From positions 372,001-436,000 of the forward strand of contig KN832872.1 of assembly GCA_000827325.1 (NCBI GenBank): 64,000 nucleotides of DNA, read 5' to 3'. Shown one piece after another: positions 1 through 64,000 of the stretch. Under the pieces are notes generated by a model, which was given only the letters and a program-made list of their open reading frames with translations, did not search any database and was not told the origin of the DNA. How positions within the stretch are numbered: the first letter of the stretch is position 1; each line of letters starts with the position of its first letter. The translations under genes and the position numbers were made by a program. This DNA is from Oidiodendron maius Zn (Eukaryota > Ascomycota > Leotiomycetes > Myxotrichaceae).

Positions 1-669
1 TTGGTCCCTGCCTCTGCTACCCCCTGCTAGAGCTCGGCAGGCAAAATCGCAAACTTGTCCCTTGTACGAAGTATACTTTTTATTTTATTTTATCGCCATG
101 ATCAAATCTAAAATACTGATCCTATCTGTTGATTCGGCGAGAAGGAAGGTGAAGTCGTGTTCTATTACCGAATTAACATATCCGGATCTGACAGGTCATA
201 CTCTTTGTCAAAATAACTGCCGGGTGGCAATTTATGATTATTTACTTGTATTAGAGTTGACAGGACACAAGATGAGGATCACGTCCCTTTCGAAGAGAAA
301 ATTGACATGTCACTTTGCTCTGCAGAAACATTGCCTAACTTAGCAGCTTAGGTTTCTTGTAGTGGGTTGTCAAGGTCCCCGGACTCAATGCCGGATGTCT
401 CGCATTGAGACAAGCCACAGATCAAACATTTTGAATATCGATCCAGAGGCATTCTCACAGATAATGATAGTACATGCCTCAAAGAGGAGTTGATTTGCGG
501 CAAAGGAGGGAAAGGTAGATGTCGCTTCCAGATAATATATTATCCAAGTCACGAGTTGGGTGCTCGTTTCAACTCTGTTTTCTTCTTCTACTCTTCATAC
601 TACTTCCTTCTTTGCCTACGTAGACGAGACTTTAGGTGTCATGCTTCTCATCCGTGTCTTCTTGTCATC
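1..669. other. left-edge non-coding stretch
   Basis: No reading frame here has protein-like composition. The last part, about 570-669, is rich in CT and TTC runs and is probably the promoter and 5' leader of the rhodopsin-domain gene that starts at 670. Confidence 0.5.
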
Positions 670-1894
670 ATGGCGTATGACCTCAGCGTTGCAGAGGCTC
701 GCAATCCACTGATCGCAATCACGGTATTTGCAACCATTGCGATCGTTTTCACGGGCTTGAGATTACAATCTCGGAGAATAAGACGGGTCCCCTTTGCCAG
801 TGATGATTATCTCATGGTTGCAGCGTTGGTACGTGTGGTTCTCGCAATCTTCTGTTCAAACAACTAATTCAGACAAGCTCTTCTTCCTCGTTTCTATTGT
901 TATTGAATATGTTTGTACGTGAAATACTCTTCCCTATATGCATCAAAGTCTGAGTAATCTAGGTGTATTTGAGGGAGGCTTGGGCAGACACATTAAAGAT
1001 GTCCAACCAGCAGCTTTAGTGATAACTCTAAAGGTGAATAATGACCATTCTCAAGATCTGGCATTGTCTGACGCATGTAGCTCATTCTTCCTATTCAGAT
1101 CCTCTACGCCATCACGCTGTGTCTCCTCAAGAGCTCCGTGATCTGCTTCTATCTGCGGGTCTTTGGCGATAAATATACGTTTCGAAAATCAGCGTACGCC
1201 GCTATCGTGGTCCTCGTAATGTGGGCCATCATGGTAATCCTAGAAGCGCTCTTGCTATGTCGCCCTCTCGCCTTCAACTGGGATTCCACTGTTCCGGGTG
1301 GTGTTTGCGGAGATCGCAACAAAGTCTACATCTCCTCGGGAGCTCTGAATTTAGCGACGGACTTCATGGTTATCGCTCTCCCAGTGCCTCATATATTGCG
1401 ACTGGAGCTGGCTCTACGCCGAAAGCTGGGCGTCTTGGTCATATTTACCATGGGCATTTTGTAAGTTCTCTGGGGAATAGCGGCTTTTATAAGACGAACC
1501 TCTGCTAATGTCGAGCAGTATCACCATTATTTCAATAATTAGACTCAGGTGCATTCAGACGCAAGTCTCATTTGCGGATCCAACTTTTGGCTTGTGCATG
1601 GCTATCTTCTGGTCAACGATGGAGCCGTGTTTGTGCATCATCAACGCGAACCTACCCATGGTGCGCGCTTTTTTTGTAGATCTCGCACCTAGAGTCTTTA
1701 GTTCGACAGAAAGAGGCGAACCCGGCGTCACCAGAAGGAGTGGTTGGAGAGGAAGAGGGATGTCGCTGTTTGAGTCGACAAGATCTGGCAGAGATGTCGA
1801 GACAGGAAGAAATGAGGCTGCTGCAAAGGACAGCCAGAAGAGCACAACCAGTAAGAACTCCGCTGAGGGAATGTCTCAATCTGAGCCTGAGTGA
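670..1894 (+). CDS. seven-TM fungal rhodopsin-domain (PTH11-related/SAT4-type) integral membrane protein
   Basis: Proposed exons are 670..828, 873..914, 974..1033, 1099..1460 and 1519..1894, giving 332 aa. Exons 1, 4 and 5 are well supported; the small exons 2 and 3 are fitted to GT/AG sites and phase. Seven hydrophobic segments are visible. Family landmarks occur in order: SDDYLMVAAL after TM1, GGLGRHIKD before TM3, LLKSSVICFYLRVFG, a CRPLAFNWD/GGVCGD loop with paired cysteines, ALNLATDFMVIALPVP, and FADPTFGLCMAIFWSTMEP followed by INANLPM. The C-terminal tail of about 80 residues is polar and Ser/Arg-rich, so it is probably cytosolic. This family is greatly expanded in filamentous fungi and most members have no known ligand; some PTH11-like members act in surface sensing. 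It is not a retinal-binding opsin by sequence. The start ATG at 670 fits the family's short N terminus. Confidence 0.85.
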
Positions 1895-2469
1895 TAGCCA
1901 AATACGGCGTGGACTCACTAGGATATGCTCTTTACCTTTATACGCGGTGGCACGAGAAATGAATCAACCTGCTGCTCACTCCGTATGTAACATTGACCAT
2001 GGATGGAAGCGCGTCTGTATTGGGCTGAACCCAAAGGACGGCACGGCTATAAATAAAATGCAGGGCAGGGACCGCTCCCACAGTTTCTCCACCTCGTCAC
2101 TGGACGGGATGTTGCATCCCTGACAATTTCATCGGACGGTGCGATCGGTGTCATTTCCGCTCTGGAATGCCCAGACTTTCAGCTGAGGGTGTAAGTGCTG
2201 CCATCCACTCTTATATACACCACGGGACGTTCATGGAGGAGGCGCGTGTGTAGTCGCTTGACGACGCCTCCTAATTTGGTTCATCATCTCTACTTGGAAC
2301 TGAGGTACATTCCTCCGTCTCCCCAGCCCGGTAGCCCAGGTTTTCTGTCGCTATTTCATATCCGAGACGGTGCATATTCACGAATAGAGATAAGATAGAG
2401 TGAAATATCTTTCAGTACAAGTTCTGCATGTTTTGAGCTTCCGTCGTCAAGAGTCCAAAATTCGTCGCC
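1895..2469. other. intergenic, no gene seen
   Basis: This lies between the membrane protein and the small secreted protein. A TATAAATA-like stretch near 2048 is present but too far from the next ATG to assign. I see no coding-like frame. Confidence 0.45.
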
Positions 2470-2986
2470 ATGAGGTGGTTCATTTCCTCCGTTTTCGCTC
2501 TCCTTCCCTGCGTCGTCCTCGCAGCGCCTACTCCAGAGGCTGCTGTACCTCTCTCCGTCGAGATTGCTGGTCGAGATGTCTCGCCAGCACCCCGTTCCTC
2601 GCGCCTCATGTCTCGAAGCAACCAACTCTGTAAGATCATCAACACCGACTATTTTGCCCACTGCCGCTCCGGTCCAGGCACGAATAATGACATCACTTAT
2701 TATGTATTTACGAATACCGACTACGAATTTGAATGCTACGACACAGGCACTTGTGTGGATGATAACTGGTAGGAAATATCTACGATTTCGAGAAGGATAA
2801 AGGCTAATAATGCTTTACGTTTTCCAGCACATGGGACAAGTTAACGTGGAAAGACGGATCATGCTGGGTAAGCGGCTTTTTAACTGATGACCGCTGCACT
2901 GTTTGTATGTATACCTCTTTTATCACGAGCTGTCATACTATGTCGTACTAATTTCCTGCAACACAGCAAGACTTGGAGCGTGTTAG
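2470..2986 (+). CDS. small secreted Cys-rich protein with SH3-like fold signature
   Basis: Exons 2470..2768, 2828..2904 and 2967..2986 give 131 aa. Residues 1-18 are a clear signal peptide (MRWFISSVFALLPCVVLA, cleavage likely after the Ala run), followed by a Pro/Ser-rich linker of about 35 residues. The mature core has the pattern CRSGPGTNND, then YYVFTNTDYEFECYDTGTC, CTWDKL, GSCWVSGFLTDDRC and a final Cys as last residue. RSGPGT resembles the RxGPGT motif of bacterial SH3 (SH3b) domains, and similar small secreted proteins are common in ascomycetes. The even cysteine pattern suggests disulfides. The last exon is only 20 bases and rests on a GTATGT donor and an ACACAG acceptor; without it the protein loses its terminal Cys. 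Function is unknown; an effector-like or wall-associated role is only a guess. Confidence 0.75.
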
Positions 2987-3925
2987 GCACCCTTCTTCCG
3001 TTTGGATTGTCAGAAAGTTGGACGGCACAGGTGGTATTATGTATACCAAAATGCTAGACTAGTAGGAAGAAATATTGGTGGGCTAGCATCGCATATTAGG
3101 TGGCGTACTGTTCATATACATCTTACTGCATGGCAAGGTTAAAAAACCAGATTTATTTTCAGGCGATAGAATCTCGAGGTTCAAATGGGATTTCTTACCT
3201 TTTTGGATGGCCCTCTCTTCAGAGTTCTGTACAATGTTATAACGGGTAACGCCTGCCATTTAATTAGTGTCTCATCAAGTCCGTACTGTAGGGTGAGTCC
3301 CAATCTCCTTTCCAGCCTGGCCCTCCAAAATGCTGACTATATACAGTAGAACAAGCTTCCAATCCCAGAACAATACATCAATTAATCTTAATATGTTCTC
3401 CATGGGTTGATAGCATAGCGATTTTCTCTTTGGCAGCATTTTTCCGGGACAAAAGTAATCGGATTTGAATGTGTTCCGAAACGGGCGGGCCACCTATAGG
3501 GCCACGTCAGTCGCCCTTGTATACAACAGGAAAAGAGGGCGTACACCACACTTCACCTCATCTCAAGACCAGACTCCGCAGATGCATGCAAGTCTAATGA
3601 ATGGCGTAATTTAGAGAATCTCCCGAGCAAAAGGTGCTGGGTCAAAGAGCACGATCATTCTACTCGTTTAAACCAGTCGACGTGAACACTTGAGTAATTA
3701 TACGACGCCCAATCTTGGCTTGGCCCATGCAAGGGTTCGGCGTAGGTTTCCTTTAAATTGCTGCCAAGATCAGATTGGAGAAATCATAGCCACCATTATC
3801 GACTACCTAGAGGGTCATGCGTTGCTGCCTGGAGCTCTATTTCAGTTGGGACAGTGTGGCATTCAAGGATATATATGCGGAGACGCTGCGAGGAAGTTGC
3901 TCTTAATCAGAAGGAGAGCGACACA
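2987..3925. other. intergenic, no gene seen
   Basis: Short frames here lack recognisable similarity. The frame leading into the monooxygenase stays open upstream from about 3758, but the encoded residues do not resemble an FAD-enzyme N terminus, so I treat it as 5' leader. Confidence 0.45.
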
Positions 3926-5168
3926 ATGGCTAGATCGTGTATTATAATCGGTGGGGGTATATCTGGGGCAAGCTCAGCCTTGACTCTTTCCCAGCTCCGA
4001 ATACAGTGTTCTCTCTATGAACTTCGGGATCAGCCTGCCACGATAGGCGGATCCATCAACCTTACGCCGAATGCTATAAGTCTCCTGGAAAGTATAGGAG
4101 TGGAGCTCAAGCACGGATGCAAAGTCGATGTAATTGATGTCTACTCCATCACCACCGGCTATAGGCTGGGGGAGATTTCCTTTCGAAGATCAGGCCATTC
4201 TCTGCGCATCATGCGAGAACACCTCCAAGGCGCATTGCTGGAGGCCGTAAAAGCAGCAGGGATACCTACCTATTACGGGTCGAAACTTAAGTCCATTGAA
4301 GATACCAGCGATTCGGCCGAGGTTACCGCCGTCTTCTCCGATGGACGGCGTGCCCATGCAGACTTCATTCTTGGTTGTGACGGAGTCCATTCTGCGGTAC
4401 GCACAGTACATATCGAGCCCAATCGACGCCCTATCTATACTGGCGTGGCCGCAGCGTATGCTGTCGTCGATGCGGATGGTGTGCCCGCCATTCATTTCAA
4501 GTCATCAGCGGCTAATGCAGGACGGTCTGGAACGCTTATTACGTCCTTTATAGAGGAGGATAGGAAAAAGATCTTCTTAAGTGCTGGCATGCAAGCGCCC
4601 GAGGAAAGAGACAGAGAGGGATGGAAATCTCGCGGGCAAGACCATGAGACGACGATGGAGGAGGTTCACAGGAGGTACAAGGATTCGGTCATTCCGAGCA
4701 TAATTCCACTCATCGATAAAGTTAAGGAATTTATATTCTACCCCATATATAAACTCGGCCCCGAAGGTACGTGGTCGAAAGGACGGGTTCTGCTCTTAGG
4801 AGACGCTGCTCATGGTGTAGGTCAATAAAGTTTACTAGATGCGAAACTCTCTGACATAGTAGCAGATGCCACCTCAGGGCGAGAGTACTGGGTTTGCCGT
4901 CGAAGATGCAGTTCTTCTCGCTCGTGTCTTTGATCGTTTCGCCGAGAAGGAGCTCTCAAGCATTTTCGAGGTCTATGAGAAGACACGCCGGCCACGAATC
5001 GATAAAGCCTACAAAGACGCAGTTTGGAGGTGGGAATCGATCAAAGATAAAGGCTGGCTGCAGCACAAGTTTACCGAGTGGTTGGCTTGGGGATATTTAT
5101 GGATGATGAGAAATTCAATTGAAGCGAGCGTGACTTATGATATCCGGAAAGAGACGTTGATTGAATAA
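3926..5168 (+). CDS. FAD-dependent monooxygenase (salicylate hydroxylase-like, class A flavoprotein)
   Basis: Exons 3926..4816 and 4866..5168 give 397 aa, a normal length for single-component flavoprotein hydroxylases. The start was chosen so that the protein opens directly with the Rossmann dinucleotide motif GGGISGASSAL (GxGxxG) at residues 8-18. A DG motif occurs as ILGCDGVHSAVR near residue 155, and the FAD-ribityl GD motif GDAAHG spans the exon junction and continues MPPQGESTGFAVEDA. The intron uses GTAGGT and TAGCAG. Such enzymes use NAD(P)H and O2 to hydroxylate or epoxidise small, often aromatic, substrates. The substrate here cannot be read from sequence. It stands without other secondary-metabolism genes, and the nearest neighbour is a convergent acyl-CoA thioesterase. 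Confidence 0.88.
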
Positions 5169-5559
5169 AGCACCATGTACAATCTGTATAATAGAATAGG
5201 TCTCTCCACTTAATTATTCTGTAGCTTGTGACGCCCTTCAAATAATGCTCAAATAGAAGGATGAATTTGAAATATAAAGTAGACACGAACTAGTTAAGTC
5301 ACTAGTAATCCACAAGGCAAAGACGTAATTTATCTGTAACTATCTAGGATTATCCCCTCCTTGAGCCACTGATTCTGCCTCAACGCCTGTTAGGGTTCAA
5401 TATATTCTGTAGAGTATAACAGGAATGTCTGTATAGGATACCATTGATTCCTTCACAGTTTAAGAAATCTATACACAATTCTGACTTCAATCGCCCTGAT
5501 TTCATTGGTCTGGCTCTTATAGTTCTGCACGAAGCCACCATCGTGCTGCATAATGGATT
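5169..5559. other. convergent intergenic region
   Basis: AT-rich spacer between the 3' ends of the monooxygenase and the thioesterase. It presumably holds both polyadenylation regions. No gene seen. Confidence 0.5.
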
Positions 5560-6659
5560 CTATAGCTTTGGTGAAGGTTCGTCTTGTTGCAGTCTCACAA
5601 CTCCCTACCCGAATGTTAGTACGCCATCATAGACCTAACGCGTAGAGACATACCTCTTGGAAACACGTAGCGATCAGCGTCCCATCTCTAGCATACATAT
5701 GTTGCGTAACGACTCCTCTGCCATCCCCACTCCACGGACTCGACATCTCGGCGAACATCCACTCGTCTGCCCTGAATTTCCTAGGTTGATGGAAGTATAT
5801 GGAGTGGTCCAAACTGACCATCATGCCGACCTTGGCCCTCCGTTCCTTTTTTGTCGGCTCCCGACTGGGGCTTCCCTTTGCTTCGCCTTTATCCTTCCTA
5901 TCTGGCGACCAATGCCGCCATAGACCATGTATCCGCGATATTGTGCCTATGAAATAGCTATCAGACATGTATGCCAGCGCACTTATGTGGATTTCGTGGC
6001 CTGCCTCGGGACTTATTTTCCCTGCGGCTTTTATCCATTGCCGAGTCTTCTTTTCATGTGGATTTTCGCTCTGGGTATTTAATATCTCGACCTGGTGGCT
6101 AACAAACGGGCGTCCCCAAGTGGCCTTCCCGATTTCTTCAATTTCGTCGTCCGCTGGCGGCGGGGGGATGTCATCTGGCATCGGGATTGCATGTGTGATG
6201 GTTCTTGATCCTCCAGAATTCTCACGCGCAAATGACATGGTAGTTGTGAATATACACTTCCCCCTCTGTCTCGCCTGCACTGTTCGGGTGGCGAACGATC
6301 GACCTTCTCGAACATGTTCGACGTAGTACATGACTGGGATCTCGCTATCACCTGCGAGCACGAAGTAGCAGTGCATACTGTGGACTGTGAAGTTTGAGGG
6401 AACGGTTCGCTGCGCTGCTGCAAGGCAATGGGCGATGACCGCGCCGCCATATATGCCACGGGCTCCTGGCGGATGCCAAAGAGGCCTAGTGTTCGTGAAC
6501 ATATCCTGCGAGGAACTGGGTGAGATGCAGCTTAGAAGACTTTGCGGGTGTACGTACTGGCCCAATGGGACTCAGATCTGTCAACTCCAAGACATTTTCC
6601 ATGGCAGATTTCGACGGATCTACTGGAGGAGGTTTGACAAGTGTTGGGTGGTCTGCCAT
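5560..6659 (-). CDS. acyl-CoA thioesterase II (TesB/Tes1-type, double hotdog), probably peroxisomal
   Basis: Exons on the minus strand are 6558..6659, 5654..6505 and 5560..5604, giving 332 aa. The N terminus MADHPTLVKPPP runs into LELTDLSPIGPDMFTNTRPLW and ARGIYGGAVIAHCL, the fungal TesB-type opening. Later landmarks are FTVHSMHCYFVLAGD, YYVEHVREGRSFATRTVQA, MVSLDHSIYFHQP and WMFAEMSSPWSGDGRG, covering both hotdog halves and the Asp of the catalytic region. Reading straight past 5654 gives an in-frame stop at 5627; a GTATGT...GGTAG intron instead yields the family-typical FQEGVVRL ending and a terminal PKL. PKL resembles a type 1 peroxisomal targeting signal, as expected for an enzyme that hydrolyses acyl-CoAs from beta-oxidation, though it is not the canonical SKL. 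Confidence 0.88.
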
Positions 6660-7201
6660 TGTATATGCGCTGGTCGAACAGTGGAGATTTTGCAGCTATC
6701 GTGTCCGCGTCACGGATATGAATCTGAACTGGAAATGATGATGGGTCGTGACAAACTATAGTATTATTATTGCATGTTCCATACCGTCTGCCTGGGATAA
6801 AGGTTGTTCTATACAATTCCGAGACTTCGATTGCCATGAGCCGAGGCTCGGATATTCAAGAGTCCGAGCCGCCTCCAACACATCACATGTATTTGGCTTA
6901 GAAAGTTCCTGTAGGGAGTTAACTCTTAAAGTATATTCTATGATTATATTTATATCTACATCTATATCTTTTTATCATATCATCATGTCGTCATACCCAG
7001 ATATTATTATCCTCATAGAATGATTTCTACCTAGTTACCCTGATATTCGTCCCTGAGTGCGTGATTGATATACCCAGAGTAAATTCAATTTGATAGGCTT
7101 GAAGTTGGCCATATGTGACCCGAGAGGCATTTTAGAGACCGCACGATGAGTATGATGGACACATGATCGGCCTGCACCATGTATTTTATCCGTCGAAATG
7201 C
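6660..7201. other. intergenic, AT-rich
   Basis: Upstream of the thioesterase and downstream of the lipase. A run near 6940-6990 of repeated TATATCTA/TATCAT units is low-complexity. No gene seen. Confidence 0.45.
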
Positions 7202-10200
7202 TCATGAACCCAAAACACCACGTCTCAATGCCGCTAGGCTGGCTTCGTAACGGCCAGGATTGTGATCCAGTAACGTACTGCCACCGAACTGCAGTTCGCT
7301 GAAGCGTCCTTCGACATCACGAACATAGCGCAGAACACTTCTAGTTGCCGGTCTGCCTAAGACGCCTCTAGCTGCACCGGTAGCCTTGATCCCTTCGGAG
7401 TCTTGCGCAAATGCATCCCTTCTTAGAACGGGCATTGATTGAACAACAAATACCTCTCCTGGAGGGAGTAATTTGGCTGAAAGCATTGACGCGCGAAGTG
7501 TTTTGAGCGCAGAGTGTGCCCATTCATCCCCTATTTCTTCTTGCGGCGTACTACCGGATTCTTTCTGATACCATTTATCTTGCAGCGTACCTCGCAGGCC
7601 CTCCCACACCCTCTTTCTAACCTCTCCCTTTGCTCCTGAATCATCCGTCTTAAATGCCAGTGCGACAGCTTGGAGATCGTGTAGTATGCCGAGCGAAAGG
7701 TGTGGAACAAGGTCTTGGCCGTTTACAATAGTCGTTATAAGCCCACGTGTTGCAAGGCGAAGAGACGGAGAGATGGTCGCAGGAGGCCCATAAGCATAAA
7801 CGTGAATTGGTCTTCCGGATGGCAATGTCTGTTGCGGGGCAACGGTGGCCGGGAATTCAGAGACTGAGTCGAGAAGTCGAGGTTGTTCATACGATAAAGA
7901 TGAGCTGGTAAGAAACGATGTTCCAGAAGGAGACGGCTCAGAGATCATAATTGCCAGAAGGGCTGTAACCCCACCACCTAGAGAATGCCCACAAAGCACA
8001 AGACCATAGTCGGGAAACTCCTCCAGGGCGGCCTTGATAGTTAGGAAAACACGAGATGATAGAAGTCTGATAGCGGAGGCGTGGATTCCCATATGAACTT
8101 TGTATGATATTCCACGATACACAAGGTCATCATAATCGCAGGTCATATCTGTGAGTACATCTTCAAACCCGAGAGTTCCCCGGCATGTAAGAACAACGGC
8201 CTTGGAATCATGATCAAGCGTCACGAAGTGTACCATGGGCACACCTGTTCCGGTATGTCCAGTAGAATCTGTACCTCCCTCCGGATCTACGAAGGAAGAT
8301 ATAAGAATAGTGTCAGGAGGTAGTTGTGCGTGGGTAGAAAAGGAGTGATGCTCATGGTGATGATTGGTGATGATTTCCTTCGCTGAATTTGTACCATTTA
8401 TTGAGGTGGCAAGTCCCATCACACGCAGGAAATTAGCGCCGTAGGATGCAGATGCAAAGCGCACAAACCTTGTGATATTGCGTACAAAGTGGTGTCTTGG
8501 GAAGAGACCATCGACATGACCGGTTCGCATTAGCCTCTCGAAGGAGCAGGACTCCTCGAATGCACTGCATCTTGGTTTGGTCGAAAGCACGAGAGATGTT
8601 CCCGAGTTATTAGTTTGTAGTGTGTAGATGCTGGGAGCCTCGGACTTCGTCCTTCCATGGTGATTTCCGGTTTGGTGCGGCTGACTCACAAAATTCTTCT
8701 CAGAGCGAGCCCTTATAAGATTCCGCTGGGTTTGGAGGTTTGTCCTGAATAGAGCTGGCGACCCGGGACGCGACTCAGTTGAGTGTATAGAGTAGGTGTC
8801 TGTTTGTGACACTATTGAATCTCTTCGCCTTTCGTGAATAGAATAGTAGCTTGCTCGAGAAGGACTACGCGGTACATCTGACGTTTGCATATATCCTAGA
8901 TCTCGAGACGAAAAGTAATTTGGATTTCCCCGCTGCGGAGCGCGTGGCGCATCCCGCACTACAATCACGCCGGAATTTCGCGGCGGAACTTGAGGTTGAG
9001 GTTTAGTTGTGGACGTAGCAGCGGAAGCCCTCCATGGTGGGCGGGATTGTGTTGCCTTCACAGATTCTGAAGGTGGATCCTTTGGCCAAAGGTTAGAGAG
9101 AGTAGCTGCAGATCCTTTTTTGATTGCGTTTCGAATTGACCCCACTTTCTCGTTAGACTTCATGGGAGGCTTGTCGGATTTGGTCCTTTTCGCTGAGGGT
9201 GACTTCGTTCTTGATGCTCTCTCAGATTGATTATCGGAACTGTTGAGAGATGGGGTAGGCGTGATAGGTTTTCGTGATCTTTTCTGATTAGCAGTATTAT
9301 CTTTTTTGGCCGGAATTGCGAGCTGTCCGTGGGAATTATCGACCTTCGAAATTATTCCCACAGATTTTGAGACATCGCTATGACTGATTACTTTCAAATC
9401 TAGAGCAGTGAGGACTGGCGATGAAGGATGCTCCTCGGGTTTGGCTGATTCTTTGTGTTCAGCTTGATGGCTGACTATGTCTCCCTCGCTATCCAAAACT
9501 TCTTCCGCCACATGAAGAGGGCCGTTGGCTTTGATACTTGTTCCCCGATGATTGTCTTGTATAATACGATACACAATCCGGTATCTCGGAGTCTGCAGTC
9601 CAGCTCCTTCATTGTCAGTTAAGTCTTGGACATCAGAATCCAAGGCGAGAACTTGATGTGCATTTTGCTCAACAATCTCAACTCCTGATGGTGGAGAGAG
9701 GTTTGGTGGTTGGGTACCTGTTACCTCAACTGTGATGGTTTTTGTAGTTGTTGTCGAAGTTGTTATAGAAGCCGAAGCCTGTGGAGGCAACGACTCCATA
9801 ATCCTCTGCTTTAGGTCCATTTCTAGCATATCTTCACTAGAATCCGAATCCTCCCCACTGATCGTCCTCTGAATCGTCCTTGCCAACTCCTGCCCAGTAG
9901 TTTTCGAGCCTGTCCCAGGCAGCACCCCCTCATCTGTCCCGACGACATCTGCCCTTCTCCCATCATCTAAGACCACAACATCCCAGATTATTTCTTCACG
10001 CTGGTCGCGCTCAATTTCCGAGTCGGTTGTCTTCCTGCTCCACCTCTGCAATAGCGCTAGACCGCAAACTCCGATTAAAAGATCCGCGACGCCGACCTGC
10101 TCTCCCGGAAGGCCCGTAGCTGGGTTCTGAAATTCCCGCCTGATGAGAGTGATGATGCTAGCAATCGCTCGGGAAGAATCTGTTGATCCAAGTACAGAAT

Positions 10201-10627
10201 CAAGAGTGACTAGAAGCTGCTGAGAAATGTCCTTCGCGCTTTCTAAAGCAGTCGCAGATATATAGAAACCAGTCGATGCTGCGAAAGATATACTCGTTAT
10301 TGTCTTGTGCAACGTTGAAAGACTTTTCTCTAGCAGTCCTTCTGCTTCTGCCCTGCCAAGTTCGCCTGTCGCTCTTGTAGACACATCTTTCCCTGCTCGA
10401 TACAGGATTGATTCGATAACTGCGCGAGAGACCTCTAGACCGGTGAGAGTGGTGACCCGCGCGCCGTCTAATGCCAAACCACCGATAAAGGTGCCAAGCC
10501 GTAGGTAGAGGGACGAGGATCTAGTCACCAGGCTCACGACGTTTGCCAGAGGCGCCGAGAGAAGTGTCGGCCCAACAAGATGAGACTGAATGTTGGTTGT
10601 GGCCTCGTCTGCCTCATCCTGGCCCAT
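7202..10627 (-). CDS. class 3 lipase (sn1-specific diacylglycerol lipase-like)
   Basis: One uninterrupted frame of 1141 aa. The N-terminal ~220 residues are moderately hydrophobic and helical. Residues ~230-680 are long, polar and Ser/Pro/Arg-rich, clearly disordered. The alpha/beta-hydrolase domain follows: VVLTCRGTLGFEDVLTD, then LVLCGHSLGGGVTALLAIM near residue 880 holding the GxSxG nucleophile Ser, and NGQDLVPHLSLG near 965 with the likely catalytic Asp. This matches the Lipase_3 family of large fungal proteins related to diacylglycerol lipases, which release fatty acids from DAG or membrane lipids. No signal peptide is visible, so it is probably intracellular and membrane-associated. The catalytic His is not identified with confidence. 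In-frame introns inside the low-complexity part cannot be excluded. Confidence 0.85.
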   Translation of the reverse strand: MGQDEADEATTNIQSHLVGPTLLSAPLANVVSLVTRSSSLYLRLGTFIGGLALDGARVTTLTGLEVSRAVIESILYRAGKDVSTRATGELGRAEAEGLLEKSLSTLHKTITSISFAASTGFYISATALESAKDISQQLLVTLDSVLGSTDSSRAIASIITLIRREFQNPATGLPGEQVGVADLLIGVCGLALLQRWSRKTTDSEIERDQREEIIWDVVVLDDGRRADVVGTDEGVLPGTGSKTTGQELARTIQRTISGEDSDSSEDMLEMDLKQRIMESLPPQASASITTSTTTTKTITVEVTGTQPPNLSPPSGVEIVEQNAHQVLALDSDVQDLTDNEGAGLQTPRYRIVYRIIQDNHRGTSIKANGPLHVAEEVLDSEGDIVSHQAEHKESAKPEEHPSSPVLTALDLKVISHSDVSKSVGIISKVDNSHGQLAIPAKKDNTANQKRSRKPITPTPSLNSSDNQSERASRTKSPSAKRTKSDKPPMKSNEKVGSIRNAIKKGSAATLSNLWPKDPPSESVKATQSRPPWRASAATSTTKPQPQVPPRNSGVIVVRDAPRAPQRGNPNYFSSRDLGYMQTSDVPRSPSRASYYSIHERRRDSIVSQTDTYSIHSTESRPGSPALFRTNLQTQRNLIRARSEKNFVSQPHQTGNHHGRTKSEAPSIYTLQTNNSGTSLVLSTKPRCSAFEESCSFERLMRTGHVDGLFPRHHFVRNITRFVRFASASYGANFLRVMGLATSINGTNSAKEIITNHHHEHHSFSTHAQLPPDTILISSFVDPEGGTDSTGHTGTGVPMVHFVTLDHDSKAVVLTCRGTLGFEDVLTDMTCDYDDLVYRGISYKVHMGIHASAIRLLSSRVFLTIKAALEEFPDYGLVLCGHSLGGGVTALLAIMISEPSPSGTSFLTSSSLSYEQPRLLDSVSEFPATVAPQQTLPSGRPIHVYAYGPPATISPSLRLATRGLITTIVNGQDLVPHLSLGILHDLQAVALAFKTDDSGAKGEVRKRVWEGLRGTLQDKWYQKESGSTPQEEIGDEWAHSALKTLRASMLSAKLLPPGEVFVVQSMPVLRRDAFAQDSEGIKATGAARGVLGRPATRSVLRYVRDVEGRFSELQFGGSTLLDHNPGRYEASLAALRRGVLGS

Positions 10628-11470
10628 GTCGAGTTTGGGGCGAAGTGCAGATCTGATAGTCAGGAGTGGATGTGTGGGGTGGAACTCGAATGCCCATGCA
10701 ATATGATAGTAGTATTGTCGCTGTCAGGAGAGCTTGGGACGCCGAGAGCATGGCATGCGGTAGCAAAATATGTCGAGGATAGGATTTGTTGACGGCTGAC
10801 GATTTTGGACCTGAATCTCGCCCGAATTGATGTGGCCGCTGGTGGGACGTGTGTCGCGTCGTCGGCCTAGACTAGTCACTGAGTGACGTTCCGATGCATG
10901 TGATACACAGTTTGGTGGGCATGACGGAAGTGTCTAGGTAGTACGCGTGTATGAGCCACCCACGATAAACATAATCTGAAGGACATTTCGCTCTTGGCAA
11001 CTCTTCACAGTCCTCGCCACCTGACGAATCGCCTTGGCCCAACACGCGTCTTCCGGGAGAAGAAGGATAAGAGATTTTGTCATAGATATGGCTGCGAATC
11101 CACATCTGGACGGGCTAGTTGCTTCTAATGGGAGAAGAACTACCTCCTGTAATCGATAGACGTCTAGGACAGGGGCCGTCTGCATCTGCTGTAGGTCCCG
11201 CCTATCCAGGACAACAAGCCCCGTAGATACGTACCCCGCCGTACTTGGCCACTTCGACCACCATTTGCAGTTCCTGATACTGGCGATCCGGAGCCGGGAC
11301 TACTTTTATCCGCATGCCAAACCTTTTTCGTCCGGGCAGTGTCTTTAGCGATGGCTGACTAGAAGGGAACCAGTACGCGCCTCCATCCTTCCTTCTGTTG
11401 GTCAAACCCTTAATACTGCTTTTCCTCACACCTTCCCTCCGCTCCCCCCCTAACATTCCACACCGCAGCC
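10628..11470. promoter_or_regulatory. shared divergent promoter region of lipase and Lsb5-like gene
   Basis: 843 bases between two divergent start codons. The right part, about 11380-11460, is CT-rich with CCTTCCCTCCGCTCC just before the ATG at 11471, typical of a fungal transcription start zone. No gene seen. Confidence 0.5.
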
Positions 11471-13075
11471 ATGAAGTCGATGAAAGTAAATCGCGTCTTT
11501 GATTCCCTCAAGCGTAAACGTAAGGCATCCACGCCACCAGCACACAGCATTTCACTGTTAACATCCATTCCAGCTACTGCTGCAGAAGGGGCAGGAGGGC
11601 CTAAAGTCGAGAATCCAGAGGTCGTCGCTGCACAAGCGGTGGTAAGTGGTCGGTGTCAAGTTTGCTACCTAGGGAAAGGAGCTGATACAAATCACCAGCG
11701 ATCTTTTTGCGAGTCCGCGGGGCCGCACGGATCGGTGAGACCCTCTCTAACCCAACACCCGAAAGTCCACATCTAATGGCCATTCTAGGGTGAAGAAGTC
11801 CTCTACCTTCCCACCATCGTTGAGACCGCCGAGTCAACCCCATCCGCAGCAAAAGAATGCGCCATTGTGATCCGCAAGTACTTGGGCCGAGATGACTACA
11901 CTAGGCCGCGTGTCCAGTATAACGCCATTATGCTGATCCGCATTCTTGCCGATAACCCTGGGAAGACATTCACGAAATGCATAGACTCGAAGTTCGTTCA
12001 GGCTGTGAGGGACTTGCTTCGCTTTGGAAGAGACCCCAGCGTTAAGCAATTATTGATCGAAACACTGAATACTTTCCAACGAGAGCGGGCCAGTGACGAG
12101 GGTCTGGTGATGCTTCTCGACATGTGGAGAAAGGAGCTTGAGAGGATGGTAAGGCTTCATATCCCGCGGTTGTGCAAAACGCTAACACATAACTCACAGA
12201 GAAAGCAAATAGCGAAACCAGCTCCCGCACCTGCCTTCAACCCGTCGCAAAACTACTTCTCTCGCAACCACCATTCGACGTCCCTACCCAGTCCGGGAGA
12301 GCTCTCTTCTCGCATTGAAGAGGCGCAAACGTCTGCTAAGCTTCTAACGCAGCTAGTGCAGTCTACACCACCATCCGAATTCCTCTATAATGAGCTCGTT
12401 CGTGAATTTGCAGACCGGTGTCAAAGCGCGTCACGCTCCATCCAGGCGTATATGGTGGCCGAGAACCCATCGCCGGACAACGACACAATGGAAACACTAC
12501 TCGAAACTAACGAGCAGTTGACTAAGGCCATTAGCCAACACCAACGTGCTATCTTAAATGCTAGAAAGATACGAGGAGTGGGAAATGATTCCTCGACTAG
12601 TGGTACGACACCGCCGCCGCGCACAGATTCTGGCTTTGCGGCTCCGCCTCCAGGCCCTCCTCCGGCAGCGTCGAACACTTCGAAGCAGGCACGGAAGGCA
12701 GTTCCCATCCCGCCACCAGGCGAATATATTCCTAATATATCCGATGACGAGGAAGAACCTGCCGATCCGTTTGCTGATCCTGTAAATGGAGAGACGGCTG
12801 TTAAGCGGAATAATATCCCATTCGCCGGAGATAGACCGCCCATTGCTATGGGACAGTTTAATGACAACTTAGGCGTTGAGCCGTATCACCCAGGCTTTAA
12901 AGAGTCGAAGAAAGTGGGCGAGAGTAGCGCTGCTAAGGAACATGACGGCGCACCATCAGATGAGGATGAAGAGAATGTGTCTATTAGCCCTGCGAGTCCT
13001 GATGTCTCCCGCCGCCGTCCTAGTCATACAGCAACATCAGCATCCAATGGCTCCGATTCGCTTTATAGATATTAA
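11471..13075 (+). CDS. VHS/GAT domain protein, Lsb5-like actin patch/endocytic adaptor
   Basis: Exons 11471..11641, 11699..11734, 11789..12148 and 12200..13075 give 480 aa; all junctions are phase 0. After a basic N-terminal stretch, residues ~70-190 form a VHS-type helical domain (VLYLPTIVETAES, then CAIVIRKYLGRDDYTRPRVQ and LIRILADNPGKTF, ending LLDMWRKELERM). Residues ~225-320 resemble a GAT domain (LSSRIEEAQTSAKLLTQLVQ, FADRCQSASRSIQAYM, LLETNEQLTKAISQHQRAIL). The C-terminal third is disordered, with proline runs and an acidic DDEEEPADPFADP segment that could bind SH3 or clathrin/AP partners. VHS+GAT proteins bind ubiquitinated cargo and actin regulators such as Las17. The 36-base second exon is short but fits both frame and splice sites. 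Confidence 0.82.
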
Positions 13076-13967
13076 AGGTTAGGACTGTTGTTTGAAGTTT
13101 AAGTCAACAACTAGGGGCGATGTTTTTATGCGTAAGAGACACGCAGGCGCATCTGTTTTGCTGTTGAAAGCTCATTTTGATACCAATCGATGTTTCATTT
13201 CTGGTGGAATTTGGATTACCGTACTCTTTCTGTATTGTGGCGTGGTCTGAGATTTCCCATTTTCTCGGCCGTCTCTTGTCCAACCATAAAGTCCTAATAG
13301 CGAGCATGATTTGCATAGGATTATCTAGTACTCAGAAATTCGACTGTTGTAACCGGTATCATTTCCAGCCGACAGTACGTATGTTGCAATTACGCCCACC
13401 TGCAAAGAGCTTTGCTCATCCTAACTATAAGATCCCACATCTACCAAATATGCTATGCGGGAATCTTAATCAGTAGTTCGGAGCTGCCCGTTTATCAGCC
13501 TCACTCATCGGCGACCTTTCTGTACCTTGATAATACCTTACAGTTCAGTGCTGATAGATATTCTGTACTTAATAATGTCATATGTATGTCTTTTTGCATC
13601 GACAACATGCTCTAGTACCATGACCAACTTGAACCCTGACCCTGGTGATGATGAGACAGTGAGAATAAGTTTCCCTTCTAGCCGCCTCTACATTCTTCAG
13701 TACAACACCTTTGATGCGTAGGCACTAGCGTGCGCCACTGATTAGCTGAATTGTCGACTGCTACGAATCGTTTTTGCATCACGGGAATGGCATCTCTAAG
13801 TAGTCCTCATCACTAGCATCAGTCTTGAGATGAAACACAACTACGATCATGTGAATGCGTCCCGAACTGGAACTTGGTATTGTAAGCTTCATCATGTCTA
13901 GACGAATTGAGAGCACTTGTGTGGGTATATACATATGAATTAATTGGAGGCGTACTGAGGCCCGCAG
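13076..13967. other. convergent intergenic region
   Basis: 892 bases between the 3' ends of the Lsb5-like gene and SGF73. AT-rich with scattered short frames, none protein-like. No gene seen. Confidence 0.45.
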
Positions 13968-15645
13968 CTAGTGTATTGTAAGACCACTTGATCTTCTAGA
14001 GCTAACGCCGTGGACCCCCTGACCTAAAGTACCTATAGCACTTGAATCTGCCTCCCCGTCAGCATCACCTTCCCCGTCATGAAAGGCGTGGTGACTCGGG
14101 TTTAGTTTCTGTGCGCCATATCCCACGACTTTACATATATTGACTGTGAACCCGTTCGTTGCGTTGTGCAGTTGCTCGTATAATCGCTTTTTCTGATACT
14201 CACGATCAATAGGCATCTGGATTAGTGGTGGAACAACCGGTTGCGGGTTCCAGTTACTAAGGCCGTGCATTACGGATGTAAGTTCTTCGTCAGAGTCGAC
14301 AGGGCCATTAGCAGCTTCCTCGTCCTCGAGTGGCGCATTGGCATCTATCGCTGCTTCTGTTCCGCGTGTGAGTTATACATCATGAAGGGATGGAAATGGT
14401 TCATACTTTGTTGCTTAGCTTGATTCTTCTTTTGATACGCAGCAAGCAGCATATCGTATGGTAACGAACGACCCCCGACGGCACGCTTTGCACCCATGGA
14501 GTGGCTCTTGCAGGTGAGAGACCGGGCACAACGAACTCCTTCTTTAATGAGAACACCACATTGCCTCTCGACGTCAACAGGACCTAATAATTAGATTTTA
14601 GCGGGATATCCATTCAGACGACTTAAATTGGAATAAATTTTTTAAATAGGGTGCCAGCAAATATGCTTCTGCGTATTCCATGAATGCCGCAGTAACCAGC
14701 AAAATCTGTAAGACGGGGTGAAAGTAAAGTCAGCCGCCCCGGATTCAGGGTCGATTATATACCCACCGCCAAGAGGATAATGAAACGGTATGGACAAGAA
14801 AATAAGCGCGTCCGCAGAAAATACATACCTTTTGGTTTAGGGGCCTTCGGCTTTGGCTCTTCTTTCTTCTTCTTTTGCTTAGGCCCCTTCTCTGCATCCC
14901 CATCGGCTTTACGTTTCTTGCCTTTCTTTGCATCGTCAATTTCAACCTTCTTTCCCGCACTCTTCTTTGCACTCTTTAAATCTCCAGGGCCTTTTTTCTC
15001 GGGCGAGGCATCATCCTCAGGGTCGTCGTCATCGTCCATTCTGGTATCGCCATCGTCATCTTTCTTATCCCCGTCCATTTCTCTTCTTTCCCTTTCTCGT
15101 GCCTCTTTTTGTTCCTTCTTTCTTTGTGCCTTCTCCTTCTTGAGTTTCAAGCAACTAATCACGTGAGACTTGGCCGCGGTCTTCAGCACGCTCTTTTTAC
15201 AATGCTTGCACTGATGTAACTCGGGCGAGTCCTCCAGAGGTCTCCCAGTTGCAAATGTCTCTCTCGCAGTATCATCTAACTGATTTACAACTGGGCCGGG
15301 AGACGCTGGAACAGAACTGGTAGAGGGCGTGTCGGTACTTCTCTTCTTATCATCTAAAACGCGGATCAGTAGCCATGCTTGAAATTATCACACTGTGGAA
15401 CCCGATCTACCCACCATCAATCACACTGCCATCGCGCCAGTTACCAGGCTTGCTGTGCTTTGGCGCGGGCTTCTTCAGTTTAATAGTGGGGTTCAGCTTG
15501 TCTTTTGCCTCTTTCTTGGGCGCGACTTTGATAGTCAGTTCATCGTCGCTTGGAAGCGTAGCTTATGTTATGAATTAGCAACATTCTTGTCATGATAATT
15601 TGGTATGGAGTTCAACCGCATACCCTTATTTTCTCGAGAAGCCAT
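13968..15645 (-). CDS. SGF73: SAGA complex subunit Sgf73 (ataxin-7-like, SCA7 domain)
   Basis: Minus-strand exons 15624..15645, 15415..15561, 14829..15353, 14407..14583 and 13968..14356 give 419 aa. The first exon is 22 bases. An N-terminal zinc-finger-like element, [20 protein letters not shown] plus VISCLK, fits the C-x2-C...H...C motif that anchors the deubiquitinase module in yeast Sgf73. It is followed by a long Lys/Asp/Glu-rich low-complexity segment. The SCA7 domain reads [19 protein letters not shown], then [20 protein letters not shown] and [18 protein letters not shown], with the conserved Cys, His and Arg residues intact. In SAGA this subunit tethers the histone H2B deubiquitinase module to the rest of the complex. 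Another SAGA subunit gene, SPT8, lies at 32433. Confidence 0.93.
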
Positions 15646-16140
15646 ATTTGTCAGGCCGATGATGGAGCGAAGTTTGTGGGAATAATTGCGATGAGCAAGG
15701 CTATACGTCGTCGGCTGAACCTTGCGGCGGAGTTCTCGATACGGGGTTGATAAAATCGGATATGGAAGGCGGTGAGTGACTTGCGCTAACCACTTATGAT
15801 GTTTTGCGCCATGTGAATGAAGCGATGTGAAATTATTTTGAACAATGAATACCTACCTTAGTGCCTATATTTACTATAACCTTACCGGAAAAGTATATAC
15901 GTCTGTGGACATGTTGGCCGAGGGAAATAGAGTCTTACCATTATGCTTTTCTTGTCTATCATACACTGTTTATACAATTCTCAGGCCGAGATCTCTCAAA
16001 CGCCGGACGCCTTGGTATCTTTCCTCATGTCAGGCAGCTCGTCCTCCTTTATCTCAGACATCAAATGCTCCATCATTCCATAGCAAACCCCATCAATGCT
16101 CCTCTTTGTTTCCCTACCGAATGCATAGCTGTTGACCCCA
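15646..16140. other. intergenic between SGF73 and PEX7
   Basis: 495 bases holding the SGF73 promoter and the PEX7 3' end. No gene seen. Confidence 0.45.
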
Positions 16141-17373
16141 TTACCGGCCCATGACAGCCCTCGCGTCCCAGACTAATACCCTCTTGTCCCAACTTACACT
16201 TGCACACCATCCCTCTGATCCAAACAAGCACCAGTCCACGCCTGTGACGAACTCGGTATGCCTATTTAGCCGACCAATTTCTCGTCCTGCACCACCGGAC
16301 GCACCTGGAGTGCTGCTAGTGCCATCTGTCCATACTCTGCATGTCATATCGTAACTAGCACTTAACAATAGATCGCTGAGATGGGGACTCCATGCAAGCT
16401 TCCGAACTGCGTATTCATGCCCGTATAATTGAGCTACTGGTCCAGCCTTAGGATTCCGGATGTCGAAGGTACGGATAATTGTGTCCACGCCCGCGGTGGC
16501 AATTATATTTGGCCGATACTTGTTCCAATCATGTGTAAGGCACTCGGAGGGCTGAAAGGATTGACGGGATGCCATGCCAGGAACGGGTGGGCCACCGTGG
16601 ATTGGGATCAGATGAACAAGGTGGTTAGAGGCAGAAGGAGGAGTGCGCAGGTCAAATATTCGCAGGTGTGAATCGGATGAAACAGAGGACAGAATTGATT
16701 GCGAGTGCGGGGAAAAGGCGCTGCTATAAGTACATGAGTGGGTAGGGAGCGTAAGTATCGACTGTGGCCGATGCGGAGACCACTGTTTGTAAAGTATTAT
16801 GAGATACAGTAAAAGATATGGTAGAGGGTCCACATACGACTTTAATGGTTCCGTCCCATGAACTGGATGAAAATGTGTCTTTTGAGACAAGATTCCACGA
16901 GACAGAATACACCTCCCTATTATGCTCTTGCCAGGACTGGATTGGGTACTGGTCCAGTGAAATATCGAATAATTTCACCGACCCATCTCCGCATGCCACT
17001 ACTATCTGATTTTCATGAACTTCTGACCATGCTGTATCGTATAGAGAATCTTGAGTGTCAAACCTAGGCGTTTCTGTGATTAGCGATTCGTCTTGCTTAA
17101 TAGTTCCGGACACGCACCATTTTTCGGGTTGTATACCATTCGCCGTCAAACCTAGGATATATAGTCGACCATTTCCAACAAGTCCAAAGTTAGCTGGAAT
17201 ATAAGTTAGCAAAGGGAGGCTAGAAACTTTACTGATAAAGAATGCTCTTAAAGGAAGCGAACCTCTCAAGGTAGGCAAAACGTACCGGAGCTGGCAACAG
17301 CGATTCGGGAATCGAAAAAAGGCGAATACTTCACAGCATAGCCATTGAAGCCTTGGGTTTGGTATTCAAGCAT
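16141..17373 (-). CDS. PEX7: peroxisomal targeting signal 2 receptor Pex7
   Basis: Minus-strand exons 17286..17373, 16838..17193 and 16141..16782 give 361 aa. The N terminus MLEYQTQGFNGYAVKYSPFF with DSRIAVASSANFGLVGNGRL is characteristic of Pex7, and the start was placed there. WD40 repeats follow: YDTAWSEVHENQIVVACGDG, SWQEHNREVYSVSWN, then repeats ending IFDLR, TFDIRNP and VWTDG, and a final WDKRVLVWDARAV. Between the last two repeats lies a Gly/Pro-rich insert. Pex7 binds PTS2-containing cargo in the cytosol and delivers it to the peroxisomal docking complex with a co-receptor. It is divergently transcribed from the glutathione synthetase gene over about 460 bases. Confidence 0.94.
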
Positions 17374-17831
17374 CCCGTTCATGATTCTTGGTCGCGAATG
17401 TAACCTTTGGAGCTGGTGGGACTCATGTTGTTCGAGGCTTGAGCTCGGACAAGACGACCCGCAACCGCGGCTGCAAGATTGGGATTTGTTGACCACCGTA
17501 ATCGCACGTGCTTTGGTTCGGATGGTGGGGTTATAGTACCTGCTTTGTAATGGATTCACATAAGTTAATACAGTTATGTAGTACATCTCTCCTGACTGGA
17601 GCCCAGAGACATTGCAAGCAGTATCAGTCAATTTCCAATTTCTTTCAATGCCTTGAATCTAAGAGTTCTAGACTACAGGGGCTTATTTGAAGCGATCATA
17701 CGCATATAGGTTATACTATAAGACCCCACCTTTAGGTCTTTCTACTGGCCTGCTCTCCAGAGGACTTCAACCGTAACAACTTAATTCCCTGCATGAAAAC
17801 CCTCCCTTTTCGTCCAAAGTTGGCTTGCAAA
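17374..17831. promoter_or_regulatory. shared divergent promoter region of PEX7 and glutathione synthetase
   Basis: About 460 bases between two start codons. An alternative upstream ATG for the synthetase lies at 17793, in a poorer start context than the one at 17832. No gene seen. Confidence 0.5.
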
Positions 17832-19553
17832 ATGGCACCTGGGCAAGCACCTGACGATTCTTACCCTCCGGCTTTGACAATCGCAGAATCAGAGCAGATT
17901 CTATTAACTATCAAGGACTGGTCGATAGCACATGGCCTCACCGTGAGACCTCCATTGGCTCTTGTCTCCCCTGAAGTAGACCCTCATGGGGTTTTCGCGA
18001 CGACGGCTCCGGTCACGTTATTTCCCAGTCCATTTCCGCGGGTATGCTTTGATCAGGCCAAGTCAATTCAAAAAGCTTACAACCAATTATATGCTTCCAT
18101 TGCCCAGGATGAGAGTTTCCTAGAGAGCATTGTCCAGGAGTGAGTAAAGTGATCCGGATTTGGAAATCTAAAGTTTGGAGCTCAGCTGATAGATATAGAA
18201 TACTAGCAGTTGACGAGTTCATTGCTAAATTGTGGCAAGTTCACTTAAAAGTAAAGGAGGAAGGATATGTCCAGGTACGTTACAGCTATAGGAAACATCA
18301 TTCAGCCACTCATATATATATTAGAACTTGTCGCTAGGCCTGTTCAGATCGGATTATATGGTGCATCAAGATGATGACGATCCTGAAACTAGCCCTGCCA
18401 TCAAACAAGTTGAATTTAATACTATTGCCTCATCTTTTGGGGGTTTATCGATTAAAACTTCAAATTTACACAAGTATGTACTACTTATCGGAACTCTTTA
18501 TTAGGAAGCCTCTCAGAACTAAATAATTTAAGATTCTTGTCCATCAGTGACTACCCTCTACTCGAGAAGCCAATCTCAACCAACGCCATGGATTTACCAG
18601 AAAACACAAGCACCCAGTCATTAGCTACAGGCCTTCGTTTTGCTTTTGATACATATACGAAATCAGCACCTAATCGGAATTGCTGTATAATATTTCTCGT
18701 ACAAGATCCCGAACGAAATATTTTTGATCAGCGCCATCTCGAGTACGAATTACGGACGCATAAGACTCCGGTGCCAGTGTTCCGTTTGCCCTTCGCCCAG
18801 ATTTTATCCCAGACAACAGTAGCCAGCACTCCAAAACGCGAGCTCCTCTATCACCTACCGAGCAATCCAAAACAGACTTTCGAAGTAGCTGTTGTTTACT
18901 TTCGTGCAGGGTATGGTCCGCAGGATTATCCGGATACGACAGCTTGGCAAGCACGGTTGCATATTGAACGTTCGAATGCCATTAAATGCCCTACTATCCT
19001 AACTCAGTTAGCTGGTGCAAAAAAAGTCCAGCAAGTCTTAGCCACGCCCAAGTCCTTGGAGCCTTCTATGTTGAATCGATTTATGGCCGCTTCGCCTTCA
19101 GATTTGGAAGATATTCAGAAAACGTTCACTAATATTTTCCCTTTCGACAGCTCTCCTGCGGGCCTTGATGCCCGAAAACTTGCCCTAGATCCTAACCGGT
19201 GCAAAGGGTATGTACTAAAGCCGCAGCGTGAGGGAGGGGGCAATAATGTATACCGGACTGCTATCCCAACCTTTTTACAGTCGCTACCAGAAACTCACTG
19301 GAAATCCTACATCTTGATGGAGATTATTACACCGCCTCCGGTTTACAATTTGATTCTCCGTAATGGTGTTATTGAGAGAGGGGGAGTAATCTGCGAGTTG
19401 GGTGTATATGGAGCCTGTGTCTGGGATCAGAAGACTAAAGAGGTGATATACAATGAGGAAGCCGGATACCTACTTAGAACAAAAGGCGATAAGAGTGAGG
19501 AGGGAGGCGTTGCAGCTGGCTTTGGGGCCATGGATAGCTGTCGATTGGTGTAA
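17832..19553 (+). CDS. GSH2: glutathione synthetase (eukaryotic type)
   Basis: Exons 17832..18139, 18199..18274, 18325..18473 and 18533..19553 give 517 aa. It opens MAPGQAPDDSYPPALT and reads IKDWSIAHGLTVRPPLALVS, the conserved N-terminal block. IAKLWQVHLKVKEEGYVQ, then NLSLGLFRSDYMVHQD and IKQVEFNTIASSFGGLS cover substrate and ATP-grasp regions. KGYVLKPQREGGGNNVYRT is the Gly-rich ATP-binding loop and YILMEIITPPP the adjacent strand; GVAAGFGAMDSCRLV is the expected C terminus. It joins gamma-glutamylcysteine and glycine using ATP, the final step of glutathione synthesis. I preferred ATG 17832 (A at -3, G at +4) over the in-frame ATG at 17793. The acceptor of intron 1 was chosen by frame among several AG sites. 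Confidence 0.94.
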
Positions 19554-19755
19554 ATTTATTTGATCCCATTTTAGAGGCATACTTGCATAAGCACTCTGGC
19601 ACATGTCCTAGTGTCTAGTTAAAGAGAGCACAGTTGGAGACAGAACTGGCATATACAAACGCAATATTTTATATATTTATTTTTATGCACGGCTAGGCGT
19701 CCCCTTATCCTTTAGAGTCTACCCTGAAAACAACTGGGAATAGTCGATACTGTCC

Positions 19756-21168
19756 CTACTGAACAAGGGCCTGAATTTCTTCAGCTGTCAAACCACATAT
19801 ATGAAGTAGATCTAGCAAACTATCTCCATTCAGTCTTGCACTGGCCTCCATCTGTACCAACGGCTTCGCATTGAATGCAACTCCTAAGCCAGCTGCCTTC
19901 AACATCAACAAGTCGTTGGCGCCGTCTCCAATAGCAACAACTTGTTCTAGAGAGGCACCCTCCTTTTGGGCAATGTCAAGGAGCAAGTCACGCTTCCTCT
20001 CGGCATCGACAATAGTGCCAACGACCTCTCCAGTAAGGGTACCACTTGCCGGGTCAGAAGCAAGACTATTTGCAAATGCATAGTCGATGCCTAGGTCGTC
20101 AGCGAGCCACTGGGTTAGCGGAATAAATCCACCAGACAGCACAGCTGTCTTACAACCTATTCTCTTGAGCGCCTTAATCAACTCCTTAGCCCCCTTCGTA
20201 GGGGTGATTACGCTCCGTAGCTTTGTCAAAATGTCAGCATCAACTCCTTTCAATAATTTTGCTCGTTCCCTCAAGGATGCGGCAAAGTCCAGCTCTCCGT
20301 TCATAGCTCGGGCAGTAATTGCAGAAACTTCAGCTTCGACGCCCATTGATGCAGCAATAAGGTCTATTACTTCTTCTCGTATAAGAGTCGAGTCCATATC
20401 AAAGACTACCAAACGTGGATAGCGGCGGAGGATGCTATCCGCTTGGAGTATAACATCCACGTTCCACTCTTGTTCGAAGCGGTATACGAGTTCATGTTTG
20501 CGTAAATCCTCAAGTGTCAAATAAGTTGGGTCGGGGGTAGGGGAAACGATTAGCTCCACGATGGTAGGATGATTCGGATTGTCGAGACAACGATGGGAAG
20601 AGGAGAGGGGGGCGGAGTTGGGACGAGAGGGTAAGGAACTGATGAGGTGGAGGAACGAAGTAAGGCAAAGAGGGGAGATATAACTCCCATAGAGATGGTC
20701 GAGAGGTTCTGGATCCTGCGGTGGCGGCTCCAGAGGTGAGCTCGAGAGTCCCGGAGTTAGAGGGCCAGCGTGTGAGGGAGACGACGTATTAGGGGAAGGT
20801 GTGCGGTCGTATGGAACACCTGTTGTCACGGTCCGGGGTGCTTTGGTCTTGTAAACCAAGGTTGCAATAAGGCGGTCAGAGATGGAGCCGGGACGAGGTT
20901 GGCAGTGGGTATGAGACAGTGTGTGGTTGAGCCCACTGTCGATGATTCTGGGTGGAGATTCCGGTGACAGAATTCCATTGAAAGGGTAGAAGGGTTTGGG
21001 CGAACCCACGGAGGCTGATTGGAGACCCTCGACAATACTGTCAATACCCTGGCGGCCGTCCTGTTGTGGAGGTCGATACTGCTGGTGATCTTGGAGGTAA
21101 GAGCGACTGCGTATGTTGGAATTGAAGCTTGGGCGGCTGGCCCTCGCTGGGGCATTAAGCTCTGCCAT
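19756..21168 (-). CDS. SER2: phosphoserine phosphatase
   Basis: One uninterrupted frame of 470 aa. The C-terminal ~230 residues are a complete HAD-family SerB domain: VFDMDSTLIREEVIDLIA near residue 255 (nucleophile and acid/base Asp), LDFAASLRERAKLLKGVD (cap), AVLSGGFIPLTQ (motif II Ser) and VVAIGDGANDLLMLKAAG (motif III, Mg-binding Asp). The N-terminal ~240 residues include an ACT-like block, with strands around ATLVYKTK and TIVELIVSP, interrupted by Ser/Pro-rich sequence, as in other fungal homologues. It dephosphorylates O-phosphoserine in the last step of serine synthesis from 3-phosphoglycerate. It is divergent to the cis-prenyltransferase gene, only 226 bases between start codons. Confidence 0.93.
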   Translation of the reverse strand: MAELNAPARASRPSFNSNIRSRSYLQDHQQYRPPQQDGRQGIDSIVEGLQSASVGSPKPFYPFNGILSPESPPRIIDSGLNHTLSHTHCQPRPGSISDRLIATLVYKTKAPRTVTTGVPYDRTPSPNTSSPSHAGPLTPGLSSSPLEPPPQDPEPLDHLYGSYISPLCLTSFLHLISSLPSRPNSAPLSSSHRCLDNPNHPTIVELIVSPTPDPTYLTLEDLRKHELVYRFEQEWNVDVILQADSILRRYPRLVVFDMDSTLIREEVIDLIAASMGVEAEVSAITARAMNGELDFAASLRERAKLLKGVDADILTKLRSVITPTKGAKELIKALKRIGCKTAVLSGGFIPLTQWLADDLGIDYAFANSLASDPASGTLTGEVVGTIVDAERKRDLLLDIAQKEGASLEQVVAIGDGANDLLMLKAAGLGVAFNAKPLVQMEASARLNGDSLLDLLHICGLTAEEIQALVQ

Positions 21169-21394
21169 GACGGCTTGAGGTTAGACCCTGAGAGCGTATA
21201 TGGGCAACGTCTAGGTCAGCTGTAAACATCACCTGGGCGCGCTTTGCGAGAAATGAGATGTCAGCTTCCGTGGGGTAGCATTTTCTGCCTCAGCTCTTAG
21301 GCGGCAATATTTGGCGTAAATGCAGTAAATATGTAGCCTGAGGGAAGCCACATAGATATCGAGAACACGTCGCATTTGAGCACCCATCGCAAGG
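21169..21394. promoter_or_regulatory. short bidirectional promoter of SER2 and the cis-prenyltransferase
   Basis: 226 bases separate the two divergent ATGs, so the two genes must share core regulatory sequence. No obvious TATA box in either direction. Confidence 0.5.
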
Positions 21395-22548
21395 ATGTCT
21401 TCGATGCACCTTTCCCAACTACGGAAATGGATACTAGAGTCACCGCCTATAGAATGGGCCATAAATCAGTTACGAGAGCTACTAATCGGAGCCCTGCGGC
21501 AAGGCCCAATGCCCCAGCACATCGCCTTCGTGATGGACGGCAATCGACGCTTTGCACGAAATCATAAGATCGAGAAAGTGGAAGGCCATAACCTGGGATT
21601 TGAAGCTCTAGCAAAGGTGGGCAATTTGATTGGTCTCATATAAGTACTGACAATTGGCAGATACTTGAAGTTTGCTACAAGTCTGGAGTCAAGGTTGTAA
21701 CGGTGTACGCATTCAGTATTGAAAACTTTAAACGCTCAAAATATGAGGTGGATGCATTGATGGAAATGGCGAAGGTTAAGCTATCTCAGCTATCACAACA
21801 TGGAGATCTCCTGGACAGATATGGGGCTGCCGTTCGAATATTAGGTCAGAGGGACCTCGTCAAGCCGGACGTCTTGGAAGTTATGGATAGAGCCGCGGCT
21901 TTGACGAAGGATAATGTAGAGTGAGATGCAGTTTCCCAGGGCATATAAGCATGTCTAAATTGATGCAGTGCAGTACTTAATATTTGCTTTCCTTACACAT
22001 CTCGGGAGGAGATCACGACTGCCATTAGGACAACTGTTGAAGACTTCTCCAGACCATTACCTGCAAATTCTCGGCCATTCTCACAAACACGAATTACCCA
22101 GAAAATCAGATCCAGAAACCTCACCGCCTCCAGGTCAAGTTCACCTCAGAGGGGAAGCTCCCCAACGCCGTCAAGCACATCTGATATTGACGATTCCGTA
22201 TCGTCATCGGCAACCTTGTACCCTGAATCGCCCCCTGATGTTGGTCGAGAAGGGCCCGGCTACCCAGATTCGGAGACTATAACATCCAAGACCATAGAAG
22301 ATCATCTCTATACGGCCGGCGATCCTCCTCTAGACCTATTAATCAGGACGAGTGGAGTGAAAAGGTTTAGTGATTTCATGCTCTGGCAAAGCTGTGAGAA
22401 TACCGAAATTGTTTTTCTGGATTGCCTATGGCCCGAGTTTGACTTATGGCATTTTCTAGCAGTCGTGGTTGAATGGCAGTGGAAACAAAAACACCTTGAG
22501 GAGAAGGTTGGGGATGGCTTAAAGTCCACGAAGATAAAGGTTCGATAG
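21395..22548 (+). CDS. RER2: cis-prenyltransferase, dehydrodolichyl diphosphate synthase subunit (Rer2-like)
   Basis: Exons 21395..21616, 21661..21920 and 21969..22548 give 353 aa. Signature regions of the UPP synthase family appear in order: [16 protein letters not shown] (catalytic Asp, diphosphate binding), [31 protein letters not shown], then [18 protein letters not shown] and [16 protein letters not shown]. The RTSG[10 protein letters not shown] block is typical of the catalytic subunit rather than the Nus1-like partner. A Ser/Pro-rich insert of about 80 residues lies between the fourth and fifth blocks, as in fungal Rer2 proteins. The enzyme builds the polyprenyl chain of dolichol at the ER, which carries glycans for N-glycosylation. 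ALG5, also in this window, acts in the same dolichol pathway. Confidence 0.93.
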
Positions 22549-23263
22549 GTACAATACTTTTAGCAGAAAGGTATTAGATTGGGGAGGGAGAGTATGGTTT
22601 CGTGCATAATACGTTCAACGACGCATTGTGTATGAAATTATGAAGCCTGATATCTTCTCAAGTACTTCATCCCCTTCCTAGTGCTTCCTGCCTGTTGTTG
22701 GTCACTATGGCCTACTGGATTGCAGCAATGGCGTTTAACACGGTTGCGAGAGGATAGATCACCGGATCTGAATGGGATTTAAAATGTGCGGCATATATTT
22801 ATTGTTGAGACACCTAATTATTTTATGTGCCTTTATGAAGAGTTCTCAACGGTGTATTAACAAAACATCAGACATTTTTCCTATGTATCCCTTAAGCATA
22901 GCTGCCTCTACCTCAATACTGAAGAACCAGCGGCTCCGATTATGCCAGTGCTCCCTAGTTTTAGGTCTGGACCAAGAGCTCATCGGAACTCACTATTAGG
23001 GCCCAGAGCAACAACTTGAGGTCAAAGATTCACTTCTATCCTCCCCAACTCGGCCAACGTGAGGATTCAAGTTTGCGAGAGTGTGGGGGTGTTGGATAAT
23101 ATTTCTACTAGGTAATAACGTGACTCCAAATCAAGCAAGCGGGCCTCGGGAGTTTTTCAGCCTTGTCGCTTATATTAAGAACTAGCTTCAGCCAGCTCTC
23201 ATCCTTCTCCAAAAGACCATCTGTTCACTGTTTCTGCTTTTATGCTTTCTTATTGGTTCCATA
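22549..23263. other. intergenic, no gene seen
   Basis: 715 bases between the cis-prenyltransferase and GWT1. The last ~60 bases before 23264 are pyrimidine-rich, consistent with a start zone for GWT1. Confidence 0.45.
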
Positions 23264-24803
23264 ATGTCGCGAGCAGCCGAAGCTGCAATGGCTGCGAGCT
23301 ATAAACAGCTCAAAGAGGACTTTGTATCAGGACTGACTGGTGGAGATATCCTAGAGATCTATTATGTGACTGCGGTGGCCTCGGTGAGCTCAGGTCCCCG
23401 AATAATGGCATATTCTAACCATCGGAAAGACCGCAGTGTTTCTTTGGTCTGCACTACAAGTACGCCAGTCGTTTTTCGAGTCTCGAACACTTCTCTCGCT
23501 GGTCGTCGATTTCCTGCTCAATACCGGCGCAACCCTCCTCGCGTTTACCATCTACGGAGATACTCCTCTTCTTCTTAACCTCTTAATCCTCGCCCCGGTG
23601 GCCCTCATATATGCACTCCCACAAGCTCCAACGCCAAAGAAACAACAAAAACCCCCGCCATCGAAAAGAGCGAAACAAGATGTCGCGAATCCACTGCCTA
23701 AGAAGCCGTTCTTGACAATGTACCGCGGATCAATGATGATTGCAACCTGCCTTGCTATTCTCGCGGTCGATTTCAAAGTCTTTCCCCGGCGCTTTGCAAA
23801 AGTAGAGACGTGGGGCTCATCTTTAATGGATGTAGGCGTTGGATCTTTTGTTTTCTCTGCCGGGATAGTTGCCTCGCGCGCTGTCATAAAAGAGAAGCTG
23901 GAGGGCAAAACGACAACGCTGAGCACACGCTTGTATCAATCTATGCGCCATTCCCTACCTCTCATTATATTAGGATTGATACGTTTATACAGTGTAAAGG
24001 GTCTGGACTACGCCGAGCACGTTACGGAGTATGGTGTACACTGGAACTTCTTCTTCACTCTAGGTCTATTGCCTCCTTTCGTGGCGATATGTCAATCCAT
24101 TCTGAAGTACATACCATCATACGCTGGATTGGCAATCATTATAGGTGGCGTATATCAAGTTGCCCTTGAGACGACAAGCCTGAAAGCTTTAATACTTGCC
24201 GCTCCTCGAACTGACATCTTCTTAAAAAACCGCGAAGGAATCTTCAGCTTTATTGGGTACCTAGCAATATTTTTGGCCGGAGAATCGGCCGGCATGATCC
24301 TTTTACCTCGGCGTCTCTCTTCCTCTACGGGTGTGCAGCAACGAAAGAAACTTCTGCTTACACTTGGATCGTGGTCGGCGGTCTGGACTCTACTACTCTT
24401 CCTCACTACGTCATACAACTATGGCCTCTCTCTCTCTATATCGCGCCGCATGGCGAATCTGCCGTATATCCTATGGATTATCGCATTTAACTACGTTCAG
24501 ATTACTGCCTTCTGCCTAGTCGAAACAGTATTCTTCCCGCAAGCATACAAGAGCGGCGAAATCAGCCCACAATCGGAGGCTGAGATATACAAACGATGCA
24601 CCAGCTCAGTTTTAGAAGCTTTCAACAAAAATGGCCTAGCAGTATTTTTGGCGGCAAATTTACTAACAGGTCTCGTCAACTTGACCGTTCCGACATTGGA
24701 TGTCAGTAATATCCAAGCGATGGGTATATTGATGGTTTACGTAGCGACGCTGACCGGGCTGGCTGTTGGGCTAGACATGTATAACATTTCAATTAAGATG
24801 TAA
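23264..24803 (+). CDS. GWT1: GPI-anchored wall transfer protein 1 (inositol acyltransferase, PIG-W)
   Basis: Exons 23264..23383 and 23430..24803 give 497 aa. The N terminus reads [20 protein letters not shown], then [20 protein letters not shown], with the KEDFV...GG block diagnostic for Gwt1. About a dozen hydrophobic segments follow. Other landmarks are [20 protein letters not shown] and [40 protein letters not shown] (expected active region with Glu/His), [19 protein letters not shown] and a C-terminal [20 protein letters not shown]. The enzyme acylates inositol of GlcN-PI in the ER during GPI-anchor synthesis and is the known target of the antifungal aminopyrifen/manogepix class. The 46-base intron uses an AAAG acceptor; the CGCAG seven bases further on would break the frame. 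Confidence 0.95.
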
Positions 24804-24973
24804 ATGTAAAATATATATACGTCAATACTCCCAGTATCAGATATAGATTGTACATAATTACCTCGATCCAATTATCTATTCCAACAGTTTCATTGGTTGA
24901 GTGTCATTTAAGGTCACATGCTCTAGACGTTTATTATTTGCCTCATATATAGGGCGGCAAGAAGGTCCAGATT

Positions 24974-24978
24974 AACTT
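24974..24978. repeat. 5-bp target site duplication, left copy
   Basis: AACTT directly flanks the left LTR and recurs at 26762-26766 directly after the right LTR, as expected for an integrase-mediated insertion. Confidence 0.75.
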
Positions 24979-25121
24979 TGTCAGAGATACGGTGCGCAGG
25001 GAAAGATAACCTGGTATTCAGCATAAAAGAGTAGTAAATTACGGTTTGGTTGTAAGCTGCTATAACGCCCAAAGTGGGGTTTTATACAGCGCAATACCAT
25101 TACATAAGCATATCCTTGATA
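24979..25121 (-). repeat. long terminal repeat (3' LTR in element orientation)
   Basis: 143 bp, identical to 26619-26761 except at one position. On the minus strand it contains GTATAAAACCCC, a TATA-like box suited to a U3 promoter. Confidence 0.88.
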
Positions 25122-25130
25122 CTCCCCCTT
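25122..25130 (-). other. polypurine tract of the LTR element
   Basis: AAGGGGGAG on the minus strand, immediately upstream of the 3' LTR. This is the expected position and composition for the plus-strand DNA primer. Confidence 0.7.
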
Positions 25131-25289
25131 GCGCTGTAATCCCTAAAACTCCGAATATCAATTGCCTAGGCCTCATTAACTCCCGTAATAGCCTATATGC
25201 TCAGCAGCTACAGCTACAGCCTGCCTACGTCTCCCCTTTAGGAAGTTCAGCAGCTCTACAGACCTATATGTCTGTATTACGGTACAAGA

Positions 25290-25440
25290 GTACCCTTGGC
25301 ACAGCTCATCTCTCAACAGAGGCTCCCTGTCTAGGGCATACATGTGTTATAGCCACGACACTCTTCTCAATAGAGGCTTCCTCTCTAGGGCATGTATTAT
25401 AGCCATGACGCTCTTCTCTCAACAGAGGACTCTTATAGCT
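25290..25440. repeat. imperfect tandem repeat inside the LTR element
   Basis: A unit of roughly 50-60 bases containing TCAACAGAGGCT, CTAGGGCATA and TTATAGCCA is seen about two and a half times, with small differences between copies. It lies in the non-gag part of the element, where pol would be in a complete copy. Confidence 0.65.
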
Positions 25441-25719
25441 AGTAGAGCTCTATCTCGGAGATTGTCAACTAGCTCAACAGCTAGGGCTCAGCAGCCAGGC
25501 TCAGCAGCCTAAGATAGAGCTCCCTTATCAGAGGTACTACTATACAGAGGTTTAAAGGGAACACTCAGGCTCTGTAGTAGCAAAGTGGCTCACAAGGCCA
25601 GCATATTCAGTACCACGCTCTCTCTCTTTACCCTTGTCTCTGCTCTTGCTTCTTTTAGGCTTATACTCTTGCTCGCTCTCAGACTCACTTTCAGAGCCGC
25701 TGCTTGACTCATTTCGTCT

Positions 25720-26550
25720 CTAGGCTCTTGCTCTAGCCCTCTCGTATTTGCGGCAATCCTTTTGGAAATAGCCTTTCTTGCTGCAGAAATAACAGCTGCT
25801 TTGATCAGGGGGCTTTGATTGACTCCCCCTATCCTTATACTTCCTCTTTTTGTCTGAACTACCTCCCCTCTTGTCTCTTCGGCTATGTCTTGCAAAGGCA
25901 GCAGCCTCAGGAGGAGGTATAGAGGACTCAGTGGGTTTTGCAGGTTTTGTGGTTTCAGGGGTAGTCTCGTATGACTGAAGCAGGGTAATCGTCCCTTCAA
26001 GGTCGTGTTTCTCGCGAATTGCAAAGTGCTTTACCTGCTGCCATAAAGGATCTTTGGCTGGCAGGGCTGCAAGGAGCCATAATATTACATCACGGTCCAT
26101 AAGATTGAAATCTGAGCCGTCAAGTGAGGTCTTATATCCGTAAAGTCAAGAGGAAAAGTCTCTAATTGTCTCGGCCTTTAGATCAAACTCTGCTGTACTA
26201 AACTGCTCTCAGACTGTTGAGTTAAATACAGGGTCATTAGCACGGTTGAACTTAGCTAGCTCTATCCATATTCCTGGCACGTCCTTTGCCTGAATATAGG
26301 GGGTGATCTTAGGCAAGAATCAAGGCTGAATTGATCCGGAAATAATCTGAATAGCCTTCTGATTCCTATCCTTCCACTCTAGGTAGGTTGCCCTAGGTTA
26401 AGCAGGTGGTTCAGGATCAGAGCCATCAACTATATTCCATGCATCGATAACAGCTAGGGCAGCTGTACAGGTACTCTTAAACTCAGGGTAGTTGCCTCCG
26501 TCTAGAATAGCCACCCTCCCCCACTTTGTGGTATTATACTCAGTCGGCAT
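25720..26550 (-). pseudogene. copia-type gag remnant with in-frame stops
   Basis: Starting at MPTEYNTTKWGRVAILDGGN, one continuous frame runs 830 bases with gag-like content (WNIVDG, ATYLEWKDRNQKAIQIISGS, DRDVILWLLAALPAKD) and ends in a zinc knuckle near 25790. It is broken by a TAA at 26398 and three TGA codons before 26140. By context these replace Gln, Arg and two Trp codons, so all four are consistent with C-to-T or G-to-A transitions. The zinc knuckle CYFCSKKGYFQKDC carries Tyr where the canonical CCHC motif has His. No frameshift is needed to follow the frame. Downstream of 25720 the frame is littered with stops. The protein cannot be made intact from this copy. Confidence 0.82.
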
Positions 26551-26606
26551 CGTAAGGATCGTACGGATTGTAATAATCGATAACAAACCCAGGCAGTTAC
26601 AAGCCC

Positions 26607-26618
26607 GGGCTCATAACC
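26607..26618 (-). other. primer binding site, half-tRNA type (initiator Met tRNA)
   Basis: Plus-strand GGGCTCATAACC abuts the 5' LTR exactly. It matches the anticodon stem-loop of initiator methionine tRNA (loop CTCATAA with the CAT anticodon), so the minus-strand template would pair with a tRNA fragment ending in that loop. This is the priming mode known from Drosophila copia and several fungal copia-type elements. Confidence 0.75.
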
Positions 26619-26761
26619 TGTCAGAGATACAGTGCGCAGGGAAAGATAACCTGGTATTCAGCATAAAAGAGTAGTAAATTACGGTTTGGTTGTAAGCTGC
26701 TATAACGCCCAAAGTGGGGTTTTATACAGCGCAATACCATTACATAAGCATATCCTTGATA
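26619..26761 (-). repeat. long terminal repeat (5' LTR in element orientation)
   Basis: 143 bp, the near-identical partner of 24979-25121. Its right end touches the AACTT duplication at 26762-26766. Confidence 0.88.
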
Positions 26762-26766
26762 AACTT
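26762..26766. repeat. 5-bp target site duplication, right copy
   Basis: AACTT, matching 24974-24978. Confidence 0.75.
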
Positions 26767-26881
26767 CACCCAGCCAACGGTAGTCGGATATAATTTTTGG
26801 TTGTTGTCGTCAGTTACATGCTGCGAACAGGACGATTGCTCTAACAGGGAGGCAGCATAGAAGTGCTCCATTCTTCTCGGA

Positions 26882-29236
26882 ATGAAGGCCCAGACACCGC
26901 ACCAGCGGGACACATCCGCGAGACGGTCGTCAGTTAGTAGCGGCAATCGCGTGAGTGTTGGGAGCTATCTGCCTCTCCCACGAGCGCAATCTAGAGTAGG
27001 TCCTTTCCAGTGGTTTGCGAGATCTATATTTGTCCTTCATTCTGACCCATGTATAAAGATTGCTTTGGCGCGTGCTGCGAATACCCAACACGCCTCCGAC
27101 CAGACTGGCGCTGAATCAACAGCTCGACCTCCATCGCGAGGCGCTTTGGGATACTCAGCGCGAGCCACTTCAGGTGAAATACACCGCGACAAGCCTAACA
27201 TTGGCGTTGACTATGATCATGAAAAGCACCGTCGGGAACTGGACGAATTAAGGGCCGAGATCAAAACTCTGAAGTACACCATAGACAATCATAGACAGGA
27301 TGAAGAATTAGCGAAGCTTAGACATGAAAGTGAGGTCCGAGATGCTCGGCGTAAAGCTGAAGACGATTTCAAGAGGATGCAGGCTGCAGAAGCGGAGAGA
27401 TCGAAATTGACTCGCCAAAATGAAGCCTTACTGAAGGACTTATCCGATGTCCGGGATACCGCAAGCAATGAAAAGGTTTCTCTTGAAAGACGACTCCGAG
27501 AAACTGAGGAGAGTCGGAGGGCTTTGGAAGATGAGGTTGAGGATATCAAATCGGAACGAGAAGAGAGCATTCGCAGCATAGAAAGGCGATCAACGGAGCA
27601 CGAATCGCGAGCAGATTCCTTACAACGAACACTAGAGGAGCTGCAGCAAGAATCGGACCGCAAAGATGATTTATTGCATGAAGCGCAGCAACTGCTAACA
27701 GAAAAGAACACTGCATATGGTGCCCTGGAAGGAGAAGTCTTACGCCTGAAAGCACAAACTCGCGACGCGGACACGCTGGGGGTTATTAAACGGGAGCTGA
27801 GTGAACAAGTTACGCATATCAAAAAGTTGGAAGCGGCGAACAGAGAACAGTTCGCGGAATTAAAACACTTCAGGAATCTCCACCAGAGCGTCGAGGTTGT
27901 CGAGGAGGAAAAAAGGTCGTTACAAAGGAAGCTTGATGGTATGGAAAGTCTTGAAAATGAGCTTGGGGAAGCACGGATCCAACGACAGCGACTCGAGGAT
28001 GAAAAATTAGCTTGGACAGCCTATCTCCAAAGCCAAGCTGGCAGCGATGGGCAAGTTGAATTCGATTCTCCAGAAGCTCTGGCTAGAGCACTTATTGAAG
28101 AGCGTCTTAAAAGGGCTGCCTTAGCAGAGAGGCTTGGGTCCCTGGAAGCTGAGCTATCCGAGAAGGATGTCATTATTTCCGGCCTGGAGGGTGAAAATAC
28201 CTCCCTAGCTGAACAGCTAGAATCTTCCAAGACCGCCGAAAGCAGTATGGGCAGTGACAACCAAGCGCTATTGAGGTTAGAAAGGCAGCGTGCACTGGCT
28301 ATCAAAGAGGCTGAGTATCTCCGCGAGCAGCTCAAAGCGTTTGACGCCGAAGATACGACCTTCCAGCCCGAGAATGTGAATGAGGCGAGGCTCAAACGCA
28401 TCCAAGCGCTAGAAGATATGGTGGACCAATATCGACAAGAAGTGCAAACTCTTCAAGGAGAGCTCACATCACGCGAAGCTGGTCATCCAAAGACAGAGAC
28501 GGTCGGTACGAAACGAACCCGAGAGGATACTGAAAATAGTGAACGGCTAGGCCAACTCTCACGTAAATCGCGCAAATTACAAGATGATCTCAGTACCGTC
28601 CAAACCAATTGCAAACTTCTTGAAAAGGAACTTGCGGTTACAAAAGAGCGCCTAACGGCTGCCACAAAACAAAGCAAGACCCGAATCCTGTCCCTCCGCT
28701 CAAATCCTACGTCTGATTTTGAAGCTATCAAGTTGTCCACGCTCAACTCGCTTCGGAAAGAGAACGTTAATCTTCTCGCTCAGCTGCGAAGTGGACAGGC
28801 TAGCGTCGATTCTGTCCCATTGTCTTCCCTTGACGTGGCCCAGCAGGAGGTGAAGCGGATAGAGGAGGCCCTAAAATCCGAAAAGAAGATGAACGACCGT
28901 CTGAAGAAGGTGTGGCATGCCAAGACGCAAGAGTTTCGCGAATTGGTAGTCTCACTACTGGGATGGGACGTGGTTTTCCTATCCAATGGGAAGATGAGAG
29001 TCACAAGCTACTTCTATCCGAGCAAAGGGGACCACGAGAATAGCATCGAATTCGACGGGGACAAAGGGACTATGAAAGTCTCGGGTGGGCCACAGAGCGC
29101 ATTTGCGCAAAAGATCAAGGAGCAGATCAAGTTCTGGGTACATGGTAAGTGCAGTGTTCCCTGCTTCCTCGCCGCACTCACCCTCGAGTTTTACGAAGAA
29201 GCAAATAAGGACGGCACTTTGAGAGTGGAGGTGTAG
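26882..29236 (+). CDS. MAD1: spindle assembly checkpoint protein Mad1
   Basis: An open frame of 784 aa, mostly coiled coil from residue ~115 to ~690 (heptads rich in Glu, Arg, Leu). The Mad2-interaction motif region reads TRILSLRSNPTSDFEAIKLS, and the Bub1-binding RLK motif follows in NDRLKKVWHAKTQEFRELV. The C-terminal globular domain reads SLLGWDVVFLSNGKMRVTS, then GTMKVSGGPQSAFAQKIKEQ and CFLAALTLEFYEEANKD. These are diagnostic for Mad1, which recruits Mad2 to unattached kinetochores and delays anaphase. The N-terminal ~60 residues are less convincing: 26996-27058 has donor GTAGGT, a CTGAC branch-like site and an AAAG end, is 63 bases without a stop, and may be an in-frame intron. The retroelement insertion lies just upstream and may affect the promoter or leader. 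Confidence 0.93.
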   Translation: MKAQTPHQRDTSARRSSVSSGNRVSVGSYLPLPRAQSRVGPFQWFARSIFVLHSDPCIKIALARAANTQHASDQTGAESTARPPSRGALGYSARATSGEIHRDKPNIGVDYDHEKHRRELDELRAEIKTLKYTIDNHRQDEELAKLRHESEVRDARRKAEDDFKRMQAAEAERSKLTRQNEALLKDLSDVRDTASNEKVSLERRLRETEESRRALEDEVEDIKSEREESIRSIERRSTEHESRADSLQRTLEELQQESDRKDDLLHEAQQLLTEKNTAYGALEGEVLRLKAQTRDADTLGVIKRELSEQVTHIKKLEAANREQFAELKHFRNLHQSVEVVEEEKRSLQRKLDGMESLENELGEARIQRQRLEDEKLAWTAYLQSQAGSDGQVEFDSPEALARALIEERLKRAALAERLGSLEAELSEKDVIISGLEGENTSLAEQLESSKTAESSMGSDNQALLRLERQRALAIKEAEYLREQLKAFDAEDTTFQPENVNEARLKRIQALEDMVDQYRQEVQTLQGELTSREAGHPKTETVGTKRTREDTENSERLGQLSRKSRKLQDDLSTVQTNCKLLEKELAVTKERLTAATKQSKTRILSLRSNPTSDFEAIKLSTLNSLRKENVNLLAQLRSGQASVDSVPLSSLDVAQQEVKRIEEALKSEKKMNDRLKKVWHAKTQEFRELVVSLLGWDVVFLSNGKMRVTSYFYPSKGDHENSIEFDGDKGTMKVSGGPQSAFAQKIKEQIKFWVHGKCSVPCFLAALTLEFYEEANKDGTLRVEV

Positions 29237-29390
29237 TGGCGAGGACTGGCATCATCACGGATCCGGGACGAGAGTTCGATGTGGGGTTCAAGCCATCGCA
29301 CTGTGGCTATGAGAGGAGGGACCTGGGATATGGACGATGTATAAGTAAAATATTCCCTGCAAGAAATCCGGTGGCAATCTGAGTACCTGG

Positions 29391-29397
29391 TATATAA
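29391..29397 (+). promoter_or_regulatory. TATA-like box of ornithine decarboxylase gene
   Basis: TATATAAGG sits about 750 bases before the ornithine decarboxylase ATG and is followed by a strongly CT-rich zone (29490-29560). It marks the probable core promoter, and it implies a leader of roughly 650-720 bases. Confidence 0.5.
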
Positions 29398-30149
29398 GGC
29401 GTCAAGGGGTCCAGGGTCCCAAAGACGCCGAAAAGCTTTTAGCCGGGGGGAATAGGAAACATCAACACATCCCACCACACACGAATTTTCTTGAACTCTT
29501 CCCGCTTCCGACTTCGAATTATCTCACCTCGGCCGCGCCTCCCTTCTCTCCGCGCTCCTACGCACGCGATCACATAAATCCCGCACAAAAAAGAGCTGGT
29601 CGGTCCCCCCCCCCCTCTTGAGCTTCCACCTCCCCACTATCACCGCCTATACCACACCGAGAGTGAGCGATTTGAATAAGCAACTGACGCGCATATATCG
29701 CAGATCATTTTGCCATCAACGGCAGAAAATACCTCTCTCGACTGCCTTTGGTCGTCTCAAAGGCGTCCCATCACACCACGGCTATAGCAGCCGCCCTTCT
29801 CGTCTCTGATCAAGATTTCTCCGAACGTCCCAACCGACACATCCTCAACACCCGACCACCTCCTGGTGTTCAAGCTGCTTGAGCGCTTTCTGTTCGACTT
29901 GTGCCCAAACTCCCCCTCTCCGTCCCCACCCTCTCAGCTGCCGCATAGGACGGGTTTAGAGGTTCTTCCTCTCGTCGAGGAAGAGTCGAGCCGACCTCGT
30001 CAGATTAGCACAGGATCTGACCGATATAGACCCCCCTAACACCCTCTCGGAAGTAAGGGTACGTCCTACGTCGAACTCTTCTTCCCTTTGGCAGATAACT
30101 TACGACACCAAAGCAGAATCGGCACAGTTCTCGAAGATTATTCGGGGAT
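29398..30149 (+). other. long ATG-free 5' leader of ornithine decarboxylase
   Basis: From 29340 to the start codon at 30150 the plus strand contains no ATG in any frame. The stretch is CT-rich with an 11-C run at 29605-29615. No gene-like frame starts with ATG here. Splice-like pairs occur (GTGAGC at 29663 with CGCAG at 29703; GTAAGG at 30053 with GGCAG near 30093), but both would give very short introns. Confidence 0.65.
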
Positions 30150-31539
30150 ATGTCACCTTCCGCCATCGCCACTATTTCAAGCACAGCAAGTCTGACAAGC
30201 ATTAATTCGTATGTTGAAAATGCAAAGGATGCTTACATAGAACTCAATGGCGCGAACAACCCCAAGCAATTGATCAGGGATGCTTTGAAGGAGAGGGTTA
30301 CGAATATCGATCATGAGAACTGCGAGCCTGGAGACGAAGACACGTTCTTCGTAGCTGATCTCGGCGAGGTCTATCGACAGCATATGAGATGGAAGTTAAA
30401 CCTTCCTAGGGTCAGGCCATTTTATGGTAAGCATTACTTGCTATGGCCTTCCTTTTCCATTTGACTAATGTTTTGCAGCGGTCAAGTGCAATCCGGACCC
30501 TCAGGTCCTTCGCCTGCTAGCCGAACTTGGTACCGGCTTTGACTGCGCGTCCAAGGCCGAGATTGAACAGGTCCTGAAGATGAATATTGAACCCGATCGC
30601 ATCATCTATGCTCAACCATGCAAGACGAACTCATATGTTCGCTACGCTGCTAATCAGGGAGTTAAGCAAATGACATTTGACAATACCGATGAGCTTTACA
30701 AGATCAAGAAGCTCTATCCTGGAGCGGAGCTCTTCCTACGCATCTCTACTGATGATTCTTCGAGCTTGTGCCGTCTGAGCTTGAAGTTTGGCGCTGCCAT
30801 GGACACCACTGAGGAGCTTCTTGCTCTCGCTAAGGAGCTTGGTTTGAACGTCGTGGGTGTCAGCTTCCACATTGGCTCAGGTGCATCTGATCCTAGTGCA
30901 TTCTTAAAAGCCGTTCAAGACGCTCGGGTCGTGTTCGATAGAGCACAACACCATGGATTCACCATGCGCACTCTTGATGTAGGCGGCGGGTTCAGCAGCG
31001 ATACGTTTGAAGCTATGGCTGCCGTTCTCCGTGATGCTTTGGACGAATACATGCCTGCTAATATCAACATCATCGGTGAGCCTGGTCGTTACTATGTGGC
31101 TTCGGCATTTACCCTTGCTGCACATATTATCGCCCGCCGCACCATCGAGGATCCCGCAACCGGTGAAAAGAGCTACATGGTCTATCTTAATGATGGACTA
31201 TATGGGAACTTCTCAAGCATCATGTTTGATCATCAGCACCCGGTCGCCAAAGTTCTTTGTGCGGGAGCCTCTGGCCATTTCTATTTCGATGTGGCGGCTG
31301 GCCAAGGGTCCCGGAACGGTGTCGAGTATTCTATCTGGGGTCCGACCTGCGATGGTATTGATCGCATTTCCGAGAGCATCCGCTTCAGCCACACTCTGGA
31401 TGTTGGCGACTGGCTTTATTTTGAGGAAATGGGTGCCTACACCAAGTGTTCGGCCACAAGATTCAATGGCTTCAGCGACTCTCACGATGTTGTCTATGTT
31501 ACCAGTGAGCCTGGTGCTAGAGCACTTATGGGGATGTAA
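30150..31539 (+). CDS. SPE1: ornithine decarboxylase
   Basis: Exons 30150..30426 and 30479..31539 give 445 aa, normal for eukaryotic ODC. The PLP lysine block RPFYAVKCNPDPQVL spans the exon junction; FDCASKAEIEQVL, GVSFHIGSGASDP, LDVGGGF, INIIGEPGRYYV and WGPTCDGIDRI (catalytic Cys and Asp of the second subunit) follow. The fold is the alanine-racemase-type barrel plus beta domain, with the active site at the dimer interface. It makes putrescine from ornithine, the committed step of polyamine synthesis, in the cytosol. Eukaryotic ODC is normally controlled by antizyme and at translation; no antizyme gene is visible in this window. The unusually long, ATG-free leader fits a translationally controlled message, but that is inference. 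Confidence 0.96.
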
Positions 31540-32432
31540 TAGAGATCACAGAGTACTATGATACACATGTGATAAAAGTGGTTTGGATGTCATAGTGTCT
31601 GAAAGGGTTTTTTTCTTTATTAGATTTGCTTATTTGCGTCTGCAACACACGACATGACAAACGAAAGGATGTTGTTAAATAGAACTCCTATAGATAATAA
31701 AGCCAATTCTTTGGAACAATATGAAGTGACATAAGCAGCTGCAGTTACTGAGTCCAAGTAATCAAGCGATGAGTCCATTGGTAGACCTGGTAGCATGAGC
31801 TCCTGCGCCCTCTATTTACACGGTACTCAGTATAGAGTACTCCACATCTAGAAGAGAATTGTATCCTTCTCTTGTATAACTTCCTAGAGTATAATGTCAG
31901 CGAAATTTCCCAAGCTTTAGCCTGGAATTCCTCGGCAATGATATATGCCCTTGACGGGCGATGAACTTTAATGGGACCCAAGAAAAAATTGCTGCCTTTT
32001 AACTTTTGAACTAATGTACGTACTTTCAACAGGGAACGTAGGCACAATCGAGCATTTATATTTGAAAGACGCAAGAGGCCTCGCACTTTAATTTGTGGCG
32101 TTCTAGTGAAGTCACGTGGCCAGCCTTACAGTTAGGTAGTCGTCTGCCACCGGTGTGAAGGGGCAGTATCATTTTACCAACTCCGTTTTCGTGATGATTT
32201 CGAAGCTGAATTAATAGTGTACCACAAATAACAACCATTGTGATAAAGCTTCTTGCGCGAAGGTTTCAGGGATATCCAATTCCCCGCCACTTTCATTGGC
32301 GGAATCTAGGCGCAAAACGGCGAGGCGCGTCGATGACGATCTAACGTCGCGCATTATCGTTCTACCAGCCCCAATGACAGGCCTGCATACGTTCAGAACC
32401 GCAACTTGAAAGCCATTCTTTAGGTAGTCAAG
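31540..32432. other. intergenic, no gene seen
   Basis: 893 bases between ODC and SPT8. T-rich sequence just after 31600 probably holds the ODC polyadenylation region. No protein-like frame. Confidence 0.45.
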
Positions 32433-34546
32433 ATGGCTGAATTCTCTCTAGATGATGACGATCGAGGTACTTTTACCCTTCTGTAAACAAGAACAGTACT
32501 GAATGTTTTGGCAGGTTCCAATGCCAGCTCCGACAATGACCAAGACGAGCTGATGGAGGATGCGGATGAGATGGAGGGCAATCTTGATGCAGACGCAGAT
32601 GCAGAAGATGATGGGGATGACGACGACAACGATGACGATAATGGGGAGGATGACCAGGAGAGAGGCGAAGACGAAGACGAGTTCACCGAACAGTCCCAAT
32701 TGCAGGCTAGGAGAGGAAGCTTACCTACCACGAATACAATCTCTGACGAGATTCCAATCACAAGCCAAATAAACGGTGGTCCAACCTCTCAACCCCATCC
32801 GACATTAACACGAACCTCCGCTTCCCCTCGGCAAGCATCCGATCCTCTACGACCTCCCAAGCTACGCTACGAAGTTCGAACAGAAGCTCTTACTGCTACA
32901 ACATACGATATTATACCTACCATAGCAGCGCCTCAAAGTACGTCAATTAACGCAATTGCAGCAACGCCAGACATGAGATATTGGTTTACAGGAGGTGCGG
33001 ATTGCTACATTCGGAAGTATGATGGCGTTGCAACAGTTAATGGAAAGACACTGTTAACTGTTGCACAACGACATCCATTTGTGGATAGTGTTGTGAAAGC
33101 TGGGGTCCTAATGAGCTACTGGGATAATGAAGAAAGTACCGTAAAAACTCTTGGGGATGACCAAACACTCTCTCCGGTTTACTCGCTTGCAGTGCAATCG
33201 CAAGCTCTTTGGATTCTCTCAGGACTAGAATCCGGCTCTATAAATTTATATTCTGTGCGGCACGACGAGGGGAAGCTAATAGCCTCTCTGCAGAAACACA
33301 AGTCTGCCGTGTCGGTCTTGACACTGGATAAGGAAGAAAAATCCGTTCTATCAGGGAGCTGGGATAAGAACGTCTATGATTGGGACCTAAATACCGGCCA
33401 AGTAAAGAGAGCTTTTGAAGGGAGTGGGGGCCAGATTTCGGCGATTGAGATTCGGCCTGCTTCAAGTTTGCCAGTTCCAGAAGAGTCCGGCGAGCCAGTT
33501 AAGACCAACGGAACTTTCTCCAGCAATAATGGAGACAAGCCTCTACCGAATGGCACACTGACCAATTGGATGAATGGCACCGCGAATGGGCACAATGCAG
33601 AAGAGAGAGGGGAGAATGGCCAGGCATCTCCTACAGATTCTCTATTTGGCGATGACAATTCCCTCTTTGGTGATGCAGCTGGAGACCCATCCGCGGGTAA
33701 TTTTGGGGACGATGATGACGAGTTTTCCCGCGCTATGAACGCAGAGCTCGACAACCAGGCACTCAATGGACCTGCGGACATTGCAATGGAAGATACTGAT
33801 ACGGCAACTGCAGAACCAACAAGTAATGCAGTTTCCGCTATCGAGGGTGCCAGTCAGCCGAGCGGCGAACATGATACCTCGTCCGCACAGACAAATGGAA
33901 CTCTGCACGATGAGAAGCATTCCAAGCCAGAACAAGCAGCAGTAGCCGAGACGCAAGATGCTGTAGCAACGTCTGATTCAACGTTTCTTGCTGCATCAAT
34001 GGATGGAACTCTTCGAATTTGGGACCGCAGACAACCAAACCCCATTGCGCGTATACCAACACGGACCGGTGTACCCCCATGGTGCATGGCTGCATGTTGG
34101 TCACCAGATGGAAATTTTATCTATGCAGGTCGAAGGAATGGCACTGTTGAAGAATTCAGCTTGCATAAAGGGCTTAAGGCCGCCGAGAGGACCTTCAAGT
34201 TTCCACAAGGAAGCGGCGCTGTTAGTGCAGTGAGGGCTATGCCTAATGGTAGACATTTAATCTGGTGTGTATCTACGACATGTTGCAGCAAAATTGTAGC
34301 ATGGAACTAACTAAACACAGTGCATCACACGATATTCTTCGCCTTTATGATCTGAAGGAAGCTGCTGCGTTCAAGCACTCCACCGTCCCATTCCTCATCG
34401 TTCCAGGTCCACCCAGGGCCGGTGTAATATCTGCACTACACATCGACCCCACCTGCAGATTTATGCTCTCGGCAGCTGGTAATAGAGGTTGGGAAGGCAG
34501 CAGCACTGAAGTTCTGATTGGATATGAGATTGGAATCCCCTCCTGA
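32433..34546 (+). CDS. SPT8: SAGA complex subunit Spt8 (WD40 repeats)
   Basis: Exons 32433..32466, 32515..34264 and 34321..34546 give 669 aa. The 11-residue first exon (MAEFSLDDDDR) leads into a very acidic Asp/Glu segment and a Ser/Pro linker. WD40-type repeats begin around residue 130: YDIIPTIAAPQSTSINAIAA, TPDMRYWFTGGADCYIRKYD, SLEKHKSAV-like HKSAVSVLTLDKEEKSVLSG and SWDKNVYDWDLNTGQVKRAF. A disordered Asn/Asp/Gly-rich insert of ~170 residues interrupts the propeller before FLAASMDGTLRIWDRRQPNP and SPDGNFIYAGRRNGTVEEFS; the C terminus is GWEGSSTEVLIGYEIGIPS. Spt8 helps SAGA hand TBP to promoters. SGF73, another SAGA subunit, is 17 kb away. Confidence 0.93.
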
Positions 34547-36506
34547 AGTGCAGTTAAAAGCTTAAGCATGCTGCCTGATGTCGAATCATGAACGATATAC
34601 GTTGAATGCGACTTAGGTACAGCTTGGACTAGGGCACGATATCCATCGATTTTAAGGCTTCTCTGCGGACATTTCTACGTGGAGCCTAAACGCCGTTAAA
34701 AATGCTCAAGTTTGTTTTAACATTTTGAACTCTGATATGCTCCCTTATATGGATTTATACCGAAATCATGACTAAAGGCTCTCAAGCATGAAAAGAGGAA
34801 GGGCCTCTAGCATCCGAGTCTTATATTAGGCTAGTCCACCTCTCTGGCGCATCGTGGCGTTGGACATTATCGGGGAAACGTCTACAAGTAGGAATGAAGA
34901 GAGGGGTTCATATCTGGTCGACGGCATATCGGTCATAGACGATGGTAAGATACTTTTAGTGACACTTGAACTGGGCTAACAGCTGGCAGCCTACAGTAGG
35001 ACCAAGTTATGGCATCGAGACTTCGAGTGCAAGCGAAAGATCAAGCTGCGGAGGGAGAGGACGAGAGTGCTTGATATTATTGGCGGGGGCTTCCAGTGGC
35101 TGACGAACTCATATGAAATACCATATATCAACCAATTAGCCCGATAGATAAAGGCGAAGAATGTTAAAGCAGCTTGTCTTTGTGTGATGATCAAAGGGGG
35201 CCGTCTTTATGCGAACAACCCTTTACCGGAGGCAGGATCTAGCGAGAGAGCCCCATAACAATGGTCTAGACAAGTCTACGACATTTATCTCCGTAATATT
35301 ACAGACATCCTGCAAATAGTCTTTCCTCTCTGCAATAAACGCGTACGCACTTTTCCTGGTACGTTATCCCTACGCCCACGGGTCATCCCGACAGTGGGGT
35401 TTGGGGCAAGGAGTAGTGCAAGGGGCGTTGTTGCAGGAAACTGAAGTATTGCGGACAAGCAAATTGGGCATGGTATTAATAGGTCAGCTCTGTGTTCTCG
35501 GGCAGCTCTTTGTCTGTTTTACCTGGTGTGCTGTGATGATTTGCAGGACGTGCAAGATTGTTTCGTGGATTTATGCGGCCCATACCCAGTCCTTTGTACG
35601 TACAAGACGCCTTCAACCTGGCCATTATGCGAGGCAAAAGCACAACAAATCAGAAAGCCTATTTTCTTGTAGAACATGCCCAGTATACTACTCTTCCTTG
35701 GGACCGCGGGTCAGAGCGAGAAGCTGCAACCGAGGAAGTCCGTACCGAGCGCTGTGACAACTCTGAAACCGTCCGATGTCCCGATCTCAGGGCCCAACCA
35801 ACAAGGGCCCGTTAATACCTCCTGCGCGACATGCTCAGGTACCTCTCGGTGGTTCTTCTAACGCCAAAGGTCACGGCAGTGCCTTGCGTGTTTCGAGCTA
35901 CCGAAGCCGCCCACAGCCAAAACGGTGACGCGCAAGCTCTCCTTTCCTCCGCTCTATTTCCTGCTGTCTCTCTCTGTCCTCATTCTCTCGTCTCTGCTTG
36001 TTTGAGACTGGTTCTATTCTGTGTTTTGCTTTCACGTTTTGCACTTGACAGCGCTTGCCAATCGTGGAGCTATAGCTGGTCCTGAGTCTCCGAGCCCTGC
36101 ATACCGGTCTAGCCTTTCCACCTAATACATTGACTCTTGCACTCGGCGGCCTCGTTATTCCCTTCTCGGTGTCTCTCTACTTCTTTTACTTTCTTTAATT
36201 CCTTAATCACAGGCAGGACAGTCACAACCGATGCAGGCGTTGTGTGTGTAAGGTCGGTGTCTGTATTTGCACCCGAGTCATTCTTGAGAATATCTCGAGC
36301 ATGTTGTATGGCGACTGGCAGCTAATAATAGGTTGTCCGAATAGAGCTCCCATTACCTCCACATTCTTTACCACGATCACGCCCTGTCCTATCCAGCTAC
36401 TGTGTTCTCTACCCGAGGCCTCTTCAATTCAGCTGGCTCTGAATGATATTACGCTTTTAAAATCTATATCGAATAGTTGGTTCGTGCGACCGGAAATCGA
36501 AAGAGG
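34547..36506. other. long non-coding region upstream of NoxB
   Basis: About 1.96 kb with no convincing protein frame. The right part (35930-36010 and 36140-36200) is strongly CT-rich, probably the NoxB transcription start zone and leader. The extent would suit a gene with complex, stage-specific regulation. A transcript without coding potential cannot be excluded. Confidence 0.45.
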
Positions 36507-38356
36507 ATGTCAGGAAATATGTATGACAGGGGGAGCATAGGTTCAGATCGAGTAACGGAGCGCGCAAGATGGCCTCAGTTGACAAGAATGTTGATGTCGG
36601 GAGAGATGAGCGGAGAGCAACAGAAGGAACTCAATATGAGGGAGAGATTCGACCGATGGATGGTTAACGAGGGATATCGGCGGTTGTGAGTGACAGCATG
36701 GTACTTCCTCCTGATTATATTACTTACTGTTGGTAGCTTCGTCTTCGTCTTCGCTGCTATTCATGCTATGGTATTTGCCTTCGGCTTCATGAACTACCAG
36801 ATCAAGGACAATCTTAACCTGGCCCGGAGCACGTTCGGACTCACATATGCTACGGCGAGATCAGCAGCCTTGGTACTGCATTTTGATGTGGCTCTGATTC
36901 TCTTACCGGTGTGCCGAACACTCATCTCTCTGGCTAGGCAAACGCCATTGAATGGTATCATCCAATTTGATAAGAACATTACCTTTCATATAACAACCGC
37001 CTGGTCGATTGTATTCTTCTCATGGGTCCACACTATTGCTCATTGGAACAACTTCGCTCAGATTGCGGCTAAGAACCATCTCGGATTCGGAGGGTTCCTG
37101 CTTGCAAACTTTGTTACTGGCCCTGGCTGGTCCGGGTATGTTATGCTAATTGCTCTCATGTGCATGGTTGCCACGTCGGTTGAGAAGATGCGCCGGGCCA
37201 ACTTTGAGCGATTCTGGTACACGCACCATATGTTCGTCGTATTCTTTCTCTTTTGGTCCATTCATGGGGCGTTCTGCATGATCCAACCCGACTTCGCTCC
37301 TTATTGTGTCAGTATCGGATCGACAGCCATTGGAGTCTTCTGGCAATATTGGACGTACGGAGGATATATCTACCTTTTGGAACGGATTGCGAGGGAGATC
37401 CGAGGCAGGCATAAAACCTACATCTCGAAGGTCATACAGCACCCCAGCATGGTGTGCGAGATCCAGATCAAGAAAGTCAACACGAAGACGAGAGCTGGGC
37501 AGTACATATTCTTGTGTTGCCCTGAGGTTTCAGTTTGGCAGTATCATCCATTCACCTTGACCTCCGCTCCCGAGGAAGACTATATCTCTGTCCACGTCCG
37601 TATGCAAGGAGACTTCACCAAGGAACTTGGACGAGTTCTTGGGTGTGAGGTTGATAAGAAGGGAGAGAAGGGGAAGGAATCTTCTCATGTTGTTTCCGTC
37701 AGTCCCAATGGGCCAGATGGTCAAAGCAGTGATCCTGCAATCCGGCGCATCCTCCCTCGGGTCTTCATTGATGGCCCATTTGGCTCCGCTTCGGAAGATG
37801 TCTTTAAGTACGAAATCGCTGTACTGGTCGGTGCTGGAATTGGAGTCACTCCCTTTGCTTCCATTTTGAAGTCCATCTGGTACCGCATGAACTACCCACA
37901 GAAGAAGACGCGTCTCCGCAAAGTCTACTTCTTCTGGGTGTGTCGAGACTTTGGATCATTCGAATGGTTTCGCTCCCTGCTTCTCGCCATCGAAGCTCAG
38001 GATATGGACAACCATATTGAAATCCACACGTACCTGACGGCGAAGATCAAGGTGGATGACGCCACGAACATCATGATTAATGATGTCAATGCGGATAAGG
38101 ACGCGATCACCGGCTTAAGGGCGCCCACAAACTTCGGAAGGCCAAACTGGGACATGGTCTTCAAGAGCATTAGGAAAATCCATGCTCCTGCAGAAGCTGG
38201 AGTGTTCTTCTGCGGGCCGAAAGTTTTAGGCAGCCAGCTACATATAAAGTGCAATATGTACAGCGAGCCAGGTAAGACTCCCATATAATCGATATAAGAC
38301 TGGTACTGACAGCGCTTGCAGGATTCAATTTCTGCTGGGGCAAAGAAAACTTTTAG
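36507..38356 (+). CDS. noxB: NADPH oxidase, NoxB (Nox2) type
   Basis: Exons 36507..36685, 36737..38271 and 38322..38356 give 582 aa. The N-terminal ~45 residues before NMRERFDRWMVNEGYRRF are typical of NoxB rather than NoxA. Six transmembrane helices follow, with paired haem-ligand histidines in NITFHITTAWSIVFFSWVHT/IAHW and in WYTHHMFVVFFLFWSIHGAF. The dehydrogenase part shows YHPFTLTSAPEEDYISVHVR (FAD), VGAGIGVTPFASILKSIW (NADPH), FFWVCRDFGSFEWF and the C-terminal GKENF. The protein moves electrons from NADPH through FAD and two haems to O2, making superoxide. In filamentous ascomycetes NoxB acts with NoxR and a small membrane adaptor in ascospore germination and infection structures. Some Eurotiales lack this isoform, which mildly constrains the source lineage. 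Confidence 0.94.
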
Positions 38357-38532
38357 ACTGGAGGCGTTTATTGATGCATGGCATAGAAAGATTCCCAGGG
38401 AAGCGCCGGGCGCGATGGTGCGGAGCTTGTATGGCAGGGCAGTCATACAGATTTAACAAGCCAGCAAGTGGTCATATATATACAGTCTCATTCTACCAGC
38501 TCTTTAGTTATCATATACCTTTGAAATAAAAT

Positions 38533-39514
38533 CTATAAAGATCCCAGTTCCTTTAGCCTTTTAATCATGCCATCCACATCATCGACCCTTCCTCCTCCCT
38601 GTCGCGGCGGGGGTTCTACACAAAAATGTTAGCAAAACCTTGCCTGAAAAGACCGTAAGGACTCTCAAACATACCAATGACTTTCACGGTCTTTAACCTC
38701 TTCGTGACATCGACCCCCAAGTCCTCCGCTGATACCTTCTCGATCTTCTTCTTCTTCGCCTTCATGATATTCGGCAGGCTCGCGTACCGCGGCTCATTCA
38801 ATCTCAGATCCGTCGTGATGACCATCGGCAACTTCGCCCTCACCACATCCGTCCCACCATCGACCTCCCTCTCCACCAGTACCCTCGCGCTCTCGCCCTC
38901 ACCCTCAAACGTCACTTTCGCCGCCTGCGTCGCCTGTCCCCACCCCAGTAAGCCCGCGAGCATCTGGCCCGTCTGCCCGGCATCATCGTCAATGCTCTGC
39001 TTTCCCAGCACGACCAAGTTACTCTTCTCCTTCTCCACCACAGCCTTCAATAGCTTCGCCACGCCCAGCGGCTCAATCTCCTCGCCCTCCTTAACCTCCA
39101 CATGAATCCCGCGGTCCGCGCCCATAGCCATCGCCGTACGCAGGACGTCTTGGGCCTTGGGCGGACCGCAAGAGAAGGCGAGGATATCCTCGACACCGCC
39201 GGCGTAGGACTTCTTCTCGCGGATCCGTACAGACTCTTCGACGGACAGCTCGTCAAAGGGGTTCATGCTGTGTTTCACGCCTGCAGTCTCGATTGCCGTC
39301 TGGGCTTTGTTGACGCGCGGCTTTACCTGGGGGGGATCATCAGCATTGGATTTGCGGTCATGTCTTCAGTCTCGTAGACGGGCTGGATAGAGGGGAAACA
39401 TATGACACTGAAATTGCAATTGGGAGAGAAAGGTAAGGGAGAGAGCTTAGAGTTGGGACGCACAGCATAGTCGATTACCCGCTTGATAGGCACGAGAATC
39501 CTTAATGCGGACAT
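38533..39514 (-). CDS. electron transfer flavoprotein beta subunit (mitochondrial)
   Basis: Minus-strand exons 39464..39514, 38675..39326 and 38533..38615 give 261 aa. It opens [20 protein letters not shown] and continues [55 protein letters not shown] and the ETF-beta signature [20 protein letters not shown] plus [16 protein letters not shown]. The C terminus after the last junction is [18 protein letters not shown]. As in other fungi, there is no obvious cleavable presequence. With the alpha subunit it takes electrons from acyl-CoA and other flavin dehydrogenases in the matrix and passes them to ETF-QO, whose gene is the next one upstream on the same strand. Its 3' end converges with noxB, 176 bases apart. 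Confidence 0.95.
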
Positions 39515-39919
39515 TATGGTAGTTGTGTGTGTTGTGAGGTTCTTGGAGGAGGAGGTGATGTTTCTTTCTCGGGTCCGATATCTTGAAGGCGGGATGTCGC
39601 AGCTTCCTGGTCTGCCCGTAACCTCGGCTAAACGCGGAGCAATTGCATCAAACGCCTATGCAAGAAGCCTTAATGATCTGGAGACAGGAAGTTGCATGAA
39701 GTTATAGTCAGATACGTATTAGTGTGGGATTTATTGAAAAGTAGACCTTTGGTCTGGAGTAATTGCTGCAGATTATGGTTTCCCGCAAACTCAACAGGGG
39801 TTTATCTCTATCTCTTACACATGTAACTTTAGGTTCCGCTATCGAATTCTTCGACATTTTACACAAGAACATTTAAGAAATGTCGGTTACTTCAGGATAT
39901 GATTCTTTTATATACATAT
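39515..39919. other. intergenic between ETF-QO and ETF-beta
   Basis: 405 bases holding the ETF-beta promoter and the ETF-QO 3' end. No gene seen. Confidence 0.45.
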
Positions 39920-41972
39920 CTATGTCATATAATACTGTGGTCCATCCCCGCCATTCGGTACAGTCCAATTGACATCTACTCTCGTCAGCTTCTATATATC
40001 TAGCCGAGAACGGATGATACTCACCTTGTTCTGGGTCTTTAATGTCACATGTTTTGCAATGGATACAACTGCAACATATCAGTCCGTATTACGCACAGAG
40101 ACGTAGATGACTTGACTTACTTTTGAGAATTGATTTGGAAACGAACACCAATATCCTTCGACTCGTCCTCGACATATTCGTACACCCCGGCAGGGCAAAA
40201 CCGGTTCTCGACGCCCTTATACTTCGGCCAGGCTTTCTGTGCGTGCTTCTGCCAATTCTGCACCTGTAAATGCACCGGCTGGTCCTCTTCGTGGTTCGTC
40301 CCGGTCCTGCTGACGCTTGTGAGGATGTCGAAGCTGATCTCCCTGTCTGGCTTTGGGTACTCGATCTTCGTGTACTGGTCTGCAGGTTTCGTAGCCGAAT
40401 AATCTGGCCCCGGGTGCTTGAGCGTCCAGGGGACTCTCCCCTTCAGGATGTAGGCCTCGAGCCCGGAATACATGATTCCGCCGTAGAGTTTCAGGGGCGA
40501 GTGGAAGGATGGCCGCATGTTGCGGACCTCCTTCAACTCTTTCCAAATGCTAGATTTGCGGAGGGCTTCTTCGTAGCTGTAGAGAAAGACGGTGCCTGAG
40601 TCGTCGGCTCCTAGAGCTTGCCATGCTGATTCTGCAGCGAGCATTCCGGACTTCATAGCAGTATGTGTTCCTTTGATCTTAGGGACATTCAGGAAACCTG
40701 CGGTATCACCGATCAAAGCGCCGCCTGGGAAAGCCACCTTGGGGATAGATTGAAATCCCCCCTCGTTTAAGGCGCGTGCACCATAGGAGATACACTTGCC
40801 GCCTTCGAGAACGGACTTGTATAGCGGGTGGTGCTTCATCTTTTGGAATTCCCCGTATGGTGAGAGCCAAGGGTTCGGATAATCGAGCCCAACCACAATA
40901 CCAATGCTTACCATATTCTCACCGAAATGGTACATGAAACCACCGCCGTACGTATCTGCCGGTAAGGGATAGCCTAATGAGTGCACGATCTGCCCCTTTT
41001 GGAACTTCTCAGGCTGGACTTCCCAGACCTCCTTCAGTCCTAGACCGTAGGTTTGAGGCTGACACTCTCTCCGCAGGTCAAATTTCTTTATGACCTGCTT
41101 CGTAAGACTTCCGTGACAACCCTCTGCAAACATCGTCACTCTGGCATGGAACTCCATGCCTCTCTCGAAGTTGTCCTTCGGCTGTCCCGTCCTCGAGACG
41201 CCCATATCATTAGTCGCTACACCCTGAACCGAGCCATCTGATTTGTAAAGGACTTCGGACGCCGCAAATCCAGGATAAATCTCAACCCCAACCTCTTCCG
41301 CCCTTTCCCCAAGCCACTTGGTAAACTGATTTAAGCTCACAATATAATTCCCGTGGTTGTTCATCTGTGGAGGCGCCGGGATCGGGATCGCGCTCGACTT
41401 GGTGAGGAACCGCATCTTGTCACCGGTCGCGGGTGTGCCATCTTTGAAGCGGTTCTCATTATTTTCAGCCAGCCAGTCGGGGATCAGTTCGTTGATTGCT
41501 GTAGGCTCGATGACGGCCCCAGAGAGGATGTGGGCCCCAATCTCACCTGCCTTCTCCAGCAGCAAGACTCGAAATTCCTCTTTTCCCGCCTCGTTTGCCA
41601 GCTGTTTGAGCCGGATTGCGGCGCTCAGCCCGGCAGGACCTATGGATGTTAGACACTGAGGATTATTTCACAATTGAGGCAGCCAAGCTCACCTCCGCCC
41701 ACAATACACACATCTACCTGGTCCTGTTCTCGGTCCACCGATTTCGGGTCGAAAGAGTCATCAATGTCTGCGAGCCGGCGAGGGATTGAGGCAGAAAATG
41801 AACGAAGTTGGGCAGGAGCTGCAGGAGGAGGCACGCAGGGCCGTGAGATGTCCCATCTGGTCTGAAAACATCGTCGGGGGAGGCGCGAGTGCAGGGTCGA
41901 GATCCTGAGGGGAGCTTGTCGTGCGAGGCGGCGGTTCAGCCAAGCCGCCGTGACAGAGGCGGAGGAAGACAT
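39920..41972 (-). CDS. CIR2: electron transfer flavoprotein-ubiquinone oxidoreductase (ETF-QO, mitochondrial)
   Basis: Minus-strand exons 41693..41972, 40121..41639, 40025..40068 and 39920..39978 give 633 aa. The first ~65 residues are Arg/Ser/Ala-rich without acidic residues, a mitochondrial presequence. DVCIVGGGPAGLSAAIRLKQ is the FAD-binding motif; GEIGAHILSGAVIEP, VTMFAEGCHGSLTKQVIKKF and GGALIGDTAGFLNVPKIKGT with HTAMKSGMLAAESAW are typical ETF-QO blocks. The 4Fe-4S cluster cysteines appear as RFCPAGVYEY and NCIHCKTCDIKDPEQ; the latter is only recovered by splicing at 40120/40069. The protein ends YYMT. It passes electrons from reduced ETF to ubiquinone at the inner membrane. The adjacent ETF-beta gene encodes part of its electron donor. 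Confidence 0.95.
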
Positions 41973-42577
41973 TGTGGTTGGTCACCGCATTGCCCCGCGT
42001 GAGGATATGCAATACGAGACGATTGAAAGGGAATTCAAATCAGAGTGCCTACAGGTTGAATATGCGCCTTCTTGCGGAGGAAGAAAGTTGTGTTGGTAGT
42101 TCCATAAGACTTGAAAAGCAAGCTTCCTGCCGTCCTCGGCCTTTCGGTTATCTGGTGGGGCATCACGATAATACATATTAATGGCTCTACAGCAATTGGC
42201 TATTTTGCTCTACCACCTCTACTCTACCCCGCGAATACAAAGCCAGGACAAAAAAGAATATGAACGAGTGGCGGAGATCTTTTCTCAACACCACGGTTCT
42301 CTCCCATTAATGGCCGCGTGGTCCTTCTCCCCGTTTTGTCCTGTCATAATGTGTCCCAGTGCCCAGGAAAGCCCAGAATGCGCCCATGGTCGTTAGTGAA
42401 GAGCGAATCATAATAGTAATAATAATAATAACAAAGTCAACGCTTGCTGTAATGGCAAAAGTGTTGCTTGCACACCAGAAAACTCCTTTTGCTGTGGCAG
42501 TGTCGTGACGGTCGTTAACTTTATCCCTATGCTACCCGAGCAGTAATTTAACGCCCAGCGGGGAGGGAAGAGAGCTT
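41973..42577. other. intergenic with ATA microsatellite
   Basis: About 600 bases upstream of ETF-QO. A short (AAT/ATA)n tract lies near 42410-42433. No gene seen. Confidence 0.45.
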
Positions 42578-43315
42578 TCACACCCTGGAGCCGTGTGACC
42601 GATGGCGAAAGGAGTGTAGCCGGCCCATGAACCCGCCCCCCTTCCGCCTCTCTATCGAGTCCGAACTGCCTCTGATCTTCTCCAGGACCAAATCCTCGCT
42701 GTGCCGCACGCCCTTGGCCATGCTACTGTTGGGCGAGGACGATGGCGACTCACTGAGGCCTCTGCTCCCCGGAAGGAATGCTACGGGGCCTTCCTTCTCC
42801 ATTGCCGAAGCGCTGCCGTAGCCGCTGTCGATTGTCCCGCTGGCTCTGGGCAGGTTGGTATAGCTAGTGTCGACCGAGATCTTGCCATGGCGGGAAGTAT
42901 GGCGCTCGCGTAGAAAGGGGCGGTGTCGCTGTTGGATGCGCGAGGGGTCAAAGTCGCTGGCTTCGATGCAGGCGTTGGGAGAGGTGTCAGCGTCGGGGTG
43001 TCGCAGGGTGGTGTTGCGGTCTGGAGCAGGTCAGCAGGTGAGAACTTTTGTTACTTTTTCGCCAGGAATGTTTTCGCACAGCGCCTTGGGTATTGTGGAT
43101 TGAACATTGGGAGATGTCGTACCTGGACTCAGAGGTTCTGGGAAGCCAGTATCACGGCCTGCCGAGTCTGGCCGTGAATCGGATTCTGGCAGATGGATGT
43201 TGGCGTGCATTCTTGCGGTGAGGGAAAGGGTGCGGTGCCGGGTGTGCCAGTCGGTGATGCGAGCTGGATCCGAGTTCATTCGCTGGTGGTACTGGTATTG
43301 CCGGTAGCTGTTCAT
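42578..43315 (-). CDS. uncharacterised fungal protein, low complexity
   Basis: Minus-strand exons 43123..43315 and 42578..43020 give 211 aa, joined by a GTACGA/CTCCAG intron in phase 1. The N terminus MNSYRQYQYHQRMNSDPARI is followed by TDWHTRHRTLSLTARMHANI, which looks like a conserved helical start. The rest is Ser/Pro/Arg-rich and disordered, including TIDSGYGSAS and a basic C terminus with RRKGGGFMGRLHSFRHRSHG. I do not recognise a named family. The frame is also open 37 codons further upstream to an ATG at 43426, but that part is Thr/Ser/Pro-rich and less convincing. The basic Gly/Arg/His tail could bind membranes or nucleic acid; this is speculation. Confidence 0.6.
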
Positions 43316-44316
43316 GGCGGAGGTATACTGAACAGTTCCTATGGGGGAGGTATATGTGCAGTTGGAGGTGGCGGGAACCAGAAGTACAATTTGAGGTTGT
43401 GGTTGAGGAGTTCTGATCTCGAGCAATCCTTTTAAGTCCTGGTACTGCAGGAGAGAGATCTGGGCGATTCTTCGAGGGATCCGGTCCCTGTGCTGGGGTG
43501 GTTGGTTGAGAAAAGGGGGCTGTGGGTGATTGTGCTTGATGGAACGCTACTTCAGGCCTGTTTCTCACCTCTATACCCACCTCATTCTTTCGTGCAGCTG
43601 CAGCACTCCCCGGGATTATATACTCCCTTGAGGCATGCAGAGTCCATCCTCCGCCTTCCTAAGCGCCTGAGACCTACCAACCTGGAGTGACCCAAAGTCG
43701 CCCCTCTCCGTCGAGCCAGCCGCCCACTGAGCAAATCAGAAAGGTCACTGCGCTCTCGTGGTTGGCCTCCTGCAACAGCATGAAGGAGGGAAACTGCCTG
43801 AGTAAGAAGAGAGTGAGTTGGTGGATAGTCGTCGTCAACCGCGCAGCCCCAGTAGGACGACGCCTACAGGCAGTCAGTTTCCAGTCAATCGCCGTCCGTG
43901 GCGACACTCTCCGACTTCCCGAGGACGCCGTCGCGGCTATATATCGCTGTCCCAGGCTGCTTGACATCATCGCTGGGATGTAATTATAGAACTTTCTCTA
44001 TTCTGATTTTACTTTTCTCGCCTTTCATTTCTCCATGAGGCTCACGATGCTGGTGGACGGGTAAACCCACCCTTCCCGCTGGTGCTGCTGCCCGTAACGT
44101 CACCCCGCGCCATCTCTCGTAGTGACTGGGCCTCTGATCTTGCATGCACCGGCTTCAACTGCAGGTAGACTTGCCTGAGGGAGCGAACTCACCGCTCTTT
44201 GATCTACGGCATCGGTGCTGCACAGCACATCACGGTCTCCAGATCCTGTAGCTAGGTAATGAAAGAGGGGGTGGAGTTGCAGAAGTCTTGAAGCTACTCT
44301 AGATAGCAGCCGGATC
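43316..44316. promoter_or_regulatory. divergent promoter region of the uncharacterised gene and RAD14
   Basis: 1 kb between divergent start codons. Some short frames stay open but have skewed composition without similarity. No further gene seen. Confidence 0.45.
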
Positions 44317-45533
44317 ATGGTCCGAGAAACCACACCCCCCGCAGCGCCTGCTAGGCGTCCGCAGGCATCTCCACCAACTCCAGAGGTGACGAGGCGCATA
44401 GTGAGTCGTAGACCTCAGTCCTAATTTCTCCTTTGACCTTGCTGTTGACCTTTTCCAGGAAGAGAACAGGCTGAAGGCCAAAGCCCTCCGCGAACGCGCC
44501 CTCGCCACCGAACAGGCAAGCAGCTCTGCCTCCACCCCCAACGCGCCTGCGGGCTTCATACCTCCCCAAGCCTCTGTTGCAGGCCAGAAGCGTCCCCATG
44601 AGTCCATATCTTCGACCAGCCGCGCGCCGGAGACGATCCGCGACGCTCGTGAGGCCCCGGCAGACGAGGGCATCCAGGCCGCGCGGAAGTTCAAGAAGTA
44701 TGTCGACCATGACTTCAGCAAGATGACGGACACTAAAGGAGGATTCCTGAGCACGGAAGATGATCCCTATAATAGAGTGCTGAATGCTACCGAGCAGGAT
44801 AACGGCAAGCCGGCGCACATGACGCTGAAGGAGTGGGAGAGGCACCAGCTGCTCAAGAGTTTGAGGCAGAGGAAAGAAGGCCCATTCGAGCCTGGACTGA
44901 GCCTCTTGTCGAAAGATGGGGTGAAGTGCAGGGAGTGCGGGAGCCTCGAGATCGACTGGCAGTGGGAAGAAGTCTTTCACTGTGCGATCTGCTCGCGCTG
45001 CAAGGAGAAGTTTCCTGAGAAGTACAGCCTGCTCACCAAGACGGAGGCAAAGGATGACTACCTGTTGACAGATCGTGAGCTTCCTAGTATCGATATAGCG
45101 GAACCCTAGCTAATATCGCATAGCGGAGTTAAAAGACCCAGAACTGCTGCCACATCTGAGCAAGCCCAATCCCCACAAGTCGCACTGGCATGACATGATG
45201 CTCTTCCTCCGGTACCAGGTCGAGGAGTACGCATTCAGCACCAAATGGGGATCGGCTGAGGCTCTGGATGCTGAGTTCGAGAAGAGGGAGGCCGAGAAGA
45301 AGAAGCGGAAGGAAGAGAAGTTCAAGAGCCGTCTACGGGATCTGAAAAAGAAGACCAGGACGGAGGCTTTCAGGAGGAATATGGGAAATGGGGGAAAGCC
45401 TGGCCAGTTCGGCGATGCCGTCGGGAGCGGAAAGCACCAGCACGAGTGGGGCCAGACGGTGGAAAATACGGACGGCATCAGCGTGAAGACCTGTGTAGAA
45501 TGTGGGATGGAGGTTGAGGAGTTGGAGTTCTAG
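44317..45533 (+). CDS. RAD14: DNA repair protein Rad14 (XPA homologue)
   Basis: Exons 44317..44400, 44459..45074 and 45124..45533 give 369 aa. A Pro/Arg-rich N terminus precedes RKFKKYVDHDFSKMTDTKGG. The zinc finger KCRECGSLEIDWQWEEVFHC with AICSRCKEKFPEKYS is the XPA C-x2-C...C-x2-C element. The DNA-binding extension continues YLLTDPELKDPELLPHLSKP and NPHKSHWHDMMLFLRYQVEE, with a Lys/Glu-rich helix after it. The C terminus has a second Cys pair, TCVECGMEVEELEF. Reading through the second donor would stop after DIAEP; splicing restores the conserved block. Rad14 verifies damage in nucleotide excision repair with RPA and TFIIH. Its stop is only 49 bases from that of the convergent WD40 gene. 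Confidence 0.95.
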
Positions 45534-45582
45534 GTATATAGCCCGGAAACTCTAGATGTAGTAACATGTCCATAGTGTGATA

Positions 45583-46716
45583 TTATGAAGGAGGCCCGAA
45601 GACGGTGACAATGCCATCCGTACCTCCACAGCTCCACTGATCTCCCTTCCCATTCTCTCTCCACGCGATGCAGCTGACGACGTTCTTCTTCTCTTTGACC
45701 TTCCCATCTGCCCCTATCCTCTGCTTCTCTCCTGCGGTTCGTGACCCAGAAACCTGGATTCTCTGCACGACATTCCCACTCAGCGTGTCCCAGACAACCA
45801 CCTCACCATCATCCCCCTTCACCTGCTCATTCCCGCAGAGAACCCACCGCTCATTCCCCCCAAATATGCTCCTCATTCTGAACTCCTTATTCTCCCACTC
45901 CTCATGCTTATACGCCTTCAACAAGCCCCCCGCATCCCTATCCATCAACCTGATCTGGCTATCCAGAGCCCCAATCAGCACACCCCTCCCATCCCTCGTC
46001 CTCTGCAGACTCGTCACGCTCGCCCCAATGACATCCGTATGCACCACCCCCTTCCTCAAATCATAGCACCTGACCCGCCCATCCACACTCCCCGCCAATA
46101 TCTCGTGCTCGCCCGCCGCACCCGCCGCCGCAGGGCCCGCTAGCACGCACGACACCGAATCCCTCGCCTCCTCCAGCACCATGATCGGCTTCGTGCTCTG
46201 GCTCCGTACATCCCAGATCCTGACACTCGCATCAAAGCTCCCGCTCACCAGCACCGAATCCCCATCCCCAGCAAACGCTACGCAGTTGATCCGCGCTGTG
46301 TGCCCTTGGTTCCCGCCGAATCGCCGTAGTGTCTGCGCCGTGGCCACGTCCCACAGGAACACGGTGCGGTCGCCACCCACAGACGCGAAGCTCGCGTTGT
46401 CCGCGGCGACGCTGATATCCAGCACCTCGTAGCCGTGCGCGGAATAGGTCTGGATGAGCTGCGCCGGCCGCGGTGGCGCGTGGGATTGCGAGTTGCCGGG
46501 CTGCTGCGGGATCCGGGAGGGGTTGTATAGCCTGACGGAACGGTCTGTGGAGCCGGCGAGGATGTAGGTCGAGGGCGTGGAGGAGTAGGTTAAGGCGTGG
46601 ACGGGACCTGTGGGTATGAAATTTGCAGGTTAGGTATCCACGCCGAAAGGAATGTGAGAAGAAAACATACCATTTGAGCCGTGGAGTTGGGTCAATGGCC
46701 TGTTCGGGAAAGCCAT
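45583..46716 (-). CDS. WD40 repeat protein, MORG1/WDR83-like
   Basis: Minus-strand exons 46671..46716 and 45583..46607 give 356 aa. It begins MAFPNRPLTQLHGSNGPVHA and forms a compact seven-bladed propeller: STYILAGSTDRSVRLYNPSR, LDISVAADNASFASVGGDRT, VFLWDVATAQTLRRFGGNQG, VLVSGSFDASVRIWDVRSQS, EILAGSVDGRVRCYDLRKG, VLIGALDSQIRLMDRDAG and the C-terminal GGTDGIVTVFGPPS. The order and the LLKAYKHEEWENKEFRMRSI segment match MORG1/WDR83, a scaffold reported in ERK signalling and in spliceosomes. Yeast lacks a clear functional counterpart, so the fungal role is uncertain. Base composition is more GC-rich than its neighbours. Confidence 0.85.
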
Positions 46717-47217
46717 GAGTTTACCGTTAGTGCAGTTACATTTCCAAGTATCCCAGGACTAGTTGTCCTTCCCAGTGGTGGAAAGCTGAGAGGTTACAGA
46801 GGTTGTCACTTAGTTTCGCGAAAAGACAAAATCCCGGCCTCAGCCTTGCAGCCTCGTGATTTGCAGCCTTGCAGGCCGAATGCTGTGCTCCTGAACTCTT
46901 GACAAGACAGAAATATTTTTACACATATAACCAGTGAGCAATTACGTATCATACTGGATACTGCAGTATAACGGTTATATTCCCCCCTTCTTGCCTACTA
47001 AAATACAGAGTCGTCTCTCGCTTGCTGCCACAGCAGCGCTTTGGTCTTCGAACTCCATATACAGCTAAGGTATAGTCTAGCTGTTCTAAAAATCGAGCAG
47101 AGATAATTAATATCTCGGCCATGAGCCCAGTCTTTACCGTCTACGCTGTTTTTCTTATAGTCTCTGGACAGGTTGGTATGGTTGGTATGGTTGCTGATAT
47201 CCAGTCTTCGCCAGCCT
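46717..47217. other. intergenic, no gene seen
   Basis: 501 bases with the MORG1-like promoter and the CIA1 3' end. No protein-like frame. Confidence 0.45.
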
Positions 47218-48573
47218 TCATTTGATATTCCATGCTCTCACAACACCCTCGTCTCCTGTTGTAACAATCATCTCTTCTCCCTCATCTCGTCTCTCGGTGT
47301 CAAATCTTGCGCACCATATTACACTGTTGATTTCGTACGGGCCGTGGCCACCAGTGAGAACTCCAAGTACTATCCAGTCAGTCTCAATCGCCCCACCCAC
47401 AGTGGTTCTTCCTTTTGTAATCTCTTCATAGATGATTACCCGTCCATCGCCTCCTGCTGATACGACACGACCCGTTTTCTTACTCCAACTGATGGAGTAG
47501 ATGGGTAGATCATGGGCCTTAGGAAGAGTGGCAGTACACGTCCAAACTTCTGTTGCAGGAGCTGGGCGCATAGTGCTAGGGATGGTGGGATTGAAATAAG
47601 ATGGCCGGTTAGGGGGCGGAGGCGCAGGCTGGACAGTCCAGATGCGGATCGTCGTATCAGCAGAAGACGACATAAGGCGCTGAGGTATGCTTGGAGGGTC
47701 ATCATTTTCTGTCGTAGGTTCGGTTTGGAACTTCCTCCAGCTGACTTCCGGTTCCCACTGCAAATCCCAAACTGTTCCTTCATGGCCCTCTAAGACAGCA
47801 AAACAACCCCATTCACCATCATCTATATCCTTCCATAACCGTATTGTATCGTCGTAACTGGCACTAGCGAGGATCTCTCCATTTCCATCGTCTTCTCGCC
47901 AACAGATACATTTGACGTCCGCCGTATGTTCTTGCAGGACCGCAATCGTCTCCCACTCGTCTTCGCCCTCTTCGCCAACCTCCTCCCATATCCAAATACT
48001 TTTATCTCTTGAGCAACTTGCAAGCCACTGACCGGACGGTGAAAATGCAACATGTTTAATCTCGGAGTCGTGTCCCTCCAGCACGATGGCAAAGACCCAG
48101 TCGTCTGCATTCTCTGATGCCTCATCCCAATCCCCTACATTGTCAGTTGCGCCCCTCCTAATTTCCACCTCCAATCCGTCAGTCCCATCCTCTCCGTCAC
48201 TATGATAGCTCTCTCCTTCGACATTGCCCATCCGACCTCCAAACCCCTCCTTTAGTCTCCAGATCCCCATAGTAGCATCGAAACTACCTGACACCAGACA
48301 CACTGTTTTCGCCGCTGCATTCAACCGAGGAGGCTCGGGTTTCCATGCTACGCTCCTCACGGACCGTGAGTGTCCCCCCTCAACTGTCGAGTGAAGCGTG
48401 AAGTTCAGAAGAGAGTACACTCTAACTGTCTTGTCGGAGGTGGCGGTCGCGAGGAGTGGAAGGCCATTTGGATTTGGGACTGATGCCCAGGCACGGGACG
48501 AAGCAGGGGGTTTGAATTCAGCAAGAGCAGCAATCTGCACAGCGTGTTGCGCGTTGGGTGGAGCTGAAGCCAT
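47218..48573 (-). CDS. CIA1: cytosolic iron-sulfur assembly protein Cia1 (WD40)
   Basis: Single exon of 451 aa from MASAPPNAQHAVQIAALAEF; the frame extends 16 codons further upstream but without similarity. The propeller blades read ATATSDKTVRVYSLLNFTLH, SVRSVAWKPE, LVSGSFDATMGIWRLKEGFG, then EGHDSEIKHVAFSPSGQWLA, SCSRDKSIWIWEEVGEEGED, LASASYDDTIRLWKDIDDGE, EGTVWDLQWEPE, SSSADTTIRIWTVQ and VVSAGGDGRVIIYEE, ending TTGDEGVVRAWNIK. An acidic insert lies between blades 2 and 3. In the cytosol Cia1 works with Met18 and Cia2 in the targeting complex that inserts 4Fe-4S clusters into DNA-repair and replication enzymes. Confidence 0.94.
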   Translation of the reverse strand: MASAPPNAQHAVQIAALAEFKPPASSRAWASVPNPNGLPLLATATSDKTVRVYSLLNFTLHSTVEGGHSRSVRSVAWKPEPPRLNAAAKTVCLVSGSFDATMGIWRLKEGFGGRMGNVEGESYHSDGEDGTDGLEVEIRRGATDNVGDWDEASENADDWVFAIVLEGHDSEIKHVAFSPSGQWLASCSRDKSIWIWEEVGEEGEDEWETIAVLQEHTADVKCICWREDDGNGEILASASYDDTIRLWKDIDDGEWGCFAVLEGHEGTVWDLQWEPEVSWRKFQTEPTTENDDPPSIPQRLMSSSADTTIRIWTVQPAPPPPNRPSYFNPTIPSTMRPAPATEVWTCTATLPKAHDLPIYSISWSKKTGRVVSAGGDGRVIIYEEITKGRTTVGGAIETDWIVLGVLTGGHGPYEINSVIWCARFDTERRDEGEEMIVTTGDEGVVRAWNIK

Positions 48574-49523
48574 TATTGTTGTATGGTGGTGCAAAGCGGC
48601 TGCGGGGCAGAAAAAAAACATTGGATATCAGGATCGCGATATGTCATACTGTAGATCTTCAAAATAGGATTCGTAATTCGAGTCTGGCCTTCAACACCTG
48701 TTCAGTCAAGGTGTACTGAACTGCTCGCAAGGGGGCCTCTGGCATATTTCCTTGACTTTCGCAATAGGAAAAAAAGGGGAGTTATTGCAGATCTCTAGTG
48801 GACGGCGGCCCTTATCAAGATTGAAAACTCCAGGCTGACTAGTAGCAAATTCCGTCGCTGTTCCTTCAAATTGAGTCGCGGGGAAAGAGGCGCCTGGGAC
48901 ACAGAAGGCAATCGAGATTTTAGTAAATTCTGAAGGCTAAACAAAAACAGTTTACATTAGGGAGAGTTTCTTAGTCCACAGGATTAAACAAAATCTGAAG
49001 GGTCAGATAGACACTGCGAAACAGGGCCTGGTGAAAGCAAAGAACAGAGTTCGTCGAAGCTGAGGTTCTCATGGTGTTATGGCCGTCTGAAAGAAGATTA
49101 TACATGTACTTGTGAAAAGGAAGTATGCGAGATAAAAAGGGTAATTTCGAGTAGTTTTAATTAGTATTTCTTGTAGCTGTTGAGTTAATGTTTGTTTACC
49201 CCGCATCTTTTTCCTTTCTCCCATCGATTGGTGGACGGGATCCCTTGTGATATGCATATAAAGAGCTATAATGTACACTTAACAATTGTGCCCATCAAAT
49301 TCAATATCATGGTTGTATATTTTTAGGATAGTAGACTCTTAGAATAGTAGTCTCCTGGAGTAGAAATGCGTACACAGTAGCAGACCTTGGTATAATACTA
49401 ATATACAATAATCCCAAATCACAAGTGAACGACAGTCGTGAGAATTGGTATATCGTCACACTCCCTTGCAACTTAGAAGCGCTGTAATATGCTATATATA
49501 TGTATACGACTTCCAAATCATGC
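48574..49523. other. intergenic, no gene seen
   Basis: 950 bases, AT-rich towards the right, between the CIA1 promoter and the VTA1 3' end. No protein-like frame. Confidence 0.45.
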
Positions 49524-50922
49524 CTATGGCTCCGCACCCAGTGTTCTCAGTGCCTCCTTTAACTCCTTAATCGCCGTTCGGGTATCTTCAAAATTTAGTG
49601 CAGAAATAGCCCATCTAGCATGTTTCTGGGCCTGAGCAATTGCTTCATCATCCACCTCTACTAGATTGGTTCCAATTGCCCTTGATTGTATAGGAGGCGG
49701 CTGTATTGCCCCCGAATATGGTGCGGGAGGTGGAGAGTACTGGAAAGGTTCATGATTTTGGAAGTTCTGTGGCGGTTGGGGAACTGGGGTTGATGTAGGG
49801 GCCTGAGAGATATTGGTACGCGAGGGGTGGACGAGAGGAGGATCGACATGATAGTAGTCTTGCGGTTCTTCGGGCCGAGGTGGAGGGGGTGTTGTTCGAG
49901 AACCTGGAGCAAAAGAAGGCTGCTCTGGTAATACGAGATCATTCATATTGTCTGGCGGTGCAGTTGGGAGGGTTGAAGTATTGGACTCAGCAGTAAAGGT
50001 TGGCAGAGGGAAAAAACCGCCACCAACAGAGCCGCTCCTATCGTTGCTGTGCGAAGACTCGAGGGGTGAGACGTTGTCGTTATGGATGTCCGTATGATGG
50101 AGTGCACCTTGGGAAAATATCTCCGGTTTGGCGCGCATGGGCGAGATAGATGAGGTTTGGACAGTGGCCTGGACTGGGATATGCGTGGTATCCTCATTAA
50201 ATTTATCTTGTTCGTCGGGAACGTCTTGGACAGTAGCATGGCGAGATCTGTCCGGGAGAGTACCTGCCGCCTCATCTAAGGCATAAGTGTCTATCGGTGG
50301 TATTGGTTCCACTTTCGGCTGAGGTGGATTAGACTCATTCGGGTCTTTGCCCTCCTTTATTGCTTTCGCTATCCGTACTGCATTCCACTTGGCATATTTG
50401 ATCTTGGCTTGGGTTTCTGTGTCTGGTACGCCCCATATATTGACCAGTTCAAAAAAGGTTGCAGCGGCTTGAAATGTATCCGCTGTTTGCCTACCACACT
50501 TTAGCACTGAATGTAGCGAGGATGCTCAGTATCCTACTTTGTGACTTTATTTGCGTGAACGGCTCTATCTGCCCTGTCAAATGTCTCTGAGGCAAACTGC
50601 TCCACATATGCTTGCCCTGCCATATCGTCCATGATGGCATCGTTCGTCGCATTTTCAGCTTTGATCTTTTCCAGCTTGTCCATTAACTCCGTGGTGTACT
50701 GTAGCGTCTCGTTATCGCCATTATGGAGGCCCTTGTTAAGGATCTGGTTCGCAATCCAGAATTCACCTTGCTCAGTTAGCTGGGAGGATGTGCAGGCTGC
50801 GAGCAGGGTACGGCCTTACACCAGTAAGCCACCACTGGTTTGACTGTTTCGAGCTGGGCCGCTCGGACGCAGAATCTTGTGAGGTCTGCAGCCCTCAACT
50901 TGGCTGGAATATTGGCTGCCAT
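49524..50922 (-). CDS. VTA1: multivesicular body protein Vta1 (LIP5)
   Basis: Minus-strand exons 50820..50922, 50538..50766 and 49524..50490 give 432 aa. The N-terminal tandem MIT domain reads MAANIPAKLRAADLTRFCVR, AAQLETVKPVVAYWCEFWIA, NQILNKGLHNGDNETLQYTT and LMDKLEKI. It continues across the second junction into KQTADTFQAAATFFELVNIW plus KIKYAKWNAVRIAKAIKEGK. A Pro/Ser/Thr-rich linker of about 220 residues follows. The C-terminal VSL domain is DDEAIAQAQKHARWAISALN and FEDTRTAIKELKEALRTLG, which binds and activates the Vps4 ATPase. Vta1 acts with ESCRT-III at endosomes and other membrane scission sites. Confidence 0.94.
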
Positions 50923-51576
50923 CCGTACTTGCTAGGTTGAGCTGTAGTTGTAAACCAACTAGCCATCTAGCAAGTGGCGTGTGGGAAGGTATCAAGGCCC
51001 TGTCTATTCGCCTATTCATGCAGTATGGGGGGCGGCGGCGGCCCGTGCGGCTTTGAGAAGTACAGACTTGAAATGGTTTTTTTTTTCGCCTTAACTGAAG
51101 AACAGTCAAACCTACATCCACTCAACAATAGATCGCTATCTCACATTGTGGTATGTAATCAGTCATCTCCCCTGATTCGGTCATATAGCAACCTGATGAA
51201 CCCTTTTTATTGGAGCTGTCTTATGTTTTTCACATGATGACACAAATTTTTTTACGCAACTATATCTATTTCTGAGCTGCAATCTACTTTGCTCTAATTC
51301 TCGAACGCTGTCATTGTTTGCAGAGTCTAATTATGTATAGTGGTATATACTACGAGTAGTACTACGACTGTTAGGGCTGCTGCTGCCTGTCTCCATATAG
51401 ACTCTACCTCGCACTGACGGATAGAAGAGTATGTAACAGTAGCTGTTTGAACCATGCACTACATCCCTGAGGTGTACGCGTGTTGAAGAACCAAGTGCAG
51501 GGACAGTAGAGTAAACTGAAGTTTGCAGCAGTTCATTTGTGGGTTCAAGCACAGCACTGCTGGCTGGTATCTATTT
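50923..51576. other. intergenic, no gene seen
   Basis: 654 bases between the VTA1 start and the ALG5 stop. Contains a 10-T run near 51076 and AT-rich sequence. No protein-like frame. Confidence 0.45.
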
Positions 51577-52905
51577 CTATCGTCTTTTGTATACACCCAC
51601 CATCCAGCTTAGCCTCAGAATTGCCAGTCCCCAAGCCATACCTAGACTATCCCATATGACATTCAGCTTGCTTCCACCAACTTCCTTCCATCTAATCGGC
51701 ACTTCTGCAATCCCAATTCCGCTGGCTACACTATTTGTTCCCTGGGATCCGGATCCATCCCCAGATGTAGCACTCTCAGCTAACATCAGCATTTCGACGT
51801 CAAAGATCCAGCCTTCGGCGTGCATGTAGGGTATTATGTAGGGCAGAGAAGCTCTAGTAAATAGCTTAAAGCCGCATTGCGTATCTCGGATTCTAGATGT
51901 GGCAGGCGGGGTAAGAAGCCAGAGAAGGAGATGGAAGGAGTGCATGAGGGAGTTTCGAAGAGCAGACCTCTTTTGGATTTGAGTTAGTATAGACTCCGAG
52001 GTGGCAATTGGAACGAACATACCTTAACGACAGCCTCACTTCCTACAAGATGAGCTCTGCTTCCTACTGCGATACCACGACCAAACTGATCGGACATCTC
52101 GTCACAACCCTGAACCAACTTTGCCAAATCCTCAAACTTCGATGCTCCGTCCGCATCGACAAATATAGCATAGGCACCTCTCACATGCCTGAAACCATGA
52201 GTGACAGCACCGCCCTTCCCTCTGTTACGCTCCAGCGTACAGATCCGTAAGATATCATGCAAGCCGTACTTCCTCGAAAACGCGAGCGCAATATCCACTG
52301 TCTTGTCCTTGCTCCCATCATTAACAATAAGGATTTCATACCCACGAAATCCACCACTTCGTTTCCCTCTAGACTTCTCATTCACTTTGTTCTTCTCATT
52401 TCTAAGAGTGCGCCCGTATTCGGCGTCTAGAAACGCAACAGCTTCCTCCAACATGATCTCCAGGCGTTTCTCCTCATTATACGCTGGGATCACTACGCTC
52501 ATATATAACTCTGGCTCGTCTATGGTTCCAGTATGCTTCTTTTGTCGGCTGCCGATTTCATCTGCCTCTTTTCTGTGGACAAGCCACTCATCATGCCAGC
52601 AGGGGAGTGGTCGTGCGCGAGTGGTGGAGCCGTCAGGAGCAGTTGTTATGTAGGTCTTTTCGGACGGGAGCGCTGCTCGAGGGGTCGGTGCGAAGTAGTA
52701 GACTGCGCTGTATATCTGGCATGGCATTGTAAGCAAGAGAGCATGATTCGAACCCAAAAGGTACACGAACGAAGAGTATGGTAGAGATAACGGTCGTAGC
52801 AAAGAGTAACAAAAGCACTGGTAGTGGTGTTTGCCCAATGGTCTCCGATACACTTGAATACGCGGCCCAGAATGACACCTGGACCGCATTGAACAAATCT
52901 GCCAT
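51577..52905 (-). CDS. ALG5: dolichyl-phosphate beta-glucosyltransferase Alg5
   Basis: Minus-strand exons 52771..52905, 52023..52715 and 51577..51969 give 406 aa. The N terminus carries one membrane anchor (PLPVLLLLFATTVISTILF). The GT2 glycosyltransferase domain shows LYMSVVIPAYNEEKRLEIML, YEILIVNDGSKDKTVDIALA, LERNRGKGGAVTHGFRHVRG, AYAIFVDADGASKFEDLAKL (DxD-like metal site) and DTQCGFKLFTRASLP. The last exon begins RSALRNSLMHSFHLLLWLLT. The enzyme transfers glucose from UDP-glucose to dolichyl phosphate on the cytosolic ER face, supplying Dol-P-Glc for N-glycan precursors. Intron 1 uses a weak GTTCGT donor; it is needed to switch from the anchor frame to the catalytic frame. An in-frame ATG at 52926 is an alternative start. 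Confidence 0.92.
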
Positions 52906-54195
52906 GGCTGGGCGCACTTTCACCACGTCGTGGTGCTAATTGACCGGCGAGCTGCTTGTGTTTGTGAACACGGTTTGCAGAAGAGGCCGCTGATCTAGAG
53001 GTACAGGGTCCTGATGTGTGCCCCGAGGTGATTGGCCTTTGGGTCTGTAAGGCTACAACAGCGTATCCTGGTCGAGACGCGAGGCTGATTCGACTACAGC
53101 GTACGTAATGGGGAGTACCACATGGGATGGCAAAGATGATTCTAATTGAGTAAAAAACTTTTACATGTGTATCCTCAAGTACCTGTTGTCAAGAATCACG
53201 AATCGATATAAGGGAGGGCATATACTTCGAGACTTTCCAGGACATCTTCCGTAACGAATTTGTTTTACTTCTCCAATCGTCAGGCTGACCGTCTCGAAAG
53301 CACAGGCAACTCATTAGTAAACCAAAGCCGTATGAAATAGAGAGTGCTTGGCGATGAATTCTCATACAGCAATAGAATTAACGTGTGCGAGATGTCATAA
53401 TCAATGTCTCTGGACGACCAGACCCTCGCAACAACTGCCCAGTAACTATAATGAAGCATAACGCTTGAAGGACTTCTGATCATAATTCTAGGCAAAGCAT
53501 TGAATGCCCGCTGTATTCTTCCCTTGACCTAGTTTGTCTTGATACGAGATTTCGCCTGGTGCTACATTTTCCTACCGGATGTCTAAACATACAATGGAAA
53601 TAGAAACAGAGTCCGGTCATATAAGTCGCATTCCCAATTAAAGCGGTGGAGACGGCAGTTTGGCAAGTGAGGGTTAGTATAGAGTTGCCTAGTGTCTGAA
53701 ACATCTGCAGCTTCTCAAAAACCTTCCGACTTATGTACCTTCTTGCCTGGGATAAAGAACGCGTTTGTATTTCCTTTCATATAATCCCCGCCCTTGCTTT
53801 CATCAAGTTCTTGTAATCTTTAAGAATCATTGCAGTACACAATTCTAGGAGGCAAGAAATAATTATGCGTCTAAAATAGAAGAAAACATCAGGAATAGAG
53901 CTGCAGATAGCATATATCGAAGCTGCTAACCTGCATTTCCACATTCCATCTTGATACTGAGAAGTACTTACAAAATGGAAAGACGCATTCCTCGTACAGC
54001 CCCATACCATAGATCAGCTCGTTAAGACACGAGGAACGCACAGTAATATATTTATACAATAACCAAGGATTAATAGAGTACAAAGAACCATGACCGCGCA
54101 TATATAGACATCCTACGAAGGGTAGCTTTTGCCCACGGAAAAGCCGTCTGTGCCATTTCACCAATTCACCAATACAACATCAGTTTAGGTTCAAT
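52906..54195. other. intergenic, no gene seen
   Basis: 1.29 kb between ALG5 and PIL1. Several short frames exist on the minus strand (53280-54164) but none has recognisable protein character, and composition is uniform. No RNA gene identified. Confidence 0.45.
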
Positions 54196-55423
54196 TTAAG
54201 CAAGAACTGAAGCGGGCGCTTCACTTGAGGCATAATGTTGGCCAGCCGCCCCAGCAGATGTTCCGCTGCTAATTCGACTTCCATCCGCCATGCTTCCTGC
54301 TCCTTGCACAACAGAAGTATGATGTTCTGCTTCAGTATCGCCCCCTAGTATACTATGATCACCTCCTTTTTGGCGCTGGGTGGTCAAGTTTGGCATGGTG
54401 TTATCTAAACTTGGAAGGTCGTCCAATTCGAGCCGCCAGTCTTTCAAGTCGTCTTCTGCATCGTTCATTACTTGTCGTGCCTGGGATCCATGCCCGAATG
54501 GCGCGCGAACATCACCTGGGACTACCGGAGTATCATCAATAAGGTTAAGAAGACGTCGGCCATGACGAGCAAGAAGGATTTGCTTTTCAGCCCGCTCAAT
54601 GGTTGCCGCAAATTCCGCCGCGTATGCTTCTTTTATTTTCTGGCGGGTCTATTTGAAGTCAGATTCAACGCATATAATACGTGTAGAACGGAATAACACG
54701 TACGATATTCGTTAGTTGGGCCTCAGCAACCAGATTCTCCGCCTCCGCTCGGACGAGTTCTTGCTCAAGAGTCACCAGTTTGGTGCTCTCTGGTTCTTTA
54801 TACTTCAGCTTCGCTATTTCGTCAGCTATTTTAGCTTTGCTGTCTCTCGATGGTTGCACGCTTTTCTCCGTATTGCGAATAGCCTTTAGAATCCCTCTGC
54901 TGTCATCAATGTTGTGTGCATACAGATCCTCCTGCTCTCCAATCTCAGCAAGAATAACTCCAACCTTGTCCGAGATATCCGAGATGGCATCGTCACCCGT
55001 AGCCTCGCCCCATTCGGATAGCTGGGCCCCAATGGAGAGCCGTTCTCTAGCCGCGGCCTCGTGTGCCTGGATTAGGTGGTTTTCTGACTTGATCAATTTG
55101 TACAGTTTTTTGCTAAGCTCTGGCTGTAGGTTTCCGCGAAGAGACATAAGACTGAACCCATGGCGTGCTGGAGGCCCTGAAGATGAAGAGCTGCCATCTT
55201 TCTTGCCGGAGCGAATGGAGAGTGCGCGATTCCTGGAGACAGACGCAATCAGTATTTTTTGAAAGGCACTTCAAGTTAAGGAACTTGGAACAAGCTTGCT
55301 GACAAATGCTTCATTGGATTGGCGTTTAATTTAGAACTCTTGGAATCACTCTTGCGCATGGTGGTATACAGACAGATGCCGGGTGGTCCGTACGGGTCGT
55401 GAAAATGAATAACGAACTTACAT
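54196..55423 (-). CDS. PIL1: eisosome core protein Pil1/Lsp1
   Basis: Minus-strand segments 55422..55423, 54704..55232 and 54196..54648 give 327 aa. The start codon is split: AT lies before a GTAAGT donor at 55421, and G is the first base after the CTCCAG acceptor at 55233. The protein then reads MNRALSIRS, SGPPARHGFSLMSLRGNLQP and ELSKKLYKLIKSENHLIQAH, which matches known Pil1 N termini; without the intron no suitable ATG precedes NRALSIRS. The BAR-like helical domain continues AAARERLSIGAQLSEWGEAT, LYAHNIDDSRGILKAIRNTE, LVTLEQELVRAEAENLVAEA and TRQKIKEAYAAEFAATIERA. The C terminus is acidic, then Ser/Gly/Ala-rich. Pil1 assembles under the plasma membrane to form furrow-like eisosomes and is regulated by sphingolipid-sensing kinases. 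Confidence 0.93.
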
Positions 55424-55894
55424 CTTGGATTTAGACCAGAATACGAGGAGGTTATTGCCGCGTTGATATTTAAGTCTACCGTCAGCGTTAGCAGTGCCTT
55501 CCATTTCTTATCGCTGCATAATGTAGCGTGGGTCGCGACCGCCACCATCAGTTTATCTGGGGAGTGAGAGGTACATGCGGGGTTGGTGATGTAGCTGCAG
55601 CGACCAGATTTGTAGATAATGAACGATAAGCAGATAACAACCTACCAGATGATATATTTTGGAGGTCCAGAAGGGTCTTGTGCATATGAGCAGAGTAATA
55701 GGGTCTCAAGGTCCAGGTCTGGATTATATACAAAATAGACCTTGAGCTCCAAACCCTGTTCAGGTCTTCGCGCAATATGATGTCACGGTCGATATTCGAC
55801 CATATTTTGTGGAGGAGTGAAAGATCTGCAGCCTGCGGCTCTGTTTTAAGAACTTTATTCTATGTAAATTACAATGTACAATTTACGACTTACC
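55424..55894. other. PIL1 upstream region and ATP12 3' region
   Basis: 471 bases. It should contain the PIL1 promoter and 5' leader. No separate gene seen. Confidence 0.45.
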
Positions 55895-57091
55895 TCATCT
55901 CTCTCTCTGCCCAGATACAAGCAACACAATACTCCCTAACTGCCTCCTTATATCTTCTCTGTCAACGTCGTGCGTATCTTCTACTGCTCCCCACATCCGG
56001 GTTTGCCAGTCCACCTCCAGACTTGCCGCTTGCGCAGCTTCTTCAACTCCGAATTTCTCTTTCGTCCCTTCGCCCTTTACATGTGCCAGCTCCGAGCTCC
56101 ATTCTACTAACAGCCTGACAGCACCCAGCAGGCCTTTCCCAGCCAAAACGCCTCTTTCTAAGCCAGCTAGTTCAAAGGCTGGCAGTCCACTTATCCACCC
56201 CTTAATAATATCATTTGACATTTGCGGTTGACTTTTAGGCACTATGCTATTTCCATCGAGGACCGGCACGATTTTAATTCCGGGCCAAACTCTCTCCGTC
56301 AAGAAAGTTATAATCGGCATTGCGGTTCTTTCTTGAATGGACCGGAGGCTCTCGGTCCTGCTAACGTGAACATCATAGCCTGGTGGATCGGGCGACGGTT
56401 CCGGCGCCCAGCAAAGCAATGAGTCGGTCTCTAGATAGGGCATGACTGTCGTAATGATACTTTGGCGTATCTCCGTTCTGCCAGCCGCGTCTTCATCGGC
56501 GATATCAAGAGCTCGAGAGACAAGGGATGTCATAGGGATTAAGTGGTGTTTGAGGGCTTGTTGAGCTGAAACAAGTAGATCCCATTCTAGTGCAATGGCG
56601 GAAGCTAGATGGGGTTTGTTATGAGGTACGATAAGAATTTCCTTCGTAGGTCGGCGGAGAGGACGCTTGTCGAGATGAATCTGGAGACCATCTGTAAGGG
56701 AGTATACAGTCAGTATATGATTGAGAGAAATAAAACTGTTGTGTAGAGTATTGTGAATTTAGCTCGCAGTCTCACCATCCACGCGCTTCACAACCACGTC
56801 CTTCCAAAACCTCTTTTGCTTGGCCGATCCGCCACTTTTAAGATCCTGTGCCTTCTTTAGCAACTCCGCTTGCTTCCGCCGTCTTGAGATCCGTGATTCT
56901 ACGTATTCCGCGCTCGGTAGCGGTGCTGTAGGCGGAGGACCAGTCGCAGTGATATTCCCAATAACTGTTGCCGGCTTCGGAATCGTCGTATGTAAGAAAC
57001 TTTGGAATGCTATGGGTCCTGTTCGGGACCTCGAACAGCATCTAATGGCAGCAGAGCTTCTCGGCAGAGGTAATTGGGCGAGGCGTTTCAT
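55895..57091 (-). CDS. ATP12: mitochondrial F1-ATPase assembly chaperone Atp12
   Basis: Minus-strand exons 56776..57091 and 55895..56691 give 370 aa. The start MKRLAQLPLPRSSAAIRCCS was chosen because it gives a basic, Ser/Arg-rich mitochondrial presequence; the frame extends upstream to 57178 with less suitable residues. The Atp12 domain begins RFWKDVVVKRVDDGLQIHLD with KRPLRRPTKEILIVPHNKPH, LASAIALEWDLLVSAQQALK, LTSRALDIADEDA-like LVSRALDIADEDAAGRTEIR and MPYLETDSLLCWAPEPS, the family's most conserved region. The C terminus has SLEVDWQTRMWGAVEDTHDV. Atp12 binds the F1 alpha subunit in the matrix until it assembles with beta. Confidence 0.93.
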
Positions 57092-57619
57092 ATTGGTTTC
57101 GTGGCGATCTAGGACTTGCTTGACAATGAACATATATTTATTTTCGGGTTCCAAAGCTTCAAAAGCCGTTTGCTCCACTTGCTCAAATCCTTACTAAGCG
57201 AAATTTAAACCTCTGGTGCCTCTCCAGCAACCTGCTCGACTATTTTTCGATACGCCCCTGATATGGATATGAGCTGCATCTAATTAAGTTAGTATGTATC
57301 TACAGCTTTTTGAAATTGATAGTCAGGCAAACGCTATTGACGCCATTGAGCGAGCTGCTCAGAGCTTCATTGATCAACATCCATTGGAATAACCAATAGC
57401 CCGCCAGCAAGATGCCCTGAGCGTATCTTTCTTTAATCCACTCCCAGCTATTCGCAAGGAAAATTAATTGTTTGTCACGACTCAGTATTGTGATAGCTTG
57501 GCAATCAAAGACATACCATTAGGAAATAAAGCGAAAGGTGAGGAGAAAAGCTCTGTTTTATATTTCAAATTGAACAATCTCGAAATGAATTCTGCTACCT
57601 CAAAACATGTTATCCAGTC
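57092..57619. other. intergenic, no gene seen
   Basis: 528 bases between divergent genes ATP12 and the Cys-rich hypothetical. AT-rich. No protein-like frame. Confidence 0.45.
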
Positions 57620-58129
57620 ATGCTTTGCCAATACTATGTGATATTATATGCCGGCTGTGCTCACATTGCGTCCTTCACAGCAAGCCATATCCTACCGAAC
57701 TGCGGAGAAGGCCAAGGATGGACGTTGAAGTACGAAGACCGGAAATGCTTAAAATGCGAAGATCACGACTTTTGTCATAAGAATGTAGGGCCCGTATCCT
57801 CATTAGATAGTCAGCTGGAGAAGGAAGAAGAAAATGTTCGTCAACTTGAATCCTCGCACCTCCAATTTCCCAAAGTCAATCGGGTGAAGCTCAATAATGA
57901 ATCTGGAAAATGTGTTTTTGGTCTTCCGCCGCTGAACTCGCCAGACGCAGAAGACCATCTCCCAGTGCCACAGAGCTTCTTCGTACCCACAGACGCTCCC
58001 AGACTGTTTCGCGCAGCTCGCTCTACAATATGCCTAAAGGCACAGAGGCAACCGTACCCTCACAGCAACGCGCACCCTCTTGCACTTTCAAAGCATCGTT
58101 TACTCGCCACCAACCCCAAGCACGAGTAA
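57620..58129 (+). CDS. hypothetical Cys-rich fungal protein, 3' structure uncertain
   Basis: An open frame of 169 aa beginning MLCQYYVILYAGCAHIASF. The first ~55 residues have a spaced Cys/His pattern: GCAH, NCGEG and KCLKCEDHDFCHK. Filamentous fungi have many small proteins with an MLC...CxH...CxxC start like this, so the N terminus looks real, perhaps metal-binding. From about 57930 the reading frame loses protein character. A second frame (about 57910-58497) becomes more convincing, with GRSSSGRTPRTKRD and SLPPSPVPKLGETGRSS. An intron or a frameshift may join the two. Function unknown. Confidence 0.5.
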   Translation: MLCQYYVILYAGCAHIASFTASHILPNCGEGQGWTLKYEDRKCLKCEDHDFCHKNVGPVSSLDSQLEKEEENVRQLESSHLQFPKVNRVKLNNESGKCVFGLPPLNSPDAEDHLPVPQSFFVPTDAPRLFRAARSTICLKAQRQPYPHSNAHPLALSKHRLLATNPKHE

Positions 58130-58499
58130 GTCTCACCGTGCCATCTGCGACCGACGTAGAACCAGAGTTAGAAGCGAAGATGAGCAAGCCTACTATCCAG
58201 ACCCGCACAGGCAGGTCGTCATCAGGGCGGACTCCTAGAACCAAAAGAGACACGACGAGTCTCCCTCCATCGCCAGTTCCAAAGTTAGGAGAAACGGGAC
58301 GGTCATCCCTCCGCCGCGTAGCGCCTCAGGGGGCTCTGTGTATCCGCGATGGGAAGCATCAGATCTCCGAGCTGGTGCTAGTAGAAATAGTGTCTGCAAC
58401 GGGGTGGGAGGTCTACCGGCCGCTAGCACTACTAACTTGGCCGGGAGCAGAAAGATATAGTGGCCGAGAGGAATTCTGTATGATAGAGCATCGGTAAAA

Positions 58500-58957
58500 A
58501 GCGAGGAGTTTAAAACTTAAATGAAGAAATGCGATGACATTCCTGACACACTTGAGTAAATTCCATTTACAGTTGGAAATTTTCAGTAGATGTTGATCTT
58601 TGCCGGCCCTATTCCCAAATCGATACATATGTATACATTATATACACGAATTGCAAATTCTTGTCCCAAGTAGCGAAATGGTCCCTGAACTCCACTAACG
58701 CGCATGAAATGAAGGTGGGAAAAGGGTTCCCGTATAGTAACGAGCGCATGAAAACCCCCTTCCCTTTCCCAGTCCAAATGAATGTTAGACTAAGCTTTTT
58801 CTCATAAACCATCTAAAAAAAAACACAATCCCGCGTTCCGTCGCCGTAGTGCCAAAACGGTAACACCGGAGGCGACTTGCAGCAGATGTTTCACATCATT
58901 ATATCATGAAACCGCCTTCTTGCATTCCCTAATTAACAAAAGCGCCTGGAATTTTAT
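58500..58957. other. intergenic, no gene seen
   Basis: 458 bases between the Cys-rich hypothetical and the fibroin-3-related gene. No protein-like frame. Confidence 0.4.
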
Positions 58958-60447
58958 TTACTGCTGGACTGGGTCCCAGTGCTCTGGCTCTCTCGCTCGG
59001 CCCCCGGCAGCCGACGATGCTGGTGCTGCTGCTCTCGACTCAGAGGGTGGCACGTAGGCTTGATAGCTGTGCTGCTCCTGGGGAGGCGGGGTCCGGGTTG
59101 CATATGATGGAGGTCCGGTGCTGTATCCACCGCCATTTCGCGGCGCGGGGCTATAACTCCTTCCTTGAGAACCATATGACGGTTGCTGGGGAGGGGGCGA
59201 AGGTCGTGTGGAGTACTGGTGTTGCTGGTTGTCGATGCCGAAATCGAATCCACCAGTGTTAGCAGGAGGCGGCGAGCGCCCAGGTCCTCGAGGGGGTCCG
59301 TTCCGCGGATAGCCATTCTGCTGGTAGCCGTCCTGTTGATAAGGCCCAGCAGAATACTGTCGGCCGGGATTCAAGGGCCGTGCGGACCCGTTAGAGAACT
59401 GGCGAACAGGCTGAGGAGGAAACGGTCGGCGGTCATTGGGATATTGGCCTTGGGCTTGTCCATATCCCCCAACCGCTGCATCCGCAAACCCATTGTTGGG
59501 TCCAGGAGAAGCTCCGCGCAGGGGGCCGTAGTTGTCCATCCCGTTGTGGCCTGGGCCATATCCCCGCCCTCCCATCATACCAGGTCCTGGCGATGGGGTG
59601 CCGCGATATCCTTGGGTGTTTTGGTTGAAAGCATTGCGATTCTGCCCGTATGGATCTTCTGGTCCTCCGCGGGGAGTCCCAGGCATGCCTAGTCTGGCAT
59701 CAGCAGCACCAGCCGCGTATGGACCAGCAGCGAACTCATTTGAGGGCGTAGGAGGAGAGGTCATTCCGGCACCTGCGGCGCCCGCCATGAGAGGGAGCCT
59801 CTGTCCAGTGGCGGGGTCCAAGTCGCCCAGTTCGACTGCATCCTTCTCTTCCTCGGCGACATGCTTCTTCTGTGCAGTCTCCCAGCTAGGCATTGGCGGT
59901 AGGGCATCTTCACTAATGGCGTGGCCAGTCTTCCCCACTTCAAACTGGGCAAACTGCGGTGGTTCGTATGCGGGTTTTCCTCCGAGCCCACCACCCATCA
60001 TCGGCGTAGGCTGGTAGCCTTGGTGGGGATTGTACGAGCTTGGCTCGTCCAGATGCTTGTGTGGTCGATCCCTCTTTCCATCGCAGCATCCACCGCAGCA
60101 ATCACAGCACTTGAGAAACGAGAAGCATGTGCAGCAGCAGGACATGCCGCAGCAAGCGCAGCGGATTATGCACCAGAGCACAGAGAAAACTATGAGCCCG
60201 CCGATGATAATGGCAACGATGACGGGCCACCTGAGATAGATATTAGCCAGCAGTACAAGACAACGCTCAGTGAAAGGAGGACGGACTTGCAGTAGGTCTT
60301 TGCCATACAATTGCTCCAACTTGAAAATGTATTTTTCACGCTGTCTATTTCATCCACGGCCCCTCTCGGACGCAGCAGACTGTCTAAGACATAGGACCCC
60401 ACACCCCTCCGCAGACTCCTCTCCATGGCAATGTTAATGCGCGGCAT
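58958..60447 (-). CDS. fibroin-3-related fungal membrane protein, Cys cluster and Pro/Gly-rich tail
   Basis: Minus-strand exons 60287..60447 and 58958..60230 give 477 aa. The N-terminal block MPRINIAMERSLRRG and AVDEIDSVKNTFSSWSNCMA KTYCK runs across the junction into one transmembrane helix, WPVIVAIIIGGLIVFSVLWC. Directly after it comes a dense cysteine cluster, CACCGMSCCCTC then CCDCCGGCC, which may be palmitoylated or bind metal. The remaining ~370 residues are Gly/Pro/Tyr/Gln-rich, disordered, with many PPP and YG units. This arrangement fits a conserved ascomycete family labelled fibroin-3-related; no biochemical role is known to me. The intron uses a GTCCGT donor, weak but needed for frame. 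Reading through instead places an unrelated start at 60319. Confidence 0.8.
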
Positions 60448-61781
60448 CTTGAACGCGGGCTCGCCAGTCGTCCGTCCGTCGCAGGCTCGTCTGGTGGGAA
60501 GTCGACGTGGTGTGGGCGATGAAAGGAAGTGCTGGGCTCGCAGAAGATCGCGGCAGGGAGCGTCCTCAGAGGTTTTGGAGCTTTCTGATAGCGATCTGTC
60601 ACTGCAGCTCCATAATCCAGGGACTGGTAATCTCCGGTGTCCGCGATCGCCGTCAGCTCAGGGCTAATGCTGAAGCACGCAACGAAGAGCGACAAAAAGA
60701 AGTGAAAGGACTCAGACGGCGCGAACAATAATAACGGGGCAAAGAACGAGCGTGAGGAATGATAACACCTGGCTGGCGTTGGCGTTGGCGACGAGAATAG
60801 GACCAGGTCGACTGCGGGATTGGAGGTGGCTGCTAAAGGGTTGGAGAAGAGGCCCTGAATAGACTGTACCGCAGGCGTGAGACAGGCACGGGCTGAGTGA
60901 CTGGGCGGCGCGGGCTGTGCAAAATCTCACGAGACAACTTGGCAGTATGTCTTCGGGTAACCTTCGGTTTGAAACGAATGGCACCCTGAATGTTTAGGGG
61001 AGAGGGAAGGGACCGGAAGAGAAGAAGAAGAAGAAGAAGAAGAAAGAGAGCGAGGCAGTGATACCCTACTACTAGAGAGAGAAGACATCAACCAGAAAAA
61101 AAAAACAAATCTATAAGACTGACATTATCGAATCCCCCCTATCACCAGCAGTAGCGCCCCGGCCGTGCCCTCTAACTCCCGAGGAACTGGAGATTGTGTC
61201 ACGTGTACGATACATCAGCAAGATCCATGGATTCCATTCCATTTAGGCACCAAAAACAGATGGCATGCGGGCTGTGGCGGTATTTTTACGGGATTGGAAA
61301 GAGGGCGAGGACGGGGCTGGTGTGCGTTACCCAGGTACACGCGTACTTTGGCCACGAGGGCACACCCAGCGGCCTCTCCGGTACAGGCCATTGCGTATTT
61401 GGCTCTTTCTTAGAGGGAAAATGCGAGGACATGTCCTAGTCCGTACGCGTATAAGGCTGAGCAAACCGTGTCTCCGAGCAAACCGACGTAGGTGGTGGCG
61501 CTCGGATTATCTCCGATTCCTTACACGGCAGCTCTCGTTCTGGAAAGGCAGAGGAAGGTGTTGATTTGGTCTCTCTCCATGCGCACTATTTCTAAGATTA
61601 CTACCAATTCATGATGCTCCAAAACGCCCTCTGCTCGTAGTCCCCTCCACTCCCATCCGGCCAAGTTAGAGCCCGTAGACGGGGCTTCCAAAACCCCTCA
61701 AGGAAACTGGTATCATTATACAAAATGCCATTTGTCAGCCCTCCCCGCATCTACTCGTCATCGCCTTGGGACACGCCTCCA
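60448..61781. other. intergenic with GAA microsatellite
   Basis: 1.33 kb upstream of the fibroin-3-related gene. A run of A lies near 61096-61105. Short frames on both strands have no protein character. Confidence 0.45.
61021..61044 (+). repeat. (GAA)n microsatellite
   Basis: Eight GAA units in a row, flanked by further purine-rich sequence; on the minus strand this is a CT-rich tract about 570 bases upstream of the fibroin-3-related start codon. Confidence 0.8.
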
Positions 61782-62348
61782 TTATCGGATCACGCCGTCG
61801 CCCTTTCCTGGTGGTGGTCCAGCAGGAGCGTCGTACACGGGGTCGCCTGCGCGGGCATACACGTTCGGAGGTTGCTGCAGCTCGACATCTCGGCCGTAAT
61901 ATCCCTCATTGCTGTTATATGTGTTGCCCGTCTGCTGGAATCCCATCGGCGCCTGGTAGGGAGGAGCATTGGGGTTGTAATAGGGCTGGTTTGGATTGGG
62001 ACCATATCCAGGTCTGCCGCCTATCCAGCCTGTGCCATACATCGGGGCCAGGCCGAGGCGGCGACGGCGACGATTCCGGAGGCATCTGAGGAGAGGGTTA
62101 GAAAGAGTCCGACAGAGGCAGACGAATTCTCCGCGGGAGGCGTGCGGGAGATAGGTAACTTACGCAAGTGTGAGGAAGACGAAAATGAAGAAGACAGCAA
62201 CTCCTGCTGCCAGCACCCATCGCCCCCAGTTGTACCAATTGGAATTGCAGTTCCCGTTATAGTAGTAGCCATCACAGCTATGAGATGCTAAGGTTAGAAG
62301 GCATATCGCACGGACTGAGATTTGGGTAGCTCACTAGTTGTTCGCCAT
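61782..62348 (-). CDS. Rcr-like membrane protein (chitin deposition/Congo red resistance family)
   Basis: Minus-strand exons 62335..62348, 62164..62277 and 61782..62085 give 143 aa. The first exon is 14 bases, ending inside codon 5. The N terminus MANNYCDGYYYNGNCNSNWY precedes a transmembrane helix, WGRWVLAAGVAVFFIFVFLT. A basic stop-transfer sequence CLRNRRRRRLGLAPMYGTGW follows, then GGRPGY and PPYQAP. The tail ends YDAPAGPPPGKGD. The RRRR...MYGTGW layout and proline/tyrosine motifs match fungal Rcr proteins; yeast Rcr1/Rcr2 use PY motifs to bind the ubiquitin ligase Rsp5 and affect chitin synthesis and plasma-membrane traffic. It sits in the same orientation as the fibroin-3-related gene. 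Confidence 0.85.
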
Positions 62349-63576
62349 GGTGGCGGAGAGGTTGTTGGGATTGCGGACTGGAGATAGACTGGCACAAAGC
62401 CGACGAAGAGGAAAGAGGAGGAAGTAGAGTGGATGTTGGAGATGCAAGATAGAATGAGGAGCAACGCCGAGAGCTGGGCAGATGAGACAATTTAAATGGC
62501 GGAAAGGCTTTCGCTGAGTGCCAAGCCAGCGGCCCGGAGTCACCAAGGCTGAGACCTCGACCACTTTCCCCCATTTTTTGCGGTTGGTTCGTTGCTGCGC
62601 CCACATGTGGCTGCGTACCGCAACCGAAAACGCGGGAATGTGATTCATGCCTTGCTGCCTGGATGTCTCGCGCGGTTGCCCGCAAAACGCGGAGGCGCGC
62701 GCTGCCGACAGCCGTAGTGCAGCCTACCCAGCCCACCGTAGTCGTGGATTCCATTCTGTGGCTCGAATCCGTCCAGACCCAACGTTGGTACCTTACGTTG
62801 AGTCAGGGACGGTCCCTTCCTGTGGATGCAGTTAGGATTCAGGAACCGGGCTGCTAGTCGGAGACTAGTATCTGAGTCACCAATGATAGCGAGAATGATA
62901 TTGAGATGTTACACAGTTCTGGATGCCCAGGGCGACATGATATCGACGACAGAAGGTGGTTAGTGATATTGAACTCATGGCGATAAGCAGTGGTAAAAGA
63001 GGAGAAGAGCGGGCCGGGCGGGGGACAGTACGGAGTCATCTCTGCTACTCGATCTCTACGAGTGATATCTATCCCCACTCCCTCTTACTCTTTCTCTACT
63101 GTGTCTAGGGATCGTCTCTCTACGAGTAGACCTCCAAGCCTCGGCCACGGCATAGTGAGTACCCTGAGATTTTATTTTGAGCCGCACCTCGAAGAACACA
63201 AACTGAGTTATATACTATCCTGTGCAATATTACTCGACCATATAAATTCATGCTATGGTAAATTTTGAATCGCCCGGAAACGGTTTGGCGGAGACTTGTG
63301 GCGATGTCAAAGGTGGCCAATCATCGTCGACCGTCCTCCTTCGCGCATTGATTGGCCGGGGCCCTGGGCCACCCGAGTGCCAACGCATCAAAGTGGTTTG
63401 TGCGCGAGAGGCATCCTGGGGGTGTCTGGCTGCTGTATATGGCACTGGCTCCGGCACAGTTTCTTCCCCTTCTTCATCTTCTCCTCCTCTCCTCTCCTCC
63501 TCTCTCATCTCGTCTGTCTTGGGGTTCGCATCCTCGTCGTCCTTCTCGTACCATCCTCTGCTCCTCAGCCTGGGCA
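62349..63576. other. right-edge region, no confident gene
   Basis: 1.23 kb. A strongly CT-rich tract (63460-63560) resembles a transcription start zone reading rightwards. No protein-like frame before it. Confidence 0.4.
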
Positions 63577-63981
63577 ATGACGTCGCGCCGTGCAACGGAC
63601 ACTCGTACAGCTTTCTGTCCACAATGCCTCACAGAGAGTAGTCCACGCAGGCGGCGGGTCAGGGAGTCCTCGTCAGCACTCGTCGCCGCCTCTCGGGCAG
63701 CCAAGTCTTCTCTACTGGGTCCGCGGCACATACACATAGGTAGAGGAAGAAGCAGTGGTTGGGGTTCCAAGCGGGACCATAGATATGCTAATTACAGACT
63801 CCCAACCAGTAACACCCAGCGATGCCTCGCAATAGCGCACTGCATTGCAACAGCCCGGTCACGCTCAACACCGAAGAAAGTAAGTGCTGAAGATGCCACC
63901 AGTGAAGACGCCAGGAGTCCAGGGAATTCTACAAACCTCCCTCCGCGCTACTACAAATGCTATATGAGCAGAAGTCGTTAA
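63577..63981 (+). CDS. possible gene start near window edge, doubtful
   Basis: An ATG at 63577 follows a CT-rich promoter-like tract. It opens MTSRRATDTRTAFCPQCLTE and is Arg/Ser-rich. A plausible intron (GTAGAG to TACAG with a GCTAAT branch-like site, about 63738-63797) lies inside it; splicing there shortens the product to about 72 residues. I recognise no family. It may be the start of a gene or only a leader. Confidence 0.2.
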   Translation: MTSRRATDTRTAFCPQCLTESSPRRRRVRESSSALVAASRAAKSSLLGPRHIHIGRGRSSGWGSKRDHRYANYRLPTSNTQRCLAIAHCIATARSRSTPKKVSAEDATSEDARSPGNSTNLPPRYYKCYMSRSR

Positions 63982-64000
63982 GTCGTTGTCGCTTTGTCGC

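Follow-up and report, generated by a model that had tools for sequence, protein, structure and literature searches.

A probable gag-only copia-type retrotransposon family in the fungus Oidiodendron maius, and LTRs spared by RIP in its full-length relatives

Terminal-repeat retrotransposons with a GAG domain (TR-GAG elements) have been described in plants (e.g. AT5TE33540, Arabidopsis, ATCOPIA63; excerpt of PMC8704663). According to the same excerpt they carry two LTRs and a single gag ORF, lack pol, and have full-length copia relatives in the same genome, all of which also applies to the family described here. The definition used below draws on that excerpt. Non-autonomous LTR elements are also known in fungi, where they lack pol domains and occur beside complete relatives (PMC3248453; PMC5872316, both in excerpt). 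In these excerpts, however, such elements are incomplete or degraded in general, with no account of a family that has only an open gag; the excerpt of PMC5445492 makes no mention of non-autonomous elements. The TR-GAG literature found concerns plants, judged by titles, and combining the search with fungi returned work on sunflower. Like the present element, crapaud of Podospora is a fungal LTR retrotransposon that bears the marks of repeat-induced point mutation (RIP), and its solo LTRs are reported mostly to escape. The LTRs of full crapaud copies, however, are reported to be RIP targets (PMC10787394), whereas the LTRs of full copies here are much less mutated than the interior.

The window, a stretch of 64,000 nucleotides from O. 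maius Zn (contig KN832872.1, positions 372,001 to 436,000), contains a gag-only copia-type element of 1.78 kb at 24979-26761, with its sense on the minus strand and an interior of 1497 bp of which gag makes up two thirds (Table 1). The 5-bp target duplication is exact on both sides. The initial annotation had described 143-bp LTRs with a single difference, which we confirm; the target duplication, the minus-strand sense of the element and its gag, the primer-binding site and the polypurine tract were absent from it. The first 14 nt of the primer-binding site complement the anticodon arm of an initiator-Met-like tRNA sequence, a match confined to that arm and to a sequence for which ARAGORN gives no call. 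Initiator-Met-like tRNA sequences uncalled by ARAGORN are present at C1:5507705-5507735 (L070) and C6:1037753 (L075), and the latter resembles, by eye, part of an initiator-Met-like tRNA gene. The spacer between gag and the 3' untranslated region (UTR) was found nowhere outside the two gag-only copies in a genome search.

Table 1. Features of the window element, in window coordinates
Feature	Positions	Strand	Basis or remark
Target duplication AACTT, copy 1	24974-24978	.	direct
3' LTR, 143 bp	24979-25121	-	sequence comparison in window and genome
Polypurine tract GCAAGGGGGAG	25122-25132	-	abuts 3' LTR
3' untranslated region	25122-25307	-	common to full-length relatives; predicted branched RNA fold
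Spacer, gag to 3' UTR, ~240 bp	25308-25551	-	degenerate ~29-bp repeats
gag frame, copia type, five premature stops	25552-26550	-	Pfam of sister copy and reading of frames
Primer-binding site	26600-26618	-	directly after 5' LTR
5' LTR, 143 bp	26619-26761	-	one difference from 3' LTR
Target duplication AACTT, copy 2	26762-26766	.	direct

The neighbours of the element are a GWT1 gene on one side and a MAD1-type gene on the other. The 5' LTR lies upstream of the latter (26619-26882 region), reads away from it and ends 120 bp before the first ATG (26882) of the open frame of this checkpoint gene, the promoter of which could possibly be affected by the inserted LTR.

Searches were made in an assembly of 45.9 Mb in 58 contigs, and all match counts are lower bounds. 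At least one further full copy (the sister copy) is present on contig 4 at 740320-742105. It is 96% identical over its full length and has the pol-less layout of the window copy, identical LTRs, the ends TGTCA...TGACA and a primer site with one internal change. It has its own target duplication, TTGAT, and flanks unrelated to those of the window copy. A second full-length copy this similar, at a site with unrelated flanks, means that the window element is not a chance arrangement, and because both full copies are pol-less in the same way, it would be the pol-less form itself that transposed, as a non-autonomous gag-only family. Two insertions of the same structure imply, as far as their sequences can tell, transposition with help in trans. 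The earlier proposal of a non-autonomous family moved in trans is thus borne out by two insertions with different target duplications and the same pol-less structure. A full-length element with matching LTRs, and further copies with the same stops, had been named as findings that would support it; there was no full-length element with the 143-bp LTR among the genome matches, and the sole other gag copy found is free of stops.

At least 13 more places hold LTR sequence of the 143-bp type only (83-97% identity), six of the 13 with exact 5-bp target duplications, and no RVT_2 match occurs within 7 kb of any of them (lists compared by eye). At one place, C1:4521565-4521753 (L059), two inverted LTR pieces of this family overlap by a few bases in a palindromic rearrangement. 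At another LTR-only place, C1:2612161-2612302 (L057), both termini have changed to TA, and the target duplication contains one mismatch by eye.

The sister gag is an open frame of 333 aa that matches Retrotran_gag_2 (PF14223) with an E of 3.5e-14, above the curated cut-off, and through it the window frame is recognisable from its sequence as a copia gag. Five of the six stop-free pieces of the window gag (all except one of 20 aa) were submitted to Pfam, and none reached the cut-off. This frame holds five in-frame stops (3 TGA, 1 TAG, 1 TAA), one more than had been counted previously. The stops had been attributed to C-to-T or G-to-A changes at Gln, Arg, Trp and Trp codons; measured against the sister, every one of the five is a C-to-T change on the coding strand, and none is a G-to-A at a Trp codon. 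The absence of a recognisable pol domain, also reported before, stands: profile searches with RVT_2 and rve gave no match at either gag-only copy, and no protease, integrase, reverse transcriptase or RNase H was seen in either interior in the three frames of the element strand. The gag ends where two full-length relatives (L048 and L049) continue in frame into protease-like sequence. The sister frame stops right after TEPECSL, whereas those of L048 and L049 run past TEPDCSL to a DSG motif downstream of gag, which we take to be protease-like. Against solved structures, the sister Gag matched with no E below 0.12. At the His position of the CCHC zinc knuckle (gag 25741-25801; L002) both gag-only copies have Tyr, and the single relative compared by alignment has His.

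The relatives, nine full-length copia elements (L047-L055) taken out of at least 12 places of their family, are ~5.24 kb long with 248-bp LTRs, and all nine have 5-bp target duplications. They resemble the gag-only element in the primer site, polypurine tract, LTR tip, 185-nt 3' UTR and a homologous gag, and differ from it in size, in LTR length, in a gag that runs on into protease-like sequence (in the two read) and in RVT_2 with stops. The primer site is common to seven of the nine by BLAST and to all nine by eye if up to three changes are allowed; over the first ~23 nt of the LTR, eight match by BLAST; and the polypurine tract GCAAGGGGGAG is identical in eight and has a single change in the ninth. 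The gag of eight relatives shows 27-31% amino acid identity to the sister Gag, with six of these matches spanning residues 4 or 5 to 333 and two ending at 274 or 282. The ninth and most mutated relative gives a weak match (23% identity, E 0.33). Evidence for copia pol in this family consists of RVT_2 and, after gag in the two elements read, the protease-like DSG; the rve model found no match in the full-length relatives. All ten RVT_2 domains assigned to the family carry stops, so that no working helper or intact reverse transcriptase domain was seen among them. Pol must have been supplied in trans, plausibly, judged by shared sequence, by this related family. Elsewhere in the assembly, open copia frames of 1066-1473 aa from other families occur at C47:47741, C2:1085089, C11:1356096 and C13:491448, with rve matches beside them in frames of the same lengths, and to judge by these frames the four elements may still be active.

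By its features, the family is best classed as being of the TR-GAG kind within the copia superfamily, and not as TRIM or LARD. Both copies have LTRs with 5-bp target duplications, and a primer site and polypurine tract are present. A single Gag ORF is found in the sister (333 aa) and is broken by five stops in the window copy; protease, integrase, reverse transcriptase and RNase H are absent from both, and the gag match of the sister to PF14223 (E 3.5e-14) is a Ty1/copia feature. TRIMs are very short LTR elements without coding capacity, and LARDs have long non-coding interiors of over ~4 kb. The present elements share with both classes the LTRs, primer site, polypurine tract and lack of pol, but they have a gag where those classes have non-coding interiors, and their size falls between the two. 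At 1.78 kb, with an open gag in the sister, the element does not suit the TRIM class, and an interior of 1497 bp that is two thirds gag does not suit the LARD class. The initial label of TRIM/LARD-like is therefore replaced, as the family codes for Gag. Compared with the plant TR-GAG elements, the family is fungal and small, with 1.8 kb, 143-bp LTRs and a 333-aa Gag against the 562 aa of AT5TE33540; its full-length relatives have other LTRs (248 bp) and share mainly the termini and the 3' UTR; and both the gag-only and the full-length families show RIP (plant side from the excerpt of PMC8704663).

The 3' UTR is more alike between the two families than gag or the LTRs as a whole. It is 80-83% identical to that of five of the nine relatives over 184 aligned bases, with 17 gap positions uncounted, and the best-matching core is 25166-25307; against five relatives the gag DNA is 51-53% and the LTRs 47-51% identical. 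An alignment of ten of the 11 3' UTRs (all except that of L055) gives a predicted fold of 57 pairs in which 98.9% of cells are paired. Five pairs are changed on both sides, compared with a shuffle mean of 2.7, and 18 of 500 shuffles reach five; slid controls gave 0-1 doubly changed pairs. Pair types are not in excess, as 421 of 500 shuffles have at least as many, and the single-sequence fold is unremarkable (z -1.43). The covariation is suggestive of a conserved fold in the model, from two lineages and with the fold derived from the same alignment. A covariance model of the 3' UTR finds L055, which was outside its training set, as well as L047 and the sister copy, which were both in it, and gave no match in 28 loci, including 24 RVT_2 regions from families other than that of the relatives. 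When the 3' UTR of a relative was searched as DNA, 13 places came up; besides the two gag-only copies and the nine relatives, these are a further place with RVT_2 (contig 35) and a fragment. Rfam returned no match. One explanation of the identity would be a recent swap of 3' ends between the two families, although the LTR body just downstream is not alike. We tentatively suggest that the 3' UTR fold, polypurine tract, LTR tip and primer site might have been kept as recognition signals for helper enzymes or particles while almost everything else diverged, including gag and the LTR body.

Between the window and sister copies there are 61 substitutions (59 transitions) and one 3-bp indel. Polarity was taken as C to T, and an outgroup was compared at LTR sites only, by eye. 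Among the window-type C-to-T differences, 24 of 35 are at CpA and 8 at CpG, in agreement with the RIP-type mutation previously suggested; for the sister-type changes these figures are 13 and 4 of 24. The RIP index was rejected as a discriminator: TpA/ApT is 1.31 in the window element and 1.36 in the sister with its open gag (window 1.5-kb tiles have a mean of 0.77 and a maximum of 1.20), so that damaged and open copies are alike and the index marks the family, not the damage. Within gag, the 18 sister-type changes comprise 10 silent, 8 replacement and no stop changes, with 25% silent expected (P 0.006). The 20 window-type changes (5 silent, 10 replacement, 5 stop) are as expected without constraint. 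Neither the contrast in silent changes between the copies (Fisher P 0.096) nor the missing stops among the sister-type changes (P 0.14) reaches significance. Window-type changes number 5 in the 286 bp of both LTRs, where two sites are identical in both LTRs and could be counted once instead of twice, against 30 in 1497 interior bp. Equal rates in LTRs and interior had been proposed as a refutation of the initial reading, and these counts give no decision on it. All 24 sister-type changes lie in the interior, and the 286 LTR bases of that copy have none.

It had been argued that RIP acting after insertion should mark the LTRs too. This premise fails in the nine relatives, the interiors of which are heavily mutated and the LTRs spared. 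Their interiors differ by 5.5-16.6% (mean 10.1%), and transversions are entirely missing from 10 of 36 pairs, one of which has 577 transitions. By contrast, the two LTRs of an element differ at 2-16 of 248 positions (mean 2.4%). The mutated fraction of CpA is 0.10 in the LTR, rises to 0.17 over the first 250 interior bp and to ~0.4 in the middle, and drops to 0.26 at the far end; by zone, it is 0.10 in the LTRs, 0.25 in the outer 500 bp and 0.42 in the middle. The LTR lies below the middle in all nine (P 0.004). Some of the relatives' changes, including a third of the LTR change, may predate insertion, since 890 of 1193 interior columns with two states (C/T or G/A) show the change in at least two of the nine copies and LTRs differ by 3.6% between elements against 2.4% within them. 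With a third subtracted from the interior too, it would still be nearly three times more mutated than the LTRs. Jumping of a broken template does not explain the interior gradient, and positional sparing does. In the two short gag-only copies the edge gradient has the same direction and is not significant (P 0.15 and 0.06). We found no report in the literature combining an edge effect with RIP and LTRs, and do not claim the effect as unknown; the excerpt of PMC12543289 contains nothing on RIP at repeat ends.

Taken together, the LTRs, 5-bp target duplications, primer site, polypurine tract, gag-length frame and lack of pol in both copies are best explained, and we think this probable, by a gag-only Ty1/copia family that was copied in trans by the related full-length family, with the window copy hit by RIP after insertion. 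RNA of the gag-only element would have been copied and integrated by the reverse transcriptase and integrase of that family, with which it has the primer site, polypurine tract, LTR tip and 3' UTR in common, and the element would supply, or once have supplied, its own Gag. Light RIP after insertion would then have introduced the five gag stops into the window copy and, fading towards the element ends, left near-identical LTRs around a broken interior. A different timing, in which the template already had the stops and moved in trans, its Gag coming from a sister-like copy or from a relative, is possible though rather doubtful. The window LTRs are changed at three sites, and at two of these the change is in both LTRs, favouring a template that carried it; in 11 of the 13 LTR-only places the second of the shared sites has the other base (by eye). 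The single private change and the clean LTRs of the sister point the same way: equal rates in LTRs and interior predict 6.35 private changes in the window copy (P 0.013 for the one seen; P 0.022 for none in the sister). With sparing as in the relatives, however, one private change and none are unremarkable (P 0.48 and 0.35), although the five window LTR hits, if counted apart, are then too many (P 0.03). The relatives keep similar LTR pairs around RIP-mutated interiors, and changes in both LTRs are common in them (27 sites against 53 changed in one only, not polarised), so that the window ratio of 2:1 does not depart from theirs (P 0.28). Stops are absent from the sole other gag copy found, and one of the shared changes alters the LTR terminus from TG to TA. 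Integrase requires an intact terminus, and such an alteration should hamper integration; it therefore speaks for mutation after insertion. Later RIP suffices for the window stops, and the LTR argument of the initial annotation does not establish that the stops preceded insertion.

The family itself would dissolve if the copies were independent deletion remnants of a once complete element. Only two full copies are among those found, as remnants would allow, but they have the same pol-less interior and spacer, 96% identical with a single 3-bp indel, and their insertion sites, target duplications and flanks all differ; we regard this origin as highly improbable. It is also improbable, under either timing, that the family is TRIM- or LARD-like without coding function and that gag is a decaying fossil in both copies. 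The broken window copy and the Tyr in place of the knuckle His in both copies would fit such decay, and the evidence for constraint on gag is modest; against this stand the 333 open codons of the sister frame and the enrichment of its own changes for silent ones.

A gag-only copia family thus appears to exist in a fungal genome that also houses a plausible helper family; the TR-GAG literature found is, by its titles, on plants. The nine related elements mean that LTR identity around a broken interior is no evidence for the jump of a broken template, and LTR dating of such RIP-spared copies is unsafe. The conserved 3' UTR, set against a diverged gag, offers a candidate cis signal for testing and, if the suggestion made above is true, would serve this copia lineage as a signal for packaging or reverse transcription.
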